From contig JAFXTN010000037.1 of assembly GCA_017535785.1 (NCBI GenBank), positions 310,001-374,000 of the forward strand: a stretch of DNA of 64,000 bases, read 5' to 3'. This document shows, one piece after another, positions 1 through 64,000 of the stretch; position 1 is the stretch's first letter; every line of letters starts with the position of its first letter. Below the pieces are notes generated by a model, which worked only from the letters and a program-made list of their open reading frames with translations, searched no databases and was not told the DNA's origin. This stretch comes from Butyrivibrio sp. (lineage in GTDB: Bacteria > Bacillota > Clostridia > Lachnospirales > Lachnospiraceae). The position numbers and the translations under genes are program-made.

Positions 1-1089
1 TCTAGAGACTGCAAGGACTACGATATTGAGATGGAGAAGGTTATGGCGGCTGTAAACATGGGAGCCGAGGCTATCATGGATCTTTCAAGCCACGGAAACA
101 CACAGCCCTTTAGACAGAAGCTCACATCATCATGTCCCGCTATGATCGGAACAGTACCTATCTACGACAGTGTTATCCACTATCAGAGAGATCTTGCCAC
201 ACTTTCAGCACAGGACTTCATTGATGTAGTAAGACTTCATGCGCAGGACGGCGTTGACTTTGTGACTCTTCACTGCGGAATTACAAGAAAGACGATCGAG
301 CAGATCAAGAAGCACAAGAGAAAGATGAACATCGTTTCAAGAGGCGGATCACTTGTATTTGCCTGGATGTGTATGACAGGAAATGAGAATCCTTTCTATG
401 AATACTATGATGAGATCCTTGAGATATGCAGAGAGTACGACGTTACCATTTCACTCGGCGATGCCTGCAGACCCGGATGCCTAGCCGATGCCAGCGATGT
501 ATGCCAGATCGAAGAGCTTGTAAGACTTGGAGAGCTTACAAAGAGAGCTTGGGAAAAAGACGTACAGGTAATGGTTGAGGGTCCCGGCCACATGCCGATG
601 GATCAGATCGAAGCCAACATGAAGATACAGAATACGATCTGCATGGGAGCTCCTTTCTATGTACTCGGTCCTCTTGTTACCGATATCGCTCCCGGATACG
701 ATCACATCACATCTGCAATAGGAGGAGCCATCGCGGCAGCTTCAGGTGCAGCATTCCTTTGCTACGTAACACCTGCTGAGCACCTTGCACTTCCCAATGT
801 CGATGACGTTAAGCAGGGGATCATCGCTTCCAAGATCGCTGCTCACGCAGCGGATATCGCTAAGAAGATCCCTCACGCAATGGACAGAGACAACGCTATG
901 GGTGATGCCAGAAGAGTCCTTGATTGGGATAAGCAGTGGGAGTGCGCTTTGGATCCCGAGACAGCCAAGAAGATCCGTGATGACAGATCTCCCGAGTTTG
1001 ACGACACATGTTCAATGTGTGGTAAGTTCTGCGCTGTACGCAGCATGAACAAGGCACTTGAGGGAGAATACGTAGATATTCTGGGATAA
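1..1089 (+). CDS. thiC: Phosphomethylpyrimidine synthase ThiC, 5' end cut by window
   Basis: This radical SAM enzyme converts aminoimidazole ribotide to hydroxymethylpyrimidine phosphate in thiamine synthesis in the cytoplasm. The frame is open from base 1, so the N-terminal part lies outside the window; about 362 codons are present. Visible family motifs are [20 protein letters not shown] and [19 protein letters not shown], the last two carrying histidines expected to bind the metal. The C-terminal cluster motif CSMCGKFC gives CX2CX3C, the shorter spacing I associate with some clostridial and archaeal members rather than CX2CX4C. The gene ends in a strong terminator. A second thiamine gene, thiT, lies about 7 kb downstream in a separate unit. 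Confidence 0.96.
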
Positions 1090-1108
1090 TTTGAATACTG
1101 ATTTCAAC

Positions 1109-1143
1109 AAGCCCGCATGGTTAACAGCTATGCGGGCTTTTAT
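1109..1143 (+). terminator. Intrinsic terminator after thiC
   Basis: Inverted repeat AAGCCCGCAT / ATGCGGGCTT with a short loop, followed by TTTTAT. It ends the thiC transcript 20 bases after the stop codon. Confidence 0.9.
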
Positions 1144-1217
1144 ATTAAATTAGATCAAGAAAAGACATTAATTTTGGTATGTTTTATTTGTGCAAAATTG
1201 TGATATCATAATATTCA

Positions 1218-1246
1218 TCAACAAAAATGAACTATTTTAATATAAA
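1218..1246 (+). promoter_or_regulatory. Candidate leuA promoter
   Basis: TCAACA, a 17-base spacer, then TATAAA (1241-1246). Both boxes are imperfect, so this is a weak call. The 147 bases between the thiC terminator and leuA are very AT-rich. I see no T-box or leucine-rich leader peptide in them. Confidence 0.3.
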
Positions 1247-1251
1247 TAGTT
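1230..1251 (+). promoter_or_regulatory. Perfect palindrome over the candidate leuA -10 box
   Basis: Arms AACTATTT and AAATAGTT with a 6-base centre TAATAT, perfectly symmetric. It overlaps the proposed -10 hexamer, where a bound repressor would block transcription. Its binding protein is unknown; the AraC-type domain encoded by the next gene is one candidate. Confidence 0.45.
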
Positions 1252-1291
1252 TAAAAATAATCAAATTTACATCCGGAGGGATAAGAATATT

Positions 1292-3283
1292 ATGAAAAAT
1301 TTCGAGAAATACCAGCGTCAATATTTTATGCCGCCTAAGTGCACATACGAGTGGGTTAAGAAGGATTATGTAGATCATCCGCCCATCTGGTGCAGTGTTG
1401 ACCTTAGAGACGGAAACCAGGCACTTATCGAGCCCATGAGTCTAGATGAGAAGCTTGAGTTCTTTACTATGCTGGTTGATCTTGGATTTAAAGAGATAGA
1501 GATCGGATTCCCTGCAGCTTCAGAGACAGAGTTTGAGTTTGCAAGAACTCTTATCGAGAAGAACATGATCCCCGATGATGTTACTGTTCAGGTTCTTACA
1601 CAGGCAAGAGAGCACATCATCAAGAGAACATTCGAGGCTGTACAGGGTGCACCCAGAGCGATCATCCACCTTTACAATTCTACATCTGTAGCTCAGCGTG
1701 AGCAGGTGTTCAAGAAGAGCAAGGAAGAGATCAAAAAGATCGCGATCGAAGGAGCTAAGCTTCTTGATAAATTAGCAAAAGAGACTACAGGTAATTTCTC
1801 TTTTGAGTATTCACCCGAGAGTTTCCCCGGAACAGAGGTTGATTACGCAGTAGAGGTTTGTAATGCGGTTCTTGATGTATGGAAGCCTACCAAGGAGAAC
1901 AAGGTTGTCATCAACATCCCTACAACAGTTGAGATCGCAATGCCTCACGTATTCGCTACACAGGTTGAGTATATAAGCAAGAATCTTAAGTATCGTGACG
2001 CCGTAAATCTTTCACTTCATCCTCACAACGACAGAGGAACAGGTGTCAGCGACGCAGAGCTTGGATGCCTTGCAGGTGCTGACAGGATTGAGGGAACTCT
2101 TTTCGGAAACGGTGAGAGAACAGGTAACGTTGATATCGTTACACTTGCACTCAACATGTATTCACACGGTGTTGATCCCGGACTTGATTTCAGCAAGATA
2201 ATGAAGATCGCCGAGACATACGAAAGACTTACAAGAATGCGCATCTACGAGAGACAGCCTTATGCAGGTCAGCTCGTATTTACAGCTTTCTCAGGCTCAC
2301 ACCAGGATGCTATTTCCAAGGGATTTTCATGGCACGAGCAGAAAAAGGACAACGGTATCTGGTCTGTTCCTTATCTTCCCATCGATCCCAAGGATCTCGG
2401 AAGAGAGTACGACGGAGACGTTATCCGTATCAACAGCCAGTCAGGTAAGGGCGGCGTAAGCTACATCCTTAAGACAAATTATGGTATGATGGTTCCTAAG
2501 GAAATGCAGTCTGACATCAGCTATACGATCAAAGATATTTCCGACAGAGAACACGCAGAGCTTTCACCTGCGAGGATTTATCAGATCTTTGAAGATAAAT
2601 ACGTCCACAACAACTACGTATTCAGAATTCCGGATTGTTCCTTCAAGAAGGTAGACGGAATCCTTGCTGAAGTTAAGATAATGCATTTTGACAACGAACA
2701 CGTTGTTGAGGCCAACGGTAACGGACGTCTCGATGCCGTAAGTAATGCTATCAAGCAGTATTTCAACATCAGCTATGAGCTTTCAACCTACGAGGAGCAT
2801 GCTCTTTCAAGAGGATCTTCTTCAAAGGCCTGCACATACGTTGGAATTACCTGCAAGGGCAAGAAGTACTGGGGTGTAGGTATCGACGAAGACGTTATCA
2901 TGTCATCCGTAAATGCTCTTGTTATCGCAGTCAACCAGATCGACGCGGTAAGGAACAGTAAGGAAGCCAAGGATGAGCGTATCAATACGATCATGAACTA
3001 CATCCAGGAGAATTACCTCACTGTTACTTTGGATGATCTCTCAAGACAGTTCTACCTGTCAAAGCCTTACCTTTCCAAGTTCATCAAGGAAAAGTCCGGC
3101 ATGACATTCGGAGACAATGTTAAGAGGATCAGACTCAACAAGGCTAGCACACTTCTTAGAAACGGCAACATGAAGATCGAGAAGGTTGCGGAGGCAGCAG
3201 GATATCAGAACGTTGAGCACTTCAACAGACTATTTAAGAAAAAGTACGGAATGACACCCGTTCAGTACAGAAGTACCAGATAA
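1292..3283 (+). CDS. leuA: 2-isopropylmalate synthase fused to a C-terminal AraC-type DNA-binding domain
   Basis: The enzyme part joins acetyl-CoA to 2-ketoisovalerate, the first step of leucine synthesis. It resembles the clostridial type-2 LeuA of about 555 residues: DLRDGNQ near residues 37-43, the metal-binding SLHPHNDRG near 240-248, and the LeuA dimer/allosteric domain around 460-550 (EANGNGRLDAV, SSSKACTYVG). The remaining 100 residues, about 562-663, are a complete AraC-family double helix-turn-helix with SKPYLSKFIKEKSGMTF and AEAAGYQNVEHFNRLFKKKYG. The frame is continuous with no sign of a frameshift. The start follows a good site, CCGGAGGG. AraC domains are usually joined to sensor domains, not biosynthetic enzymes, so this may be a leucine-responsive enzyme that also regulates transcription. 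The enzymatic call is secure; the regulatory role is inferred. Confidence 0.93.
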   Translation: MKNFEKYQRQYFMPPKCTYEWVKKDYVDHPPIWCSVDLRDGNQALIEPMSLDEKLEFFTMLVDLGFKEIEIGFPAASETEFEFARTLIEKNMIPDDVTVQVLTQAREHIIKRTFEAVQGAPRAIIHLYNSTSVAQREQVFKKSKEEIKKIAIEGAKLLDKLAKETTGNFSFEYSPESFPGTEVDYAVEVCNAVLDVWKPTKENKVVINIPTTVEIAMPHVFATQVEYISKNLKYRDAVNLSLHPHNDRGTGVSDAELGCLAGADRIEGTLFGNGERTGNVDIVTLALNMYSHGVDPGLDFSKIMKIAETYERLTRMRIYERQPYAGQLVFTAFSGSHQDAISKGFSWHEQKKDNGIWSVPYLPIDPKDLGREYDGDVIRINSQSGKGGVSYILKTNYGMMVPKEMQSDISYTIKDISDREHAELSPARIYQIFEDKYVHNNYVFRIPDCSFKKVDGILAEVKIMHFDNEHVVEANGNGRLDAVSNAIKQYFNISYELSTYEEHALSRGSSSKACTYVGITCKGKKYWGVGIDEDVIMSSVNALVIAVNQIDAVRNSKEAKDERINTIMNYIQENYLTVTLDDLSRQFYLSKPYLSKFIKEKSGMTFGDNVKRIRLNKASTLLRNGNMKIEKVAEAAGYQNVEHFNRLFKKKYGMTPVQYRSTR

Positions 3284-3295
3284 ACAGGGATTTTT

Positions 3296-4345
3296 ATGAT
3301 GAAAAGAATTTGTGCGGTTTTGCTTCTTGCGATCTTGCTTTTGACAGGATGCGGCAATCCGGCTGAACAGAAGGTTGTTTTTACCACCGGATTTACCGAT
3401 GATCAAGTATTTAGAATAGAGAATGCGGTTTGCACACTCACCGAGGCAATGGCTTATCTTGTAAATATGCAGGAGGGCTATGAGAGTACCTTCGGAACGG
3501 ATATTTGGAACTCGGAGACGGACAGCGGAACTGTCGAGGACAGGTTAAAAGACTCTGTGCTTGCCAAGATCGCCCAGATCAAGGCGATGAATCTTTTGGC
3601 AAAAGAGATGGGAATAGAGCTCGAGGAATCCGAAGAAAAGCTCGCGACAGAAGCTGCAAAAGAGTATTTTGAGACTCTTTCCGACGCAGACAAAAAGGCT
3701 ATGAACAACATAACCGTTGATGATATTGCCGCGATATATGAAGAGCACGCGCTTGCCGACAAGCTTTATGATTACATAATCAGGGACATCAATCCCGAGA
3801 TAAGTGATGATGAGGCAAGGACCATAACCGTAGAGCAGATACTCATTAAGACCTATAGTCTCGATGCTTCGGGCAAAAAAGAGAGCTTTGACGATCCTGC
3901 CAAGACAAGGGCTTTGAGAAAAGCAGAGGAAGTAAAAAAGCTTCTTGCTGAGGGCGCAAGCTTTGAAGAGACCATGGCTGAGTACAATGAGGCAGACGAA
4001 GGAACTATCTCTTTTGGTAAGGGAGATATGGATGAAGCCTACGAAGAGGCGGCGTTCTCTCTCGGAACCGAAGAGGTGAGCGATATCGTTGAAGCGGAGG
4101 ACGGCTACGTTATCATCAAGTGCATCAGTACCTTCAACAGAGAAGAGACCGAGGCCAATAAGATCAAGATCGTTGCCGAGCGTAAAAGAGAAGTCTTCGG
4201 AGAGCAGTACGATACATTCGTTTCGGGACTTAGTAAGCAGCTCAACGAAAAGCTCTGGGATTCGGTTACGCTGGTAGATGATGAGAATGTCACAACGACC
4301 GGACTTATGGATGTTTATCAGAAATATTTTAAGAAAGATAAGTAA
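3296..4345 (+). CDS. PrsA-like peptidylprolyl isomerase lipoprotein
   Basis: Probable membrane-anchored foldase helping exported proteins fold outside the membrane. The N-terminus is a lipoprotein signal peptide with lipobox LLTGC. An extended helical region follows, then a parvulin-type rotamase domain at about residues 178-278 (VEQILIKT, GTISFGKGDMDEAYEEAAFSLG, DGYVIIKCIS). Total length, about 349 residues, is typical of PrsA/SurA-like proteins. The gene starts 12 bases after leuA; two ATG codons are in tandem (3296 and 3299) behind a modest CAGGGA. A hairpin that is also a CIRCE element follows the stop codon. Placement beside htpG fits a protein-folding role. Confidence 0.85.
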   Translation: MMKRICAVLLLAILLLTGCGNPAEQKVVFTTGFTDDQVFRIENAVCTLTEAMAYLVNMQEGYESTFGTDIWNSETDSGTVEDRLKDSVLAKIAQIKAMNLLAKEMGIELEESEEKLATEAAKEYFETLSDADKKAMNNITVDDIAAIYEEHALADKLYDYIIRDINPEISDDEARTITVEQILIKTYSLDASGKKESFDDPAKTRALRKAEEVKKLLAEGASFEETMAEYNEADEGTISFGKGDMDEAYEEAAFSLGTEEVSDIVEAEDGYVIIKCISTFNREETEANKIKIVAERKREVFGEQYDTFVSGLSKQLNEKLWDSVTLVDDENVTTTGLMDVYQKYFKKDK

Positions 4346-4365
4346 ATAAGTATAAAAGGCCATTA

Positions 4366-4392
4366 TTAGCACTCGCGACTTGTGAGTGCTAA
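4366..4392 (+). promoter_or_regulatory. CIRCE element (HrcA operator)
   Basis: Exact match to the CIRCE consensus: TTAGCACTC, nine bases, GAGTGCTAA. It lies 106 bases before the htpG start and directly upstream of the candidate -35 box. HrcA is known to bind this element in groE and dnaK operons; HrcA control of htpG is inferred from position. Confidence 0.92.
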
Positions 4393-4398
4393 TTTTTT
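4366..4398 (+). terminator. CIRCE hairpin followed by a T-run, likely terminator of the upstream unit
   Basis: The nine-base CIRCE arms are followed at once by TTTTTT (4393-4398), the layout of an intrinsic terminator. Because the foldase gene ends 20 bases upstream, the element can end that transcript as RNA as well as bind HrcA as DNA. Confidence 0.6.
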
Positions 4399-4399
4399 A

Positions 4400-4428
4400 T
4401 TGACTTTTGTTCAGTCCGGAATTAAACT
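4400..4428 (+). promoter_or_regulatory. Candidate htpG promoter
   Basis: TTGACT, 17 bases, TAAACT. The same pair of hexamers with the same spacing occurs before thiT (7900-7928), which supports it as a real vegetative promoter. The -35 box begins 8 bases after the CIRCE element. Confidence 0.55.
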
Positions 4429-4498
4429 TTATTTTGTACGATAAATTCAGCCGAATAGCGTACTTAATATACTGAAATGATACAAAGGAGTGAGAATT

Positions 4499-6625
4499 AT
4501 GGCTTCAAAAAAGGGTAATCTTTCTATTAACAGCGAGAACATGTTTCCGATAATCAAGAAATGGCTTTATTCGGATCATGATATTTTTTACAGAGAAGTA
4601 ATTTCCAACGCGTGCGATGCTATCACCAAGATCCGCAAGATGGATATGATGGGTGAGTATGAGCTTCCTGCGGATTTTAAGCCCCGCGTTGATGTGATAC
4701 TTAATGATAAAGATAAGACGATCAAGATCGTAGATAACGGTATCGGTATGACAGCAGAGGAGGTTGAGGAGTACATCAACCAGGTTGCTTTCTCGGGTGC
4801 TACCGATTTCCTTAATAAGTACAAGGACAAGGCCAATGCCGATCAGATCATCGGTCATTTCGGACTTGGTTTCTATTCTACATTCATGGTTTCCGATTCC
4901 GTTGATATCGACACACTTTCATATAAGTCAGATGCAGCTTCCGTTCACTGGACATGCGATGGCGGCTCTGATTTTGAGATGAGTGACGGAGATAAAAAAG
5001 AAGTAGGAACAACTATCACACTTCATCTTTCCGATGACTGCCTTGAGTTCTGCAACGAGTACAAGGCAAGAGAAGTTGTTCAGAAGTACTGCTCATTCAT
5101 GCCTTACGAGATATATCTCTCAAGAGAAAACGAGCAGGATACAGAGACGATCAAGGCAAGCGAGAAGCTTGATTCCGATATTGTAATTGAAGAAGTTCAT
5201 CCCGAGAAGAAAGAGGGCGAGGATAAAGAGCCTGAGCTTGAGTACAAGATCAAGAGAAGACCTCAGCTTCTCAATGACACACATCCTCTTTGGGGCAAGA
5301 CACCCAAGGACTGCACAGACGAGGAGTATCTTGAGTTCTACAGAAAAGTATTCCGCGATTACAAAGAGCCTCTTTTCTGGATCCACCTCAACATGGATTA
5401 TCCCTTCAACTTAAAGGGTATTCTTTACTTCCCTAAGATCAACATGGAGTTTGAATCGATCGAGGGAACTATCAAGCTTTACAACAACCAGGTATTTATC
5501 GCAGATAACATCAAGGAAGTCATTCCGGAATACCTTATGCTCTTAAAGGGTGTTATCGATTGTCCAGATCTTCCTCTTAACGTTTCAAGAAGTGCGCTTC
5601 AGAACGACGGCTTTGTTAAGAAAATCTCTGAGTATATCAGCAAGAAGGTTGCTGAGAAGCTTGCAGGACTTTGCAAGACAGATAAAGAGAATTACGACAA
5701 ATACTGGGATGATATCAGTCCCTTCATCAAATACGGTTGCCTTCGTGACGACAAGTTCTGCGAGAAGATGAATGATTACATTCTCTTCAAGAATCTTGAC
5801 GGCAAGTACCTCACACTTCCCGATGCGCTTCAGATCAACAAGGAAGCTGAGGATAGAGCGGCATCCGACGATCCGAAGGGAGTCGATGATGACGCCTATG
5901 CCAATGATGCCGAAGAGTCGAGCCGGAACGGCGAAGACGATTCGATGCATCAGACGGCTAGAAGCGACGCAGATAAGTCCGAAGACAAGAAGGATGAGAA
6001 AGAGGAGAAAGAACCTCGCACTATCTACTATGTAACAGACGAGCAGCAGCAGAGTCAGTACATCAAGATGTTCAAGGCTCAGAAGATGGAAGCGTTCATC
6101 ATGAACCACAACATCGACACACCTTTCATGCAGCAGCTTGAATCCAAGAACGAAGGCATAAGATTCCAGAGGATCGATGCCGACCTTACAGATACCTTCA
6201 AGTCAAGAACCTCCAAGAAGGTTGCTGCGGAGCTTGAGGAAAAAGAGAAAGAGCTTGCTGAGAAGATCAAGAAGGCTCTTAAGAACGATAGACTTAATGT
6301 TAAGCTTGAGAAACTCAAGGATAAAAAGATGGCTTCAATGCTCACTGTTTCCGAGGAATCAAGACGTATGGCCGACATGATGAAGATGTACGCCATGAAC
6401 GGAATGGCAATGGGAGACTTTGGCAACGAAGGCCAGACACTTGTACTTAATGCGAACCATCCTCTTGTTCAGTATGTAATGGACAATAAAGATGCAGAGA
6501 ACACAACAATGATCTGTGAGCAGCTTTACGATCTTGCCAGGATCCAGAACGCACCTCTTGAAGGTGATGCAATGTCCGCATTCGTAGCAAGAAGCAATGA
6601 GATCATGATGGCTCTTGCAAAATGA
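4499..6625 (+). CDS. htpG: Molecular chaperone HtpG (bacterial Hsp90)
   Basis: ATP-dependent cytoplasmic chaperone. The start at 4499 is set by AAAGGAG at 4484-4490; an in-frame GTG at 4490 overlaps that site and is unlikely. The GHKL ATPase domain shows ISNACDAI, DNGIGMT and GHFGLGFYSTFMV. The middle domain shows LFWIHLNMDYPFNLKGILYFP and DLPLNVSRSALQ. At 708 residues it is longer than E. coli HtpG, partly from a strongly acidic, low-complexity insertion at about residues 450-505 before YYVTDEQQQSQYIKMF. The DNA of that insertion looks richer in GC than its surroundings. CIRCE upstream suggests heat-shock control by HrcA. Confidence 0.95.
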   Translation: MASKKGNLSINSENMFPIIKKWLYSDHDIFYREVISNACDAITKIRKMDMMGEYELPADFKPRVDVILNDKDKTIKIVDNGIGMTAEEVEEYINQVAFSGATDFLNKYKDKANADQIIGHFGLGFYSTFMVSDSVDIDTLSYKSDAASVHWTCDGGSDFEMSDGDKKEVGTTITLHLSDDCLEFCNEYKAREVVQKYCSFMPYEIYLSRENEQDTETIKASEKLDSDIVIEEVHPEKKEGEDKEPELEYKIKRRPQLLNDTHPLWGKTPKDCTDEEYLEFYRKVFRDYKEPLFWIHLNMDYPFNLKGILYFPKINMEFESIEGTIKLYNNQVFIADNIKEVIPEYLMLLKGVIDCPDLPLNVSRSALQNDGFVKKISEYISKKVAEKLAGLCKTDKENYDKYWDDISPFIKYGCLRDDKFCEKMNDYILFKNLDGKYLTLPDALQINKEAEDRAASDDPKGVDDDAYANDAEESSRNGEDDSMHQTARSDADKSEDKKDEKEEKEPRTIYYVTDEQQQSQYIKMFKAQKMEAFIMNHNIDTPFMQQLESKNEGIRFQRIDADLTDTFKSRTSKKVAAELEEKEKELAEKIKKALKNDRLNVKLEKLKDKKMASMLTVSEESRRMADMMKMYAMNGMAMGDFGNEGQTLVLNANHPLVQYVMDNKDAENTTMICEQLYDLARIQNAPLEGDAMSAFVARSNEIMMALAK

Positions 6626-6630
6626 TACAA

Positions 6631-6679
6631 AATCTGTAATAATGGATTAACAAATTTAAATATTTCATCATTACAGATT
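6631..6679 (+). repeat. Long inverted repeat between htpG and the lipase gene
   Basis: Arms AATCTGTAATAATG and CATCATTACAGATT pair over 14 positions with one mismatch around a 21-base loop. There is no following T-run on the + strand, so it is not a clear terminator. It ends 15 bases before the next start codon and could affect mRNA stability or translation. Confidence 0.5.
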
Positions 6680-6693
6680 GAATTGGGGAAAAA

Positions 6694-7875
6694 ATGAATA
6701 GGATAAACGCATTAAAAAAGGGAAACACACTACTAAAGATTTTTTTGTTCAGTACCGCGATACTGGCATGCTATTACACTTGGGATCTGTTTCAGGATCC
6801 CTTTGGCTTTTCGGGATTCAGAGATAATCCCGTTTGGTTTGTTATAAAGATCCTTTTCTTTATAGCCGTTGAGTCAACGATGTTTTGGATAGGGATTGTG
6901 CTCGTCTACATTAACTGTAAACAGCTTGGGATCAAGTGGAGAGTACTCGGAGTAGTATTCGGAATGGTCCCGATAGCACATCTTATCCTTCTTGGTAAGA
7001 TCATAAGAACAGCGGATTCCGAGATAAAAGTTGAATCCGAGAGGATCAAGCTTAACGCAGCGAGAGCAGGGGCTCAGATATGTAAGACCAAGTATCCGAT
7101 CCTCATGGTCCACGGTGTGTTCTTCAGAGATTTTGAGCATCTTAATTACTGGGGAAGGATACCTCAGGAGCTTATTGATAACGGAGCTACTATATTCTAC
7201 GGAGAGCATAACAGTGCATCACCTGTCTCCACGAGCGGAGAAGAGCTTGCAAAGAGGATCAAGGATATCAAGGCTCAGACCGGCTGTGAGAAGGTCAATG
7301 TCATTGCGCATTCAAAGGGTGGACTTGATATGAGATATGCGATCTCTAAGTGCGGAGCATACGAGGATGTCGCATCTCTTACAACTATCAATACACCACA
7401 CAGAGGCTGTGAATTTGCGGACTTTCTTCTTGAGAAGATCCCTGTGACACAGCAGGTGGCTGTTGCTTCTGCATATAATGCGGGGGCTGCAAGACTTGGT
7501 GATATCAATCCTGATTTTATCGGTGCTGTGACCGATCTTACTCATGCAGCTTGCTATAAATTAAATGAAGAGGTTCTCGACAGAGAAGAGGTTTATTATC
7601 AGTCTGTGGGATCTATCCAGGTCAAGCCTTCGGCAGGAAGATTCCCGCTCAATATGTCATATCATCTGGTGAAGGCTTTTGACGGAAGAAATGACGGACT
7701 TGTTGGAGAGAAGTCTTTCCCTTGGGGAAGCGATTTCAAGATGCTCATCCCTCGCGGAAAAAGAGGTATCTCTCACGGTGACATGATAGATCTAAACCGC
7801 GAGAACATCAAAAACTTTGATGTCAGAGAATTTTATGTTCAGCTTGTGAGCGATCTTAAGGCTAAAGGCTTTTAA
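6694..7875 (+). CDS. Membrane-anchored alpha/beta-hydrolase, lipase-like
   Basis: Probable lipase or esterase of 393 residues. Two or three hydrophobic segments in the first 100 residues anchor it in the membrane. The hydrolase domain starts near residue 130 with YPILMVHG, the usual oxyanion-hole strand. The nucleophile elbow is AHSKGG (Ser207), a lysine variant of the common AHSQGG. Likely partners are Asp334 in GRNDGLVG and His361 in ISHGDM, in the order seen in Pseudomonas-type triacylglycerol lipases. The substrate is unknown. A GGGG-type site precedes the ATG. It is probably read from htpG or from its own weak promoter; no clear promoter is visible. Confidence 0.78.
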   Translation: MNRINALKKGNTLLKIFLFSTAILACYYTWDLFQDPFGFSGFRDNPVWFVIKILFFIAVESTMFWIGIVLVYINCKQLGIKWRVLGVVFGMVPIAHLILLGKIIRTADSEIKVESERIKLNAARAGAQICKTKYPILMVHGVFFRDFEHLNYWGRIPQELIDNGATIFYGEHNSASPVSTSGEELAKRIKDIKAQTGCEKVNVIAHSKGGLDMRYAISKCGAYEDVASLTTINTPHRGCEFADFLLEKIPVTQQVAVASAYNAGAARLGDINPDFIGAVTDLTHAACYKLNEEVLDREEVYYQSVGSIQVKPSAGRFPLNMSYHLVKAFDGRNDGLVGEKSFPWGSDFKMLIPRGKRGISHGDMIDLNRENIKNFDVREFYVQLVSDLKAKGF

Positions 7876-7899
7876 ATCGCTCAACGATGCGTATTATGA

Positions 7900-7928
7900 T
7901 TGACTTTTAATGTTAACAATAATAAACT
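7900..7928 (+). promoter_or_regulatory. thiT promoter
   Basis: TTGACT, 17-base spacer, TAAACT, identical in hexamers and spacing to the htpG candidate. Transcription would begin near 7935, leaving a leader of about 65 bases. Confidence 0.6.
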
Positions 7929-7950
7929 TGGTTTGAAAATAAAATAAGCC

Positions 7951-7990
7951 AGGGGTGAAGATGCTGAGACAGAACAGCATCTGGAGGAGG
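7951..7990 (+). promoter_or_regulatory. thiT leader hairpin with a GCTGAGA sequence, next to the ribosome binding site
   Basis: AGATGCTG (7959-7966) and CAGCATCT (7975-7982) form a perfect 8-bp stem, immediately followed by GGAGGAGG (7983-7990). GGGG at 7952-7955 and GCTGAGA at 7963-7969 resemble part of the TPP riboswitch (THI box). The ACCC...CCTGAT...CCAGCG...GGG half is missing, and the predicted leader is too short for a full aptamer. It may be a relic, a minimal regulatory hairpin or chance. Confidence 0.35.
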
Positions 7991-7999
7991 GTATTTTTT

Positions 8000-8707
8000 A
8001 TGTCAACATTTTTACGTTTCATTGAAGATCACTACGAGCTGACCAATGCAGGTTACTATCTTGCTGTGGCAATCCTTTTGCTCATGATCTTTGTAGCAGC
8101 ATTCTTTATTTCCAAGAGACAGAATACCAAGGAGCTGACCGCAAAAGGTCTGACGTTTGCAGGTGTAGCACTTGCGCTTGCTTTTATCACTTCATACATT
8201 AAGTATGAGCTTCCTATGGGCGGATCCGTAACATTGTTCTCAATGTTTTTCGTTTGTCTCATCGGATATGCATACGGTGTTCGTGTTGGATTTTCAGCAG
8301 CTTTTGCGTACAGTATTTTGCAGTTTCTTCAGAGCGGAGGAAAGTATTTTCTTTCTCCTTTCCAGACATGCTGCGATTACTTCTTTGCTTTCACAGCACT
8401 CGGAATCGTGGGCTTTTGGTACGGCAGAAAGAAAGGACTCATTACAGGTTATGTTATCGCAGCTCTGATAAGAGGTCTTTTCCATACGCTGGGTGGTTAT
8501 ATCTTCTGGATGGATTATATGCCTGATTCTTTTCCTAAGAGTCTCGCAGCTGTTTATCCTATCGTATATAACTACAGCTTTATCCTTGCTGAGATGGTGC
8601 TCACACTTATCGTTATTAACATACCCGCTGTAAAGGGCGCGATAGAAAAGGTTGTTGCATCTGTATCTGATGATAATAACAATTCTGAGACATCAGCTCA
8701 GGCATAA
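8000..8707 (+). CDS. thiT: Thiamine ECF transporter substrate-binding subunit ThiT
   Basis: Integral membrane S-component that captures thiamine and works with a shared energising module (EcfA, EcfA', EcfT), none of which is in the window. The start at 8000 is chosen for GGAGGAGG nine bases upstream; an earlier in-frame GTG would lie inside the leader hairpin. The 235 residues show the ThiT pattern of about six membrane segments with YELPMGGSVTLFSMF, GGKYFLSPFQ and LGGYIFWMDYMP. It is longer than the usual 190 or so because of an extra N-terminal membrane segment and a short polar C-terminal tail. Pairing thiT with thiC in one region fits thiamine supply by both uptake and synthesis. Confidence 0.9.
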   Translation: MSTFLRFIEDHYELTNAGYYLAVAILLLMIFVAAFFISKRQNTKELTAKGLTFAGVALALAFITSYIKYELPMGGSVTLFSMFFVCLIGYAYGVRVGFSAAFAYSILQFLQSGGKYFLSPFQTCCDYFFAFTALGIVGFWYGRKKGLITGYVIAALIRGLFHTLGGYIFWMDYMPDSFPKSLAAVYPIVYNYSFILAEMVLTLIVINIPAVKGAIEKVVASVSDDNNNSETSAQA

Positions 8708-8727
8708 AATTTAGAATAAATAAAATA

Positions 8728-8757
8728 AACCTCCTTACCGATCGGTAAGGAGGTTTT
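8728..8757 (+). terminator. Terminator between convergent genes
   Basis: A 28-base fully self-complementary sequence, arms AACCTCCTTACCGA and TCGGTAAGGAGGTT, followed by TT. It lies between the convergent thiT and FMN-protein genes and may work in both directions. Confidence 0.85.
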
Positions 8758-8791
8758 CTTGTTACTTAAAGATCATAATTAAGTGATCACT

Positions 8792-9184
8792 TTAGAACTT
8801 GATTGTCTCAGGTGCTCCTGTGAAGCTGTAGAAAGTAGCAGTAGCATCTTTGATGTAGAATGCTTCTGTATTTCCGTCGTCTGCGCTGTACATGCCCTGA
8901 AGCTCGGGATAAGCATCAAGCATTGCCTGGCGGGCTTCTCTTCTGTCATCCTCTACAAGGATTCCTGAAACTCTAAGCCATGTGCCGTCCTTGAATGCGC
9001 AGATCTCAAACTTGGGATTTACATGGAGCTGCTTAGAAACGTCTTTTGACTTTCCGGTCTGGATATAAAGCTTTCCTTCAAAAATATTTGCAGTACCGAA
9101 GGGACGTACTCTGGGCTGGTCTTTATCTACTGTTGCAAGGTAGTATGTCTGTGCTTCTTTTAAGAATTTTTCGACTCTCTGCAT
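8792..9184 (-). CDS. Pyridoxamine 5'-phosphate oxidase family (FMN-binding) protein
   Basis: Small 130-residue split-barrel flavin-binding protein. Family features are YYLATVDKDQPRVRPFG at the start, the strand GKLYIQTGKSKDVSKQL, and WLRVSGILVEDD. This single-domain form resembles NimC/NimA-type or general stress FMN proteins rather than true PdxH, so the reaction is unknown; a flavin reductase or an oxygen- or nitro-compound-related role is possible. AAGGAGAA lies upstream of the ATG on the minus strand. It stands alone between thiT and the two-component genes. Confidence 0.8.
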   Translation of the reverse strand: MQRVEKFLKEAQTYYLATVDKDQPRVRPFGTANIFEGKLYIQTGKSKDVSKQLHVNPKFEICAFKDGTWLRVSGILVEDDRREARQAMLDAYPELQGMYSADDGNTEAFYIKDATATFYSFTGAPETIKF

Positions 9185-9293
9185 AGTTGTTCTCCTTCAA
9201 AAAAATTAAATTGTTTACTACATATTATCACCAAACACCTAGCGAATAAATAGGAAATAAAAATTTCTCTCAAATACACTGTGGAAGCGTACT

Positions 9294-9980
9294 TCAGCGA
9301 CCACCCTGATCTATGAATTGTTCAAAACCGACAACGCGGAGCTCTTTGAGAACCTCCTTGATATTCTTCATGTTGAACTTTTTAAGGATGCTGTGTACCT
9401 GGCTCTTGATCGTGACTGTGGATACATAGCGAACCTCCGAGATCTGCTTGTAGGTCATTCCCGTGTACAGACTTTTTAGGATCTCAAATTCACTGTTGGA
9501 TAGCTTCGTCAGAATGTTCATGAACATGAAAAGGCTCTTTTGCTGCTCCTTGACATGGCTGAGCTCCTCGATGATCTTCTCTGCATATTGCGGGCGCAGG
9601 ATAAGCTGGTTCTTGTAAACGTTCCTGATAGAAGAAAGCACCTGAGTTATCGAATCTGTCTTGATTATATAGTCCATGACTCCGGCGCAGTATGCCTGAA
9701 ACAGAAGATCGTCGTCTTCAAGGATCGTAAGTATCACGATCTTGATATTGTTATCCGCTGCAAGAATACGCTTGGCGGCGTCTATTCCTGCGGTCCTTGT
9801 CTCCATCTGGATGTCCATGAGAACAATGTCGGGCTTATTTTCCAGGGCAAAAGAAACTGCGTCCATCCCCGAGGAAACGCTTCCCATAAGCTCCATATCC
9901 GGCTCGTGCGTAATGATTCCACCGAAGTAATCTCGTATTTCTTTATTGTCATCTGCTATGAGGATCTTGATCTTATCCAT
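9294..9980 (-). CDS. NarL/FixJ-type response regulator
   Basis: DNA-binding half of a two-component system. The receiver domain (residues 1-120) has acidic pocket Asp10-Asp11, phosphoacceptor Asp56 in DIVLMDIQM, Thr85 and Lys107. A LuxR-type helix-turn-helix follows near residues 160-215 (LSNSEFEILKSLYTGMTYKQISE, STVTIKSQVHSILKKFNM). It overlaps the kinase stop codon by 8 bases, so the two are translationally coupled. The pair is divergent from a sugar ABC operon, its most likely target. Confidence 0.92.
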   Translation of the reverse strand: MDKIKILIADDNKEIRDYFGGIITHEPDMELMGSVSSGMDAVSFALENKPDIVLMDIQMETRTAGIDAAKRILAADNNIKIVILTILEDDDLLFQAYCAGVMDYIIKTDSITQVLSSIRNVYKNQLILRPQYAEKIIEELSHVKEQQKSLFMFMNILTKLSNSEFEILKSLYTGMTYKQISEVRYVSTVTIKSQVHSILKKFNMKNIKEVLKELRVVGFEQFIDQGGR

Positions 9981-11532
9981 TTTCCTGTTTTCTCCTGGGC
10001 AAAAGAATTTCTACCAAAGCGTAGTGACAGCTCTTTTTCTTGCTTCCCGTGATATGCATCTGTCCAAGCTGTGTTGTGATAACTTTAAAGGCGTACGGAA
10101 GACCGATGCCCCAATTTGAATTTTTGGATTTGGTCGATGCAAAAGGCATCATGAGTTTTCTGACCGAGCCGGGTGCAATTCCCGTGCCGTTATCCCAGAG
10201 CGACCAGTAAGCCCATTCTTTGCTTGCTTCGATCGTGATGATAAGTTTCTTGCTTTCGTTATCTGTATCACTAAGTGTCGACAGCGAATCAAGCGAGTTG
10301 ATGATCAGATTCGATATCGCATGGAGCGTATGATATTTATCGAGCGTGCACAGTACAGGAAAATCGCAATATCTTTTTTCTATGATAACATCTTCGGGAA
10401 TTCCAGACTGCTCAATTGCTTCATCCGTGAGTGCTCTGATATCGACGGCGTTTGGCTTGATGTGGAGCTGCTTTATTGCGCCGAGTGAATCGGAGAGTGC
10501 TTTCATTTGCTTGTTTGATATCGCCACGATCCTCTCAAGCTTTTCTTTTCCCTCCTTGCTTCCGTAGGATGAGAGAGCTTCGTTTGCAAGGATGTTCATC
10601 GAAAACATCAGATTTTTTTCCGAATGAAATACGTCTTTTAAATTGTAATTAAGTTCATCGATCTGTCTTTTCAGTACGCGGTTTCTGGAGTATGAGATAA
10701 GATCCAGAGAAAAGAAACCGTTTATGCTGATCACGATAAAGACAAGGATACCTAGCGCAAATATCGGATACAGGCTGATGTACACGGAGGGTATTTTATT
10801 TATCTTGTTGAAGAACCAAAAGCCTGTATTAAATACATACGCGGGACTGTTTTTAAATATGCCTACGAATATAAAGTGGTAGAAGCCCAGATTTATCAGT
10901 GAGACACTTGTGAATAGGATTATCGTTGTACTGAGAAAGCATGTCATTTTCTTTTTTATCAGATTGAAAAAGAAAAAGATGAGTGGATAAAACATGTATA
11001 CAGCAATAAAGATCCCGAAGAAAGTATGTACAAAGGAATACAGAAATTTCAGTCTGTGCTGTGCATTTGCGGACATAGCATGGTATTTAAGATAAGTGTA
11101 GTAAGCATTCCTGGTGCTGTAAAAACAAAGATATGATACCGCTGTTATAACGTAGATAAATTTTGAGATCAGGAAAGCCTTTATCGAAGTGACGGAGCTT
11201 CCCTGCTTGACGTTTCGTCTTATGACATCTATCAGAGTTGAGATACCGAGAAGATAAACGACTACTCCGAGATTGCGCAGAAGCTGCATGTATTTCATCG
11301 GAAGCTTGAAGCTGTGACCTACAAATCTGTAAATGAAAATATCGTAATCTCTCAGCGGGAAATATGCCGGCGGAACATAGCTTGTTGAACTGTAATATTG
11401 GAACAGGACCGAGATCGTGGTCAATATGATACCGATTATCATAAAGAACATGGGGAGACCGTACCTACTGTGTGGCACAAGAAAAATAAGTACCATGGCA
11501 CATATTAATAGCAATAGAACGCTGATTGCCAT
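9973..11532 (-). CDS. Seven-transmembrane sensor histidine kinase
   Basis: Membrane sensor partner of the adjacent response regulator, 519 residues from the ATG at 11532, chosen because GGGAGGG lies just before it; an in-frame start 40 codons earlier lacks support. About seven hydrophobic helices fill the first 290 residues with no large outside domain. The likely phosphoacceptor is the histidine of VFHSEKNLMFSM near residue 305, an atypical H-box. The ATPase domain follows with NLIINSLDSL, WDNGTGIAPG and NWGIGLPYAFKVI. Signal unknown; it may sense a membrane-embedded or small diffusible ligand, or the state of the divergent importer. Confidence 0.88.
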   Translation of the reverse strand: MAISVLLLLICAMVLIFLVPHSRYGLPMFFMIIGIILTTISVLFQYYSSTSYVPPAYFPLRDYDIFIYRFVGHSFKLPMKYMQLLRNLGVVVYLLGISTLIDVIRRNVKQGSSVTSIKAFLISKFIYVITAVSYLCFYSTRNAYYTYLKYHAMSANAQHRLKFLYSFVHTFFGIFIAVYMFYPLIFFFFNLIKKKMTCFLSTTIILFTSVSLINLGFYHFIFVGIFKNSPAYVFNTGFWFFNKINKIPSVYISLYPIFALGILVFIVISINGFFSLDLISYSRNRVLKRQIDELNYNLKDVFHSEKNLMFSMNILANEALSSYGSKEGKEKLERIVAISNKQMKALSDSLGAIKQLHIKPNAVDIRALTDEAIEQSGIPEDVIIEKRYCDFPVLCTLDKYHTLHAISNLIINSLDSLSTLSDTDNESKKLIITIEASKEWAYWSLWDNGTGIAPGSVRKLMMPFASTKSKNSNWGIGLPYAFKVITTQLGQMHITGSKKKSCHYALVEILLPRRKQENG

Positions 11533-11608
11533 AAAATTTACACCCTCCCATGTAATTTGTATTGTACTACCAATGCAGATCATATAAAAGGTGTAAAAAA
11601 AATCCAAC

Positions 11609-11637
11609 TGTTGCGGTAGTGGAAAAGTTAATATAAT
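11609..11637 (+). promoter_or_regulatory. Promoter of the first sugar ABC operon
   Basis: A perfect TATAAT (11632-11637) with only a poor -35 match: TGTTGC at 17 bases, or TTGCGG at 15. A weak -35 next to a strong -10 fits activation by a regulator such as the divergent NarL-type protein. Confidence 0.5.
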
Positions 11638-11684
11638 CTTTTCAGAGGACATAAATTTTAACGCAATATACGGGAGGGAATCTT

Positions 11685-13121
11685 ATGAAGAAAAAAATCA
11701 TGTCATTAGTTCTTGCTTTTGCAATGCTTACGATGACACTCACAGCATGCGGAAGCAGCGGATCTGCGGGGACAGATTCACAGGCAGGCGCAGAGAGCGC
11801 AGGTAATGACAATAACGGTGAAGCAGCTGATGCTTCTTCCGAGGACGTTCAGGTTGTTACTGTATGGAGTGACAATGCGCATGAGCAGACTGTCAGAGAA
11901 GCTCAGATCGAAGAATTCAATAATACAATAGGCAAAGAAGAAGGTATCAGGATCGACTACACGGTATACGGATCTGATTACGCCGATGTTGTAAACGTAG
12001 CTCTTATGGCTAACGACGGTCCCGATCTTTTCAGACCTTCATCCAACACATTTGCTAAATATGTCAGCGCCGGATATGCCGTTCCTATTTCGGATCTTGA
12101 TGGAAGTGATGCACTTCTTTCCAAGTACAATAAGGACGATCTTATAGTCGGCGATCAGGTTTTTGATGACAAGGTATATACACTTCCTTACAGCTTGCAG
12201 TCATATAAGATGATCATAAATCAGGATCTTTTTGATAAGGCAGGAATAAAGGAAGCTCCCAAGACTTGGGACGAGGTAAGAGAAGACGCCAAGCTCATAA
12301 CAGAAGCTTCGGGAGGAGATGCATACGGATTCTTCCTCGCACTTCAGAGCGGCTGGACACTCGATCACTATATTTACAGCGTATCTTCTGCTGCACTCGG
12401 ACACTTCGGATTTGACTCTGTTTCCGGAACATATAAGTATGCTGACGGTCTTCCCATCATAGAGGATATCCTCGGAATGATCGATGACGGAAGTGTATTC
12501 CCCGGCTATGAGAATATGGATGCCGACACTGCAAGAGCACAGTTTGCGGCAGGCAGAGTAGGTATAGCTATGGCAGCAAGCTTTGATGTTGCTGTTTATA
12601 CAGAGCAGTTCCCGGCAGAGTGCAACTGGGTTGTATGCGATCCTCCGACGATAAGAGACGGTGGATACGACTACAAAGAGATGGTTGCTGCGATCGATCT
12701 TCTCGGTGTTGCCAAGAAAGCACTTGATTCAAAAGATACATCTAAGGTAGCAAGAGTTCTCGAGTGGTTCTACGCTGATGAGAATCTTGTAGAAATGTAT
12801 GAGCAGGGAATGTACATTCCTTACAGAAGCGAAGTCCTTAATATCGCAGGCGACTCTTCCGTAAAGGGATGGAAAGAGTTCTCAACATTTAAGGACAATC
12901 AGTTTATTGTAAGAATGGCCGATCCAAAAGGTGTGATCGCATACGAAGGACTTTCCGCAAGAGAGACACTTGCTAAGCTTTTATCGGGCGGATATTCGGA
13001 GGATCCGGCTACTGTATTAAAGGATCTTGACGACCGTTTGAACGGCGGCCTTAAAGAGCTTGATGAAGCAGAGCTGAAAGACTATGTGGCACCGGCTAGC
13101 TATAACGTAAAGAGAGATTAA
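11685..13121 (+). CDS. Sugar ABC transporter substrate-binding lipoprotein
   Basis: Extracellular solute-binding protein (family 1) delivering a sugar to the two permeases that follow. Lipoprotein signal with lipobox LTAC, then a serine/glycine-rich linker and the binding domain beginning VVTVWSDNAHEQTVREAQIEEFN, with NDGPDLFRPSSNTFAKYVSAGYAVPISD typical of the family. Length 478 residues. GGGAGGG precedes the ATG. The divergent histidine kinase probably controls it. Substrate cannot be read from sequence. Confidence 0.92.
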   Translation: MKKKIMSLVLAFAMLTMTLTACGSSGSAGTDSQAGAESAGNDNNGEAADASSEDVQVVTVWSDNAHEQTVREAQIEEFNNTIGKEEGIRIDYTVYGSDYADVVNVALMANDGPDLFRPSSNTFAKYVSAGYAVPISDLDGSDALLSKYNKDDLIVGDQVFDDKVYTLPYSLQSYKMIINQDLFDKAGIKEAPKTWDEVREDAKLITEASGGDAYGFFLALQSGWTLDHYIYSVSSAALGHFGFDSVSGTYKYADGLPIIEDILGMIDDGSVFPGYENMDADTARAQFAAGRVGIAMAASFDVAVYTEQFPAECNWVVCDPPTIRDGGYDYKEMVAAIDLLGVAKKALDSKDTSKVARVLEWFYADENLVEMYEQGMYIPYRSEVLNIAGDSSVKGWKEFSTFKDNQFIVRMADPKGVIAYEGLSARETLAKLLSGGYSEDPATVLKDLDDRLNGGLKELDEAELKDYVAPASYNVKRD

Positions 13122-13128
13122 AAGAAAT

Positions 13129-14037
13129 ATGAGAAAAAAGCTTAGACTCAGCGACGACAACGTGCAAGCGTTTCTGATGATACTGCCGTTCCTTATCGGC
13201 TTTATCTTGTTCAGTTACGTTCCGATCGTTTACATACTAAGATATGCATTTACAAACTACAGCGGATTCGGCGATTGCAAGTTCACGGGTCTTGCCAATT
13301 TTGTCAGAGCATTTAAAAGAGATCCCGACTTCTGGCAGTCTCTTCTCAATACTGTAATACTCTCAGCAGGGAAGCTGGCGGTAGAGATACCGCTGGCCCT
13401 CCTCCTTGCGGTACTTCTCAACAAGAAGCTGAAAGGAATGTCTTTTTTCAGAGTTACACTTTTTCTTCCGGCTATCATATCCGCGGTCATCATAGGACTT
13501 ATCTTTTCACTTTTGTTTGCATCGCATAACGGTATGATAAACGGAATTCTTGCGAATGTCGGTTTGATCGAAAAGCCTATCAACTGGTTCAACACCAAAT
13601 GGAAAGCAATGCTGATATTGGGAATAGCCTCTGTATGGCAAAATTACGGTATCAATATGATCTTTTTCCTGATGGCTCTTCAGAGCATTCCGCAGGAACT
13701 CTATGACTGTGCCAGCATTGACGGAGCAACGGGACTTACGAGATTTTTTAAGATCACACTTCCGATGATCGCGCCGATATTCCAGTCGATCCTTTTAATG
13801 GCGATCGTAGGTAGCCTTAAGGTGTGCGATCTCGTAATATCATGCACAAACGGACAGCCCGGCGGAACAACCGAGGTTGTCATGACTTACATATACAAAT
13901 CGTTTTTCGGAAAATCAGGAAGGAATATTGAAGTAGGATACGCCTCAGCAATGGCGCTTATTACAGCGATATTCCTCGGTATAGTGACCTTTGTCTATCT
14001 GAAGGCTACAAAGAGACTGAAAGAATACGAGGGCTAA
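13129..14037 (+). CDS. Sugar ABC transporter permease, MalF/UgpA type
   Basis: First membrane subunit of the importer, 302 residues with six predicted helices. The cytoplasmic EAA loop that docks the ATPase reads YDCASIDGATGLTRFFKITLPMIAP. It follows the binding protein by 7 bases with a poor ribosome site, which suggests translational coupling. No ATPase gene is nearby; a shared MsmX/MalK-like ATPase is expected. Confidence 0.92.
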   Translation: MRKKLRLSDDNVQAFLMILPFLIGFILFSYVPIVYILRYAFTNYSGFGDCKFTGLANFVRAFKRDPDFWQSLLNTVILSAGKLAVEIPLALLLAVLLNKKLKGMSFFRVTLFLPAIISAVIIGLIFSLLFASHNGMINGILANVGLIEKPINWFNTKWKAMLILGIASVWQNYGINMIFFLMALQSIPQELYDCASIDGATGLTRFFKITLPMIAPIFQSILLMAIVGSLKVCDLVISCTNGQPGGTTEVVMTYIYKSFFGKSGRNIEVGYASAMALITAIFLGIVTFVYLKATKRLKEYEG

Positions 14038-14049
14038 GGGAGGCAGAAT

Positions 14050-14898
14050 ATGTACAGAGTAAAAAGAAATCTCGGAAACACGATCGTCTACCTCTTTTTG
14101 GCAGCATTCTTTGTTATCAGTTTCTTTCCGGTTTTCTTCACTTTCATGTCCTCATTTAAGAGTAACATGGACATTTTGACTACGGGAAATACGCTCATTC
14201 CCAAGCACTTCGTTCTTGAGAATTATTCTAAGGCATGGGAGCTTGCGGATTTTTCCACCTACACCAAGAACAGTATTTTCTTATCGTTCTTTTGCGTGAT
14301 AGGTGCCATCTTGTCCAGTACCGTATGCGGATATGCTTTTTCCAGAGGTACTTTCAAGGGAAAAGAAATAATTTTCTATTTTATGGTCTCATCAATGTTT
14401 GTTTCATTGGGTACACTGACTTTATATCCACTTCTTATGATCATGAAGGCAGTGCATTTGAATAAATCACTGTGGGGCGTTATCATAATACGTGTCTTCG
14501 GAATGAATGTGACCAATCTCTTCATTGCAAGAGGTTTCATTACATCTATTCCAAAAGAGATTGACGAGGCGGCCAAGATCGACGGATGCTCTTTTGCGGG
14601 AATATACACAAGGATCATCTTCCCTCTTTGCAAGCCGCTTATAGCTACTGTTGCCATACTCGCGTTTCGAAGTGCGTGGAATGATTACATGCTTCCTATG
14701 GTATTTACGATGACAGATACTTCGCGCATGCCTCTTGTTGTAGGTATTATGCATCTTAAGTCTTCGGGAGATGCTGCATCTTCCTGGAATCTGATGCTTG
14801 CGGGTACAGCGATATCACTTGTTCCAATGATACTGATATATATAGGATTTAACAGGTACTTCATTTCAGGCATGACAGCGGGAGCGGTAAAAGGATAA
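14050..14898 (+). CDS. Sugar ABC transporter permease, MalG/UgpE type
   Basis: Second membrane subunit, 282 residues, six predicted helices. EAA loop EIDEAAKIDGCSFAGIYTRIIFPLCKP and the C-terminal ending GMTAGAVKG are hallmarks of the MalG group. GGGAGG lies upstream of the ATG, 12 bases after the preceding gene. Confidence 0.92.
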   Translation: MYRVKRNLGNTIVYLFLAAFFVISFFPVFFTFMSSFKSNMDILTTGNTLIPKHFVLENYSKAWELADFSTYTKNSIFLSFFCVIGAILSSTVCGYAFSRGTFKGKEIIFYFMVSSMFVSLGTLTLYPLLMIMKAVHLNKSLWGVIIIRVFGMNVTNLFIARGFITSIPKEIDEAAKIDGCSFAGIYTRIIFPLCKPLIATVAILAFRSAWNDYMLPMVFTMTDTSRMPLVVGIMHLKSSGDAASSWNLMLAGTAISLVPMILIYIGFNRYFISGMTAGAVKG

Positions 14899-14915
14899 GG
14901 AGAAATACAAGCTTT

Positions 14916-15689
14916 ATGTTAGCAAATTACCACACCCACACTATCAGATGTAAACATGCCGTCGGATCTGAAAGAGAATACATTGAAGCTGCGATCAAAA
15001 AAGGTTATAAGATCCTTGGCTTTTCGGACCATGTTCCGCAGCCGTATCCGGAAGGTTATGTTTCCAACATCAGAATGGATATGTCTGAGCTTACGGATTA
15101 CACATCAACTCTTGTGAGTTTAAGAGAAGAGTACAAAGATAAGATACAGATCCTTATAGGATATGAAGTTGAATACTCGCACAGATTTTTTGATCGTCTC
15201 ATGGATGAGATAAAAAAGTTTCCGCTTGATTACATGATCCTCGGACAGCACTTTGCTCCGAACGAGGTCGACGGATTCTACGTTGGATCGCCTACTTCCG
15301 ATGAAGATAAGCTTAAAGCTTATGTGGATCTTACGATAGAAGGAATGAAGACAGGGCTTTTCACATATCTTTGTCATCCCGATCTCATTAACTATACTGG
15401 AGATGAAAAGATATATCTAAAGCACATGAGACGTCTCGTAGAAGCTTCGATAGAACTGGATTTTCCTTTGGAGGTAAATGTCTACGGCTTTGTTGACGGA
15501 AGACATTATCCGAGCGACAGGTTCTTTAAGATGGCTTCCGAAATGGGAGCAAGGTTCGTGATCGGCTGCGATGCCCACGACCCTAGGATAATCATAAATC
15601 CGGAGGATATACCTGATTTTAATGAGTTCCTTAAGAGAAATAAAATTGAATACGGTGACAATATCGTAGATATTATCAGACCATTATAA
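14916..15689 (+). CDS. PHP-domain phosphatase, histidinol-phosphatase-like
   Basis: Metal-dependent phosphoesterase of 257 residues. The PHP metal motifs are present in order: HTHT near the start, FSDHVPQP, GYEVEYSH, ILGQHFAP, CHPDLINY and GCDAHDP. The closest named family is histidinol-phosphatase HisK, but no his genes are nearby. It is the last gene of a sugar importer operon, 17 bases after a permease and with AAGGAGAA before its ATG. It may therefore act on a sugar phosphate made from the imported substrate. Family certain, substrate not. Confidence 0.82.
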   Translation: MLANYHTHTIRCKHAVGSEREYIEAAIKKGYKILGFSDHVPQPYPEGYVSNIRMDMSELTDYTSTLVSLREEYKDKIQILIGYEVEYSHRFFDRLMDEIKKFPLDYMILGQHFAPNEVDGFYVGSPTSDEDKLKAYVDLTIEGMKTGLFTYLCHPDLINYTGDEKIYLKHMRRLVEASIELDFPLEVNVYGFVDGRHYPSDRFFKMASEMGARFVIGCDAHDPRIIINPEDIPDFNEFLKRNKIEYGDNIVDIIRPL

Positions 15690-15732
15690 AAAATAAATCG
15701 CCTTGGAAATATTCCGGGGCGATTTATTTTGA
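15690..15732 (+). terminator. Terminator of the first sugar operon
   Basis: AAATAAATCGCC pairs with GGCGATTTATTT around a 15-base loop that can pair further (TTGG/CCGG), then TT. It separates this operon from the next regulatory region. Confidence 0.88.
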
Positions 15733-15740
15733 TAAAGTAA

Positions 15741-15754
15741 TAAAAACGTTTTAG
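15741..15754 (+). promoter_or_regulatory. LacI-type operator 1 (upstream site)
   Basis: Core AAAACGTTTT at 15743-15752, shared by three other sites in 4.3 kb, the last in front of a LacI-family gene. This one lies about 70 bases upstream of the operon's -35 box and 121 bp centre-to-centre from operator 2, so looping between them is possible. Confidence 0.6.
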
Positions 15755-15781
15755 TTAAAACAACAGAAGTTTCAATGGTTG

Positions 15782-15802
15782 TTTTGTGAGATGTTCACAA
15801 AA
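15782..15802 (+). promoter_or_regulatory. TGTGA/TCACA inverted repeat upstream of promoter
   Basis: TTTTGTGA, five bases, TCACAAAA, perfectly symmetric. It resembles a Crp/Fnr-family site but with a 5-base rather than 6-base centre. Its middle lies about 60 bases before the predicted transcription start, a usual activator position. Confidence 0.45.
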
Positions 15803-15816
15803 ATAATGTAAGCCTA

Positions 15817-15845
15817 TTGTAAGTTATTGCGCAAAGTGCTAGACT
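15817..15845 (+). promoter_or_regulatory. Promoter of the first Lpl-type importer operon
   Basis: TTGTAA, 17 bases, TAGACT. Transcription should begin near 15852, just ahead of operator 2. Confidence 0.6.
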
Positions 15846-15859
15846 ACAAATCACAAAAT

Positions 15860-15877
15860 AATAAAAACGTTTTTATT
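15860..15877 (+). promoter_or_regulatory. LacI-type operator 2 at transcription start
   Basis: Perfect 18-base palindrome, arms AATAAAAAC and GTTTTTATT, just downstream of the -10 box, where a repressor would block initiation or elongation. Confidence 0.75.
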
Positions 15878-15908
15878 AAGCTTTTTTGGTATTTTACGGG
15901 AGGTTCTT

Positions 15909-17336
15909 ATGAGGAACAAAAAGATATCCGGGATCAGTGCGATGATACTAATCCTGTTTCTCCCTTTCTTTAACTGGATAAAAGTAGTAAATCTGGTAGC
16001 GCTCTTTTCCAAGATAGGTGTTACCAAGGAGATGGCAAAGGATCTTTTGACAGGCTACAACCTTTACAATCTTTTTTCATTTATCCGTTATGCGAATCAG
16101 GGAGTACTCGGATTATTCGCGATGGTTCTGCTTTTATTAAGCTTTGCGGCTATCTATTTCAATGCTGCGTTCATTATCCGCAGCTTTATAGGCGGCAAAG
16201 AGGGTAAGGAAAATCTTTCTTATCTGGCTGCCGGCAAATTTGCTTTTCTTTTCTCATTTTTGACAGCGTTTGCGACTATTGCATTTGTGATCTTTTCAAA
16301 TGTGAAATTTAAGATGATAGGTTTTTTGCCCGGAGTTGTAGTTTACCTGCAGCTCGCCATAGGCCTTTCGGCTTACATCTATATCAAGATCGTTGAAAAG
16401 AAGGAGAGAGAAAAATATAAGGAACACGGGCTCCTTGGAGAGATCAAGAAAAACTGGGTACTCTTCGTAATGCTGATACCTACATTTATCTATTTCTTGA
16501 TAAATAACTATCTCCCTATGCTCGGTGTGTATTTTGCATTTACTTCATTTAATTTCAGAGACGGATTGTGGTCGAGTCCGTTCATCGGTTTTAAGAATTT
16601 TGAATTCCTTATCAAAGCCGATCTTTTCAGACTTACAAGAAACACTATTCTGTACAACGTTGTTTTCATCGGAATAGGTAATGTACTTCAGATCGTATTT
16701 GCGATACTTGTAAGCAGAGTGACACACAAGTGGTTTAAGAAGACATCACAGACTTTGATGTTCATGCCTTACTTCGTTTCATTCGTTATCCTCAAGGTTA
16801 TCGTGTACAACGTTTTTGAATATCAGTACGGTCTTATCAACAACATCATGACAGGAATGGGAGGCCAGCGGATCGATTTCTATAACACTCCTTCCTACTG
16901 GCCCCTCTTCATAACCTTCTTCTATCTTTGGAAGAATATCGGATATGGAATGGTCGTATACCTTGCGACAATAATGGGCATAGACAATGAGATATATGAA
17001 GCTGCGAGAGTTGACGGAGCGGGAGACCTTCAGCAGATCTGGTATATCACATTGCCGCATATTAAACCGACATTTATCATTCTGTTGTTGTACGCCCTCG
17101 GAAGTATCATGAAGGGCCAGTTCGAGCTCTTTTACCAGCTCGTCGGAAACAACGGAGTATTGTTCAACGTAACGGATATCTTTGATACTTATGTTTACAG
17201 GATCACGATGACTCAGCCGCTGTCGATAGGTCTGGGAACAGCAGCAGGTCTTTACCAGTCGCTGTTTGGTTTCCTGATAATCGTGCTTGTGAACTTTGTG
17301 GTCAAGAAGAGAAATCCTGATTACGCACTATTCTGA
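15909..17336 (+). CDS. LplB-type carbohydrate ABC permease with an extra N-terminal membrane domain
   Basis: Permease of a complex-carbohydrate importer. The canonical LplB part is about residues 175-475 (KNWVLFVMLIPTFIYFLINNYLPMLGVYFAF, EAA loop EIYEAARVDGAGDLQQIWYITLPHIKP). Ahead of it lie about 165 residues with roughly four predicted helices, which normal 300-residue LplB proteins lack. The junction is a charged stretch, KIVEKKEREKYKEHG. The open frame and the ribosome site CGGGAGG before the ATG argue that the long form is real. The extra domain is unrecognised; it could dock another protein or sense substrate. No dedicated ATPase is encoded nearby. Confidence 0.88.
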   Translation: MRNKKISGISAMILILFLPFFNWIKVVNLVALFSKIGVTKEMAKDLLTGYNLYNLFSFIRYANQGVLGLFAMVLLLLSFAAIYFNAAFIIRSFIGGKEGKENLSYLAAGKFAFLFSFLTAFATIAFVIFSNVKFKMIGFLPGVVVYLQLAIGLSAYIYIKIVEKKEREKYKEHGLLGEIKKNWVLFVMLIPTFIYFLINNYLPMLGVYFAFTSFNFRDGLWSSPFIGFKNFEFLIKADLFRLTRNTILYNVVFIGIGNVLQIVFAILVSRVTHKWFKKTSQTLMFMPYFVSFVILKVIVYNVFEYQYGLINNIMTGMGGQRIDFYNTPSYWPLFITFFYLWKNIGYGMVVYLATIMGIDNEIYEAARVDGAGDLQQIWYITLPHIKPTFIILLLYALGSIMKGQFELFYQLVGNNGVLFNVTDIFDTYVYRITMTQPLSIGLGTAAGLYQSLFGFLIIVLVNFVVKKRNPDYALF

Positions 17337-17349
17337 GAAAGGAGATATT

Positions 17350-18276
17350 ATGGCAAAAGATTTGGATTTTGAGCCCTCAGCTCCAAAGACGATAAAAAAG
17401 TCGACGGGCACCAAGATATTTGAAGCAGTTGCGTATCTCCTTTTGGCAGCAGGCTCTATCATATGTGTGCTTCCGTTCATCATCATCGTGTCGGGATCAT
17501 TTACTGATAACAGCACGATACTTACGCAGGGTTATTCTCTTTTACCCAAGAATTTTACATTCTCGGCTTACGAGACGATTTTCCGTTCGCCAAAAGATAT
17601 CCTGCAGGCGTATAAGATGACTATCTATTACACGGTTGTCGGTACAGGACTTGGTCTGCTTATGATAACCCTGACGGGATATGTTATCTCAAGAAAAGAG
17701 TTTAAGTACAGAAATACGGTGTCGTTTCTTATTTACTTTACCAGCATCTTCGGCGGTGGAATGATCCCCTGGTATCTCATGTACGCCAATGTACTTCAGC
17801 TCAAGGGTTCTACGCTTGCGATATGGTTCCCGGCTCTTATGAGTCCTTTCCTCGTGATCCTTATGAGGACATTTATTGTAGGAGCCGTACCCGATGCGAT
17901 AACGGAATCCGCCAAGATAGACGGCGCAGGACATTTCACTATCTTCTTTAAGATCGTACTTCCGGTTCTTAAGCCGGGACTTGCTACAGTAGGTCTTTTC
18001 CTGGCACTTGGATATTGGAATGACTGGTACAGATCTTCAATGTTCAGTACAAACTCATCAACATGGCAGCTTCAGTTTTATCTGTACGATCTTCTCAATG
18101 CGACGACAGCCATGAAACAGATGGCGTCTAACGTAAGTATGAAGACAGCGGATCTGCCTACTGAGTCGGTCAAGCTTGCAATGGCGGTAGTTGCAACAGG
18201 CCCCGTCCTTTTGGTCTATCCCTTCGTTCAGAGATTCTTTGTTTCGGGAATCACTGTCGGTGCGGTAAAGGGATGA
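17350..18276 (+). CDS. LplC/YtcP-type carbohydrate ABC permease
   Basis: Second permease of the importer, 308 residues. The start at 17350 follows AAAGGAG; an upstream in-frame ATG overlaps the previous gene and lacks a site. Six helices, EAA loop AITESAKIDGAGHFTIFFKIVLPVLKP and the family ending GITVGAVKG. It sits 13 bases after the partner permease. Confidence 0.92.
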   Translation: MAKDLDFEPSAPKTIKKSTGTKIFEAVAYLLLAAGSIICVLPFIIIVSGSFTDNSTILTQGYSLLPKNFTFSAYETIFRSPKDILQAYKMTIYYTVVGTGLGLLMITLTGYVISRKEFKYRNTVSFLIYFTSIFGGGMIPWYLMYANVLQLKGSTLAIWFPALMSPFLVILMRTFIVGAVPDAITESAKIDGAGHFTIFFKIVLPVLKPGLATVGLFLALGYWNDWYRSSMFSTNSSTWQLQFYLYDLLNATTAMKQMASNVSMKTADLPTESVKLAMAVVATGPVLLVYPFVQRFFVSGITVGAVKG

Positions 18277-18310
18277 GAACAGGGATAAACGAGGTAATTT
18301 AATTTAAAAA

Positions 18311-18326
18311 ATAAAAACGTTTTTAT
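18311..18326 (+). promoter_or_regulatory. LacI-type operator 3, before the binding-protein gene
   Basis: Perfect 16-base palindrome with arms ATAAAAAC and GTTTTTAT, within the 84-base gap between the LplC-type permease and the binding protein. It suggests the lipoprotein gene can be separately repressed. Confidence 0.7.
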
Positions 18327-18360
18327 AAAATCTATTTCATTTTTAAAAAGGAGAAGGAAG

Positions 18361-20004
18361 ATGAAAAAGAAAGTTATTAGTTTATTGTTGTCACTCACAA
18401 TGCTGACAGGCATCATCACTGGTTGCGGAGTTAATCAGAGCCAGTCTGCTGCCGATGCGCTTGATGAGCAGGGGGTAACTGAGATTCCGGAATCTGCTTC
18501 AGCTGCATCTGAAACGGAAGAAGCTCCGGTGGAGGCAAAAGAGCTTGATCTTTCCAATCAGGTAGACCTTGTATTCTACGTAATGGGTGATGCTCCTCAG
18601 GATGAAGAGGAGGTTGAGGCACTCCTTAACGAGAAGCTTCTTGAGAAGTGCAATGCTACAGTTGATATGCAGTTCTCAACATGGACAGATTTCCAGCAAA
18701 AGTATGCCAACGAGATCACAGCGCAGAACGCAGATCTTATCTATATCGCAAACTGGCTTAATTACGGACAGCTTGCAAGCAGCGGCGCTTTTGAAGAGCT
18801 TGATGAGATGCTCAAGACAGTAACACCTGAGCTTACAAGAGCAGTTGGAGAAGCTAAGCTCAACATGTGCAGAGTTGACGGAAAGATCTATGCAGTTCCC
18901 AACACATGGCCTGAGTATGTATGTAACGGTGTTAAGTATAGAGAAGACCTTAGAAAGAAATATGATCTTCCTGTACCTGATTCACTTGAAAACCTTGAGG
19001 CATATCTTCTCGGAATCAAAGAGCATGAACCCGATCAGGGACTTCTTACAGTAACAACGGAAGAGAGCCAGGCATTTAAGACAGGCTTTGATGCAGCATG
19101 GGCACTTAACTTCAAGTATCCTTGGGTATCAAACAACGGTCTTGATTACGGTCTTGCAGCAAACTACGACACACCTACGGAAGTATATGATTACTGGTAT
19201 TCAGATGACTTTGTAGATGATATGAAGTTGCTCAAGAGATGGGCAGATGAAGGCTTCTGGTCAAAGAGTGCTCTTTCAGATACTAATAATTCAGATGCAT
19301 ACAAGAACGGACTTTGCGTAGCAGAGGTTGCAGGACAGAATCCCAACAAGCAGGTTACAGCAATTGCTGATTTTGAGACTGCAGGACAGGGATGGGAGTC
19401 AGAATATGTTGCATACGGTGAGACTAACGGAGTTATCTATCCCGGACATGCAACACAGAACGGAACAGCAATCGTAAGAGGTTGTAAGGATCCCGAGAGA
19501 GCACTTCTTGTTCTTCAGACAATGCTCTGTGATGAAGAAGTAAATGCTATCGTTCAGTATGGTATCGAAGGTAAGCACTACGAAGTTGTTGACGGTGTTT
19601 ACAAGAACCTCCAGGAAGCAGCAGGCGAGACACCTACATTCCCTTATGAAGGTTTCAACACATGGAATCTCAGAAACGGCGGAACAAAGCTTCCTCAGGC
19701 TACTGACGTTAAGCTTCAGGAGATGTTTGATAAGTATGCAGAGCTTGGCTTAAAGACCAAGTTTGCAAATGTAAATATCTATGACGGTTTTTCAGAGAAC
19801 TATGATTCATACAGCGCAGAGAGATCTGCAGTAGGTAATGTCATGAGACAGTATCTTGCACCTCTTCAGGCAGGACTTGTTGATGATGTTGATGCAGCTG
19901 TAGAAGAGTTCAGAAACAAGATGAAAGAGGCAGGTATCGATAAGGTACGTGAAGAGTATACCAAGCAGTGGATCGCATACTGCGAGGAGTACGACTATAA
20001 GTAA
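18361..20004 (+). CDS. LipO-type substrate-binding lipoprotein
   Basis: Large (547-residue) extracellular binding protein of the Lpl-type importer, anchored by lipobox ITGC. The mature domain opens VDLVFYVMGDAPQDEEEVEALLNEKL, typical of LipO/DUF3502-containing proteins that bind oligosaccharides, and continues with WTDFQQKYANEITAQNADLIYIANW. AAGGAGAAGG precedes the ATG. Its codons look strongly biased, fitting high expression. The exact glycan is unknown. Confidence 0.9.
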   Translation: MKKKVISLLLSLTMLTGIITGCGVNQSQSAADALDEQGVTEIPESASAASETEEAPVEAKELDLSNQVDLVFYVMGDAPQDEEEVEALLNEKLLEKCNATVDMQFSTWTDFQQKYANEITAQNADLIYIANWLNYGQLASSGAFEELDEMLKTVTPELTRAVGEAKLNMCRVDGKIYAVPNTWPEYVCNGVKYREDLRKKYDLPVPDSLENLEAYLLGIKEHEPDQGLLTVTTEESQAFKTGFDAAWALNFKYPWVSNNGLDYGLAANYDTPTEVYDYWYSDDFVDDMKLLKRWADEGFWSKSALSDTNNSDAYKNGLCVAEVAGQNPNKQVTAIADFETAGQGWESEYVAYGETNGVIYPGHATQNGTAIVRGCKDPERALLVLQTMLCDEEVNAIVQYGIEGKHYEVVDGVYKNLQEAAGETPTFPYEGFNTWNLRNGGTKLPQATDVKLQEMFDKYAELGLKTKFANVNIYDGFSENYDSYSAERSAVGNVMRQYLAPLQAGLVDDVDAAVEEFRNKMKEAGIDKVREEYTKQWIAYCEEYDYK

Positions 20005-20037
20005 TACAGATCATCCTTATCTTATATCATAGGTCTA

Positions 20038-20046
20038 TGCTATAAT
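20038..20046 (+). promoter_or_regulatory. Extended -10 promoter of the LacI-family gene
   Basis: TG, one base, TATAAT: a perfect extended -10 box. No good -35 is present, as is common for this class. Transcription would start near 20053. Confidence 0.6.
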
Positions 20047-20082
20047 TGTAGGGGGGTTAAAACGTTTTTATCCCCCTACAAT
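20045..20082 (+). repeat. Inverted repeat framing the LacI operator
   Basis: ATTGTAGGGGG (20045-20055) and CCCCCTACAAT (20072-20082) are perfect 11-base arms with the operator between them. No T-run follows, so it is not a terminator. The left arm overlaps the -10 box. Confidence 0.6.
20057..20070 (+). promoter_or_regulatory. LacI-type operator 4 (autoregulatory)
   Basis: AAAACGTTTT at 20059-20068, just after the predicted start of the LacI-family transcript and inside the 11-bp inverted repeat. It suggests autorepression. Confidence 0.65.
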
Positions 20083-20114
20083 GAACAAGGATGATATAGG
20101 AAAAGAGGCAGGCT

Positions 20115-21125
20115 GTGTCAAAAGAAGTAAATAAGAAAATTACAATTAAAGATGTAGCAAAAGAAGCGGGAGTTTCTATATCCACCGTATCAAACGCGCT
20201 CAATAACGTTAATGTTCTCCATCCGGATACAAAAGAGAGGATCCTTGAAGTTGCAAGGAGACTCAATTACACACCTAACTTAAACGGAAGGAACTTAAAG
20301 GCTCAGGCGACAGGCGTTATCGGTCTGTTCCTCGGAGCAATAAGAGGACCTTACTACGGAGAACTATCGGATTCAATATACAGTGCTTGCATAGATGGAG
20401 GCTATGAACTTGAGATCTTTTTGAGTTCCGATCCTTCACACATAGTTGCCAATATCTTGGGACACAGAGTTGACGGAGCGATAATCCTTAACTCTGCTAT
20501 AGGAAAAAGACAGGAAGAGATATTAAGATCACAGGGAATACCTACAGTCTACATAGACCGTATACTTGTTGATGACAAATCTTCGTCTGTTGTCTTTGAT
20601 TCCAAGAGTGGAGGCGAGCAGGCCGCTAAGTTCCTATTGGAGCTTGGTCACAAGAGTTTTATGTATATCGAAGGTGAAGATGATAACTACGATAGCATTG
20701 AGCGTAGAAAAGGATTCTTCGAAGCACTCAAAAGAGCCGGGATCGAGATAGATAAAGATTATATTTTGAAAGGTGCTTTTGAGAGGCAGAGATCATATAA
20801 TTCCGTAACTGATTTTCTTGACTCAGGGAAACCACTTCCCGATGCAGTATTTGCAGCCAACGACTTAAGTGCCATAGGTGTTTTGGAGGCTCTTAGGGAC
20901 GGAGGAGTCAAGGTGCCCGAACAGGTTAGCGTTATGGGCTGTGATGATATCGAGACCACAAGGCTCGTAAGTCCGTCGGTTACGACTATAAGAACCTTTT
21001 TTGAAAAACAGGGAGCACTTGCCGTAGAGCAGCTTATCCGTATGATAAACGGAGAGCCCGGAGAGCTTGTAACCCTGAAAGGAAGGATAATCCCGCGCGA
21101 TTCTACAATAGCAAAGGATTTATAA
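20115..21125 (+). CDS. LacI-family transcriptional repressor
   Basis: Likely repressor of the flanking Lpl-type importer and glycosidase genes. The N-terminal helix-turn-helix reads ITIKDVAKEAGVSISTVSNALNN with hinge helix NGRNLKAQATGVIG; a periplasmic-binding-like effector domain fills the rest of the 336 residues. It starts with GTG behind AAGAGGC. Four AAAACGTTTT sites lie in the preceding 4.4 kb, including one in its own leader. The stop overlaps the next ATG by one base, so repressor and glycosidase are cotranscribed. The inducer is probably a sugar released from the imported glycan. Confidence 0.92.
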   Translation: MSKEVNKKITIKDVAKEAGVSISTVSNALNNVNVLHPDTKERILEVARRLNYTPNLNGRNLKAQATGVIGLFLGAIRGPYYGELSDSIYSACIDGGYELEIFLSSDPSHIVANILGHRVDGAIILNSAIGKRQEEILRSQGIPTVYIDRILVDDKSSSVVFDSKSGGEQAAKFLLELGHKSFMYIEGEDDNYDSIERRKGFFEALKRAGIEIDKDYILKGAFERQRSYNSVTDFLDSGKPLPDAVFAANDLSAIGVLEALRDGGVKVPEQVSVMGCDDIETTRLVSPSVTTIRTFFEKQGALAVEQLIRMINGEPGELVTLKGRIIPRDSTIAKDL

Positions 21126-22462
21126 TGAGAAATATAAAAGTAATAGAAACAGATTTCGCCGGTGGCAAGTTTTGGAAAGAGACAACCGCTGAGAATGCGG
21201 GTGTCGCCGGCGAGATGAAACTTCTGGTGGTTTATCCCAATGAACAGGAAACTACCATACGCGGATTCGGAGGTGCTTTTACCGAGGCAGCAGCGCATAC
21301 ATATGCGGGGCTTGCACCGGATGCGGCAGAACGACTTATCCGCGATCTCTTCGGTGAAGACGGACTCAGATATAACATGGGCCGAATTCACATGAACAGT
21401 TGCGATTTCGCACTTGGCAATTATACATATATTGACGAGGGTGATGAGGATCTGGCGACTTTTTCCATTGAACATGATGACAAAGAGATAATCCCTATGA
21501 TCAAGGCTGCCGAGAAAGAGCTTGGCAAACAGCCTGTTCTTATGATGGCGCCCTGGTCTCCGTCACCTTTTATGAAGACAAACGGCGAGATGAATCACGG
21601 TGGCAAGCTCAAGGAAGAATACAAAGATCTCTGGGCTGAGTATTTTGTCAGATTCATCAAAGAGTATAAAAAGAGGGGATTGGATATTTCTTTTACAACT
21701 ATCCAGAATGAGCCTAATGCCACACAGACATGGGATTCATGTCTATATGATGCACAGGAAGAAGCAGAGTTTGTGGTGGATCATTTAGGACCTGCGATGA
21801 AGAGAGAGGGACTTCTTGATAAGATCAAGATCTTTGTTTGGGATCACAACAAGGAACTTTCTTATGAGAGATTAAAAGAAATACTAGAGGTGGAAGGTGC
21901 CGACGGATTTGTATCGGGCTGTGCCGTTCATTGGTATACGGGTGATCATTTTGATACGTTAAGACTTATCAAAAAGCATTATCCCGATAAAGAGATCTTC
22001 TTTACTGAGGGCTGTGTCGAGTATTCGATCCTTGCGGGTGCGGGAGATGTGCATAATGCAGAGATGTATGCTCATCAGATGATAGGGAATTTAAAGGGCG
22101 GTTGTAATGCAATACTTGATTGGAACTTAATGGTAGATCACAAAGGTGGTCCCAACCATGTCGGCAATTTCTGTGACGCTCCCATCAAAGCTCTTGAGGA
22201 TGGAAGAAACTATGAGAAGAAGCTTTCTTACTACTATATCGGTCACCTTTCAAGATATGTAAAAGAGGGAGCAAAGCTTCTTTGGAGTTCATGCTACTCA
22301 CAAGACCTTGACAGTGCTGCATTCGTTAATCCCTCGGGAGAGCGTGTAGTAGTTATCATGAACAGAACGGGAAAAGACATTCCGGTTGTTTTAAAAGAGG
22401 CTAAGTCTTCTACCAAGCTTGTGATGGAACCTCATTCGATCAAAACGGTTATTTATGATTAA
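21125..22462 (+). CDS. GH30 family glycoside hydrolase, cytoplasmic
   Basis: Retaining beta-glycosidase of 445 residues. Opening motif TTIRGFGGAFTEAAAHTYAGL is typical of GH30. Acid/base Glu196 lies in TIQNEPNATQTWD and nucleophile Glu295 in IFFTEGCVEYS. A (beta/alpha)8 barrel is followed by a short beta-domain at the C-terminus. There is no signal peptide, so it acts on imported oligosaccharides. Known GH30 activities include glucosylceramidase, beta-1,6-glucanase, beta-1,6-galactanase and xylanase; the sequence alone does not settle which. It is coupled to the LacI gene and overlaps the next gene by 8 bases. Confidence 0.9.
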   Translation: MRNIKVIETDFAGGKFWKETTAENAGVAGEMKLLVVYPNEQETTIRGFGGAFTEAAAHTYAGLAPDAAERLIRDLFGEDGLRYNMGRIHMNSCDFALGNYTYIDEGDEDLATFSIEHDDKEIIPMIKAAEKELGKQPVLMMAPWSPSPFMKTNGEMNHGGKLKEEYKDLWAEYFVRFIKEYKKRGLDISFTTIQNEPNATQTWDSCLYDAQEEAEFVVDHLGPAMKREGLLDKIKIFVWDHNKELSYERLKEILEVEGADGFVSGCAVHWYTGDHFDTLRLIKKHYPDKEIFFTEGCVEYSILAGAGDVHNAEMYAHQMIGNLKGGCNAILDWNLMVDHKGGPNHVGNFCDAPIKALEDGRNYEKKLSYYYIGHLSRYVKEGAKLLWSSCYSQDLDSAAFVNPSGERVVVIMNRTGKDIPVVLKEAKSSTKLVMEPHSIKTVIYD

Positions 22463-23888
22463 AAGATTTTTTGGAAAAAAGAGATCCGTTTTTTATTCAT
22501 GGATCGTTTCATACCTGTGTGTACTGCTTATACCGATAATCATTGGTATCTATCTGTATAACAGTGCATACGGGGTTATAAAAAATACAACTGAAAAAGT
22601 TTACGAAGCTGCTTTGCGTCAGACTGCACTTGAGCTTGATAACAAGATCACGGAAGGAAATGCGGTCTTGGGACAACTCCTCGGAGATGAAGACGTACAG
22701 CGGCTTTCTTCCGTAAAAGATAAGATGACTCCGGAGTCTCAGATATGGCTTATCACATTGATGAATAGGCTTCAGAAGCTTGTGGTGAATCATCCCGATA
22801 TTGAGGATATCTATGTTCTGCTTGGTGAGAGTGATTCCGTTGCAGGAACCAAAGGACATATGTCGGGAGACCTTTTTGCCAAACTTTATCTTAGAGGTGC
22901 AATGAAAGAAGCCGGCTATAAAGCTTTTATGGATAAGCTTATGAATACCAAGGAGATAATTTCCGTTGTCGGAAATGACGGCAGGCAGAAGCTTCTTTTG
23001 CATAAAAAGACTCTTGATACGGGGCTTGGCCATGACAGTGCGGTCATAGTTGTCCAGATAGATGCGGACAAGCTTATGGGGCGACTTTCCGAGAGTGAAG
23101 ATATGAGCTTTGCTGTCTTTGATAAGGAGGGCAACGTAGTTGCTTCCACCAAGAAGAGAGCAGACTCGGGTGATGAAAAAGTAAAGTACGAGCTTATGAC
23201 CAGGGATTCAGCAGTTACTTCCTGGAATTATGTCTATATGATCTCAAATAAAAGCTATGAGGCAAGTGCCGGAAGTATTCGTCTTAAGACTGTACTTGGG
23301 CTTTTGTTCTGCATGGTATTTGGCTTTTTTATCTCGGTTGTTCTAAGTAAGAAAAACTATAATCCCATTAATAATCTTCTTAAGATCACGGATCAGAAAT
23401 TAACGGACGGTAATGAGCATGGCAATGAGTACGACCTTTTGACGGATATAGTCGGAAGATTGTATGAGAGCAGCAAGGTCCTTAATAATATACAGGCGTT
23501 TTCTCTTTTGTCTGCTCAAAAAGAACAGAGCGGAACGAATGCAAACAAAAAGCTTTGTATCGAGATAAAAGAATTTATCGATGAAAATTACAAAGACCCC
23601 GATCTGAATATTTCGCAGGCGGCACTTCATTTTGATCTTTCGCCGTCCTACATGTCGGGGATATTTAAAAAAGAAACCGGAATAAGTCTTTTGGCATATA
23701 TTTCCAAGGTAAGAACGGATGCAGCCAAGAAACTTTTGGAGAGTGAAATGACGATCGCGGAGGTCGCTGAAGGATCAGGATTTAGAGACAGCGCTGCCCT
23801 TATAAGGACATTTAAAAAGAATGAGGGTGTAACTCCCGGACAATTCCGAGAACTAAGCGCAGAGCGCGATTGCGAAAAAATACTTTGA
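22455..23888 (+). CDS. Membrane-bound AraC-family regulator with extracellular sensor domain
   Basis: One-component regulator of 477 residues. Helices near residues 13-33 and 275-295 bracket an extracellular domain of about 240 residues resembling a Cache-type sensor. A cytoplasmic linker leads to an AraC double helix-turn-helix at about 375-470 (LNISQAALHFDLSPSYMSGIFKKETGI, EVAEGSGFRDSAALIRTFKKNEGVTP). Such proteins commonly sit beside Lpl-type importers. The likely target is the following importer operon at 24039, or its own operon. Translationally coupled to the GH30 gene by an 8-base overlap. Confidence 0.9.
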   Translation: MIKRFFGKKRSVFYSWIVSYLCVLLIPIIIGIYLYNSAYGVIKNTTEKVYEAALRQTALELDNKITEGNAVLGQLLGDEDVQRLSSVKDKMTPESQIWLITLMNRLQKLVVNHPDIEDIYVLLGESDSVAGTKGHMSGDLFAKLYLRGAMKEAGYKAFMDKLMNTKEIISVVGNDGRQKLLLHKKTLDTGLGHDSAVIVVQIDADKLMGRLSESEDMSFAVFDKEGNVVASTKKRADSGDEKVKYELMTRDSAVTSWNYVYMISNKSYEASAGSIRLKTVLGLLFCMVFGFFISVVLSKKNYNPINNLLKITDQKLTDGNEHGNEYDLLTDIVGRLYESSKVLNNIQAFSLLSAQKEQSGTNANKKLCIEIKEFIDENYKDPDLNISQAALHFDLSPSYMSGIFKKETGISLLAYISKVRTDAAKKLLESEMTIAEVAEGSGFRDSAALIRTFKKNEGVTPGQFRELSAERDCEKIL

Positions 23889-23914
23889 TTTTTCACAACG
23901 TCTTTTTTTAGATT

Positions 23915-23943
23915 TTGAAAACCGATTTTGTATTTTTAATATA
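23915..23943 (+). promoter_or_regulatory. Weak candidate promoter of the second Lpl-type operon
   Basis: TTGAAA, 17 bases, then an AT-rich AATATA (TATATA follows two bases later). The weak -10 fits an activator-dependent promoter, with the upstream membrane AraC protein as a candidate activator. Confidence 0.3.
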
Positions 23944-23992
23944 TATTTCCTCCGGCCCGATTGGTAATCTCGGAATCAGAAACACAAAACCG

Positions 23993-24014
23993 AAAAACCG
24001 GGCCCGGTTTTTTG
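23993..24014 (+). terminator. Terminator-like hairpin in the leader of the second binding-protein gene
   Basis: Fully self-complementary arms AAAAACCGGG and CCCGGTTTTT, with one more T following. It can end the upstream LacI-GH30-AraC transcript, but it lies only 25 bases before the next start codon, so it may instead attenuate that gene. Confidence 0.7.
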
Positions 24015-24038
24015 AAATTTCAGGAGGAAGTATTTCAA

Positions 24039-25709
24039 ATGAGAAAAAAACTTATGAAGGGTATGATGACAGCTCTTTTGTCCGTATCTGTAAGTGCAAT
24101 GTTGCTTGCGGGATGCGGAGCAAACAGCGGAGACGATAAAGCTGTCGATCAATCTAAAAACGAAACGGAAGAAGCTACTTCCGGATCAAACAGCGAGAGC
24201 GCAGCAGAGGCTGATGCTTTCACTTATCCTATGGATACTGACACAACAATAACTTATTGGTGCGATCTTAATACAAACGTTGCAGCCAATTATGCAAACT
24301 TAGGTGAGACACCTTTTGGTAAAGGCCTGATGGAGCATACGGGAGTCAATATCGATTTCCAGCATCCGCCGACAGGTCAGGGCGAGGAGCAGTTTAACCT
24401 TATGCTCGCTGACGGAGATCTTCCCGATCTTCTTGAGTACCACTGGATGAACTACACGGGCGGTCCCGAGAAGGCTATCACAGACGGTTATATCTATGAG
24501 CTCACAGAGATCATAGACAAGTATTGTCCTAATCTTAAGGCGTATCTTGAGGCCAATCCCGATATTGACAGGATGGTCAAGACAGATGAGGGACATTACT
24601 ATATGTTCCCTTTCATCAGAGGAGATGAGCAGCTTAGAGTTACGCTCGGATTGATGGTGAGACAGGACTGGCTCGATGAGCTTGGACTTGAGGTTCCTAC
24701 AACTATGGATGAGTGGCATGAGGTGCTTACTCAGTTCAAGGAAAAGAAGGGAGCACAGGCACCTTTCTCATACGAGTACACAATGGGATCGCTCACAGAT
24801 GACAATCCGTTCTGCTATGCATACGGTGCTACAAGAAACTTCTATCTTGGAGATGACGGACAGGTTCATTACGGAGCTGTTGAAGACGGATATAAGCAGT
24901 ATCTTGAGACAATGCATCAGTGGTACGAGGAGGGACTTATCGATCCCGATATCGCAACACAGCAGTTCGATCAGGTCAGCGCAAAGATGACCAACGGAAC
25001 CAGCGGAGCATCTATCGGATGGGCAGGAAGCCGTATGGGAGTATGGACAACAGCTGCGATCGAGACAGAGCCTAACTATGCGCTCAGCCCCGCACCCGTT
25101 CCAACTCTCAACAAAGGTGACAGAGCTCCTATGGGACAGATCGATAATGCGGTTCCCAACCAGGGCGGAGTAGCGATTACAACATCATGCAAAGATATCG
25201 AAGCTGCAGCAAGACTTCTTGACTGGGCATACAGCGAAGAAGGCCATATGTTCTACAACTTCGGTGTTGAGGGTGAGTCTTATACTCTTGAAAGCGGAGA
25301 GCCTGTCTACACAGATCAGATACTTAAGAATCCCGACGGACTTCCCGTTGCTCAGGCTATGAGTGCGTACATCCGCGGTAATTACAACGGACCTTTCGTT
25401 CAGGATATCAGATATCTTCGTCAGTACTATACATATGACGGACAGAAGGCTTCAAATGCCATCTGGGGAGATAATGATGGAAAGCTCCATAAGCTTCCTC
25501 CTATTACACCTACATCTGATGAGAGCGATCAGTTCTCAGCGATAATGAACGAGATCAGCACATATCGCGATGAGATGACAATTAAATATATTCTCGGAAC
25601 AGAGGATATCGGCACATTTGATTCATACGTTTCAACTATTGATTCAATGGGACTTGCTAAGGCACTTGAGATTGAGAATGCCGCACTTTCCCGTTACAAA
25701 GAAAGATAA
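24039..25709 (+). CDS. LipO-type substrate-binding lipoprotein, second importer
   Basis: Extracellular binding protein of 556 residues. The start at 24039 is fixed by AGGAGGAAG at 24022-24030; in-frame codons further upstream run through the leader hairpin. Signal peptide with lipobox LLAGC, then an acidic serine-rich linker, then the binding domain (TTITYWCDLNTNVAANYANLG, WLDELGLEVPTTMDEWHEVLTQFKEKKG). It differs enough from the first LipO protein to bind another glycan. A terminator-like stem after it probably makes it more abundant than the permeases. Confidence 0.9.
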   Translation: MRKKLMKGMMTALLSVSVSAMLLAGCGANSGDDKAVDQSKNETEEATSGSNSESAAEADAFTYPMDTDTTITYWCDLNTNVAANYANLGETPFGKGLMEHTGVNIDFQHPPTGQGEEQFNLMLADGDLPDLLEYHWMNYTGGPEKAITDGYIYELTEIIDKYCPNLKAYLEANPDIDRMVKTDEGHYYMFPFIRGDEQLRVTLGLMVRQDWLDELGLEVPTTMDEWHEVLTQFKEKKGAQAPFSYEYTMGSLTDDNPFCYAYGATRNFYLGDDGQVHYGAVEDGYKQYLETMHQWYEEGLIDPDIATQQFDQVSAKMTNGTSGASIGWAGSRMGVWTTAAIETEPNYALSPAPVPTLNKGDRAPMGQIDNAVPNQGGVAITTSCKDIEAAARLLDWAYSEEGHMFYNFGVEGESYTLESGEPVYTDQILKNPDGLPVAQAMSAYIRGNYNGPFVQDIRYLRQYYTYDGQKASNAIWGDNDGKLHKLPPITPTSDESDQFSAIMNEISTYRDEMTIKYILGTEDIGTFDSYVSTIDSMGLAKALEIENAALSRYKER

Positions 25710-25728
25710 TGTGAAATTGTGATTGTTT

Positions 25729-25763
25729 AAATGGTCTGTCTCCTGTGAGGCAGGCCATTTTTA
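25729..25763 (+). terminator. Intercistronic attenuator after the binding-protein gene
   Basis: AAATGGTCTG pairs with CAGGCCATTT (one G-T wobble), followed by TT. Its place between binding protein and permease genes is typical for letting only part of the transcripts continue. Confidence 0.7.
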
Positions 25764-25786
25764 CAGATATGATCCGGAGGAATTTT

Positions 25787-26710
25787 ATGTTTAGCAATAA
25801 GCCCTTTAAGGAGAGGTTTATTAAAGACATGAAGAGGAACTGGACGTTGTATGCGATCGCAATTCCCATGATTGTCTTTTATTTCCTTTTTGCATATAAA
25901 CCAATGTACGGCGCGCTCATTGCGTTTAAAGAATACAAGCCGGCAAGAGGCTTTATTGATAGCCCTTGGGTTGGCTTTGCTCAGTTTGAAAGATTTTTTA
26001 CAAGCCCATTTTTCGGAAGACTTTTGAAGAATACTGTACTTCTTAGCTTTTACAGTTTACTTTTTGGTTTTCCCGCACCGATCATTTTAGCTCTTTTGCT
26101 TAATGAGGTAAGACATACCGTATTTAAAAAGACAGTGCAGACAATATCATATCTGCCGCACTTTATCTCGATCATAGTCGTAGCCGGTATGATAACAGAC
26201 TTTTCAATGAGCACAGGTCTTTTTAACAAGATAATAGAATTTTTCGGAGGAGCTGCTCATCCTTTGCTGCAGGATCCTTCGCTTTACAGACCGATCTACG
26301 TTGCTTCTGATATTTGGCAGCAGATAGGTTGGGGCTCGATCATATATCTTTCCGCACTATCGGGTGTGGATCAGCAGCTGTATGAAGCTGCGGAGGTTGA
26401 CGGAGCCGGAAGGTTCAGGAAGCTGATCAGCGTAACACTTCCTGCGATCACTCCGACAATTGTCATCATGCTTATTTTAAGGATCGGTTCGCTTCTTAGT
26501 ATCGGATATGAGAAGACTATTCTTCTTTACAATCCTTCTACATACGAGACGGCGGATATCATTTCTTCATATGTGTATAGAGTCGGAATCCTCGAGCAGG
26601 GGTGGAGTTATTCCACTGCTATCGGACTGTTTAACTCGGTTATCAATCTGGTTCTTTTGTTGCTTGCAAATAACTTCAGCAAAAGATTCACGCAAACAAG
26701 TCTTTGGTAG
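25787..26710 (+). CDS. LplB-type carbohydrate ABC permease, second importer
   Basis: Standard-length LplB permease, 307 residues from the ATG at 25787, which follows CCGGAGGA; the earlier in-frame start is in the attenuator region. Six helices, EAA loop QLYEAAEVDGAGRFRKLISVTLPAITP. It lacks the 165-residue N-terminal addition of the first importer's LplB and is a useful comparison for it. Confidence 0.92.
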   Translation: MFSNKPFKERFIKDMKRNWTLYAIAIPMIVFYFLFAYKPMYGALIAFKEYKPARGFIDSPWVGFAQFERFFTSPFFGRLLKNTVLLSFYSLLFGFPAPIILALLLNEVRHTVFKKTVQTISYLPHFISIIVVAGMITDFSMSTGLFNKIIEFFGGAAHPLLQDPSLYRPIYVASDIWQQIGWGSIIYLSALSGVDQQLYEAAEVDGAGRFRKLISVTLPAITPTIVIMLILRIGSLLSIGYEKTILLYNPSTYETADIISSYVYRVGILEQGWSYSTAIGLFNSVINLVLLLLANNFSKRFTQTSLW

Positions 26711-26718
26711 GAGGTTCT

Positions 26719-27609
26719 ATGCATACAAAAACAATAAAGAGAAGTTTCGGAGACAGAACGTTCTCCGTTATAAATTATGCACTTTTGACGCTTCTTTCAC
26801 TGATATGTCTTTATCCTATGTTGTACGTTGTCTTTGCTTCATTCAGCGACAGCGGCCTGCTTACACAGCACACGGGACTGCTCCTTAAGCCGCAGGGCTT
26901 TAGTGTCGCAGCATATCAGAAGGTGTTCAAAAACCCAATGATCATAAAAGGTTATCTAAATACGATCTTTCTTTTGCTTGTCGGGGTGTCGATCCAGGTG
27001 ATGATGACTTCGATAGCGGCATATGTTCTTTCGAGAAAAAATGTGATGTGGAAAAATCTCTTGATGATGCTCATCACTTTCACAATGTTTTTCTCCGGAG
27101 GAATGATACCTTTCTATCTTAATTTAAAGCAGTTACATCTTACGGATACACTTATGGGACTTATCATCCCGTTCATGATAAATACTTACAACCTGATAAT
27201 ACTAAGGACCTCTTTTTCGGCTATCCCCGAGTCTCTCACGGAAGCAGCGCAGATAGACGGAGCGGGACATATAAGAGTGTTGTTCTCGATCGTCCTTCCG
27301 CTTTCAAAAGCGATCCTTGCCGTAATGGTTCTCTACTACGGTGTCGGAATTTGGAATTCATGGTTCTGGGCTTCCACGATACTAAGGAACAGAGAGAGTT
27401 ATCCTTTGCAGGTTGTGCTTAGAGAAATATTGTTGCAGAACAGCATGTCGAGTATGACGACAGGAGTCGGCGCAGGTGATCAGGAGTCTGTTGCGGCTAC
27501 GATCAAATATGCGACCATAGTCGTTGCGACCATGCCGATACTCTGCGTATATCCATTCCTTCAAAAGTATTTCGCGACGGGCGTTATGATCGGCGCGGTC
27601 AAGGAGTAA
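26719..27609 (+). CDS. LplC/YtcP-type carbohydrate ABC permease, second importer
   Basis: Second permease, 296 residues. The ATG at 26719 follows AGGAGG at 26709-26714; a start five codons earlier overlaps this site. Helices and EAA loop SLTEAAQIDGAGHIRVLFSIVLPLSKA are as expected, with ending GVMIGAVKE. Tightly packed with neighbours on both sides. Confidence 0.92.
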   Translation: MHTKTIKRSFGDRTFSVINYALLTLLSLICLYPMLYVVFASFSDSGLLTQHTGLLLKPQGFSVAAYQKVFKNPMIIKGYLNTIFLLLVGVSIQVMMTSIAAYVLSRKNVMWKNLLMMLITFTMFFSGGMIPFYLNLKQLHLTDTLMGLIIPFMINTYNLIILRTSFSAIPESLTEAAQIDGAGHIRVLFSIVLPLSKAILAVMVLYYGVGIWNSWFWASTILRNRESYPLQVVLREILLQNSMSSMTTGVGAGDQESVAATIKYATIVVATMPILCVYPFLQKYFATGVMIGAVKE

Positions 27610-27611
27610 GT

Positions 27612-28730
27612 ATGGAAAAAGAATTAAATTACCGATTGGTCATGGAGCTTATATTTGAAAAACTTCTTCGTAATCATGAGAGATACCGGGACAAGTACCC
27701 GCATATCTCAAATCTGATGACGGATGAAAATAAGCTTGATTATGAGCCGATGGACAACAATCTATGGACGTCGTCTTTCTTTCCGGGTGAGATGCTTCTT
27801 GCGTATTACGCCACCGGAGACACAGTCTTTTTGTCGGATAAAGACAGTTATCTGGACAGCTTTGAAAACAGGCTTGATAAGAGGATCGGGATCTCGCATG
27901 ATCTGGGATTTTTGTATTCGCTTACCTGCGTTGCGCTTTCAAGGCTGACCGAAGATAAGAGGGCAAAAGAGATAGCGGCAAGAGCTGCGGATGAACTGTA
28001 TCTTAGGTACAACAAAAGAGGTAAATTCATTCAGGCTTGGGGCGAGATGAATATAGGTAATCCCTATGTCCTTATAATCGCAGATACGATGCTCAATTTA
28101 CCGCTCTTGTATCAGAGCAGTGATCCAAGGCATGTTGCGGCTGCTTTTGACCATGCTGTCACGGCATCTAAGACGATCGTAAGGGAAGACTATTCTTCTT
28201 TTCACACTTATCAGATGGAACCGCTGACGGGTAAAGCGATTGAAGGAAGAACGCATCAGGGCTTCAGGGATTCCTCCACGTGGGCAAGAGGGCAGGCGTG
28301 GATCGTATACGGATATGCGCTTTCGTATCTGTATACTAAGAACAAAGATTTCCTTGATATAGCATGCAATGCGGCGGATTATTTTTTGGAAAATCTTCCA
28401 AAGGACAAAGTGGCATATTGGGATCTTTCTTTTACCGATAAGGTTCCCGATATCAAGGATACGTCGGCAGCAGCGATACTGGCGTGCGGACTTTTAGAGC
28501 TCTCGGATAGAGTGAGCGAACCGCACAGAGCAGAAGTTTATAAAAAGGCGGCAAAAGAGATAGTTAAGAGCCTTTATGAAAAATATTTTTGGCATGATAT
28601 GAATTCTCCCGTTGTTCTCACAAACGGTATGTACCACAGAGATCTTGGAAGTGTGGGCACGAGTTGGGGCGATTACTTCTTCTTCGAAGCGATCGCAAGA
28701 CTGGAAGGAAATCATGTGAGATTTTGGTGA
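27612..28730 (+). CDS. GH88 unsaturated glucuronyl hydrolase
   Basis: Cytoplasmic enzyme that removes 4,5-unsaturated uronic acid from the non-reducing end of oligosaccharides made by polysaccharide lyases, by hydration of the double bond. The alpha/alpha-barrel fold is suggested by repeated helices. Asp97 in ISHDLGF and Asp158 in IADTMLNL are 61 residues apart, exactly as the key Asp88 and Asp149 of Bacillus UGL. STWARGQAW and DTSAAAI are also family signatures. Length 372 residues, no signal peptide. Its ribosome site AAGGAGT lies inside the end of the permease gene. Confidence 0.88.
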   Translation: MEKELNYRLVMELIFEKLLRNHERYRDKYPHISNLMTDENKLDYEPMDNNLWTSSFFPGEMLLAYYATGDTVFLSDKDSYLDSFENRLDKRIGISHDLGFLYSLTCVALSRLTEDKRAKEIAARAADELYLRYNKRGKFIQAWGEMNIGNPYVLIIADTMLNLPLLYQSSDPRHVAAAFDHAVTASKTIVREDYSSFHTYQMEPLTGKAIEGRTHQGFRDSSTWARGQAWIVYGYALSYLYTKNKDFLDIACNAADYFLENLPKDKVAYWDLSFTDKVPDIKDTSAAAILACGLLELSDRVSEPHRAEVYKKAAKEIVKSLYEKYFWHDMNSPVVLTNGMYHRDLGSVGTSWGDYFFFEAIARLEGNHVRFW

Positions 28731-28740
28731 GGAAAAAGAT

Positions 28741-30687
28741 ATGGAGACTATTGAAAATAATAGGTGGGAAACCAGACAGGATGTTGTAAAGGGACTGCTT
28801 GATCTGGTAAGGCCACTTAAGGCTTATTACAATATCGAGAGCAGCATGCTGAAAATTGGTGATACAGCTGCGCATTACGGAGAGCGAGCAGCCGGAATGG
28901 AAGGCTGGGCGAGAGTTCTTTGGGGGCTCGGACCTCTTTTCGCCACTGAGAATAAAGACATCAATGAAGTTCTTAGGATAGAGATAGATGATTGGAAATA
29001 TCTATACAGAAGAGGCCTTGTAAACGGCACAGATCCTCTAAGCCCCGGGTATTGGGGAAATATTGAGGACTACGATCAAAAGATGGTTGAGACTGCCGCT
29101 CTCAGCGTTGCGCTTTCTATAGCCGGAGAGTCTCTATGGAAGCCTCTTTCGTCTGAGGAGAAGATCAGAGTGGAAGCGTGGATGAGGCAGATCAATAAGC
29201 ATAGGATCCATGCAAACAATTGGCGCTTTTTCAGGATACTCACAAATATGGCTTTTGCAAGACTTGGACTTAAGGTTGATGCTAAAGTTCTGATAGATGA
29301 TTTTGCAGTCATAGAGAGCTGCTATGTATCAGACGGTTGGTACTATGATGGGCATGATGGTCAGATGGATTATTACATCCCGTTTGCCATGCATTTTTAT
29401 GGACTTATCTGGGCGGCATTGGCGCCGGATCTGACCGCTTCATTAAGCGCTGAACTTGGAGATGCCGCAAAGTTTTTCGGAAAGACTTACAAAAAAGAAT
29501 TGCTTAACAGAGGCCGAAGATTTGCTGAGGATTATGAAAAGTGGTTTTCTGATGACGGCGTTGAAGTTCCGTTTGGAAGAAGTCTGACTTACAGATTTGC
29601 GCATGCAGCTTTTTGGCCAGCACTTATCCTTGCCGAAAATATTCTCGGTAATTCAACTGTAAAAGAAACATACGGAGAAGTTGTTGCAAAAGAAAGCTTT
29701 GGAAGAGTTGTTGCAAAAGAGATTTCCGAAAGGGAGGAAAAAGAAGGGATTTATAAGCATATTCTTTTGTCCAATCTAAGGAGCTGGTTTAAATATCCGA
29801 TAACCGACAAAAGAGGTTTTCTTACTATCGGATACAGATATCCCGATCTCATAATGAGTGAAAAGTATAATGCTCCAGGTTCACCATACTGGGCATTTAA
29901 AGCATTTCTTATATTGATGTTCCCTGCTACTTCAAGCGTGTGGCATGTAAGGGAAAAGGCTCTTGCCGTTCAGGAAAAGAGCTATCTTAAGGCACCGCAT
30001 ATGATCATCTGTCACGATACGATCGGCGATATCGATCACGTGACCATGTTCCCGTGTGGCCAGCATGCGGGAATGGAACACGGAAATTGCGATTCCAAAT
30101 ATAAGAAGCTTGTTTATTCAAACAGGTTCGGATTTAGTGTTCAGAGAGGGAACGGACTTGAAGACGGTGCGTTTGACAATGTGTTTGCGGTTTCCAGACA
30201 CGGGGAGAATGTTTATCGCATGACTAACTGCCTTAAATGGGAAGCTGATGAGAACGAGATCAATATCATCTCAGAACCTATTGAAGGTGTTCGTATAAAG
30301 ACCAAGATAATTCCCAAGGGATACGGTTGGCATTTAAGAATCCACGAGATAGATACAAAGATAGCGATAGATACGGCAGACGGAGGCTTTGCGCTTCCCG
30401 TCGAAAGACCTTTTGATAAAAACGATGAATATGATAAAAGAGAAAAATGCGGTGAGCCTGTAAGTCAGGACAGATCACAATTTATCCTTTCTAACTGGGG
30501 AAGCATAGGTGTTTTTTCCGAGGATAAGGATGCGGAGATTTCATTTGTAAGAGCATTTCCGAATACAAATCTCATGGCTCCGCTCACGGTGATCCCCTAT
30601 GTAAAAAGAGAGTACACTCCCGGAAAGTACATACAGGTAAACGGATTCTACGGTTCGCCCACTTCGGATATCATCCTGATCAATTGA
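28741..30687 (+). CDS. DUF2264 family protein, probable glycoside hydrolase
   Basis: A 648-residue cytoplasmic protein with the DUF2264 pattern: RPLKAYYNIESSMLKIGDTAAHYGERAAGMEGWARVLWGLGP-like start (residues 26-67), then NPLSP-type and DGHDGQMDYYIPFAMHFYG segments of an alpha/alpha barrel, and a beta-rich C-terminal third. As I recall, some DUF2264 proteins are classed as GH154 beta-glucuronidases; this should be taken as family knowledge, not proof here. Next to GH88 it would complete uronic-acid removal from imported glycans. A 9-codon tandem duplication lies at 29671-29724. Ends the operon before two terminators. Confidence 0.75.
   Translation: METIENNRWETRQDVVKGLLDLVRPLKAYYNIESSMLKIGDTAAHYGERAAGMEGWARVLWGLGPLFATENKDINEVLRIEIDDWKYLYRRGLVNGTDPLSPGYWGNIEDYDQKMVETAALSVALSIAGESLWKPLSSEEKIRVEAWMRQINKHRIHANNWRFFRILTNMAFARLGLKVDAKVLIDDFAVIESCYVSDGWYYDGHDGQMDYYIPFAMHFYGLIWAALAPDLTASLSAELGDAAKFFGKTYKKELLNRGRRFAEDYEKWFSDDGVEVPFGRSLTYRFAHAAFWPALILAENILGNSTVKETYGEVVAKESFGRVVAKEISEREEKEGIYKHILLSNLRSWFKYPITDKRGFLTIGYRYPDLIMSEKYNAPGSPYWAFKAFLILMFPATSSVWHVREKALAVQEKSYLKAPHMIICHDTIGDIDHVTMFPCGQHAGMEHGNCDSKYKKLVYSNRFGFSVQRGNGLEDGAFDNVFAVSRHGENVYRMTNCLKWEADENEINIISEPIEGVRIKTKIIPKGYGWHLRIHEIDTKIAIDTADGGFALPVERPFDKNDEYDKREKCGEPVSQDRSQFILSNWGSIGVFSEDKDAEISFVRAFPNTNLMAPLTVIPYVKREYTPGKYIQVNGFYGSPTSDIILIN
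29671..29724 (+). repeat. 27-bp imperfect tandem duplication inside the DUF2264 gene
   Basis: Two adjacent 9-codon units encoding YGEVVAKES and FGRVVAKEI share GTTGTTGCAAAAGA. The frame is kept. It looks like a recent in-frame duplication in a surface loop between barrel helices. Confidence 0.8.
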
Positions 30688-30703
30688 TCATTTCGCTTGA
30701 AGC

Positions 30704-30727
30704 AGCCGACAAAAAAGTTGGCTTTTT
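30704..30727 (+). terminator. Terminator of the GH88-DUF2264 operon
   Basis: AGCCGAC pairs with GTTGGCT across six A residues, followed by TTTT. Confidence 0.85.
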
Positions 30728-30743
30728 CATGATACCCCCATAA

Positions 30744-30776
30744 AAAAGAAGCAGTCACATTGTGATTGCTTCTTTT
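30744..30776 (+). terminator. Second, bidirectional terminator-like hairpin
   Basis: Arms AAAAGAAGCAGTCACA and TGTGATTGCTTCTTTT with one wobble; A-run on the left and T-run on the right allow termination in both directions. With the previous hairpin it isolates the polysaccharide cluster from the glycan-use genes. Confidence 0.75.
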
Positions 30777-30815
30777 GCTGTGTGTTTGAAATTATGCGGG
30801 CGGCGTTTAAAAAGT

Positions 30816-30844
30816 TTGTTGATTTACCTATAAGCTTGTAGAAT
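30816..30844 (+). promoter_or_regulatory. Candidate promoter of the polysaccharide cluster
   Basis: TTGTTG, 17 bases, TAGAAT. Two direct copies of TATAAGCTT (30829-30837 and 30853-30861), 24 bp apart, flank the -10 box and could be regulator half-sites. Confidence 0.45.
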
Positions 30845-30888
30845 AGAAGGTGTATAAGCTTTTTTATCATATTATGAGGGGATAGGCG

Positions 30889-33066
30889 ATGGATCGGTCT
30901 ATTGATTTTTTCAGAGACGAAGTCAGAAACGGTTTTTATATACCGACTGCGATAAAGCAGGCATGGGCAGCGACTCTGGATGTTCTTGAAAATATAGATA
31001 AGATATGTACCAAGCACGGTATCAGATATTTTGCTGATTGGGGAACGGCTCTCGGCGCGGTAAGGCACGGGGGATATGTTCCGTGGGACGATGATCTGGA
31101 TATCTGCATGCTCAGAGATGACTATGAGAAGTTCAGACAGGTTGCGGATGAAGAACTTCCCGATAATTATGTGATACACGACTATGAGAGAAAAGAAAAT
31201 CACTGGCTCTTTCTTGCAAGAGTTGTCAATAATTCCAAGATGTGCTTTGACATAAGCTATCTTGATACACACAACAATTTCCCGTATCTTGCGGGCGTCG
31301 ACATCTTTATAAAGGATTATCTTTATGAGGATGAGGAAAAAGAAAAGGCGAGAGACCGGGAGATAATGGAGCTTCTTGCAACAGCGGAAAGCTTTATCGA
31401 TGATCCGGGAAAAAGAGATCGCGCAGTTGAGTTATACAGAAATGCCGAGAAGAAGATGGCTCAGGTTAAGCCGGAAGAGACGAAGCTTGTCGGACAGATC
31501 TTTCCGTGGATCTTGAAATACGGAAACGGTAGCGGAGAAAAGAAATCACTGTATGAAAATATAGTTCGTCTTCCATTTGAAGATACGACCATTCCGATGC
31601 CTGCTCACTATAATGAGTTACTAAGATCAAGATACGGAGATTACTGCGTTATAAAGAAGGTCTGGGACGGGCACAACTATCCTTTCTTCGAAGGTCAGAA
31701 AAAAGAGATGGAGCAGATTTCTGGAGAGTCTCTTTCTAAATTTAAATTCGATGAGACTATGCTTGAGAGGAAAGCTCCCGATAAGAGCGGCTCTTTAAAG
31801 CAGATAGCAAAAGAGTGTCTTGCCGAGATGGAAAGAATGTTGAAGAATGCATTTGCCGGAGATCTTACTCAGACGATCGGTGATCTTCAGCAGCTTGCAG
31901 CAGACCTTGGAACACTCATCGAGAATGTTAAAGGGGAGAAAAGACCCTGCACAGTTAAGACTATAGATGCGCTCCAGGCTTTTTGTGATGCTCTCTGGGA
32001 AGAGTACAATCTGTTAAGTGGCGCAGAAACAGAAGGAAACGATCTGCCCCGCAGTAGGGCAGCGCTTGATGCTGTTATGTCTGCTGTCAAAGAAAATGTA
32101 ATAGACAGAAAAGAGGTACTTTTTATAAGTATAGGACCACGTGAGTGGAAGTCTTTTGAAAGATATTATGAGAAAGCGACAGCCGATGAAGACACCGATG
32201 TGTTTGTGGTTCCGCTTCCGCTTATGAGGAAGACATATCTTGGTGAGATAAGGATGACGGATGAGGAGATCCATAGAGCGGTAAGACTTGATGAATATCC
32301 GGACGGCGTGGAATATACCGACTATGTGACCTATGATATCACCTTGCATGCACCCGAGACGGTTTATATCCATAACCCGTATGACGGCACCAATCCTTGC
32401 CTTACGGTGCCCTCTTCTTTTTATTGTGAAAATGTGAGAAAATATGCGGATAAAATAATATATATCCCCGTTGCGGATACGGCAGAGTTTGGACCGCAGG
32501 ACGTGACAGACATATACAACATGGGACATTATGTTACTGCTCCCGGAGTTGTGTTTGCCGATAAAGTCATTGTTCAGTCTGAGAATATAAAAAGACGCTA
32601 TGTTGAAGTGCTTACTGCTTTTGCCGGAGAGAAAACAAAGGAAATCTGGGAAAAGAAAACAGAAGTACGCGAAGCTTTGTCCGCTAATGATACCAATGCA
32701 GAAAAGAGACTTCTTGTGTGCATAGGTGCCAACGAACTTGCGGAATGCGAAGGCTCTTTTGCGGAGCTTATAAAAAACAAGCTTGAGATCATAAAAAATG
32801 CAGGTGGCAAGATCAAGGTATCGGTGCTTTTGTATCCAGATGACGAAGCGGATTATGCCGGCTTTGAGGAGGCTGATCACCACGCTGTTTCAGAGATTTT
32901 GCATAAAGCGGCAAAAGAGGGGATAATAGATATCGTGTCTGCTTCGCCGCGTTTTGCGGATGAAGTGTCAAAGGAGTATGCTGCCTATTACGGCAGTCCT
33001 TCTCCGTTTGTTCCCGCGTTCTCCGTTTTGGGTAAGCCTGTGATGATCGCGGATTTTAGGCTGTAG
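30889..33066 (+). CDS. LicD-family protein fused to a C-terminal glycosyltransferase-like domain
   Basis: 725 residues. Residues 1 to about 290 are a LicD phosphotransferase domain with DWGTALGAVRHGGYVPWDDD and DLDICM, the nucleotidyltransferase-like metal site; LicD proteins add phosphocholine or similar phosphodiester groups to glycans. About 290-400 is helical, possibly coiled coil. From about 406 (VLFISIGPREWKSFERYYE) onward is an alpha/beta domain with VYIHNPYDG, IIYIPVADTAEF and VIVQSENIKRRY, resembling clostridial glycosyl- or glycerophosphotransferase domains of the GT-B kind. The second assignment is weaker. It opens the polysaccharide cluster and probably decorates the polymer. Confidence 0.75.
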   Translation: MDRSIDFFRDEVRNGFYIPTAIKQAWAATLDVLENIDKICTKHGIRYFADWGTALGAVRHGGYVPWDDDLDICMLRDDYEKFRQVADEELPDNYVIHDYERKENHWLFLARVVNNSKMCFDISYLDTHNNFPYLAGVDIFIKDYLYEDEEKEKARDREIMELLATAESFIDDPGKRDRAVELYRNAEKKMAQVKPEETKLVGQIFPWILKYGNGSGEKKSLYENIVRLPFEDTTIPMPAHYNELLRSRYGDYCVIKKVWDGHNYPFFEGQKKEMEQISGESLSKFKFDETMLERKAPDKSGSLKQIAKECLAEMERMLKNAFAGDLTQTIGDLQQLAADLGTLIENVKGEKRPCTVKTIDALQAFCDALWEEYNLLSGAETEGNDLPRSRAALDAVMSAVKENVIDRKEVLFISIGPREWKSFERYYEKATADEDTDVFVVPLPLMRKTYLGEIRMTDEEIHRAVRLDEYPDGVEYTDYVTYDITLHAPETVYIHNPYDGTNPCLTVPSSFYCENVRKYADKIIYIPVADTAEFGPQDVTDIYNMGHYVTAPGVVFADKVIVQSENIKRRYVEVLTAFAGEKTKEIWEKKTEVREALSANDTNAEKRLLVCIGANELAECEGSFAELIKNKLEIIKNAGGKIKVSVLLYPDDEADYAGFEEADHHAVSEILHKAAKEGIIDIVSASPRFADEVSKEYAAYYGSPSPFVPAFSVLGKPVMIADFRL

Positions 33067-33094
33067 AGTTATAGTAGGAAAGAGGTTTTATTTT

Positions 33095-33619
33095 ATGAAG
33101 AATAATAAGAAATTGATATTGGTCATGCTATATCCGTATCTTTATATGGTGGGTATAGCAATGAGTTTTTTACTTTCGTCTTTGGATATAGGCTTTGAAC
33201 CGATGTCTTTTATGCTGGTGCTGGGGCTTATTGTAAATGTATGTGTGATAGCCGTCATAGTTATCAATCTTATTCAGGCATTAGCAGGTCAACACAGATC
33301 GGCCGACCTTGCCAAAGCGAACATGATCATAAAGCTCGTGCATATACCTGCGTATGTGCTCCATTTTTTACTTGGTTGCATCGCGATCTTTATGAGCGTA
33401 TGGGGAATAGGATTTATAATTTGGGCTATCGTTATTGACCTGGTGACTATCGCATTATCGGGACTTGTCGGAGTAAGCGCTGCGATCAGTGCTTCCAAAG
33501 AGAAGACTTTATCAAACAACGATCCTCTTATTTACGGGGTTCTTAGCTTTATATATTGCATAGATGTATTTGCGGCGGTCATCTACAATTCAAAAATAAA
33601 AAAGGCAACACATTCATAA
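33095..33619 (+). CDS. Small four-helix membrane protein of unknown function
   Basis: 174 residues with four predicted membrane segments (about 10-30, 42-64, 85-108, 112-135) and a short basic tail. No recognised domain. AAAGAGG lies upstream of the ATG. It is in the cluster between the LicD fusion and the GT26 fusion, 28 bases after the former, so a role in polysaccharide assembly is likely only by position. Confidence 0.65.
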   Translation: MKNNKKLILVMLYPYLYMVGIAMSFLLSSLDIGFEPMSFMLVLGLIVNVCVIAVIVINLIQALAGQHRSADLAKANMIIKLVHIPAYVLHFLLGCIAIFMSVWGIGFIIWAIVIDLVTIALSGLVGVSAAISASKEKTLSNNDPLIYGVLSFIYCIDVFAAVIYNSKIKKATHS

Positions 33620-33625
33620 GCCGAA

Positions 33626-33634
33626 ATGGTATTA
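33626..33634 (+). promoter_or_regulatory. Possible internal extended -10 promoter
   Basis: TG, G, TATTAT, 64 bases before the GT26-fusion gene. It is one of three TGG-TATxxT boxes inside the cluster. Confidence 0.3.
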
Positions 33635-33697
33635 TGTTTGTAGACTTTTTAGGAAGCCGAAAGACTAATCTGTAAGTAATATTACTCGGAGCAGACT

Positions 33698-35134
33698 ATG
33701 AATACATACAAGAAACAGAATTTTCCGGTAAAAAGAATATTCATATTTGATGAGATCGCACTTGTACTTGCGATGATCACTGCACTTGCGCTCAGATACA
33801 GAGAGCGTTTCTGGGGCGCTCATCAGTTCTTTGACGGTATATATGTCATGATGACGGTTACCGTATGTATTTTCCATGTGATCATTTTTCTTATTTACGA
33901 TTCCAGAAAGGAACACATTTTTCTTCAGGATCCTTTGCAGAATCTGATGACCGTGATCAAGGGAAAATGTATACTCATGGCACTTTCTCTTTTGTATCTG
34001 TACGCGTTTAAGCAAAGCATCAAGGCATCAAGAGTTGTCATTGCTTTATTCTTTGTTTTCAGTATTGTTTACAGCTTTATATTCAGATTTATCTATCGCA
34101 AAAGATATTTGGACAGCCACAGCGGACTTGGAGACAGGAAGGTTTATACGATCTCTGCGGGGGACGCCGATGCGCTAGGCTTTGAAGCTGCTTTCCGTGA
34201 GGGAAAGTACGATGATGTTCTGATAACGGATGTCGATGGAAATGAAGCCAAGGCAAAAGAAATTGCTAAGAAGGCCGAGGAACTCGGGATCAGAACTTAT
34301 TACGCTCTGCGAAGCGGTGACTACGAAGTTAAGTCGGGTATCATAACGGATATTGACGATCATGCTTCTATCCCCGCATTTGTAAGGACCGAGCGATTTG
34401 AAGTGTTCGGAGTTAATTATGCTATCGCAAGGACAGAGGAAGCGGTATTCCATGTTCTTGAGCATCTTAAGGAACTTTCGGGCAAATACATATGCTTTTC
34501 CAATGTTCATACTGCGGTTACGGCAAGAGAAGATGCGGAGTACAGGAACGTTCTCAATGAGTCCGCTTACACATTTGCTGACGGAAATCCTATAGCAAAC
34601 CTTCAGAGAAAAGAAGGCTACATTGGTGCAGACCGTGTTGCAGGCCCCGATTTTATGGAGCACATGTTCAGAGATACCGCTAAAGGTGAAGCTTCACATT
34701 ATTTCTACGGCTCATCGCAAAAGACCCTCGATGCGCTTAAGGACAATCTCCTTAAGAAGTATCCGGGAATAGATATAAGAGGAATGTATTCTCCTCCGTT
34801 CAGAGCTCTTTCACCCGAAGAGGACGCTGAAGACGTTGAGAGGATCAATGCTTCGGGAGCCGATATCGTATGGATCGGATTAGGCGCGCCCAAGCAGGAA
34901 AAGTGGATGCTCGCGCACAGGGATAAGGTTAAGGGCGTTATGATGGGTGTCGGAGCAGGCTTTGATTTCCATGCAGGCACAATAAAAAGAGCTCCCGTGT
35001 GGATCCGCAAGATAGGATTTGAATGGCTCTATCGCTTGTTCCAGGATCCCAAGAGATTATTTTCGAGATATTTTGTCACCAACACAAAGTTTTTCTGTTA
35101 TCTGTTCAGCGATCTTTTTAAGAAGCGCAGATAA
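33698..35134 (+). CDS. WecG/TagA/CpsF glycosyltransferase (GT26) fused to a phosphoglycosyltransferase-type N-terminal half
   Basis: 478 residues. The C-terminal 240 are a GT26 enzyme: VFGVNYAIARTEEAV, FADGNPIANLQR, RVAGPDFM, GLGAPKQEKWM and GVGAGFDFHAGTIKRAPVWI. GT26 enzymes add the second sugar (for example ManNAc) to a lipid-linked first sugar. The N-terminal part has about four helices (DEIALVLAMITALALRYRERFW onward) and a Rossmann-like segment (DDVLITDVDG, KKAEELGIRTYYAL). It mirrors the N-terminal half of the WbaP-type protein encoded at 36785, but the catalytic phosphoglycosyltransferase domain is replaced by GT26. Usual GT26 proteins are about 250 residues. Confidence 0.85.
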   Translation: MNTYKKQNFPVKRIFIFDEIALVLAMITALALRYRERFWGAHQFFDGIYVMMTVTVCIFHVIIFLIYDSRKEHIFLQDPLQNLMTVIKGKCILMALSLLYLYAFKQSIKASRVVIALFFVFSIVYSFIFRFIYRKRYLDSHSGLGDRKVYTISAGDADALGFEAAFREGKYDDVLITDVDGNEAKAKEIAKKAEELGIRTYYALRSGDYEVKSGIITDIDDHASIPAFVRTERFEVFGVNYAIARTEEAVFHVLEHLKELSGKYICFSNVHTAVTAREDAEYRNVLNESAYTFADGNPIANLQRKEGYIGADRVAGPDFMEHMFRDTAKGEASHYFYGSSQKTLDALKDNLLKKYPGIDIRGMYSPPFRALSPEEDAEDVERINASGADIVWIGLGAPKQEKWMLAHRDKVKGVMMGVGAGFDFHAGTIKRAPVWIRKIGFEWLYRLFQDPKRLFSRYFVTNTKFFCYLFSDLFKKRR

Positions 35135-35165
35135 GAGTGGTGGCTTTTGACCGGAAGGTGCATTT

Positions 35166-36761
35166 ATGGCTGATTTGATAAAGATGATCAATTCTAACAG
35201 AGACAAGATAGGAGAAGGCATATACCTTCTCTATTTTGCTGTTATGGTGGGTGCAAGGGCAGCAGGCTTGTACGAGGGAATGACCTTGTACAATATCTGT
35301 CTTGTGCTTGGACTCTTTCTTTTTGCATGCAAGATCGTAGTGACCAAACACACTGTAAAAGAGTACTGCGTAATGGCTGGCCTTTTTGCGCTGGCTCTTT
35401 TGGTATACCGCTTTACAGGTGAAAAGGGACTTCTGGTCTGCTTTACGATGATGCTTGGAATGAAGGGAGTATCAGTAAAGAAAACAATTACGACGGGAAC
35501 AGTTGTTGCCGGCATATTCATACTTGGAAAGATAATCCTCGGAGTTTTCGGAGTACTTCCCGAAATGTACTATCCACAGGAGAGAGCGGGAGTCGGAGTG
35601 ATGTTCAGACATTCGCTCGGATATGCTCATCCCAACACGCTCCACATGAATGTGTTGATGCTCACGATGATGGTTGTATATCTTCTTACGACCGCAGCTA
35701 TGTCAAGCACTCTTGAGAGAAAGAAAAAGCTCTCCTATATCAGTCTTGTTTCTATCGCTGCACTTTTCTTTAATCTTTATATCTTTATGTATTCCGGAAC
35801 GAGAACCGGGATCATGGCATGCATGGCTTTTCTTATCTGCAATCTCTGGCTTGCTGTAAGAAAGGATATCGGAATTTTTGAAAAGATGATAAGCTATGCG
35901 GCATTTCCTTTGACCTGCATTGTATCTATCGTTTTGCCGCTGGTCCTTCCCGAGAATATATTCACGTTTCTTAATAGAACAGTATTTAATTCAAGATTTG
36001 CTCTCGCAAAATATTTTTGGAGCAACAATCACTTGTCATTGTTCGGCATAAGATTAAACAATCCGCTGCCCAATTACGAGACATACGGAATAGACATGGC
36101 TCAGATGTATCTTTTCCTTCAGCTTGGGATCGTGGCATTTGTCGTTATGTCTTTCATTACATTATGGTTTATAAACAGATCGATCAAACTGGGCAAGCGC
36201 GCAGAACTTGCTGTAATGCTTGCAATGCTGTTCCTTGGCATGTGGGAGCCGCTTCTTTACAATCTCGGATTTAAGAATTTCACTTATGTTTTCATAGGCG
36301 AAATGTTGTACCTGTGCCTTGATAAAAAGACTGCTGGCGCTTCGGAGAGCTTAGATGACGCACAGTCTAAAGCAATTCTTTGCGAAGGCATGATAGATTT
36401 CAGAGGCATTACCAAAGCTATAACAGGTGCGGTCCTTATTGGGATCGCTGCTTCGTTTGTATTTCTTTTGGCAACGACACCTCCGACTGCTTTGTATGGC
36501 GACAGAGAGCAGGGCGAGGACGGTGTGAGCTTTGGAATGGAAGCTGAATATCTCACGGAGAATCAGGTAAAAGAGCTTAAGAAAAGCGGAGATATCATCG
36601 TCGGATATAAGGATGAGCAGACTCCTATGTACAGATACAGTGAAGAGTTTGCGGTTATGGAATACGAAAAGAAGGTTATAAGCGTAGGTCTTTGGAGTGG
36701 GTTGATCGCAATGTGCGTACTTATCAGAGTACTTTGGCCTAAAAGGGCAAAAAACCCTTAA
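35166..36761 (+). CDS. O-antigen ligase/polymerase-like membrane protein (Wzy type)
   Basis: 531 residues with about 11-12 predicted helices. The large periplasmic-side loop region contains MFRHSLGYAHPNTLHMNVLM, matching the Wzy/WaaL pattern of a histidine-proline motif. After the polytopic core a soluble loop (about residues 420-500) and a last helix follow. It most likely polymerises repeat units outside the membrane. GGAAGG upstream of the ATG. Confidence 0.78.
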   Translation: MADLIKMINSNRDKIGEGIYLLYFAVMVGARAAGLYEGMTLYNICLVLGLFLFACKIVVTKHTVKEYCVMAGLFALALLVYRFTGEKGLLVCFTMMLGMKGVSVKKTITTGTVVAGIFILGKIILGVFGVLPEMYYPQERAGVGVMFRHSLGYAHPNTLHMNVLMLTMMVVYLLTTAAMSSTLERKKKLSYISLVSIAALFFNLYIFMYSGTRTGIMACMAFLICNLWLAVRKDIGIFEKMISYAAFPLTCIVSIVLPLVLPENIFTFLNRTVFNSRFALAKYFWSNNHLSLFGIRLNNPLPNYETYGIDMAQMYLFLQLGIVAFVVMSFITLWFINRSIKLGKRAELAVMLAMLFLGMWEPLLYNLGFKNFTYVFIGEMLYLCLDKKTAGASESLDDAQSKAILCEGMIDFRGITKAITGAVLIGIAASFVFLLATTPPTALYGDREQGEDGVSFGMEAEYLTENQVKELKKSGDIIVGYKDEQTPMYRYSEEFAVMEYEKKVISVGLWSGLIAMCVLIRVLWPKRAKNP

Positions 36762-36765
36762 ACTA

Positions 36766-36774
36766 TGGTATAAT
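36766..36774 (+). promoter_or_regulatory. Extended -10 promoter before the phosphoglycosyltransferase gene
   Basis: TG, G, TATAAT, perfect. Transcription would begin about 36781, three or four bases before the ATG at 36785, giving an almost leaderless mRNA. Confidence 0.5.
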
Positions 36775-36784
36775 AATACGGATT

Positions 36785-38260
36785 ATGAGTAATATGAATA
36801 AAACTCTTCAAACATATGTATTGTGGCTGATTGACATGATATGTATCATAGTGTCCTACATGATCGCCACATTTATCAGATTCAGCGGTGAGAGAAGGAT
36901 TGAACTGTTAGACGAAGACAAGCCTGCACACTACATGTTATGCATAGTTTTTCTTCTTTTTTGTGTTGTCTATAACTTCTTCGCCGATTGGAACAGAGAC
37001 TTCTGCATCAGAGGCTATGCGAAAGAATTTTTAAGTGTTGTCAAGTTCATCGGAGTTATGTTCCTTGCTTCTGTTGTCGTGGTTTTCCTCTTTAAATGGG
37101 ACCTTTCGAGACTTGTTTGGTTTTACTTTATTGTTTTAGAGCTTATTTTGACATATATAGCCAGGATTTTGTTTAAGCTATCGTTCAGGAAAGCGATATC
37201 GAGCGACAGTAATGCGATAAGAGTGGTGGTCGTTGCCGAGAGAAATCTCATGGAGAGCACGATCAAAAAGCTTACATCCAATGCAGAATTTCTCGGCTAT
37301 AAGATAATAAGAGCTTATGCTGCGGATGCGGCACTTGAAAATGCCGATGCCGGAGATATGCATACACAGGGCGGAAACAGGCAGACATCGGGAGAGTGGT
37401 ATATCGATGGTATCCACATCCATGATGGTATTGAAAATCTTACGGCGAGACTTTTGACAGATCCTTTTGATGAAGTATTTATCAATACGCCCAACATTCC
37501 TCAGAACAATATGCAGGACATCATCCTAGGTTTTGAAGAGATGGGTATCACAACCCACTATAGCTTGGGACTTCCAAGTGTCGGCAAGGCAAACACTCAG
37601 TTCGAAGAATTCATGGATTACTCCGTGATCACATATTCGATGAACAGAACAAGCTACAAGCGCCTGTTCATAAAACGTGGTTTTGATATCATAGTCGGAC
37701 TTATCGGAATCGTTATTACCGGAATTATCACATTGTTCCTTGCACCCGCGATCAAGCTTGATTCACCGGGCCCTGTTTTCTTTTCACAGATAAGGGTAGG
37801 TAAGAACGGAAGACGCTTTAAGATCTACAAGTTCAGATCTATGTATATTGACGCAGAGGAACGCAAGAAAGAACTTGAGGCTCAGAACGAGATGAAGGGC
37901 CTTATGTTTAAGATGGAAAACGATCCCAGGATCACCAAGGTCGGAGCGTTTATCAGAAAGACCAGCCTGGATGAGTTCCCTCAGTTCTTCAACATTTTAA
38001 AAGGCGATATGAGTCTTGTGGGAACGAGACCGCCTACGGTAGAAGAATTCAGAAGATATAACGGATATTACAGAAGAAGACTTTCCATGACGCCGGGCCT
38101 TACCGGACTTTGGCAGATCAGCGGAAGAAGTGATATAGAGGATTTTGACGAGGTCGTTAAGCTTGACCTTAAATATATCGACAATTGGAGCCTTACAGAG
38201 GACTTCATGATCATCGCCAAAACCATTCCTGCACTCTTCTTCGGAAAAGGTGCAAAATAA
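36785..38260 (+). CDS. Polyprenyl-phosphate sugar phosphotransferase (WbaP/ExoY type)
   Basis: Initiates repeat-unit synthesis by moving a sugar-1-phosphate to the lipid carrier. 491 residues: four N-terminal helices, a Rossmann-like middle domain (VVVVAERNLMESTIKKL, DEVFINTPNIPQNN), then the catalytic domain from about residue 295 with KRGFDIIVGLIGIVITG, DSPGPVFFSQIRVGKNGRRF, KFRSMYIDAEERK, DEFPQFFNILKGDMSLVGTRP and PGLTGLWQISGR. No ribosome site is visible; an extended -10 box ends 11 bases before the ATG. A second ATG lies at 36794. The stop codon abuts the next start. Confidence 0.93.
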   Translation: MSNMNKTLQTYVLWLIDMICIIVSYMIATFIRFSGERRIELLDEDKPAHYMLCIVFLLFCVVYNFFADWNRDFCIRGYAKEFLSVVKFIGVMFLASVVVVFLFKWDLSRLVWFYFIVLELILTYIARILFKLSFRKAISSDSNAIRVVVVAERNLMESTIKKLTSNAEFLGYKIIRAYAADAALENADAGDMHTQGGNRQTSGEWYIDGIHIHDGIENLTARLLTDPFDEVFINTPNIPQNNMQDIILGFEEMGITTHYSLGLPSVGKANTQFEEFMDYSVITYSMNRTSYKRLFIKRGFDIIVGLIGIVITGIITLFLAPAIKLDSPGPVFFSQIRVGKNGRRFKIYKFRSMYIDAEERKKELEAQNEMKGLMFKMENDPRITKVGAFIRKTSLDEFPQFFNILKGDMSLVGTRPPTVEEFRRYNGYYRRRLSMTPGLTGLWQISGRSDIEDFDEVVKLDLKYIDNWSLTEDFMIIAKTIPALFFGKGAK

Positions 38261-39340
38261 ATGCTTAATAAGAACATAGATCTTTCAGGAAAAAGAATAA
38301 TGATAACAGGTGCGGCGGGTTTCATCGGCGCCAACCTTGTTACAGCTCTTTTGAACAGATACAGCGATATAAAGCTTCTTGGTATCGACAATATGAATGA
38401 CTATTACGATGTCGGCATCAAGAAGGACAGGCTCAAGAAGATCGATGCTATCGCAAAGGGTGATGAGAACAGATTTAAGTTCATCACCGGAAGCATCGCC
38501 GATAAGGAGCTTATAAACAAGCTGTTCAATGAGTTTAAGCCTGAGGTTGTAGTCAATCTCGCAGCGCAGGCAGGTGTCAGATATTCGATAGAAAACCCCG
38601 ACGCTTACATCGAGTCCAACATTATCGGATTTTACAATATCCTTGAGGCGTGCAGACATTCATATGACAACAAGACGGCTGATTACAGCGGCGTTCTTCA
38701 CCTTGTTTACGCCTCAAGCTCAAGTGTATACGGAAGCAATAAGAAGATACCTTACAGTGTAGAGGATCAGGTAGATAATCCCGTATCTCTTTACGCTGCG
38801 ACCAAGAAATCCAACGAGCTTCTTGCTCATTCATATTCAAAGCTTTACGGTATCCCTTCAACAGGACTTAGATTCTTTACTGTTTACGGACCTGCGGGAA
38901 GACCGGATATGGCTTACTTTGGCTTTACCGATAAGCTCGTCAAGGGAGATACCATCAAGATATTTAACTTCGGTAATTGCAAAAGAGATTTCACTTATGT
39001 CGACGATATCGTTGAGGGCATCATAAACGTGATGCAGAGATATCCCGATGAGAACGAAAACGGAGTTAAATACAAGGTTTACAATATCGGAAACAACGAT
39101 CCCGTTAATCTTTTGGACTTTGTGGATATACTTCAAAAAGAGCTTATATCAGCGGGAGTACTTCCACAGGACTATGACTTTGAGGCGCACAAGGAGCTGG
39201 TTCCCATGCAGCCCGGAGATGTTGAAGTCACCTATGCGGATGTATCCGCACTTGAATCGGACTTTGGATTTAAGCCTTCAACTTCACTTACGGAAGGCCT
39301 TAGAAGATTTGCAAAGTGGTACAAGGAGTATTACGGATAA
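38261..39340 (+). CDS. NAD-dependent sugar epimerase, UDP-glucuronate 4-epimerase type
   Basis: Short-chain dehydrogenase of 359 residues. NAD motif TGAAGFIG, then DNMNDYYDVGIKKDRL, the signature of the UDP-glucuronate epimerase (CapI/LspL-like) branch. Active site: SSSSVYG and Tyr/Lys of SLYAATKKSNE. It would supply UDP-galacturonate to the polymer, though related epimerases of other UDP-sugars cannot be excluded. It starts right after the previous stop with AAGGTG as ribosome site. Confidence 0.86.
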   Translation: MLNKNIDLSGKRIMITGAAGFIGANLVTALLNRYSDIKLLGIDNMNDYYDVGIKKDRLKKIDAIAKGDENRFKFITGSIADKELINKLFNEFKPEVVVNLAAQAGVRYSIENPDAYIESNIIGFYNILEACRHSYDNKTADYSGVLHLVYASSSSVYGSNKKIPYSVEDQVDNPVSLYAATKKSNELLAHSYSKLYGIPSTGLRFFTVYGPAGRPDMAYFGFTDKLVKGDTIKIFNFGNCKRDFTYVDDIVEGIINVMQRYPDENENGVKYKVYNIGNNDPVNLLDFVDILQKELISAGVLPQDYDFEAHKELVPMQPGDVEVTYADVSALESDFGFKPSTSLTEGLRRFAKWYKEYYG

Positions 39341-39343
39341 AAG

Positions 39344-40927
39344 ATGCTGGATTACAAATTTCCTTTTATAAAAAAGAATATATCATTCAAAGCGCTCAGC
39401 ATTGTAATGATATGCATATATGTGCTCAGCCTTATACCTATATTGGTATTGGGCTTTTATGATTTCCCGTCCGCAGATGATTTTTCCATGGCTCTTGAGC
39501 CTCATCTTAAATTTGTGGCCACAGGGAATGTCTTTAGCACAATAGTAGCTGCTTTTGTGAAGGCGCATTGGATCTTTTTCAATTATGAGGGATACTTTTT
39601 CTCTGCTTTACTTACCTGCTTATGTCCCGCGGTATTTAGTGAACAGTTGTATTTCCTTGTTCCTTTTATCATCATCTCAATGCTCACTTTCGGAGTTTGC
39701 TATTTCTTCAATGCATTTTTCGTTAAAGCGCTTAAGCTTGATAAGCATCTTAGCACTGTTGTTTCAATGGCGACGCTTATCATGATGGTACAGTTCCTTA
39801 AGACAAGCGGCGCAAGAGCTCAGGGCTTCTACTGGTGGAGCGGAGCTGTAAATTATGTTTTTACCTTCGGAATGGCATTCTTTTGGGTGGGACTTCTTTT
39901 GAGGATCCTTTATGACGAGGATAAGAAGGCATGCAAAAGAAAATTCATATGGGCGTGCATCTGGGCTTTCCCGATGGGAGGCGCCAATTATCTCACTGCA
40001 CTTGAGCTTGCCATTATTTCGTTTTTGATCATATTTATCTGTGTCATGAATAAATTTTCCAAGATCGGAATAGAAGGACTTGGAGAAATTGGTAGGAAAT
40101 ACGTTAAGCTCATATGGATCCCTGCCGTTATCAATCTGATCGGCTTTGGATTTAGCGTGACCGCTCCCGGAATTAAGATCAGGAGCGCAGAGACTGTGAG
40201 CAATTCGCCTGTAAAAGCAGTTTTGCTTTCGTTATACGGAACATTTAATGTTATTATGGATGAGATGGCAAGATGGGAGACTCTTGTCGTTTTGCTGCTT
40301 CTTATTCCGATATTCTGGAAGCTTGCGGGAGAGCTTAAGCATAGGCTTCGTCATCCTCTGATCTTTATCGTATTTGCTTATGGTATGGTATCATCTAACA
40401 TGACGCCGGCTTATTATGCGGTTTCAAACTTTGACGAAGGAAGACTTGTCGTTCTTGCATGGATGGAGTTTGTATTCTTTGCGGTCCTATCCGTGTTCTA
40501 TTCAACGGCATGGATCAGAGGCCTTATTGAGAATAAGTTTTTCTCGGCAGTTAAAGAATCCGGAAAAAGTGATTCTTTTTCACACGAAGTTTCTTCAGCG
40601 ATACTTGTTCTATTCGCTGTTCTTATATTCGGTTCCGCACTTTGTGTAGTGCCTAACCCGCATTACTATACGGCAACAAGTGCGCTGTATGAGATAGCAA
40701 GCGGCAACGCTGCAAGATATAGATCCGAGAATTCGGAAAGACTTAAAGCATTAAAAGATCCGTCTTTAGAGACAGTGGTTTTGAGAGAATATACCGATGC
40801 ACCGGACATGCTCTTTTACAAAGATATAACCGATCCCGGCTTTGACGATTATTGGATAAACGGGTCGATGGCGAAGTATTACAACAAAAAGGAAATCGCA
40901 ATTGAGAGGATAAAACATGAAGAGTGA
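39344..40927 (+). CDS. Polytopic membrane protein, DUF6056-like (GT-C fold candidate)
   Basis: 527 residues, about 11 predicted helices. FPSADDFSMALEPH in the first loop resembles the acidic first-loop motif of GT-C glycosyltransferases, and SGARAQGFYWWSGAVNYVF is typical of the DUF6056 group. A soluble C-terminal tail of about 90 residues follows. It could be a lipid-linked sugar transferase acting outside the membrane. It overlaps the next gene by 11 bases. Confidence 0.65.
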   Translation: MLDYKFPFIKKNISFKALSIVMICIYVLSLIPILVLGFYDFPSADDFSMALEPHLKFVATGNVFSTIVAAFVKAHWIFFNYEGYFFSALLTCLCPAVFSEQLYFLVPFIIISMLTFGVCYFFNAFFVKALKLDKHLSTVVSMATLIMMVQFLKTSGARAQGFYWWSGAVNYVFTFGMAFFWVGLLLRILYDEDKKACKRKFIWACIWAFPMGGANYLTALELAIISFLIIFICVMNKFSKIGIEGLGEIGRKYVKLIWIPAVINLIGFGFSVTAPGIKIRSAETVSNSPVKAVLLSLYGTFNVIMDEMARWETLVVLLLLIPIFWKLAGELKHRLRHPLIFIVFAYGMVSSNMTPAYYAVSNFDEGRLVVLAWMEFVFFAVLSVFYSTAWIRGLIENKFFSAVKESGKSDSFSHEVSSAILVLFAVLIFGSALCVVPNPHYYTATSALYEIASGNAARYRSENSERLKALKDPSLETVVLREYTDAPDMLFYKDITDPGFDDYWINGSMAKYYNKKEIAIERIKHEE

Positions 40928-41336
40928 TTTTGAAGAGAACTACAAAGTTCTTGAGTTTAAGGAGTTCGGTGACGATAAGGGTAACCTTGTTGTTGCGGAA
41001 GGCTCGGGCTTTGATATACCTTTTGATATCAGAAGAGTTTTCTATATTTATGGCTCTGAAAGAGATATCAAGAGAGGACTTCACGCTAACAGATATACTA
41101 AGTTTGTGCTTATAAATGTGAGCGGCAGCAGCAAAGTCCTTATAGATGACGGCAAGAAGAGAGAGGTTGTTGTTCTGGATAAGCCCAGAATGGGACTGTA
41201 TCTTGGACCTATGGTATGGAAAGAAATGTATGATTTCTCACCGGATTCGGTTCTTCTGTGCCTTGCAAGCGAGCATTACATCGAGAGCGAATATATTCGT
41301 GACTACGATGAATTTATAAAGGAAATTAATGGGTAA
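40917..41336 (+). CDS. dTDP-4-oxo-6-deoxyglucose 3,4-ketoisomerase, FdtA/QdtA family
   Basis: Cupin-fold sugar isomerase (WxcM-like), 139 residues. Family features: DDKGNLVVAEG, RRVFYIYG, and GLHANRYTKF with the expected catalytic histidine. It makes the 3-oxo sugar that an FdtB/QdtB aminotransferase, encoded two genes downstream, converts to the 3-amino sugar. The sequence does not decide whether the gluco or galacto product is made. The upstream dTDP-glucose enzymes RmlA and RmlB are absent from the window. Confidence 0.85.
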   Translation: MKSDFEENYKVLEFKEFGDDKGNLVVAEGSGFDIPFDIRRVFYIYGSERDIKRGLHANRYTKFVLINVSGSSKVLIDDGKKREVVVLDKPRMGLYLGPMVWKEMYDFSPDSVLLCLASEHYIESEYIRDYDEFIKEING

Positions 41337-41344
41337 AAGAAATT

Positions 41345-42295
41345 ATGAGTAAACTTTCTATTGTTATTCCGGTTTATTACAACTCGGATACACTTGAGCT
41401 TTTATATGATGATCTTAAGGAAAAGGTCCTTGGTAAGATCGGAGATTACGAGATCGTCTTCGTTGATGACGGATCGGGAGACAACTCCTGGGAGATCATA
41501 AACAAGATCGCAGCGCAGGATAAGAACGTGGTCGCTACCAAGCTTTCAAGAAACTTCGGTGAGCATGCGGCTATCCTTGCGGGTCTTTCTGTATGTACAG
41601 GTGACTGCGCCGTGACCAAGCAGGCTGATCTTCAGGAAGATTCAACTCTTATCCTTGAGATGTACGAGAGCTGGAAGCGAGGCAACAAGGTCGTTCTTGC
41701 TATCCGAGGTGAAAGAGACGAAAATCCCATAAAGAAATTCTTTGCCGGTTGCTATTACTGGCTTGTAAGAAAGACGATCAATAAAGATATGCCTCAGGGC
41801 GGCTGTGACTGCTATCTTATAGACAGACAGGTTATCAAGGTTCTTCAGATGATGGATGAAAAGAACTCATCACTTACCCTTCAGGTTATGTGGGTAGGCT
41901 TTAAGACTGAGAAGATCTACTTCCACAGAAAAGACAGAGAGATCGGTAAATCACGTTGGACTCTCGGAAAGAAAGTAAAGCTTGTAATTGATTCAATGAT
42001 GAGCTTTTCATATTTCCCGATCAGATGCATGGCTACGCTCGGAACGATCTTCGCGTTCTTTTCTTTGATCGGTATCATTTATGTGATAACGGAAAAGATT
42101 ACCAAGCAGACACCTATCCTTGGTTATGCTTCTGAGATGACGGTATTGTTCTTTGGCTTTGGAGTTTTATTCTTAATGCTCTCAATGCTGGGAGAATACA
42201 TCTGGCGTACACTTGAAGAATCACGCAATCGCCCTCCGTTTATCATTGACGAGGTTCATCGCTCTGACGATCAGGATAAAAAAGATAAAGAGTGA
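41345..42295 (+). CDS. Glycosyltransferase family 2, bactoprenol-linked (GtrB/DPM1-like)
   Basis: 316 residues. GT2 domain at residues 1-220 with [35 protein letters not shown] and KQADLQEDS in place of the usual DADLQ, and the [10 protein letters not shown] loop. Two C-terminal helices. These enzymes move a sugar from a nucleotide donor to polyprenyl phosphate on the inner face; a GT-C enzyme then uses it outside. The Asp-to-Gln change just before the acidic metal motif is worth noting. Confidence 0.87.
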
Positions 42296-42330
42296 TAACA
42301 GTATCAGAAAAAGGATCAGGAAAGGCAATT

Positions 42331-43455
42331 ATGGAAAAGATTATGCAGGGCCGCATGGACCGCGGTTTTGAAAGATATCAGGAAGAATATGAAAAGAAAG
42401 CTCTGGAAGTTCTCAGATCCGGATGGTATATCCTCGGAAAAGAAGTAGAGAACTTTGAAAAAGAGTTTGCTGAATATGTAGGAACAGAGTACTCAGTAGG
42501 TGTTGCCAACGGTCTCGATGCTCTTTGGCTGGCATTCAGAGTACTTGGTATTGGAAAGGGCGATGAGGTCATCGTACAGGGTAATACTTATATCGCAAGT
42601 GTAATGGGTATCACCATCAACGATGCAACTCCGGTATTTGTTGAGCCCAATGAATACTATCAGATCGATGCCGACAAGATCGAAGAGAAGATAACTGATA
42701 AGACCAAGGCTATCTTGGCTGTTCATTTATACGGACAGGCAGCCGAGATGGATAAGATCACAGCTATCTGCAAAAAACATAACTTAAAGCTTGTAGAGGA
42801 CTGCGCACAGTCTCACGGAGCATGCTTTAACGGAAAGATGACCGGAAGCTTCGGCGATATCGGATGCTTTTCATTTTATCCTTCCAAGAACATGGGAGCC
42901 TTTGGTGATGCGGGTGCCATCACGACCAATGATCCCGAGCTTGCAAGGCTTGTAAAGATCTACCGCAACTACGGTAGTGAGAAGCGCTATTACAACATGG
43001 TCGTAGGAGCAAACTCAAGACTTGATGAGATGCAGGCAGGTCTTCTCAGAGTAAAGCTCACTCACATGGATGACATAACAAAAGAAAGAGAGCAGCTTGC
43101 AGCTGTTTATGATAAGGGAATAAACAATCCCAAGGTTATCAAACCCACTGTCGCCAAAGGAGCAACATGCGTATGGCATCAGTATGTTCTCAGATTAAAG
43201 ACAGAAGTCGGAGAAGATAAGGCCGCTGAGAGAGACAGGTTTAAAGCTTATCTTGAAGAGAACGGCATAATGACTATTATCCATTATCCGATCCCTCCGC
43301 ACAGAGCGCAGGCTTATGAATATTTAGGTCTCCCCGAGGGAACACTTCCTATCACGGAAGAGTATGCCAATGAAGTCATCTCACTTCCTATATACACAGG
43401 AATGACTTTGGAAGAGCAGGAGCGCGTTATAGAGTGCATCAATGCGTTCAAATGA
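42331..43455 (+). CDS. DegT/DnrJ/EryC1/StrS aminotransferase, FdtB/QdtB-like
   Basis: PLP-dependent sugar aminotransferase of 374 residues. Start at 42331 chosen for AGGAAAGG six bases upstream; a GTG at 42292 overlapping the previous stop gives a 13-residue extension. Family motifs: [46 protein letters not shown], and [15 protein letters not shown] with the PLP-binding lysine. With the FdtA-type isomerase it probably makes a dTDP-3-amino-3,6-dideoxyhexose. Confidence 0.88.
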
Positions 43456-43459
43456 TCGG

Positions 43460-43480
43460 AGATCTCATCAAATGAGATCT
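43460..43480 (+). repeat. Perfect hairpin between aminotransferase and manC
   Basis: AGATCTCAT, three bases, ATGAGATCT. Only a mixed TCAATTT follows, so termination would be weak; it may be an mRNA processing or stability element between two parts of the cluster. Confidence 0.55.
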
Positions 43481-43515
43481 TCAATTTAGTAAATAGAGGT
43501 TAACAGGTACAGATA

Positions 43516-44844
43516 ATGAATATAGTTTTACTTTCAGGCGGAAGCGGAAAGAGGCTTTGGCCCTTGTCCAATGACGTCAGATCCAAACAGTTTATAAAAA
43601 TGTTTCATCCGGATGATTCAAGCGATAAGGATGAACTTGAATCAATGGTACAGCGTGTTTATCGTCAGATAAAGACTGTCGATCCCACGGCTACAGTTAC
43701 AATAGCGACCAGTAAGACGCAGGTTTCAGCGATCCACAATCAGCTTGGAGATAAGGTGTCGGTTTGCGTAGAGCCTATGAGAAGGGATACATTTCCCGCG
43801 ATCGCACTTGCCGCTTCTTATCTCAAGGATGAACTTAATGTAGGAGAAGACGAACCTGTCATCATATGTCCCGTAGATCCTTACGTAGAGCTTGGTTATT
43901 TCGAATGCTTCAAGGATCTTAGCATGATGGTTGGCTCAGGTGATTACAACTTAAATCTCATGGGTGTAGTACCGACATATCCAAGTGAGAAGTACGGATA
44001 CATCCAGCCCGAGACTACAGATCATATCAGTAAGGTTTCTGCATTTAAGGAAAAGCCCGATGTAGCAACGGCTGAGAAATACATTAAAGACGGTGCACTT
44101 TGGAACTGCGGAGTATTTGCTTTTAAGCTTTCATATATATTGAACAGAGCTCATGAGCTTATAGATTTCAAGGATTATAAGGATCTTTACGAGCACTACG
44201 GCGATTGCAAGAAGATAAGCTTTGACTATGCGGTCGGAGAAAATGAGAAATCTATCGGCGTAGTAAGATATTCAGGTGAGTGGAAAGATATCGGTTCATG
44301 GAATACATTCGCCGAAGAGATGCATGAGAATATCATCGGCAAGGCCGATATGGACGATGCGTGTGTAAACAGCAACATCATCAACGAGCTTAATATCCCG
44401 ATCATTGCGATGGGACTTAAGGATATGATAGTTGCGGCTTCCAATGACGGAATCCTTGTTTCCGATAAGACGCAGTCTAGTTATATCAAACCTTACGTAG
44501 AAAAGCTTACCCAGCATATCAGATACGCTGAGAAATCATGGGGAAGCTTTACGGTCACAGATGTTCAGGAGGGAGCACTTGTCATAAGAGTAGAGCTCTT
44601 ACCCGGACACAGACTTCACTATCACAGCCATGAACTTCGCGATGAAGTATGGACAGTCATGATAGGAGAGGGAACCGCGATCGTTGACGGAGTTAAGACA
44701 GAGATAAAGCCCGGAGACGTGGTTACCTTAAAGGCAGGACAGAAACATACTGTTATAGCTAAGACAAGACTTGTACTCAACGAAGTACAGGTTGGTAATG
44801 ACATCACTGTAGAGGATAAGATCAAATACGATTTTCCCGAATGA
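43516..44844 (+). CDS. manC: Mannose-1-phosphate guanylyltransferase / mannose-6-phosphate isomerase
   Basis: Bifunctional-type ManC of 442 residues for GDP-mannose supply. N-terminal nucleotidyltransferase: LLSGGSGKRLWPLS, CPVDPYVE, FKEKPDVATAEKYI, WNCGVFAFK. C-terminal cupin (type II isomerase) about residues 340-440 with HRLHYHSHELRDEVW and GQKHTVIA. Whether both activities are kept cannot be told; some relatives only transfer the nucleotide. No manB is in the window. Confidence 0.9.
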   Translation: MNIVLLSGGSGKRLWPLSNDVRSKQFIKMFHPDDSSDKDELESMVQRVYRQIKTVDPTATVTIATSKTQVSAIHNQLGDKVSVCVEPMRRDTFPAIALAASYLKDELNVGEDEPVIICPVDPYVELGYFECFKDLSMMVGSGDYNLNLMGVVPTYPSEKYGYIQPETTDHISKVSAFKEKPDVATAEKYIKDGALWNCGVFAFKLSYILNRAHELIDFKDYKDLYEHYGDCKKISFDYAVGENEKSIGVVRYSGEWKDIGSWNTFAEEMHENIIGKADMDDACVNSNIINELNIPIIAMGLKDMIVAASNDGILVSDKTQSSYIKPYVEKLTQHIRYAEKSWGSFTVTDVQEGALVIRVELLPGHRLHYHSHELRDEVWTVMIGEGTAIVDGVKTEIKPGDVVTLKAGQKHTVIAKTRLVLNEVQVGNDITVEDKIKYDFPE

Positions 44845-44876
44845 TACGATATAGACGGTAATGAGTGGGGAGGCAT

Positions 44877-46100
44877 ATGAAGAAAAAACTTATAGACAAA
44901 TATCTATTTCAGATCGTGCTGGGGCTTTTTATCGTTGCAGCCTTTCTTATAAGGCTTAAGCTTGCCCCTAATACAGAGCTTTCACCCGACTATGATTCGT
45001 ATTACAGAGAGTGGGTTGAGTTTTACAGGACCAACGGAATAGTACAGGGACTTGCGCATGCGCCCGGCGATTACTATGTGCCTTTTAACGTGATCTATGC
45101 GTTATGTTCGCTTCTTCCCGTGGCACCCTGGGTTCCGCTTTCAATGATACCCTTTGTGTGTGAGCTTGTTTCAGCATTCTTTATCTATAAGATATTCTTT
45201 CTTTTATCAGGAAAGAAGCAACCTTCGATCTTGATCGGAGCAGCTACTCTTTTCCTGCCTTTTGTTGTGTTTAACGGCGCACTTTGGAAGCAGGTCGATG
45301 CGGTCTACACCTGCTTTTTGATGATTTCTATATACGAACTTTTAAGGCAAAGATACAGAGCATCTATCATTTGGTACGCTGTATCATTTGCGTTCAAGCT
45401 TCAGAGCATTATCTTTTTCCCGCTGTTTGTCATCTTATATCTGACGGACGGCTATGGAGCTTTAGATCTTACAGAGACTAAAAACGATCCGAAAGTAAAA
45501 AAGACTTTCAGTATCTTTGATTTTTTGTGGATCCCCGTTGTTTATCTGATCGCGGGACTCCCGGAAGTGCTTGCGGGTCACGGACTTAGGGCAACTTATT
45601 TTGCTTACCTTGGTCAGACCGGAGAGCTTCAATCGGAAGGCTACGGAATGGTCTCATTTTTCCCTAACATCTACAACTGGGGACTTGATCCTTACGATGA
45701 AATTCTTACGCTTCCCGCAGTTCTCACCCTTATGGTGATACTTGCGGTGCTTGCGCTGTTTTGCTACAAGCGCAGGGAAAATATCGACAGGAGTACACTG
45801 CTTTATCTAGCGATCTTCCTTGCATGGACGTGCCTGATGATACTTCCGGGAATGCATGAGCGATATGATTATGCGATGATCCTTTTGCTCACTCCTTATG
45901 CGATCATGTGCAGGAAAAAGCTCCTTATCCCTGCAGTAACAGTAAATCTGTGTTCACTTGCAACCTACAGTATCACGCTGTTTCACTCTGATATTTTTGA
46001 TATGAGATTTGTTTCGATATTCTATGTTGCGGCATATATTTATACCGCGTTTGATATCATCGGTCTTTTAAACGGAGGTAATTCTAAAGTTGAAGTTTAA
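44877..46100 (+). CDS. GT-C-type membrane glycosyltransferase
   Basis: 407 residues, about 10 predicted helices. First loop NTELSPDYDSYYREWVEF has the acidic residues expected in GT-C enzymes, and NGALWKQVDAVYTCF matches the (W-x-Q-x-D) motif common in bacterial mannosyl-/hexosyltransferases of this type. It probably uses a polyprenyl-phosphate sugar outside the membrane. The ATG at 44877 is close to GGGGAGG (three bases); an in-frame GTG at 44865 is less likely. Confidence 0.75.
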   Translation: MKKKLIDKYLFQIVLGLFIVAAFLIRLKLAPNTELSPDYDSYYREWVEFYRTNGIVQGLAHAPGDYYVPFNVIYALCSLLPVAPWVPLSMIPFVCELVSAFFIYKIFFLLSGKKQPSILIGAATLFLPFVVFNGALWKQVDAVYTCFLMISIYELLRQRYRASIIWYAVSFAFKLQSIIFFPLFVILYLTDGYGALDLTETKNDPKVKKTFSIFDFLWIPVVYLIAGLPEVLAGHGLRATYFAYLGQTGELQSEGYGMVSFFPNIYNWGLDPYDEILTLPAVLTLMVILAVLALFCYKRRENIDRSTLLYLAIFLAWTCLMILPGMHERYDYAMILLLTPYAIMCRKKLLIPAVTVNLCSLATYSITLFHSDIFDMRFVSIFYVAAYIYTAFDIIGLLNGGNSKVEV

Positions 46101-47646
46101 GAATGCCTTTAACAAAGTAATAGTATTTTGTTTGGCGGTAGCGGCTCTGCTTACTTTGGGATGCAGTATCCTTACGACGATATATTATGACGTCGACGGA
46201 GAGATCCAGGTTGACTGGCCGCATTACGGAAAAGAGAATATCCCGCTGCTTTTGATATTACTTATAGCTTCGATCGCCATCATTATTTTTTTAAGAAAAA
46301 AGAATGTGTTTAAGGCATATAAAAAGCTTGCGATCGGAGGAATCATCTTTGTTGCGGCATATTGCCTTATGCTGATATTTGCGATAAGACCGCTGCCCGT
46401 AAATGATTCAAAGATGCTCGATGATATAATCCAAAGCTTTGTAGCAGGAGATTACAGCGAACTTACATCAAAGGGCGGATATCTTTTTATTTGGCCTTTC
46501 CAGCTTGGATATGTACTGTTTGGCGAGCTTGTCACGAATGTTTTCGGAGCCGGTAATTATATCGCATGGGATCTTTTGCAGTTGTTGTCCATACTGATCA
46601 CTGTCTTTTTGATTTATAAGATCACTTGGGAATGCTTTGAAGATGAAGAGATATGCGGTATGACAGCGCTTTTATCATGCGGAGCATTGTTCTTTTATAA
46701 TTACGTCACGTACATTTACGGCGATATCCTTAGCATGGCACCGCAGACAGCGGCCCTTTATGCGATGGTATTGTTCATAAAAAGAGATAAAGTAAAGTAC
46801 GGAATTATGTCGGGAGTCTTTATAAGCTTTGCGATCATGCTAAAGACAAACTGCGAGATAGCACTTATAGCGCTGATCATGATGCTTATCATAAGTAACA
46901 GACAAAAGAGCGAAGAGAAGGATGCTGCAAATAAAACGATAGCAGCTACGCTTTTAAGAAAGCTTGGTATCGCAGTATTCATGCTTGTGATCGTGCTTGT
47001 CGTAAAGGCAGGTGTCAACGCTCATTACAGCCGCGTAGCGCAGCTTACCGAGATCCCAAAGGGCAGTCCTTCCGCATCACATATTGCGATGGGACTTCAG
47101 GAAAGCGACCTCGAAGATGGCTGGTACAACGGATATAATTACCGGATCTTTGCTGAAAATGAGTACGATACGGATAAGACCAAAGCGGTTGCGATAGATA
47201 ATATCAAAGAGACTTTATCCGGATTTGTAAAAAGACTTCTTCACGGCGGAAAGTTTTTTGTCAGGAAATATCTTACGCAGTGGGCTGACCCTGTATGTAT
47301 TTCAACTCATAATCTTGATCTTGTGAGCCGCCATCATGATATGTCAGCGCTTGGAACAAGCCTTGTTTACGGTACCGGCGCGGTGATAATGAAATGGATC
47401 ATGAACGTCTTTATGACATTGTGTTATCTTGGCGTTTTGATATACATGATAAGTACAATAAGAAAGAAAAGTGTTACTGATCCTGAGATGCTTATGCTCA
47501 TCCTTATTTTCGGAGGCATAGTATTTCACGAATTCTGGGAAGGTTCTTCCCGCTATGCAATGAGATACTACATATATTATTTGCCGTTTGCAGCGTGCGG
47601 ATTGAAGGTGCTGAGTGGACGTTTTTTCTTACATAAACTTAAATAA
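46090..47646 (+). CDS. GT-C-type polytopic membrane protein
   Basis: 518 residues with about 12 helices. PVNDSKMLDDIIQSFVAGDYSELTSKGGYLFIWPFQLGYVLF (in parts) resembles the loop and second helix of GT-C glycosyltransferases found in streptococcal and lachnospiral capsule clusters. It starts with TTG at 46090, supported by GGAGGT about 10 bases before, and overlaps the end of the preceding gene by 11 bases. Donor and acceptor unknown. Confidence 0.68.
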   Translation: MKFKNAFNKVIVFCLAVAALLTLGCSILTTIYYDVDGEIQVDWPHYGKENIPLLLILLIASIAIIIFLRKKNVFKAYKKLAIGGIIFVAAYCLMLIFAIRPLPVNDSKMLDDIIQSFVAGDYSELTSKGGYLFIWPFQLGYVLFGELVTNVFGAGNYIAWDLLQLLSILITVFLIYKITWECFEDEEICGMTALLSCGALFFYNYVTYIYGDILSMAPQTAALYAMVLFIKRDKVKYGIMSGVFISFAIMLKTNCEIALIALIMMLIISNRQKSEEKDAANKTIAATLLRKLGIAVFMLVIVLVVKAGVNAHYSRVAQLTEIPKGSPSASHIAMGLQESDLEDGWYNGYNYRIFAENEYDTDKTKAVAIDNIKETLSGFVKRLLHGGKFFVRKYLTQWADPVCISTHNLDLVSRHHDMSALGTSLVYGTGAVIMKWIMNVFMTLCYLGVLIYMISTIRKKSVTDPEMLMLILIFGGIVFHEFWEGSSRYAMRYYIYYLPFAACGLKVLSGRFFLHKLK

Positions 47647-49240
47647 ATATGATAGACCGGATGATAGGAGCGACAGATTTCCCGCATGGATTGTGGGATT
47701 TCTCACAGCTTTTATTGTGATAACGATATGCTCCAGATCATCTTTTTTGTATACGTTTAATCTATGGGATGATGCGAACAGCTATTTCACCATGGGAAAA
47801 TGCATGTTCAGGGGATTTGTTCCGTATAGGGATCTCTTTGATCAGAAGGGAATATTCTTATATACGATCTACGGGATAGCTTCTCTTATTTCATCGACGA
47901 CATTCCTTGGCGTGTATATCTTTGAAGTTCTGGCAGCGACATTTGTGTGCGTCGGACTTCTTAGGATAATCCAGCTGTTCTTAAGATCCGATGTCGTTCC
48001 GTTTTTTATGATGCCCTTCGCGGCACTTGCGATATACACATCTAAATGCTATTACTGGGGCGGAAGCGCGGAAGAATTCCTTTTCCCGTTTATAGTATGG
48101 GGATTGTATTTATCGCTCTGTCATTTCAGGATGACCTATCCCGAGACGATGCCCTACAGAACGGTGCTCCTTGGCGGAGTGCTTGCGGGATGCGTCTTCC
48201 ACATCAAGTTTAATTCACTTGGATTTTTCTTTGCATGGATGGCTATGGTGTTCTTCGGAGATATCATAGGCTGCGGCATAAGTGCGGTAAAGAAAGCCTT
48301 CATAAGCTGTTTTGTTTTTCTTATGGGCATGGCTGCGACATTTATTCCCGGTATCATCTACTTTGGAGTTAACTCTGCGATAGATGATTGGTATCGTGTT
48401 TATATCTACAAAAACGTCTTCGAATACTCAAAGAGAATGTCGCTGGGCGAGAGATTGTACAAGATCTGGGACATAATGACCGATCATTTTTATGATAATA
48501 AATTTGTGTATTTGACTATTTTTGTAGGTGCGTTATACTTTACGGTGGCGCTTATCTCATCCCTTATCAGTGAGGATAGATATAAGCTCGTAAAAAGAGA
48601 TATCGTACTGCTTCCGCTTAAGATCATTGAATTTGTTAATATAGCGGCGCTCCTTCTTTTCCTGATACTTGTTATCTTTATAGGAGGAGTAAGTATTACC
48701 TATTATCCGTTCCCTATAAATGCTTTTGCTGTATTTGGTCCCATTGCTGTGGGATATGTTATTGAAGGCTTATACAAGCATTTATCGAGAGAAGAGTTCG
48801 GTGAGCTTACGAGCGCATTTGGCTTTGTATCGATATTCGGAGCACTTTTGATAACGGGCGTCTTATCATATCTTGTTTCGCCCAATGTGCCTTCGATGAA
48901 GCTTAAAAGAGATGATATCTGGCTTTACAAATTCAGAGACTACATCCTTGAGAGCGGCATCGAGAATCCCGGTATCCTTAACGAACACGGATTTGATGCG
49001 GGCTTGTACACGGTAACCGATACGGTTCCGATTTGTTATTATTATCAGACACAGACGCTCAATATTGATGAGGTTTTGGCGCTTCAGACCAGCTATTCGA
49101 GAAACGGCACTGCGGATTTTGTCCTTTCGATAAACAGGACTGCGGATGGCGTAGATGACTATGAGATAGTACTTAGAGAAGATTTTGTGACACCGGATGC
49201 CGAGGTTACATATTTTCTTTATCAAAAAAAGAGTGAGTAA
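47615..49240 (+). CDS. GT-C/GT39-like polytopic membrane protein
   Basis: 541 residues, about 11 helices. NLWDDANSYFTMGKCMFRG and FVPYRDLFDQKGIFLYTIYG are the typical first loop of GT39-like enzymes, with the expected acidic pair. The start is a GTG at 47615 behind GAAGGTG and overlaps the previous gene by 32 bases; the ATG codons nearby are out of frame. The third GT-C-like gene in a row, suggesting a branched or multi-sugar repeat unit. Confidence 0.7.
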   Translation: MDVFSYINLNKYDRPDDRSDRFPAWIVGFLTAFIVITICSRSSFLYTFNLWDDANSYFTMGKCMFRGFVPYRDLFDQKGIFLYTIYGIASLISSTTFLGVYIFEVLAATFVCVGLLRIIQLFLRSDVVPFFMMPFAALAIYTSKCYYWGGSAEEFLFPFIVWGLYLSLCHFRMTYPETMPYRTVLLGGVLAGCVFHIKFNSLGFFFAWMAMVFFGDIIGCGISAVKKAFISCFVFLMGMAATFIPGIIYFGVNSAIDDWYRVYIYKNVFEYSKRMSLGERLYKIWDIMTDHFYDNKFVYLTIFVGALYFTVALISSLISEDRYKLVKRDIVLLPLKIIEFVNIAALLLFLILVIFIGGVSITYYPFPINAFAVFGPIAVGYVIEGLYKHLSREEFGELTSAFGFVSIFGALLITGVLSYLVSPNVPSMKLKRDDIWLYKFRDYILESGIENPGILNEHGFDAGLYTVTDTVPICYYYQTQTLNIDEVLALQTSYSRNGTADFVLSINRTADGVDDYEIVLREDFVTPDAEVTYFLYQKKSE

Positions 49241-49267
49241 TATAAGGGTTTAAAGGAGATTTTTATA

Positions 49268-50287
49268 ATGCCTATCAGAGTTAATAGTTTTATGGGTAAA
49301 TTCGGATGGTTTGCGAGAAAGCATTTCCCGATGCTTGCAAGTAACGCATACCTTAAGCTTCAGTTCTTTACAAGAAGCAAATCGCAAAAGGCATACTGTG
49401 ATTATTTCATGAATGCACCTGAGGTTCCGATGCCGAACGTTGTTAATATCGAGACCATCAACAGATGTAATTCAACCTGCGCGTTCTGTACAGCCAACGT
49501 ACATGCGGAGTGCAGACCTCTTGCTAAGATCGACGACGATCTTTACAAGAATATAATCGATCAGCTCGCCGATTGGGGCTATAAGGGACATCTTACACTG
49601 TACGGAAACAACGAACCCTTGCTTGATACCAAGATCGTAGAGAGACATAAGTATGCGAGAGAGAAGCTTCCGGACAGCTTTATATTCATGTCCACCAACG
49701 GACTTATCCTTACTATCGATAAGGTAAAAGAGGTTGCTCCTTACATCAACCAGCTTATCATCAACAACTATTCCATGGAGATGAAGCTTCATAAGAATAT
49801 CCAGGAGCTTTATGACTATGTTAAAGCCAATCCCGAGGAATTCAAGGATCTCGATATCCAGATCCAGATGAGATATCTTCAGGAGGTTCTTACAAACAGA
49901 GCAGGAAGTGCGCCCAACAAGAAAGCTACGGAGAAGGTTATCAAAGAGACCTGCCTTCTTCCTTTCACAGATATGTGGATCATGCCAAACGGCAAGATGG
50001 GCCTTTGCTGCTGCGATAATTTTGAGACTACGGACTTTGGTGATCTCACCAAGATGAGCCTTAAGGAAGCTTGGGGAAGTCCTCAGTTCCAGGCTGTAAG
50101 AAAGAAGATCGCAGAAGGAAGACAGGAATATCCTTTCTGTAAGCACTGTGATTTCATTGATGCAGGTTTCCGTATGCAGATCGTTAACGCTATTCTTCGC
50201 GGAGATCAGGAGGCGGCCAATAAGCTTGGCGGTCACGAGCGTATGAAGATAGGTAACAAGAACAACTCAGACGATAATATCAAATGA
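49268..50287 (+). CDS. Radical SAM protein with SPASM domain
   Basis: 339 residues. Radical SAM cluster motif CX3CX2C at Cys67, Cys71 and Cys74 (NRCNSTCAFC), followed by GHLTLYGNNEPLL. C-terminal SPASM region (about 225-310) with CLLPFTDMWIMPNGKMGLCCCDNF, GDLTKMSLKEAWGSPQFQAVRKKI and CKHC, giving the cysteines for auxiliary iron-sulfur clusters. SPASM enzymes mostly modify peptides, a few act on sugars. Here the gene is embedded among glycosyltransferases with no obvious precursor peptide, so a sugar or glycolipid substrate is a reasonable guess. AAAGGAGA lies before the ATG. Confidence 0.88.
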   Translation: MPIRVNSFMGKFGWFARKHFPMLASNAYLKLQFFTRSKSQKAYCDYFMNAPEVPMPNVVNIETINRCNSTCAFCTANVHAECRPLAKIDDDLYKNIIDQLADWGYKGHLTLYGNNEPLLDTKIVERHKYAREKLPDSFIFMSTNGLILTIDKVKEVAPYINQLIINNYSMEMKLHKNIQELYDYVKANPEEFKDLDIQIQMRYLQEVLTNRAGSAPNKKATEKVIKETCLLPFTDMWIMPNGKMGLCCCDNFETTDFGDLTKMSLKEAWGSPQFQAVRKKIAEGRQEYPFCKHCDFIDAGFRMQIVNAILRGDQEAANKLGGHERMKIGNKNNSDDNIK

Positions 50288-50338
50288 TGATAGGTTGCAA
50301 CGAAGCAATTTGTATATCTTTTCTACAGGGAAATAGTT

Positions 50339-52120
50339 ATGGCGGCTTTTAAGAAGTATTTTTCAATTACCATAGTTGCACTGTTTATAGCGCTGGTTGC
50401 TGTTTTTTACTTAGTGATAGGTGACAACAGTTATATTGCCGTCCACGATAATCTCGATCTTTTTGTTGCGCAGTTTGCAATGCTCAAAAATACGGGCTCG
50501 TTTTTTGCCCATGGAGTTAATGCTCCGTTCCTTGGAGGCATATCAAGAGATGTGCTTCCAAGCGAATTTTCTTTATATACTATTCTGTATATGATCTTCC
50601 CGCCGTTTGCGGCATACATAATCGGATATATTTTGAAAGTTCTTATCGCGGTATTCTCGATGAGACTTCTTATCATGGATATTTTGAAATATCCTAAGAG
50701 CAAAGAAAACATGAGCGTATCGGATGAACTCGATGAGGATAAGCTTGAAGCGGCAGCCAACATCGCAACGCTTGTAGGACTTTTATACGGTGTTCTCAAC
50801 ATGTTTCCTGCGTTTGGAATTCCCTTTGCTTCGATCCCACTCATCGTGTTTCTCTTAAGAAGAGCGCATTTATCGAACAGAAAGACTCTTTCTCCGATGA
50901 TCCCTCTGCTTGTTTTCCTATATCCGATATTGTCATATTTCTCATATTTCGGATTCTTTATCATCGGATATCTTCTTGTTGCGATAATATGGCTTTGGAT
51001 CAGGGAAAAAAGAGTACCCAAGACGCTCATCATTTCTATGATAGCCTTGATCGCCGGATATGTTGTCATGGAGTACAGACTCTTTGATATGATGCTCTTT
51101 TCAAAGGAAATGACCATAAGGGAGACAATGGACCCGGGCTTCATGCCGGGAAAAGATGTCATCCGCTTAATGGGCGATGCCTTTGTAAACGGAATGATGC
51201 ATGCGGATGATGTGCATAAGTTCTTTGTGATGCCTGTCTGCGTGATCTATTTCTTTTTCCTGAATATAAGATATATTGTGAAAAAGAATGTGCGCGGGAT
51301 ATTTACTGATAGCTATAATCTCGGCGCGCTTATGATAGTGCTCAATGCGATCGTGTACGGACTTTATTACTTCGAGCCTGTAAATAGGTTTTTCGGTATC
51401 ATCGCACCTCCGTTAAAAGGCTTTCAGTTTAACAGGACGATTTTTTTCAATCCGCTGCTTTGGTGTCTGATGTTCTTTGTTGTCATCTACAGAGTAAAGG
51501 TACCGGTGCTGCTTAAATACGCGGCGGTGCTTGTGGCTGTTGCGATAGTTCTTTTGACACCGGGAAGATACAACGACCTTTATACTACAGCGCATCACAC
51601 GGTAAGAGCGCAGGTTTATGGAAATGAAAATGACGAGCTGAATTTCAGGGAGTTTTATTCTTCGAAATTGTTCAAGAGTATAAAGAAGGATATAGGATAT
51701 GCAGAAGGAGAGTGGAGCGTCGCCTACGGCATGCATCCCGCGATCCTTGAATATAACGGCATTTCGACACTTGATGGTTATCTTGGTTTTTATTCTCAGA
51801 GCTATAAGGAGCGCTTCCGCAAAGTGATCGAGCCTGCGCTTTCAAGAAAAGAAGCGACCAGGGCATATTTTGATGACTGGGGAGCAAGATGCTATCTGTA
51901 TTCGGGAACGGATGATTCAATAGTTATGGCGACAAGGAGTATGTTTGGCGTCACGGATACGGATCTCTATGCAGATACAACGGCGCTTAAGGATATGGGA
52001 TGTAAATATATCTTTTCAAGGATAGATATATCAAATACTGAGGAGCTGGGACTTGAGCTTGTCGGAAAATACAGCGGTGAAGAGTCGGCGTATACCATCT
52101 ATGTTTACGGATTTATGTAG
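50339..52120 (+). CDS. Membrane protein of the DUF6044 (YkoS-like) type
   Basis: 593 residues with about 12 predicted helices and a C-terminal soluble domain of about 170 residues. DNSYIAVHDNLDLFVAQFAML and PSEFSLYTILYMIFPPFAAYIIGYILK match the pattern of B. subtilis YkoS-like proteins, thought to be membrane glycosyltransferase-like. SYKERFRKVIEPALSR and the aromatic-rich tail are typical too. GGGAAA precedes the ATG. Activity unproven. Confidence 0.7.
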   Translation: MAAFKKYFSITIVALFIALVAVFYLVIGDNSYIAVHDNLDLFVAQFAMLKNTGSFFAHGVNAPFLGGISRDVLPSEFSLYTILYMIFPPFAAYIIGYILKVLIAVFSMRLLIMDILKYPKSKENMSVSDELDEDKLEAAANIATLVGLLYGVLNMFPAFGIPFASIPLIVFLLRRAHLSNRKTLSPMIPLLVFLYPILSYFSYFGFFIIGYLLVAIIWLWIREKRVPKTLIISMIALIAGYVVMEYRLFDMMLFSKEMTIRETMDPGFMPGKDVIRLMGDAFVNGMMHADDVHKFFVMPVCVIYFFFLNIRYIVKKNVRGIFTDSYNLGALMIVLNAIVYGLYYFEPVNRFFGIIAPPLKGFQFNRTIFFNPLLWCLMFFVVIYRVKVPVLLKYAAVLVAVAIVLLTPGRYNDLYTTAHHTVRAQVYGNENDELNFREFYSSKLFKSIKKDIGYAEGEWSVAYGMHPAILEYNGISTLDGYLGFYSQSYKERFRKVIEPALSRKEATRAYFDDWGARCYLYSGTDDSIVMATRSMFGVTDTDLYADTTALKDMGCKYIFSRIDISNTEELGLELVGKYSGEESAYTIYVYGFM

Positions 52121-52133
52121 TTTGTGGTATACT
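52104..52133 (+). promoter_or_regulatory. Internal promoter before the lipoprotein genes
   Basis: TTTACG, 18 bases, then TG-G-TATACT extended -10 (52125-52133). It overlaps the end of the DUF6044 gene and would serve the two lipoproteins, the GT2 gene and the flippase. Confidence 0.45.
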
Positions 52134-52169
52134 TTAGACGCTTATACTAGGTTAAGGAGGTAATTAGAT

Positions 52170-52703
52170 ATGAATAGAAAACTGGTTATAGCACTTACAT
52201 GTGTAATGATGATAGGAGCTTTAGTAGGATGCGGTGCCAAGAAGGATGCCGCTAACGCCGAGGCTTCACAGGCAGATCCTTCAATTACTGTCAATGATTC
52301 TGATGCATCTGCAAAGGCTTCTTCAAGCGATGTTGAAGTAAAGGCATCAGAGGATGAGTCCAAGGGAATCACAGCTCCCATCGTAAAGGGCGGAGTGACC
52401 AATGAAGGAAGCGATGCCATTAATGTAGAGTTTGAGTGGAATCCTGTAGAGGGCGCAGACGGATACGAAGTAGACATCCAGAGTAAGCCCGAGGATGACA
52501 AAGAGTACAAGCCCTATGAGGCCGGCTCCGGTGACCTTGAAAAGGACGGTGATTACTATATCACTAAAGATAATAAGTTCGTAGCAAGCGCACAGGATGA
52601 TTTTGACTTCCAGATCAAGGTAAGAGCATTCACAGGCGAGGGCGATGATAAGACTTACAGTGACTGGAGTAAGATCTCTTACGGACAGACATACGATAAG
52701 TAA
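52170..52703 (+). CDS. Lipoprotein with one Fn3-like module
   Basis: 177 residues. Lipobox VGC within MMIGALVGCGAKK, a serine/alanine-rich linker to about residue 65, then one module of about 100 residues: NVEFEWNPVEGADGYEVDIQSKP ... FDFQIKVRAFTGEGDDKTYSDWSK. This matches the strand pattern of fibronectin type III domains. AAGGAGGT precedes the ATG. The same module occurs twice in the next gene. Probably a surface-anchored structural or glycan-interacting protein. Confidence 0.75.
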   Translation: MNRKLVIALTCVMMIGALVGCGAKKDAANAEASQADPSITVNDSDASAKASSSDVEVKASEDESKGITAPIVKGGVTNEGSDAINVEFEWNPVEGADGYEVDIQSKPEDDKEYKPYEAGSGDLEKDGDYYITKDNKFVASAQDDFDFQIKVRAFTGEGDDKTYSDWSKISYGQTYDK

Positions 52704-52730
52704 TTTGTTTAGGGGAAAAGGAAAGAGAAA

Positions 52731-53735
52731 ATGAAAAGAAGAATACTTATTTTGATCACATGCTTGGCAGTAGGAATACTGCCGGGCTGTAGTTCCGTGT
52801 CGGATATTGAAGATCAGGACTATGAGATCGAGGATATTGCTGCTACTTCAGAATCTTCGGAAGAACCGGAAGAGGAGCCTGAGGATTCAGAAGAAGAGGC
52901 TACGGAAGAAGTTTCTGAAGCTCCCGAAGCTGAGGAGGCTGCTACCAAAGAAGCAACCGAGGCTTCCGATACGGCATCTAAGCCTGTCGCTAAAACTGAA
53001 ACGGCTCCCGCCAAGGATCAGACAGCAGCCAAGCCTGCGGCAACTGCGCAGAATGTAAATAATACTCCTGCAAAGGCTGATAGTAAGGCTTCCGGCGAAT
53101 TGCTCCCCACACCTAAGGTTAAAGAAGGTGTCAGACATATGGGTGAGAACGCTGTGAATGTTCAGTTTGATTGGGATCCGGTAGAAGGCGCAGAAGGCTA
53201 TGAAGTATGTGCAGAGGATAAGTTTTATAAGGATTCCGGCTACAAGCCATACAAATTGTATGGACAGACCACAGATTATTATTACACTACAGAGCCCAAA
53301 TATATAGCTCAGACACAGGATCTTTTTGATTTCAGAGTGCAGGTAAGAGCGTATAAGGGTGAAGGTGAGAACAGACGCTACAGTATGTGGAGTGATTTAG
53401 CTTATGGTAATTCGTATGGCAACAGAATGGCAGCACCCAAGGTTGTTGCAGGTACCTCACATCAGGTAGATGATCATCACGAAGTTGATTTTACATGGCA
53501 GCCTGTTGACGGAGCTAAGGAGTACAGAGTAACTGTATGGAGCAAAACTCCTGAGGAGTCTGAATACCAATATTCAAACTGTGTAAAGACAACTGATACG
53601 CATTTCGCATGTCAGGCGCAGGACGATTTTGATTACAAGGTCGGCGTAGAGGCACTCGGTGAAGAGGTCATTGACGGAGCTGTTTATCCGACAACCGGTG
53701 ATATGAGTGAATATGCTTACGGGCAGATACGCTGA
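52731..53735 (+). CDS. Lipoprotein with acidic linker and two Fn3-like modules
   Basis: 334 residues, paralogous to the preceding gene. Lipobox LPGC, then a Glu/Ala/Thr/Pro/Lys-rich linker (about residues 25-125) that would span the cell wall, then two modules: NVQFDWDPVEGAEGYEVCAEDK (from about 140) and VDFTWQPVDGAKEYRVTVWSK (from about 240). Each ends with an FDFRVQVRA or FDYKVGVEA strand. The two genes clearly arose by duplication. Their place among glycosyltransferases suggests they hold or organise the polymer at the surface. Confidence 0.75.
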   Translation: MKRRILILITCLAVGILPGCSSVSDIEDQDYEIEDIAATSESSEEPEEEPEDSEEEATEEVSEAPEAEEAATKEATEASDTASKPVAKTETAPAKDQTAAKPAATAQNVNNTPAKADSKASGELLPTPKVKEGVRHMGENAVNVQFDWDPVEGAEGYEVCAEDKFYKDSGYKPYKLYGQTTDYYYTTEPKYIAQTQDLFDFRVQVRAYKGEGENRRYSMWSDLAYGNSYGNRMAAPKVVAGTSHQVDDHHEVDFTWQPVDGAKEYRVTVWSKTPEESEYQYSNCVKTTDTHFACQAQDDFDYKVGVEALGEEVIDGAVYPTTGDMSEYAYGQIR

Positions 53736-53763
53736 TGATATAAATAATTTTTAAGGGGTTTCT

Positions 53764-54705
53764 ATGGACAAGATAGCGGTATTGATTCCGTGCTACAACG
53801 AAGAAAAAACTATTGCCAAGGTTATTCGCGACGCTAAGGCCGCGCTTCCCGAGGCGACGATCTATGTTTACAACAACAATTCCAAGGACAGAACAGCGGA
53901 GATCGCTGAGGCTGAGGGTGCTGTTGTAAGAAATGAATATATGCAGGGCAAAGGCAATGTTATCAGACGTATGTTCAGAGAGATTGATGCTCTTGTATAT
54001 GTAATGGTAGACGGAGACGATACTTATCCCATGGATTCCGCTCCGGAGATGGTTGAGCTTGTACTTAATCACAATTCGGATATGGTAGTTGGAGACCGAC
54101 TTTCATCAACATACTATCAGGAGAACAAGAGACCTTTTCATAACTTTGGAAACAATCTTGTAAGAGGAAGTATCAACAGACTCTTTGGTTGTAACGTAAG
54201 GGATATCATGACGGGCTTTAGAGCATTCAGCTACGAATTCGTTAAGACCTTCCCCGTTCTTTCAAAGGGCTTTGAGATTGAGACAGAGATGACCATCCAC
54301 GCTGTATACAACAACATGCAGATCGACAACGTGGTCATCGATTACAGAGACAGGCCGGAAGGCTCTGAGAGTAAGCTCAACACTTATGCTGACGGCTTCA
54401 AGGTTTTAAGGACTATAGCAAGACTTTACAGAGATTATAAGCCATTTGGATTCTTCTCATTTTTTGCGCTTGTCCTTGCTTTGATCTCAGTTGCGTTCTT
54501 TGTGCCTATTCTTACAGAGTATTGGCAGACACATCTTGTGCCCAGGATACCTACTTTGATCGTATGTTGCTTTATCATGCTGTCTGCGGTCCAAAGCTTT
54601 TTCGCCGGAGTTATATTATCAACTCTTGCGATAAACAACAGACGTGAGTTTGAGATGCAGCTCAATATGCTTCAGAGGCATAAAGAGACTGACTATAACA
54701 AATGA
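53764..54705 (+). CDS. Glycosyltransferase family 2 with C-terminal membrane helices
   Basis: 313 residues. GT2 domain with AVLIPCYNEEKTIAKVI, YVYNNNSKDRTAEIAE, VMVDGDDTYPMD and GDRLSSTYYQENKRPFHNFGNNLVR, then two helices after residue 230. This resembles DPM1/AglJ-like polyprenyl-phosphate sugar synthases. It would charge the lipid carrier for one of the GT-C enzymes. AAGGGG precedes the ATG. Confidence 0.87.
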   Translation: MDKIAVLIPCYNEEKTIAKVIRDAKAALPEATIYVYNNNSKDRTAEIAEAEGAVVRNEYMQGKGNVIRRMFREIDALVYVMVDGDDTYPMDSAPEMVELVLNHNSDMVVGDRLSSTYYQENKRPFHNFGNNLVRGSINRLFGCNVRDIMTGFRAFSYEFVKTFPVLSKGFEIETEMTIHAVYNNMQIDNVVIDYRDRPEGSESKLNTYADGFKVLRTIARLYRDYKPFGFFSFFALVLALISVAFFVPILTEYWQTHLVPRIPTLIVCCFIMLSAVQSFFAGVILSTLAINNRREFEMQLNMLQRHKETDYNK

Positions 54706-54727
54706 TAATATGTTAGTGTGAGGAATA

Positions 54728-55945
54728 ATGTCATCATCTTTTTATAAAAACACACTTGGATTTTTTAAAAAGCTTTCCAAGGACTTTTTGTTCAGCGTGC
54801 TTGCGCTGATCATATATAACGGTGCTTTGCAGCTTGTTATCTACCCCGGGATTAAATCGGTCGTAGGAGCGGATGCTTTTGGCACCGTTCTTTATTTGAT
54901 ATCCGTTGTATCCATTATGGGTGCGGGATTCGGAACGGCTGCAAGCTATTCCAGAATGATCGCCAAAAAGGACAGAACGCAGGAAAACGGGGATTATAAT
55001 ATATTTCTTTTGATAGTTTCAGTTATCAGTATTCCCGTTACCGCTGTGGCGCTGTATGTGACAAACAGCCTGACTCCCGCTATGTTTGCGCTTGTTCTGC
55101 TGTTGATGGTCGTTACGGTATTCAGATACTATGCCGATGTTCAGTACAGGATGGACATAAGGTTCAGGGATTATTTCCTGTTTTTTGTCGCTGTAACGGC
55201 AGGCTATCTGATAGGACTGTTTATCTACAAGCACTTTGGAAGCTGGGCATGGGTACTGATCATAGGTGAGGTCCTTGGACTTCTGTTTACGTTCTTTAGC
55301 GGAAAGATATTTAGAAGTCCGTATTTTAAAGTTTCGGACAGCTTTAAAGTAAATATGAAATCCCTATGGCTTATATCCGCAAGTAACCTGCTTGCGGCAC
55401 TTATACTTCATTCGGACAGGATACTCATAAGACTTGCGGTCGGAGACAGAGAAGTTACCGTGTTCTATACGGCAAGCGTTATAGGCAAGATAGTGGCTCT
55501 TCTTACGATTCCGATCAACGGAATAGTTATCAGCTATCTTACCAACTATAAGATAAAGCTTGATAAAAAGAAGTTTACGCTTATAACAGGAGCGGCATTG
55601 GGAGTTGCGGTAGTCGGTACTTTTGTATGTACGTTTGTGTCGCATATTTTCGTTATGCTCCTTCATCCTGATGTTTATGCAGAGGCAAAAGGGTTGTTCC
55701 TTATTGCCAACCTAGGTCAGCTCCTTTATTTTATTTCGGGATCGCTGATGGTCGTTATCCTGGCGTTCACCGGAGAGAAGCTTCAGCTCTACATCAACGG
55801 GATTTATACAGCTCTTTTTGCTGTTATGGTAATTCCCGCGGCTGTAATGTTTGGGTTAAACGGAGTAGCTTGGGGACTGGTGATCGCAAGTGTTATCAGA
55901 TTCGTGATCGTTTATTTGATAGGAATAAAAGATATAGAAAAATAG
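54728..55945 (+). CDS. Wzx-like polysaccharide flippase
   Basis: 405 residues, about 12 helices, MATE/Wzx (oligosaccharidyl-lipid flippase) pattern: LSVLALIIYNGALQLVIYPG-type first helix, ADVQYRMDIRFRDYFLFF, and DRILIRLAVGDREVTVFYTASVIGKIVALLTIPINGIVISYL. It would flip lipid-linked repeat units across the membrane, with the Wzy-like protein as partner. Last gene of the cluster, before a strong terminator. Confidence 0.82.
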   Translation: MSSSFYKNTLGFFKKLSKDFLFSVLALIIYNGALQLVIYPGIKSVVGADAFGTVLYLISVVSIMGAGFGTAASYSRMIAKKDRTQENGDYNIFLLIVSVISIPVTAVALYVTNSLTPAMFALVLLLMVVTVFRYYADVQYRMDIRFRDYFLFFVAVTAGYLIGLFIYKHFGSWAWVLIIGEVLGLLFTFFSGKIFRSPYFKVSDSFKVNMKSLWLISASNLLAALILHSDRILIRLAVGDREVTVFYTASVIGKIVALLTIPINGIVISYLTNYKIKLDKKKFTLITGAALGVAVVGTFVCTFVSHIFVMLLHPDVYAEAKGLFLIANLGQLLYFISGSLMVVILAFTGEKLQLYINGIYTALFAVMVIPAAVMFGLNGVAWGLVIASVIRFVIVYLIGIKDIEK

Positions 55946-55967
55946 ATCATATTCAAATTGAGCATTT

Positions 55968-56000
55968 AGAAGTCGGGCTTTCGGGTCCGACTTCTTTTTT
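55968..56000 (+). terminator. Terminator of the polysaccharide cluster
   Basis: AGAAGTCGG pairs with CCGACTTCT, followed by TTTTT. The loop GCTTTCGGGT and flanks are nearly the same as those of the terminator at 57823. Confidence 0.92.
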
Positions 56001-56100
56001 ATTAAAAAAAGAGATTCTACTTAGGAATTTTCCCTTTTTGTGTGTCTGTATTAATGAACAGGAAATTTTGATCAGCCATCTAAAGCGAAAGGGAAAAAGT

Positions 56101-57807
56101 ATGAGAACAGGAATTGTAAGAATAATAGGTGGGGCAACGCTTTCAGTGCTTATGGCAAGTTATATGCCATTGTATGCTTATGCTGATACTTATGATATAT
56201 CTGAAGGAAGCATCACGGTAAGTAGGGATGAGATTGCCCAGACAGTAACCCAAGCAGGTAATTACGCGGTGCAGGATAAAGAAGATAATGATCCGGTTAT
56301 AACCAGCAATAACCAGGAAGTAAGCCGCGTCACACTAACGATAGAAGCTTCATCCGGACAGGAAGCTGAAGTTACAATACAGGATCTGAACATAAACGAT
56401 TCATCAAATTTTACTCCTGCAATACTTACGACCGGAGAAGGTAATGTAAAGATCAATCTGGACGGAGTTAATGTGGTTAAAAGCGGAGATTTTTGTGCCG
56501 GTCTTCAGAAGGAAAACGAAGGGGATTTGATTATTACTGATAATAATGCTACTGGTAGTTTGGATGCAACCGGTGGAGATTTTGGAGCCGGAATAGGTGG
56601 CGGAAGTTTTGGGAACGGAACAGATATCACTATAGAAGGAGGAGAAGTAACGGCAACCGGTGGAGAATGTGGAGCCGGAATAGGTGGTGGAAATGAAGGA
56701 TCCGGAACAGGGATCATTATAAAAGAGGGAACAACAGTAATAGCAACCAGCGGATATGATGGAGCCGGAATAGGCGGTGGAGATAGAGGAGCCGGAACAG
56801 AGATCACTATAAAGGGAGGAACAGTAACAGCAACCAGTGTATCTCAGGGAGCCGGAATAGGTGGCGGATGTTTTGGGAACGGAACAGATATTACAATAGA
56901 GAGTGGAATAATAACGGCAATCGGTGGAACTGCAGGAGCCGGAATAGGTGGTGGATATGAAGGATCCGGAACAGTAATAAAAATAGAAGGAGGAACAGTA
57001 ACAGCAACCGGTGGAGAATGGGGGGCCGGAATAGGTGGTGGAAATGAAGGAGTCGGATCAGAAATAACTATAAGTAATGATGCACATCTTATGGTCTCCG
57101 GTGGAATATATGATCAGTACTGTGGTGCTGCAATAGGTGAAGGGAGACAGGTTGATTATGGAGACGTGACATTGACTTCATCCGGTAGAGAAATCAGCCC
57201 TGATATATCCCTTCTTACTACTGATGGATATATAAAATATTATCCTGCCGGAACAACAGCCAACCAAATCAAAAATGGATCTGTTCAACCCACTAAGATT
57301 TTGAAATCAATCATAACTTCTTCAGAAGCTCTCATTGACGAGGGTAATACGCCACAGGACGAGTATGCCGCATCGGAAGTGATTTCAACTACCCACAGTC
57401 CTTCCGGCGGATCATATGTGGACAATTCAGAAGTTGATAGCATCCCGACTTCAAGTGAGGAATTTGCCGCATTTCTGGCAGCTACAAACAATACTCTTGA
57501 AGTGTACATAAAGAAGATAGAAGCAATGATGGCAGCGGGAGATACAGAGGGACTTAACGCTCTTGTTTCTAAGGGAATAACCCTTGAGACAGGTAACTGG
57601 GTTTGCTTTAACAAGAAGACATACGCGCTGATCGAGAAGATATCCGATCTCGGAGTGCCTGTCACGATCTCTTTTGCCTATAAAGGCCGTAGATATAGCA
57701 CAGTGATACCGGGAAAGGCCGATATAAGACCTTTGGATCTGTGCAATGAGGAAGGATACTGCGGATTCCTGAATCTTATTAAGTATTACGGCGGTGGAGA
57801 GAAGTAA
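56101..57807 (+). CDS. Secreted protein with six glycine-rich 29-residue repeats
   Basis: 568 residues from the ATG at 56101, which begins a clear signal peptide (cleavage likely after AYA) behind AAAGGG. Residues about 158-335 hold six repeats of the form GAGIGGGxxGxGTxITIxGGTVTATG, suggestive of a parallel beta-helix or beta-roll. About 435-565 is a helical-then-mixed domain (FAAFLAATNNTLEVYIKKIEAMMAAGD, GNWVCFNKKTYALIEKI) I do not recognise. No LPXTG or membrane anchor. Function unknown; adhesion or glycan binding is possible. It is a monocistron between two near-identical terminators. Confidence 0.75.
   Translation: MRTGIVRIIGGATLSVLMASYMPLYAYADTYDISEGSITVSRDEIAQTVTQAGNYAVQDKEDNDPVITSNNQEVSRVTLTIEASSGQEAEVTIQDLNINDSSNFTPAILTTGEGNVKINLDGVNVVKSGDFCAGLQKENEGDLIITDNNATGSLDATGGDFGAGIGGGSFGNGTDITIEGGEVTATGGECGAGIGGGNEGSGTGIIIKEGTTVIATSGYDGAGIGGGDRGAGTEITIKGGTVTATSVSQGAGIGGGCFGNGTDITIESGIITAIGGTAGAGIGGGYEGSGTVIKIEGGTVTATGGEWGAGIGGGNEGVGSEITISNDAHLMVSGGIYDQYCGAAIGEGRQVDYGDVTLTSSGREISPDISLLTTDGYIKYYPAGTTANQIKNGSVQPTKILKSIITSSEALIDEGNTPQDEYAASEVISTTHSPSGGSYVDNSEVDSIPTSSEEFAAFLAATNNTLEVYIKKIEAMMAAGDTEGLNALVSKGITLETGNWVCFNKKTYALIEKISDLGVPVTISFAYKGRRYSTVIPGKADIRPLDLCNEEGYCGFLNLIKYYGGGEK
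56584..57108 (+). repeat. Six tandem 87-bp repeats encoding GAGIGGG units
   Basis: GGAGCCGGAATAGG or close variants begin at 56584, 56671, 56761, 56848, 56935 and 57022, giving periods of 87, 90, 87, 87 and 87 bases. High identity between units, including codon choice, points to recent duplication or gene conversion and to possible copy-number variation between strains. Confidence 0.92.
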
Positions 57808-57822
57808 AAATATCAAACTATC

Positions 57823-57853
57823 AAAAGTCGGGCTTTCGGGCCCGGCTTTTTAT
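57823..57853 (+). terminator. Terminator after the repeat-protein gene
   Basis: AAAGTCGGGC pairs with GCCCGGCTTT (one wobble), followed by TT. The core GTCGGGCTTTCGGG is shared with the terminator at 55968. Confidence 0.9.
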
Positions 57854-57874
57854 TTACTATAAAACATACATATA

Positions 57875-57903
57875 TTGACAAGAGGTTTGAGATGTTGTAT
57901 GGT
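57875..57903 (+). promoter_or_regulatory. Promoter of the GntR-ABC operon
   Basis: Perfect TTGACA, 17 bases, TATGGT. Transcription would start inside the adjoining palindrome. Confidence 0.75.
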
Positions 57904-57924
57904 TAATTACACAAGTAATTAACC
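57901..57924 (+). promoter_or_regulatory. Operator of the GntR/YtrA-type regulator
   Basis: Perfect palindrome: GGTTAATTAC, four bases, GTAATTAACC. It overlaps the -10 box and start point, directly before the regulator gene, as expected for autorepression. Confidence 0.8.
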
Positions 57925-57948
57925 AATAAACTAAAGGAGGTAATCGGT

Positions 57949-58317
57949 GTGCTGGATAATTTAGGCGAAGACAAATCAATCTATCTACAGATAAGTGAAA
58001 TGATAGAGGATGAGATACTGCGAGGCATACTTAATGAAGAAGAGCAGGTTCCGAGTACTACAGAGCTTTCCAAGTTCTATAAGATCAATCCGGCAACTGC
58101 GGCTAAGGGTATCAACATTCTGGTGGACAAAGAAGTACTTTATAAGAAAAGGGGAATCGGTATGTTTGTACAGACTGGAGCAAAAGGAAAGATAATTGAA
58201 GAGAGAAAAAAGAACTTTTATGAGACATTTGTAAAGAAGATAATCACTGAGGCCAAGCTTATCGGAATAGATAAGCAGGAGCTTAAGAAAATGATAGACC
58301 AAAGTAATGAAGAATAA
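57949..58317 (+). CDS. GntR-family regulator, YtrA type
   Basis: 122 residues, the short GntR form with a winged helix (residues 8-75: KSIYLQISEMIEDEILRGIL, VPSTTELSKFYKINPATAAKGINIL) and a helical dimerisation tail. It starts with GTG behind AAAGGAGG. YtrA-type proteins repress ABC exporter operons and are released by cell-wall-active antibiotics or peptides. Here the ABC genes follow directly. Confidence 0.9.
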   Translation: MLDNLGEDKSIYLQISEMIEDEILRGILNEEEQVPSTTELSKFYKINPATAAKGINILVDKEVLYKKRGIGMFVQTGAKGKIIEERKKNFYETFVKKIITEAKLIGIDKQELKKMIDQSNEE

Positions 58318-58345
58318 GACCTTAGATTAAAAAGGAGACAATAAT

Positions 58346-59227
58346 ATGAGCATATTATCGGGAAAAAATATAGTTAAATCATACGGCAAAGAAAACGTAC
58401 TTAAGAATGTAAGCGTTGAAATAGAGACAGGTAAGATCTACGGACTCATCGGAAGAAACGGTGCGGGAAAGACAACTCTTTTATCCATTCTGACTGCACA
58501 GAATCCCGCTACGCAAGGTGAGATCACATTAGACGGCAAGCCTGTTTGGGAGAACGAAGAATCTCTTTCACATATCTGTTATTCAAGAGAGATCTCACAG
58601 GTTACGATGTTTGGTCCCAATACTCTCAAGGTAAAAGACTATTTGGGAACAGCTAAGGCATTTTACAGGAATTGGGATGAAGCTTATGCCAAGGAACTGG
58701 TAAAGCTCTTCAATATTGATACCAAGAAGAAGATAAGTAAGCTCTCAAAGGGAATGCTCTCGGCAGTGACGATCATCGTTGCGCTTGCCAGCAAAGCGGA
58801 TATAACAATACTTGATGAGCCTGTTGCAGGACTTGATGTAGTGGCGAGAGAGCAGTTCTATAAGCTCATTATCGAGGAGTATAGTGAGACCGGAAGAACA
58901 TTTATCATAAGCACTCATATCATCGAGGAAGCAGCTTCGCTATTTGAGAGAGTTATAATTATCGACAACGGTGAGATCATGTTTCAGGAAAACACTGAGG
59001 ATTTTCTTGCAAGAGCGTATCGCGTAAGCGGTGAAGCGGATGCGGTTGATAAGGCTACGGAGGGATTTAAGATATATCATCCAGAGAGCCTTGGAAGAAA
59101 TAAGGTCGTTACTGTCCTTGCGGATGCACCTGTAGAGAAGTTTGCTGAAAACGTTCAGGTTGAGCCTGTATCGCTTCAGAATCTTTTTTATGCAATGTGT
59201 GTGAATGACGGAAGGGAGGCCGTATAA
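58346..59227 (+). CDS. ABC transporter ATP-binding protein
   Basis: 293 residues. Walker A GRNGAGKTTL, a degenerate signature LSKGMLS, Walker B ITILDEPVAGLD and switch STHII are all present. The BcrA/YtrB-like extra C-terminal region of about 80 residues follows. It powers export or detoxification with the next two membrane proteins. AAGGAGA precedes the ATG, 28 bases after the regulator. Confidence 0.92.
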   Translation: MSILSGKNIVKSYGKENVLKNVSVEIETGKIYGLIGRNGAGKTTLLSILTAQNPATQGEITLDGKPVWENEESLSHICYSREISQVTMFGPNTLKVKDYLGTAKAFYRNWDEAYAKELVKLFNIDTKKKISKLSKGMLSAVTIIVALASKADITILDEPVAGLDVVAREQFYKLIIEEYSETGRTFIISTHIIEEAASLFERVIIIDNGEIMFQENTEDFLARAYRVSGEADAVDKATEGFKIYHPESLGRNKVVTVLADAPVEKFAENVQVEPVSLQNLFYAMCVNDGREAV

Positions 59228-59228
59228 T

Positions 59229-59870
59229 ATGAGCGAACTTTCTAAGAGAGCAGCGAAGTATTATTTTATCCAGGGGATCAAGCTTGTTATGGTTTCACTT
59301 CTGGTATTGATATTTGGCGGTGTCATGTGGACATTTTTTTCTATGGGTGAAGCAAACGCTTTTGAACATGTTTTAAACATGATCTTTTCATTCGGCACAT
59401 TATTTATGATAATGCTGAACTTCCTGTATTCGATGTATTCACCCGCATGGTATGACAGTCTGGTCTTATCAATGGGAGCAAGGAGAAAAGATGTATTCTT
59501 CGGTGAGCTCTTAAAGCAGATCACATTTATCATCGGCACGGTGCTTATATACATTATTTTGGCAGTCTCTTTGCATAGGCCGGAACATATAATCACTATT
59601 CTCACCTGCTCGATCATATCGCTGCTGATGGGAGCAGTCGGACTTATAGTCGGACATAAGATCAAGAAATACGGACGAGTAGTTTATATTATATTTGTTT
59701 TTGTTAATGCAGCTTTATTTGCAACGATTGGGATCAGGCAAGCCGACGGAAAAACTTTGATTGATGCTCATGCTGATTCCAGGTATGTGATCGTATCGGC
59801 GGCGTTACTGCTGTTTGCGATACTGGAATTTGTCGTTTATAGGATCAATAAAAAGGCTATGGTCGTCTGA
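59229..59870 (+). CDS. ABC-2-like membrane protein 1
   Basis: 213 residues, six predicted helices, no recognised motif apart from its context. Start at 59229 selected for GGGAGG 12 bases upstream; an earlier in-frame ATG lies inside the ATPase gene. The MGARRKDVFFGELLKQITF amphipathic segment resembles the coupling region of ABC-2 permeases of the YtrC/D kind. Confidence 0.72.
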   Translation: MSELSKRAAKYYFIQGIKLVMVSLLVLIFGGVMWTFFSMGEANAFEHVLNMIFSFGTLFMIMLNFLYSMYSPAWYDSLVLSMGARRKDVFFGELLKQITFIIGTVLIYIILAVSLHRPEHIITILTCSIISLLMGAVGLIVGHKIKKYGRVVYIIFVFVNAALFATIGIRQADGKTLIDAHADSRYVIVSAALLLFAILEFVVYRINKKAMVV

Positions 59871-59884
59871 CGATAGGAGAAAAA

Positions 59885-60550
59885 ATGGACAGATACATCA
59901 GAAAAGCTATCAGCATAAAAAAGGCTGATGAGAAAATGAACTTAATATTGGTTTTAGGTGGCGTTGTGCTTTCTTTTTTGATCACATTTGCTTCGGGAGA
60001 TCTCGGAACAGATGCGCATAGCGTGGTACAAGTTATGTGCACGGCCGTAGCGGGAAGTTATGTGATAGGAAGTATGTTTTTAAAGGTGCTTGTTATGACT
60101 GAAGAAGTGATCAGAGGACTTAGCTTTGGGATCACAAGACGTGAGCTTTTTGCCATAAACCGCATTGTGGAAATTCTTGAACTTATAGTTATCTCCATAC
60201 CGGTGCTGATCGTATTTAATGATAGGTTGGGCCTTGTATTTAAGCTTATTGCAATTAGTTTTGGATTGTTCATGTGGGTCGAGGGGATCGCAGGAAATAA
60301 TGTGATACGCTACGGGAAAACCGCGTACTGGATCTATTACGCCGCCTTTTTTTGTGTGATGATGGGTGTCCCGAGATTGGCTGACATTTTCCCTAAATTC
60401 GGAATGTTTTTGAGTAGCCTCGCTCTTTCTATAGCAAATTCGGAAGCAAATCAGCTTAATGTGTGGTGCGCGATCATGTTTTTTGTTATAGTAGGATTTG
60501 GAGTTAATTGGTTGACCTTTAGGAAGATACCGGTTAATCATGCAGTATAA
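59885..60550 (+). CDS. ABC-2-like membrane protein 2
   Basis: 221 residues, six predicted helices. FGITRRELFAINRIVEILELIVISIPVLIVF parallels the MGARRKDVFFGELLKQ segment of the previous protein, so the two are probably related halves of the permease. It starts 14 bases after its partner behind ATAGGAGA and overlaps the raw frame of the next gene slightly. Confidence 0.72.
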   Translation: MDRYIRKAISIKKADEKMNLILVLGGVVLSFLITFASGDLGTDAHSVVQVMCTAVAGSYVIGSMFLKVLVMTEEVIRGLSFGITRRELFAINRIVEILELIVISIPVLIVFNDRLGLVFKLIAISFGLFMWVEGIAGNNVIRYGKTAYWIYYAAFFCVMMGVPRLADIFPKFGMFLSSLALSIANSEANQLNVWCAIMFFVIVGFGVNWLTFRKIPVNHAV

Positions 60551-60572
60551 AAGAAAAGAGGAGATGGGAAAA

Positions 60573-61424
60573 ATGAACAAAATTAAAGACAAGGCAGAAT
60601 TTATCACACTATTATTGTTGTTTGGAGCGGTCATGCTGGTAATGGTTTTGATAAATCGCTGCGTTGAACCGTGGTTGATGTCAGGGGGAATTGAGCTTCC
60701 TATCATTGTGCTTTCAATTATCGTTTATGTACCGATGATAGCCATTGGACTTATTTATACTTTTGTTAAAGGGGATAAGTTTATTGAGGCGTATGAGATA
60801 AAGAAGATCAAGATAAGTACTGTTTTTCTTACAATCATTCTTGCATTCGTAGTAATGCCTATGGGATGGTTTGCCAATGAGCTTTCACAGTTATTCGTGC
60901 CTAATGTATTTGCTCAGGCAGCAGACTCATTGCTTGGCACCGGATCGGTAATCCCTGCAGTTATCTCAATGGTGGTGATCGCACCTATATGTGAAGAGCT
61001 TATAATGAGAGGCTTTTTCCAAAACAGATTTTCCAAGATCATTCCCTTTGGTGCGTCAGCTGTTCTTACAGGCTTTTTATTCGGTGTGCTGCATATGAAC
61101 TTAAATCAGTTTTGTTATGCATTGGTTTTGGGAATCATATTTGCGTGTATAAACAGAGCAAGCGGAAGTATCATCACTTCGGTCATTATGCATATGATAT
61201 TTAATGGCTTTGGTTGTATAGCAATGATAATATCAACCGGGATCGCCAACGATGCCGGAATGTCTATGGCTGAAGGCGCGGAAATGTACAGGACAGATAT
61301 CAAGACAATGATCTTTAGTCTTATAGTGACAGGTGTGCTTGCCGTTATCTCTTTCTTCATCACAAGGATCCTTCTTAAAGCTATTGCCAAGAGAGAAGGA
61401 AATGAGATACAGGCTGAGGCCTAA
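60573..61424 (+). CDS. CPBP family intramembrane metalloprotease
   Basis: 283 residues, about eight helices. All three CPBP motifs are present: EELIMRG (EExxxR), FGVLH (FxxxH) and HMIFN (HxxxN), so it should be catalytic. The start at 60573 is favoured by GAGGAGAT; two earlier in-frame ATG codons exist (60540, 60564). Such proteases often give self-immunity to bacteriocins or process signalling peptides, which fits an antibiotic-responsive GntR-ABC operon. Confidence 0.88.
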   Translation: MNKIKDKAEFITLLLLFGAVMLVMVLINRCVEPWLMSGGIELPIIVLSIIVYVPMIAIGLIYTFVKGDKFIEAYEIKKIKISTVFLTIILAFVVMPMGWFANELSQLFVPNVFAQAADSLLGTGSVIPAVISMVVIAPICEELIMRGFFQNRFSKIIPFGASAVLTGFLFGVLHMNLNQFCYALVLGIIFACINRASGSIITSVIMHMIFNGFGCIAMIISTGIANDAGMSMAEGAEMYRTDIKTMIFSLIVTGVLAVISFFITRILLKAIAKREGNEIQAEA

Positions 61425-61465
61425 TGCTTCTTTTACAGAAGGACAGTGTAAAACATTAGTATCAC

Positions 61466-61498
61466 AGAGCGTTTCGTAGTTGTACGGACGCTCTTTTT
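61466..61498 (+). terminator. Terminator of the GntR-ABC-CPBP operon
   Basis: AGAGCGT pairs with ACGCTCT across a 15-base loop, then TTTT. Confidence 0.85.
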
Positions 61499-61516
61499 AT
61501 AAGGTGATCGGGTAAC

Positions 61517-61532
61517 CTTACAAAATTGTAAG
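61517..61532 (+). promoter_or_regulatory. Inverted repeat, possible operator
   Basis: CTTACAA, two bases, TTGTAAG, perfect. It lies 116 bases before the efflux -35 box; binding factor unknown. Confidence 0.4.
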
Positions 61533-61647
61533 TTTAATATCTCGATATGTAAGCTAAAGCAAAGGAAACTTGAATTGTTCTCTGATACTATGGACATAAT
61601 GAAAAACGGACTGCGTTAATATTTTTACTTTTTTTTGAATTTAAGTA

Positions 61648-61676
61648 TTGACAGAGAAAAATAAGAGTAGTAAAGT
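61648..61676 (+). promoter_or_regulatory. Promoter of the MacAB-type efflux genes
   Basis: Perfect TTGACA, 17 bases, TAAAGT. Confidence 0.65.
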
Positions 61677-61683
61677 TACTACG
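61668..61683 (+). promoter_or_regulatory. Inverted repeat overlapping the efflux -10 box
   Basis: GTAGTAA, two bases, TTACTAC. Placed to block RNA polymerase. GTAGTA/TACTAC half-sites are reminiscent of BlaI/MecI-type operators, but this is only a resemblance. Confidence 0.5.
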
Positions 61684-61690
61684 ACGAGCA

Positions 61691-61709
61691 TAGTACAGCT
61701 ATCGTACTA
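61691..61709 (+). promoter_or_regulatory. Inverted repeat downstream of the efflux promoter
   Basis: TAGTAC, seven bases, GTACTA, in the expected 5' leader 33 bases before the start codon. It may be a second operator or an RNA hairpin. Confidence 0.45.
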
Positions 61710-61741
61710 CGTGTAACATTGTAATAGAGGAAACTGATGAA

Positions 61742-62443
61742 ATGAAAAAACTTGTAGTAATAAAGGATGTAAGCAAGATATACAATCCCGGAGAAAATGA
61801 AGTAAGGGCACTGAATCATGTGAGCCTTACGATAGGTGAGAGGGAGTTCGTAGCTATTATCGGTCAGTCGGGTTCAGGTAAGTCTACACTTATGAACATG
61901 CTCGGATGCCTGGATACACCGACAAGCGGTAAATATTATCTTCATGGACATGATGTGTCCCATATGACGGATGATGAGCAGTCTGATATCAGAAACAAAG
62001 AGATCGGATTCATCTTCCAGGGATTTAACTTGATCCAGTCGCTCACAGCTCTTGAGAATGTTGAGCTTCCTCTGATCTACAGAGGAGTCGGCAAGAAGGA
62101 AAGAGAGAGACTTGCAAATGCGGCGCTCAACAGTGTGGGACTCGAAAAGAGAAAGACTCACAAACCTAACGAAATGTCAGGTGGACAGCAGCAGAGAGTA
62201 GCGATAGCAAGAGCGATAGCTCAGGCACCTCCGATACTGCTTGCGGATGAGCCGACAGGTAACCTGGATTCCGCATCAAGTAAAGAGATCATGAAGATCA
62301 TCAAGAGACTATATTCCGAGGGTAGAACTGTTATCATCATCACACATGACCCCGGAATTGCCCAGCAGGCAAAACGAATTATCACAATCTCTGACGGAAA
62401 GATACAGAGTGACATTATAAATCCGGATTACAAAGAAGATTGA
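61742..62443 (+). CDS. ABC transporter ATP-binding protein, MacB/LolD type
   Basis: 233 residues. Walker A GQSGSGKSTL, signature MSGGQQQR, Walker B ILLADEPTGNLD and switch ITHD are all intact. The opening ISKIYNPGENEVRALNHVSL-like stretch and length place it with MacB/LolD mechanotransmission ATPases. The adaptor protein follows after 20 bases; the permease should lie beyond the window. GAGGAAA precedes the ATG. Confidence 0.93.
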   Translation: MKKLVVIKDVSKIYNPGENEVRALNHVSLTIGEREFVAIIGQSGSGKSTLMNMLGCLDTPTSGKYYLHGHDVSHMTDDEQSDIRNKEIGFIFQGFNLIQSLTALENVELPLIYRGVGKKERERLANAALNSVGLEKRKTHKPNEMSGGQQQRVAIARAIAQAPPILLADEPTGNLDSASSKEIMKIIKRLYSEGRTVIIITHDPGIAQQAKRIITISDGKIQSDIINPDYKED

Positions 62444-62463
62444 TCAAGGGAGTGGAAAAGGAA

Positions 62464-64000
62464 ATGGCAGAGAACAAAGATTTAAAGAAGGATGTGGAGT
62501 TGAAGGAAGAGGAAAAAGAAACTACTCCCGTCGTTGAGAACAAGAACGAGATCAAAGAGACAACGGGCAGTTCCGTTGAGATCTATGATGAAGAAGATGA
62601 TGACTTCGAAGTAGAGGAAGTTAAGAAGCCCAAGAAAAAGATAAAGAAAAAATGGATAGTACTCGGCATAGTGGCGCTTCTTATCATCTTTTTGATCGTA
62701 AGAGGTTTCCTTGCAGGAAAGAACGCAAAGCTTCCTGTAGAAACAGTTGATGTGGCAAACGGAACGATTGAGAATATTCTTTCTGTTTCCGGAACAGTTG
62801 AAAGTGCTGACAGTAAGAGCTATTTTGCAGATGTTACCGCACCTGTGGATCAGCTCAATGTAAAGATCGGAGACAAGGTTACATCCGGAGATGTGCTTTA
62901 CACATATGATGCGGCACAGCTTGATCTTGCGGAAAAGAATGCTCAGCTTGCGATCAAGCAGGCCAAGGGTAATTACAGTGCACTTTACGCAGGCCCGGCA
63001 GCCGCCGACAGAGATTATGCTCAGGGAATGAATTCTCAGCAGATCAACGAGAGACTTGATGCCATCACGGCAGAGATGGACGCTCTTGATGACAAGATTC
63101 AGGAAAAGACAAACAGAATGAATCAGACTCTTTCTGATCTTAATAAGACTATGCTTGATGTAAACCAGAACGGTATTGCCGACGGAACGGCTGAGACTTA
63201 CCTTGACGGTAATGACGAATACATCACAAGAAGAGAAAATGACGACAACGACAGTGATGTTTCGGAGGGCAACAAGCAGATGTCACTTGCACTTCAGGAG
63301 TCCATTATTGAAGTACAGGATGCTCTTAAAAATGATCCCGAGATTCAGGGATGGCAGAAACAAAAGACAACTCTTGCTGAGGAGCAGGCTCATCTTTCAA
63401 GTGCCAAGGCCGCTCAGGTAAACGGCGGAACAGCTACAGCTACCAAGGCTTCCATGGAGTCAACACAGCTCACACAGGAAGATACGATTGCAAAGATCCA
63501 GGAAGCAAAGGATGGCGTTAAGGCTGATTTCAACGGCGTTGTAACAGAGGTAGAGGTAGTTGAAGGCGCAACAGTTGCACCCGGAACAAAGATGATCACA
63601 CTTGCAAATCTTGATGATGTGCAGGTTGACGTGCAGGTATCAAAGTCAGACCTTCCAAAGATTTCTGTCGGACAGAAGGTTGATATTACAATAAACGGCA
63701 AGGCTTATAACGGAGAGATCACACAGATCTCAGGCTCAGCTACTAAGAATGCCAACGGCGTAGCGGTTGTAGATACAACAATTAAGGTTACTAATCCCGA
63801 TAAGGACATTATCCTCGGCGTGGAAGCAAGCAATAAGATTCATGCCGAAAAGGCAGAGAACACTATAGTTCTTCCTTACGAGTATGTGCTTACCGATGCC
63901 GATGGCGACTATGTATATGTACTTGAGAACGGCGTTGCTACAAGAAAAAATGTTAAGATCGGTATTTCTACAAGCACAGAGGCTCAGATTGTTGAAGGCC
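62464..64000 (+). CDS. HlyD/MacA-like efflux adaptor, 3' end cut by window
   Basis: The frame is open from the ATG at 62464 to the last base (512 codons visible). An unusual highly acidic cytoplasmic N-terminus of about 63 residues is followed by a basic KKPKKKIKKKW and one helix (about 66-84). Then come HlyD-type features: VDVANGTIENILSVSGTVE, a long helical hairpin (about 150-350), the second lipoyl half KADFNGVVTEVEVVEGATVAPG and a beta-barrel. The hairpin carries an Asp/Asn-rich segment around residues 235-270. It connects the ATPase upstream with a MacB-like permease expected downstream. Substrate unknown; antimicrobial peptides are common for this group. Confidence 0.87.
   Translation, partial: MAENKDLKKDVELKEEEKETTPVVENKNEIKETTGSSVEIYDEEDDDFEVEEVKKPKKKIKKKWIVLGIVALLIIFLIVRGFLAGKNAKLPVETVDVANGTIENILSVSGTVESADSKSYFADVTAPVDQLNVKIGDKVTSGDVLYTYDAAQLDLAEKNAQLAIKQAKGNYSALYAGPAAADRDYAQGMNSQQINERLDAITAEMDALDDKIQEKTNRMNQTLSDLNKTMLDVNQNGIADGTAETYLDGNDEYITRRENDDNDSDVSEGNKQMSLALQESIIEVQDALKNDPEIQGWQKQKTTLAEEQAHLSSAKAAQVNGGTATATKASMESTQLTQEDTIAKIQEAKDGVKADFNGVVTEVEVVEGATVAPGTKMITLANLDDVQVDVQVSKSDLPKISVGQKVDITINGKAYNGEITQISGSATKNANGVAVVDTTIKVTNPDKDIILGVEASNKIHAEKAENTIVLPYEYVLTDADGDYVYVLENGVATRKNVKIGISTSTEAQIVEG

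What the first reader, a model, noticed from the sequence alone, without database searches (positions are those of the whole stretch)
1292..3283. 2-isopropylmalate synthase carrying an AraC-type DNA-binding domain
A complete type-2 LeuA, including its leucine-sensing dimer domain, runs without interruption into a complete 100-residue AraC double helix-turn-helix. A feedback-regulated enzyme joined to a DNA-binding domain could report leucine level directly to transcription: the allosteric domain would take the place of the usual ligand-binding domain. I know of no described leucine-synthesis enzyme of this build.
Basis: partly seen in the sequence, partly recalled or inferred. Interest (0 to 1): 0.75.

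Follow-up and report, generated by a model that had tools for sequence, protein, structure and literature searches.

The report
Leucine enzyme carrying gene-switch domain
In many gut and rumen bacteria the first enzyme of leucine synthesis carries a DNA-binding tail, and a matching DNA site sits in front of its own gene (and of the next pathway gene in one genus), so the enzyme itself very probably switches its own pathway.

Summary
The ORF at 1292-3283 is real: a 663-aa protein with a complete type-2 LeuA (PRK03739 type) and a complete AraC double HTH, the only such LeuA found in its genome (a Butyrivibrio relative). It is no artefact: the fusion is full-length in 72 of 79 genomes of the genus and 76 of 298 Lachnospiraceae genomes sampled; rare copies elsewhere look transferred. 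The tail is at least as conserved as the leucine-sensing domain. It was found (PWM >8) upstream of 66 of 68 fused genes and 3 of 3 split genes, and 0 of 55 leuA genes without the HTH. Six genes that seem to have lost the HTH lack the site; four transferred genes keep it. In the genus, all 53 matches to a pattern fitted to its variants lie upstream of leuA or leuC. Best explanation: a trigger enzyme, LeuA-HTH, binding this operator to control leuA and, in part of Butyrivibrio, leuCD. Binding, leucine dependence and sign of control are inferred, not shown. My searches listed no description in print.

The parts
1292..3283 (+). leuA-HTH gene, 663 aa: 2-isopropylmalate synthase fused to an AraC-type double helix-turn-helix
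   Evidence: ORF; domains
1385..2215 (+). catalytic TIM-barrel domain (HMGL-like), residues 32-308
   Evidence: residues matching Mtb R80, D81, N83, E218, H285, H287 are R39, D40, N42, E176, H243, H245 (and H379, Y410 are H337, Y361 in the next domain), read by me from the alignment; all invariant over 30 sequences
2273..2473 (+). IPMS_D2 subdomain, residues 328-394
   Evidence: low-confidence region of the AF2 model
2558..2941 (+). LeuA_dimer, the leucine-sensing allosteric domain, residues 423-550; G476-N477-G478 invariant
   Evidence: modelled at pLDDT 82-94 by blocks over 431-550, 65 over 421-430
2942..2989 (+). variable linker, residues 551-566 (mean column identity 0.46)
2990..3274 (+). 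AraC-type DNA-binding domain, residues 567-661; seven helices from 562 to 661; recognition helices about 591-602 and 641-652
1145..1181 (+). predicted LeuA-HTH operator, 37 bp, half-sites about 22 bp apart; PWM 26.0 (21.6 when near relatives are left out of the training set)
1201..1209 (+). extended -10 promoter element TGnTAnnAT, 19 bp after the operator; no -35 hexamer in the composite
1208..1244 (+). second, weaker operator copy overlapping the expected transcription start; PWM 11.4

Best explanation
LeuA-HTH is a trigger enzyme: a leucine-feedback-regulated 2-isopropylmalate synthase that is also the transcription factor for its own gene, and in the window's branch of Butyrivibrio also for leuCD. 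Most likely mechanism: the LeuA dimer presents two AraC-type domains on flexible linkers to two half-sites about 22 bp apart, placed against the missing -35 box, and recruits RNA polymerase to an extended -10 promoter when leucine is scarce. Leucine in the regulatory domain, which joins the HTH directly through the linker, then inhibits the enzyme and changes how the HTHs meet DNA, lowering transcription; the second site over the start point could help shut-off. Supported by comparative evidence: the architecture, conservation of both parts, the operator, its link to the HTH and its target genes. Inferred: physical binding, leucine as signal, activation rather than repression. The confidence given is for the core (this protein binds the operator and controls leuA); the activating version within it is about 0.6.
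For: Fused ORF in 72 of 79 genus genomes and 76 of 298 family genomes. HTH halves 0.76 and 0.80 mean identity against 0.74 for LeuA_dimer and 0.46 for the linker. 37-bp motif upstream of fused leuA: >15 in 59 of 68 and >8 in 66 of 68 (48 of the 68 were in the set that the matrix was built from); 3 of 3 split genes; 0 of 55 leuA without HTH. Of the 20 fused genes not used for training, 14 >15 and 18 >8. With relatives of 80% identity or more left out: 56 of 68 >15, 63 of 68 >8. First-order Markov null: maximum 7.3 of 680. Strict pattern: one site in each of 14 of 20 fused genomes, each upstream of leuA (positions); 0 of 30 non-fused genomes; reversed pattern 0. Tree: HTH-bearing genes sit in one 79-row set (70 fused, 3 split, 6 without; SH-aLRT 89, below the tool's 95 mark), and the 6 nested genes without HTH lack the site. 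The copies in other families or class, G721, G607, G723 (in the training set) and G1068 (not in it), have it, while the second, unfused LeuA of G094, G169, G607 and G721 lacks it. Genus pattern: 53 sites in 79 genomes, 27 upstream of leuA (1 a contig-end copy), 26 upstream of leuC. Promoter geometry.
Against: No binding, expression or leucine data exist here. Two of 68 fused genes (L215, L219) show no recognisable site and seven score only 8-15. The window's own site is a divergent version: its genome has no match to the strict or the looser pattern. The looser pattern gave 26 sites in 20 genomes, 8 of them not at leuA or leuC, with 2 reversed-control hits. The genus pattern was fitted to variants already seen and has no match in 41 of 79 genomes. 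The motif holds an inverted repeat about as strong as the direct repeat (0.213 against 0.195), so the direct-repeat reading is not forced. 13 of the 68 fused genes also have a T-box string, so leucine status is partly read by tRNA there. leuC sites were found in only 6 of 30 fused genomes, all 6 in the genus; three of these six score low (6.3-10.1) because of a 1-bp longer spacer.
Confidence: 0.85

Rival explanations
1. Shares the core, differs in sign: LeuA-HTH binds the site as a leucine-dependent autorepressor, the leucine-bound enzyme blocking the promoter.
For: A second copy overlaps the expected start point in the window (1208-1244), and end-product repression is the usual logic of amino-acid genes.
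Against: The conserved main site ends where a -35 box would be, no -35 hexamer is conserved, and the -10 is extended, which is the layout of an activated promoter.
Confidence: 0.3
2. The operator belongs to a separate, unlinked transcription factor; the fused HTH has some other role or none.
For: No binding data; two of 68 fused genes have no recognisable site.
Against: The site goes with the HTH through nested absences, splits and transfers to other families, is absent from 30 of 30 non-fused Lachnospiraceae genomes, and the HTH recognition helices are strongly conserved.
Confidence: 0.08
3. The tail is a passive or structural add-on (oligomerisation or enzyme tuning) without DNA binding.
For: Split forms suggest that the enzyme part can exist alone.
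Against: The recognition helices (0.88, 0.87) are more conserved than the HTH domain as a whole (0.76, 0.80), and the three split loci keep both an HTH frame and the operator.
Confidence: 0.04
4. Sequencing or assembly error joining two genes.
For: None found; two of the three split cases sit on homopolymers, where an indel could break a fused gene.
Against: Same ORF in 72 of 79 genus genomes and 76 of 298 family genomes.
Confidence: 0.005

Closest known systems
LeuA, 2-isopropylmalate synthase, PRK03739 type (M. tuberculosis LeuA, PDB 1sr9)
   Same: Catalytic and regulatory domains and the catalytic residues tested; top sequence and fold matches.
   Different: Carries an AraC-type DNA-binding domain after the leucine-sensing domain.
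AraC/XylS transcription factors
   Same: Complete seven-helix double HTH; predicted two half-sites about 22 bp apart beside the -10 promoter, comparable to the direct repeats bound by XylS (PMC5481539, passages) and the araI1-araI2 pair (PMC4760080, passages).
   Different: The companion domain is a whole biosynthetic enzyme; a survey of companion domains of transcription factors (PMC5882156, passages) has no occurrence of HMGL or isopropylmalate in its main text.
Trigger enzymes with their own DNA-binding domain: PutA, BirA
   Same: An enzyme that regulates genes of its own pathway (PMC6978683, passages).
   Different: Different pathway and DNA-binding domain (ribbon-helix-helix in PutA, winged helix in BirA; recalled); both are described there as repressors.
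Ada (AraC-type HTH joined to a methyltransferase; recalled, no call)
   Same: AraC-type HTH on an enzyme.
   Different: DNA repair, switched by self-methylation; not a biosynthetic enzyme with end-product allostery.

Membership tests
2-isopropylmalate synthase (LeuA) | HMGL-like catalytic domain plus LeuA_dimer regulatory domain | tested here: met
2-isopropylmalate synthase (LeuA) | metal-binding and catalytic residues | tested here: met
   R39, D40, N42, E176, H243, H245, H337, Y361 aligned to Mtb residues and invariant over 30 sequences; roles of R80, N83, E218, Y410 from PMC10464499 passages, the rest recalled
2-isopropylmalate synthase (LeuA) | enzyme activity and leucine inhibition | not testable with these tools
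   needs assay; GNG of the regulatory domain invariant
AraC/XylS DNA-binding domain | two HTHs over about 100 residues | tested here: met
   HTH_18 69.7 bits against cut-off 33.6; seven helices 562-661
AraC/XylS regulators | conserved candidate operator near the promoter | tested here: met
AraC/XylS regulators | direct-repeat half-sites | tested here: inconclusive
   direct repeat at 22 bp scores 0.195, inverted repeat 0.213
Trigger enzyme | same polypeptide is active enzyme and transcription regulator | not testable with these tools
   comparative support only
T-box-regulated leuA | T-box leader upstream | tested here: not met
   no Rfam hit at gathering score in the window (no lower threshold tried); other fused genes do have one

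The most novel reading that the evidence does not exclude
A feedback-inhibited biosynthetic enzyme has become the dedicated leucine sensor and transcription factor of its own pathway: one leucine-binding event sets both enzyme activity and gene expression. The circuit arose once at about the base of a large Lachnospiraceae branch, replaced or was layered on T-box control, travels by gene transfer together with its operator, was lost several times together with it, and recruited leuCD in part of Butyrivibrio.
Probability: 0.6. Interest if true: 0.88.

Novelty: new variant of a known kind. Interest (0 to 1): 0.8.

Why it matters
It would add leucine synthesis to the short list of pathways run by an enzyme that is also the transcription factor, with an operator precise enough to test at once. 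It makes a general question testable: can one allosteric site set both catalysis and transcription, and how is such a circuit gained and lost? It also suggests how many gut and rumen Lachnospiraceae control leucine synthesis, and gives a natural template for leucine biosensors.

Tried and rejected
Sequencing or assembly error: rejected. Chance HTH or decaying tail: rejected. Rfam element upstream in the window: none at gathering score. Strict 37-mer as a universal pattern: 6 of 20 fused genomes, the window's own among them, have no match, hence the looser pattern (no match in the own genome either) and a genus pattern with a variable spacer, fitted after seeing genus sites. Loose-pattern hits outside leuA and leuC (L247, L265, L266, L268, L269, L270, L271, L272) are unexplained. 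leuC as a family-wide target: rejected, site in 6 of 10 genus genomes and 0 of 20 others checked (in G271, G338, G195 and G089 the best LeuC match is only 44-48% identical and may not be the pathway enzyme). AF2 relative placement of HTH and enzyme: not used (pTM 0.54, low-confidence stretches 322-344 and 356-387). Foldseek rows shown are LeuA and other aldolase-type enzymes; no match to the tail alone among the 50 shown. Independent fusions with the other LeuA type (TIGR00973) were not searched for. Literature: five searches on the fusion itself or on leucine regulation in these bacteria listed 1, 0, 1, 0 and 5 papers; none looks relevant by title and abstract start, and none was opened. Only CC-licensed PMC papers are held. 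Searches were for context.

Full report
OBSERVATION. The window holds one uninterrupted ORF, 1292..3283 on +, 663 aa. Pfam gives HMGL-like 32-308, IPMS_D2 328-394, LeuA_dimer 423-550 and HTH_18 583-661, each above its gathering score; NCBIfam's best model, over residues 5-549, is PRK03739 2-isopropylmalate synthase. In its own genome (2.9 Mb, 39 contigs, 90.8% complete) this is the only LeuA of this kind found; the other 30 matches are AraC-type tails and one weak 28% match to part of the catalytic domain. Its nearest named relative is Butyrivibrio sp. INlla21, 98%. The gene stands alone: a ThiC-like ORF lies upstream and a peptidyl-prolyl-isomerase-like lipoprotein downstream (names by my reading of the translations).

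NOT AN ARTEFACT. The fused ORF runs the full length in 72 of 79 genomes of the genus (one of the 72 has an in-frame TAG; the other seven are three partial matches and four genomes without a match). Named relatives include Butyrivibrio hungatei, Acetitomaculum ruminis, Faecalicatena faecalis and MAGs labelled Coprococcus, Mediterraneibacter and Acetatifactor. By my count of the tables, fused genes are in 76 of 298 family genomes, 15 of 196 in the order sample, all in the same family, 11 of 293 in the class sample, three of them in two other families, and 4 of 348 in the phylum sample, one outside the class. The samples overlap.

BOTH HALVES ARE CONSTRAINED. Catalytic residues mapped through the alignment to M. 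tuberculosis LeuA are invariant over 30 sequences. Over 50 fused proteins non-redundant at 90% identity the linker averages 0.46 column identity, LeuA_dimer 0.74, and the two HTH halves 0.76 and 0.80; the recognition helices average 0.88 and 0.87, and S595, I598, E642, F644, R646 and F648 are invariant. AF2 builds the tail as seven helices, pLDDT 82-89 by blocks from residue 571 to 660 and 74 over 561-570; the relative placement of the domains is not reliable (pTM 0.54).

THE OPERATOR. Reading the upstream regions of the 50 fused genes showed a shared block. A 37-bp PWM scores >15 upstream of 59 of 68 fused genes and >8 in 66 of 68, in 3 of 3 split genes and in 0 of 55 leuA genes without the HTH, whose maximum is 5.1. 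48 of the 68 were in the set that the matrix was built from; the 20 held-out genes gave 14 >15 and 18 >8, and leaving out all relatives of 80% identity or more gave 56 of 68 >15 and 63 of 68 >8. L215 and L219 have no recognisable site. The best of 680 Markov-shuffled upstream regions scored 7.3. In the 64-kb window only two places on either strand score above 5: 1145 (26.0) and 1208 (11.4), both in front of leuA.

PROMOTER GEOMETRY. Aligned on the site, 54 promoters show the 37-bp motif, then TGnTAnnAT at 57-65, an extended -10, with no conserved -35 hexamer between; flanks carry little information. Half-sites repeat at 22 bp, but an inverted repeat is equally strong. In the window the operator is 1145-1181 and the -10 is 1201-1209. 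The site thus ends where a -35 box would be, the place of AraC-type activators.

TARGETS. The strict pattern (up to 3 mismatches) occurs once in each of 14 of 20 fused genomes, each time upstream of leuA within 633 bp, and in 0 of 30 non-fused Lachnospiraceae genomes; the reversed pattern gave none. The window's own genome is among the 6 without a match; its site is a divergent version. A looser pattern gave 26 sites: 16 at leuA, 2 at leuC, 8 unexplained, with 2 reversed-control hits. A pattern fitted to Butyrivibrio variants gave 53 sites in 38 of 79 genus genomes, 0 in the reversed control: 27 upstream of leuA (one, L316, ends at a contig end 172 bases after the site, all 172 identical to the leuA upstream region on another contig of that genome) and 26 upstream of leuC. 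The own genome has exactly two, one each. leuD follows leuC there (LeuD by my reading). Of 30 fused genomes checked, 6 of 10 in the genus and 0 of 20 outside have the site at leuC (three of the six score only 6.3-10.1 because the spacer is one base longer).

CO-EVOLUTION. In a quick tree of 128 LeuA domains, 70 fused and 3 split genes fall in one set of 79 rows with 6 genes without HTH (SH-aLRT 89, so not among the strongest branches); well-supported branches force at least 4 changes for the group without HTH, so several losses are likely. The 6 nested genes without HTH score -16.1 to -23.5 and have no HTH in the 244-1500 bases examined downstream. The three split genes (L094, G128, G141) have the HTH just downstream in another frame and keep the site. 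Copies in other families or another class have it (L168, L169, L170, which were in the training set; G1068, which was not), while the second, unfused LeuA of four genomes lacks it.

RELATION TO T-BOX. A T-box string is seen upstream of 25 of 55 genes without HTH and 13 of 68 fused genes; in these 13 the operator lies upstream of the T-box (for L069 and L076 it appears only when 900 bases are searched). Rfam confirms T-boxes in members of both groups (chosen loci, not a frequency). None was found in the window. So the predicted operator acts at initiation and is either added to or replaces the T-box.

MECHANISM. Supported: architecture, constraint on both parts, an operator tied to the HTH by presence, absence and transfer, and its targets. 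Inferred: that this protein binds the site, that leucine is the signal (the leucine domain joins the HTH directly), and that the upstream site activates. The second site over the start point (1208-1244) could serve shut-off.

WHAT IS KNOWN. PutA and BirA are accepted enzyme-regulators of their own pathways (PMC6978683, passages). AraC-type half-site pairs near the promoter are described for XylS (PMC5481539, passages) and AraC (PMC4760080, passages). Searches on the fusion itself or on leucine regulation in these bacteria listed no paper that by title or abstract start describes a LeuA with a DNA-binding domain; only openly licensed PMC papers are held, and I saw passages only of the papers named here plus PMC5882156 and PMC10464499. 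I file it as a new variant of the trigger-enzyme kind.

Noticed in passing
L228 2192-2560 (G141), L094 6660-6680, L227 2721-3070 (G128): Three split leuA/HTH loci: two break at homopolymers (A8, G7) in the linker, one has a separate 114-aa HTH ORF overlapping the leuA stop. They could be sequencing indels, frameshift sites or true gene fission.
   Followed up: partly
L270 1501 (G238:C1:1290233): Operator-like site followed by a -10-like element outside leuA and leuC; target gene not identified.
   Followed up: no
L063, L128, L133, L138, L213, L216, L222: Fused leuA genes with a T-box leader (Rfam) downstream of the predicted operator, suggesting two layers of leucine control.
   Followed up: partly
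L303 (G1068), L168 (G721), L169 (G607), L170 (G723): Fused leuA with its operator in other families and one other class; G721 and G607 also hold an unfused LeuA. Looks like lateral transfer of gene plus promoter.
   Followed up: partly
L346 3282-6058 (own genome C6): leuC and leuD are followed directly by a glycosyltransferase-like gene (my reading), which the predicted operator may therefore also control.
   Followed up: no
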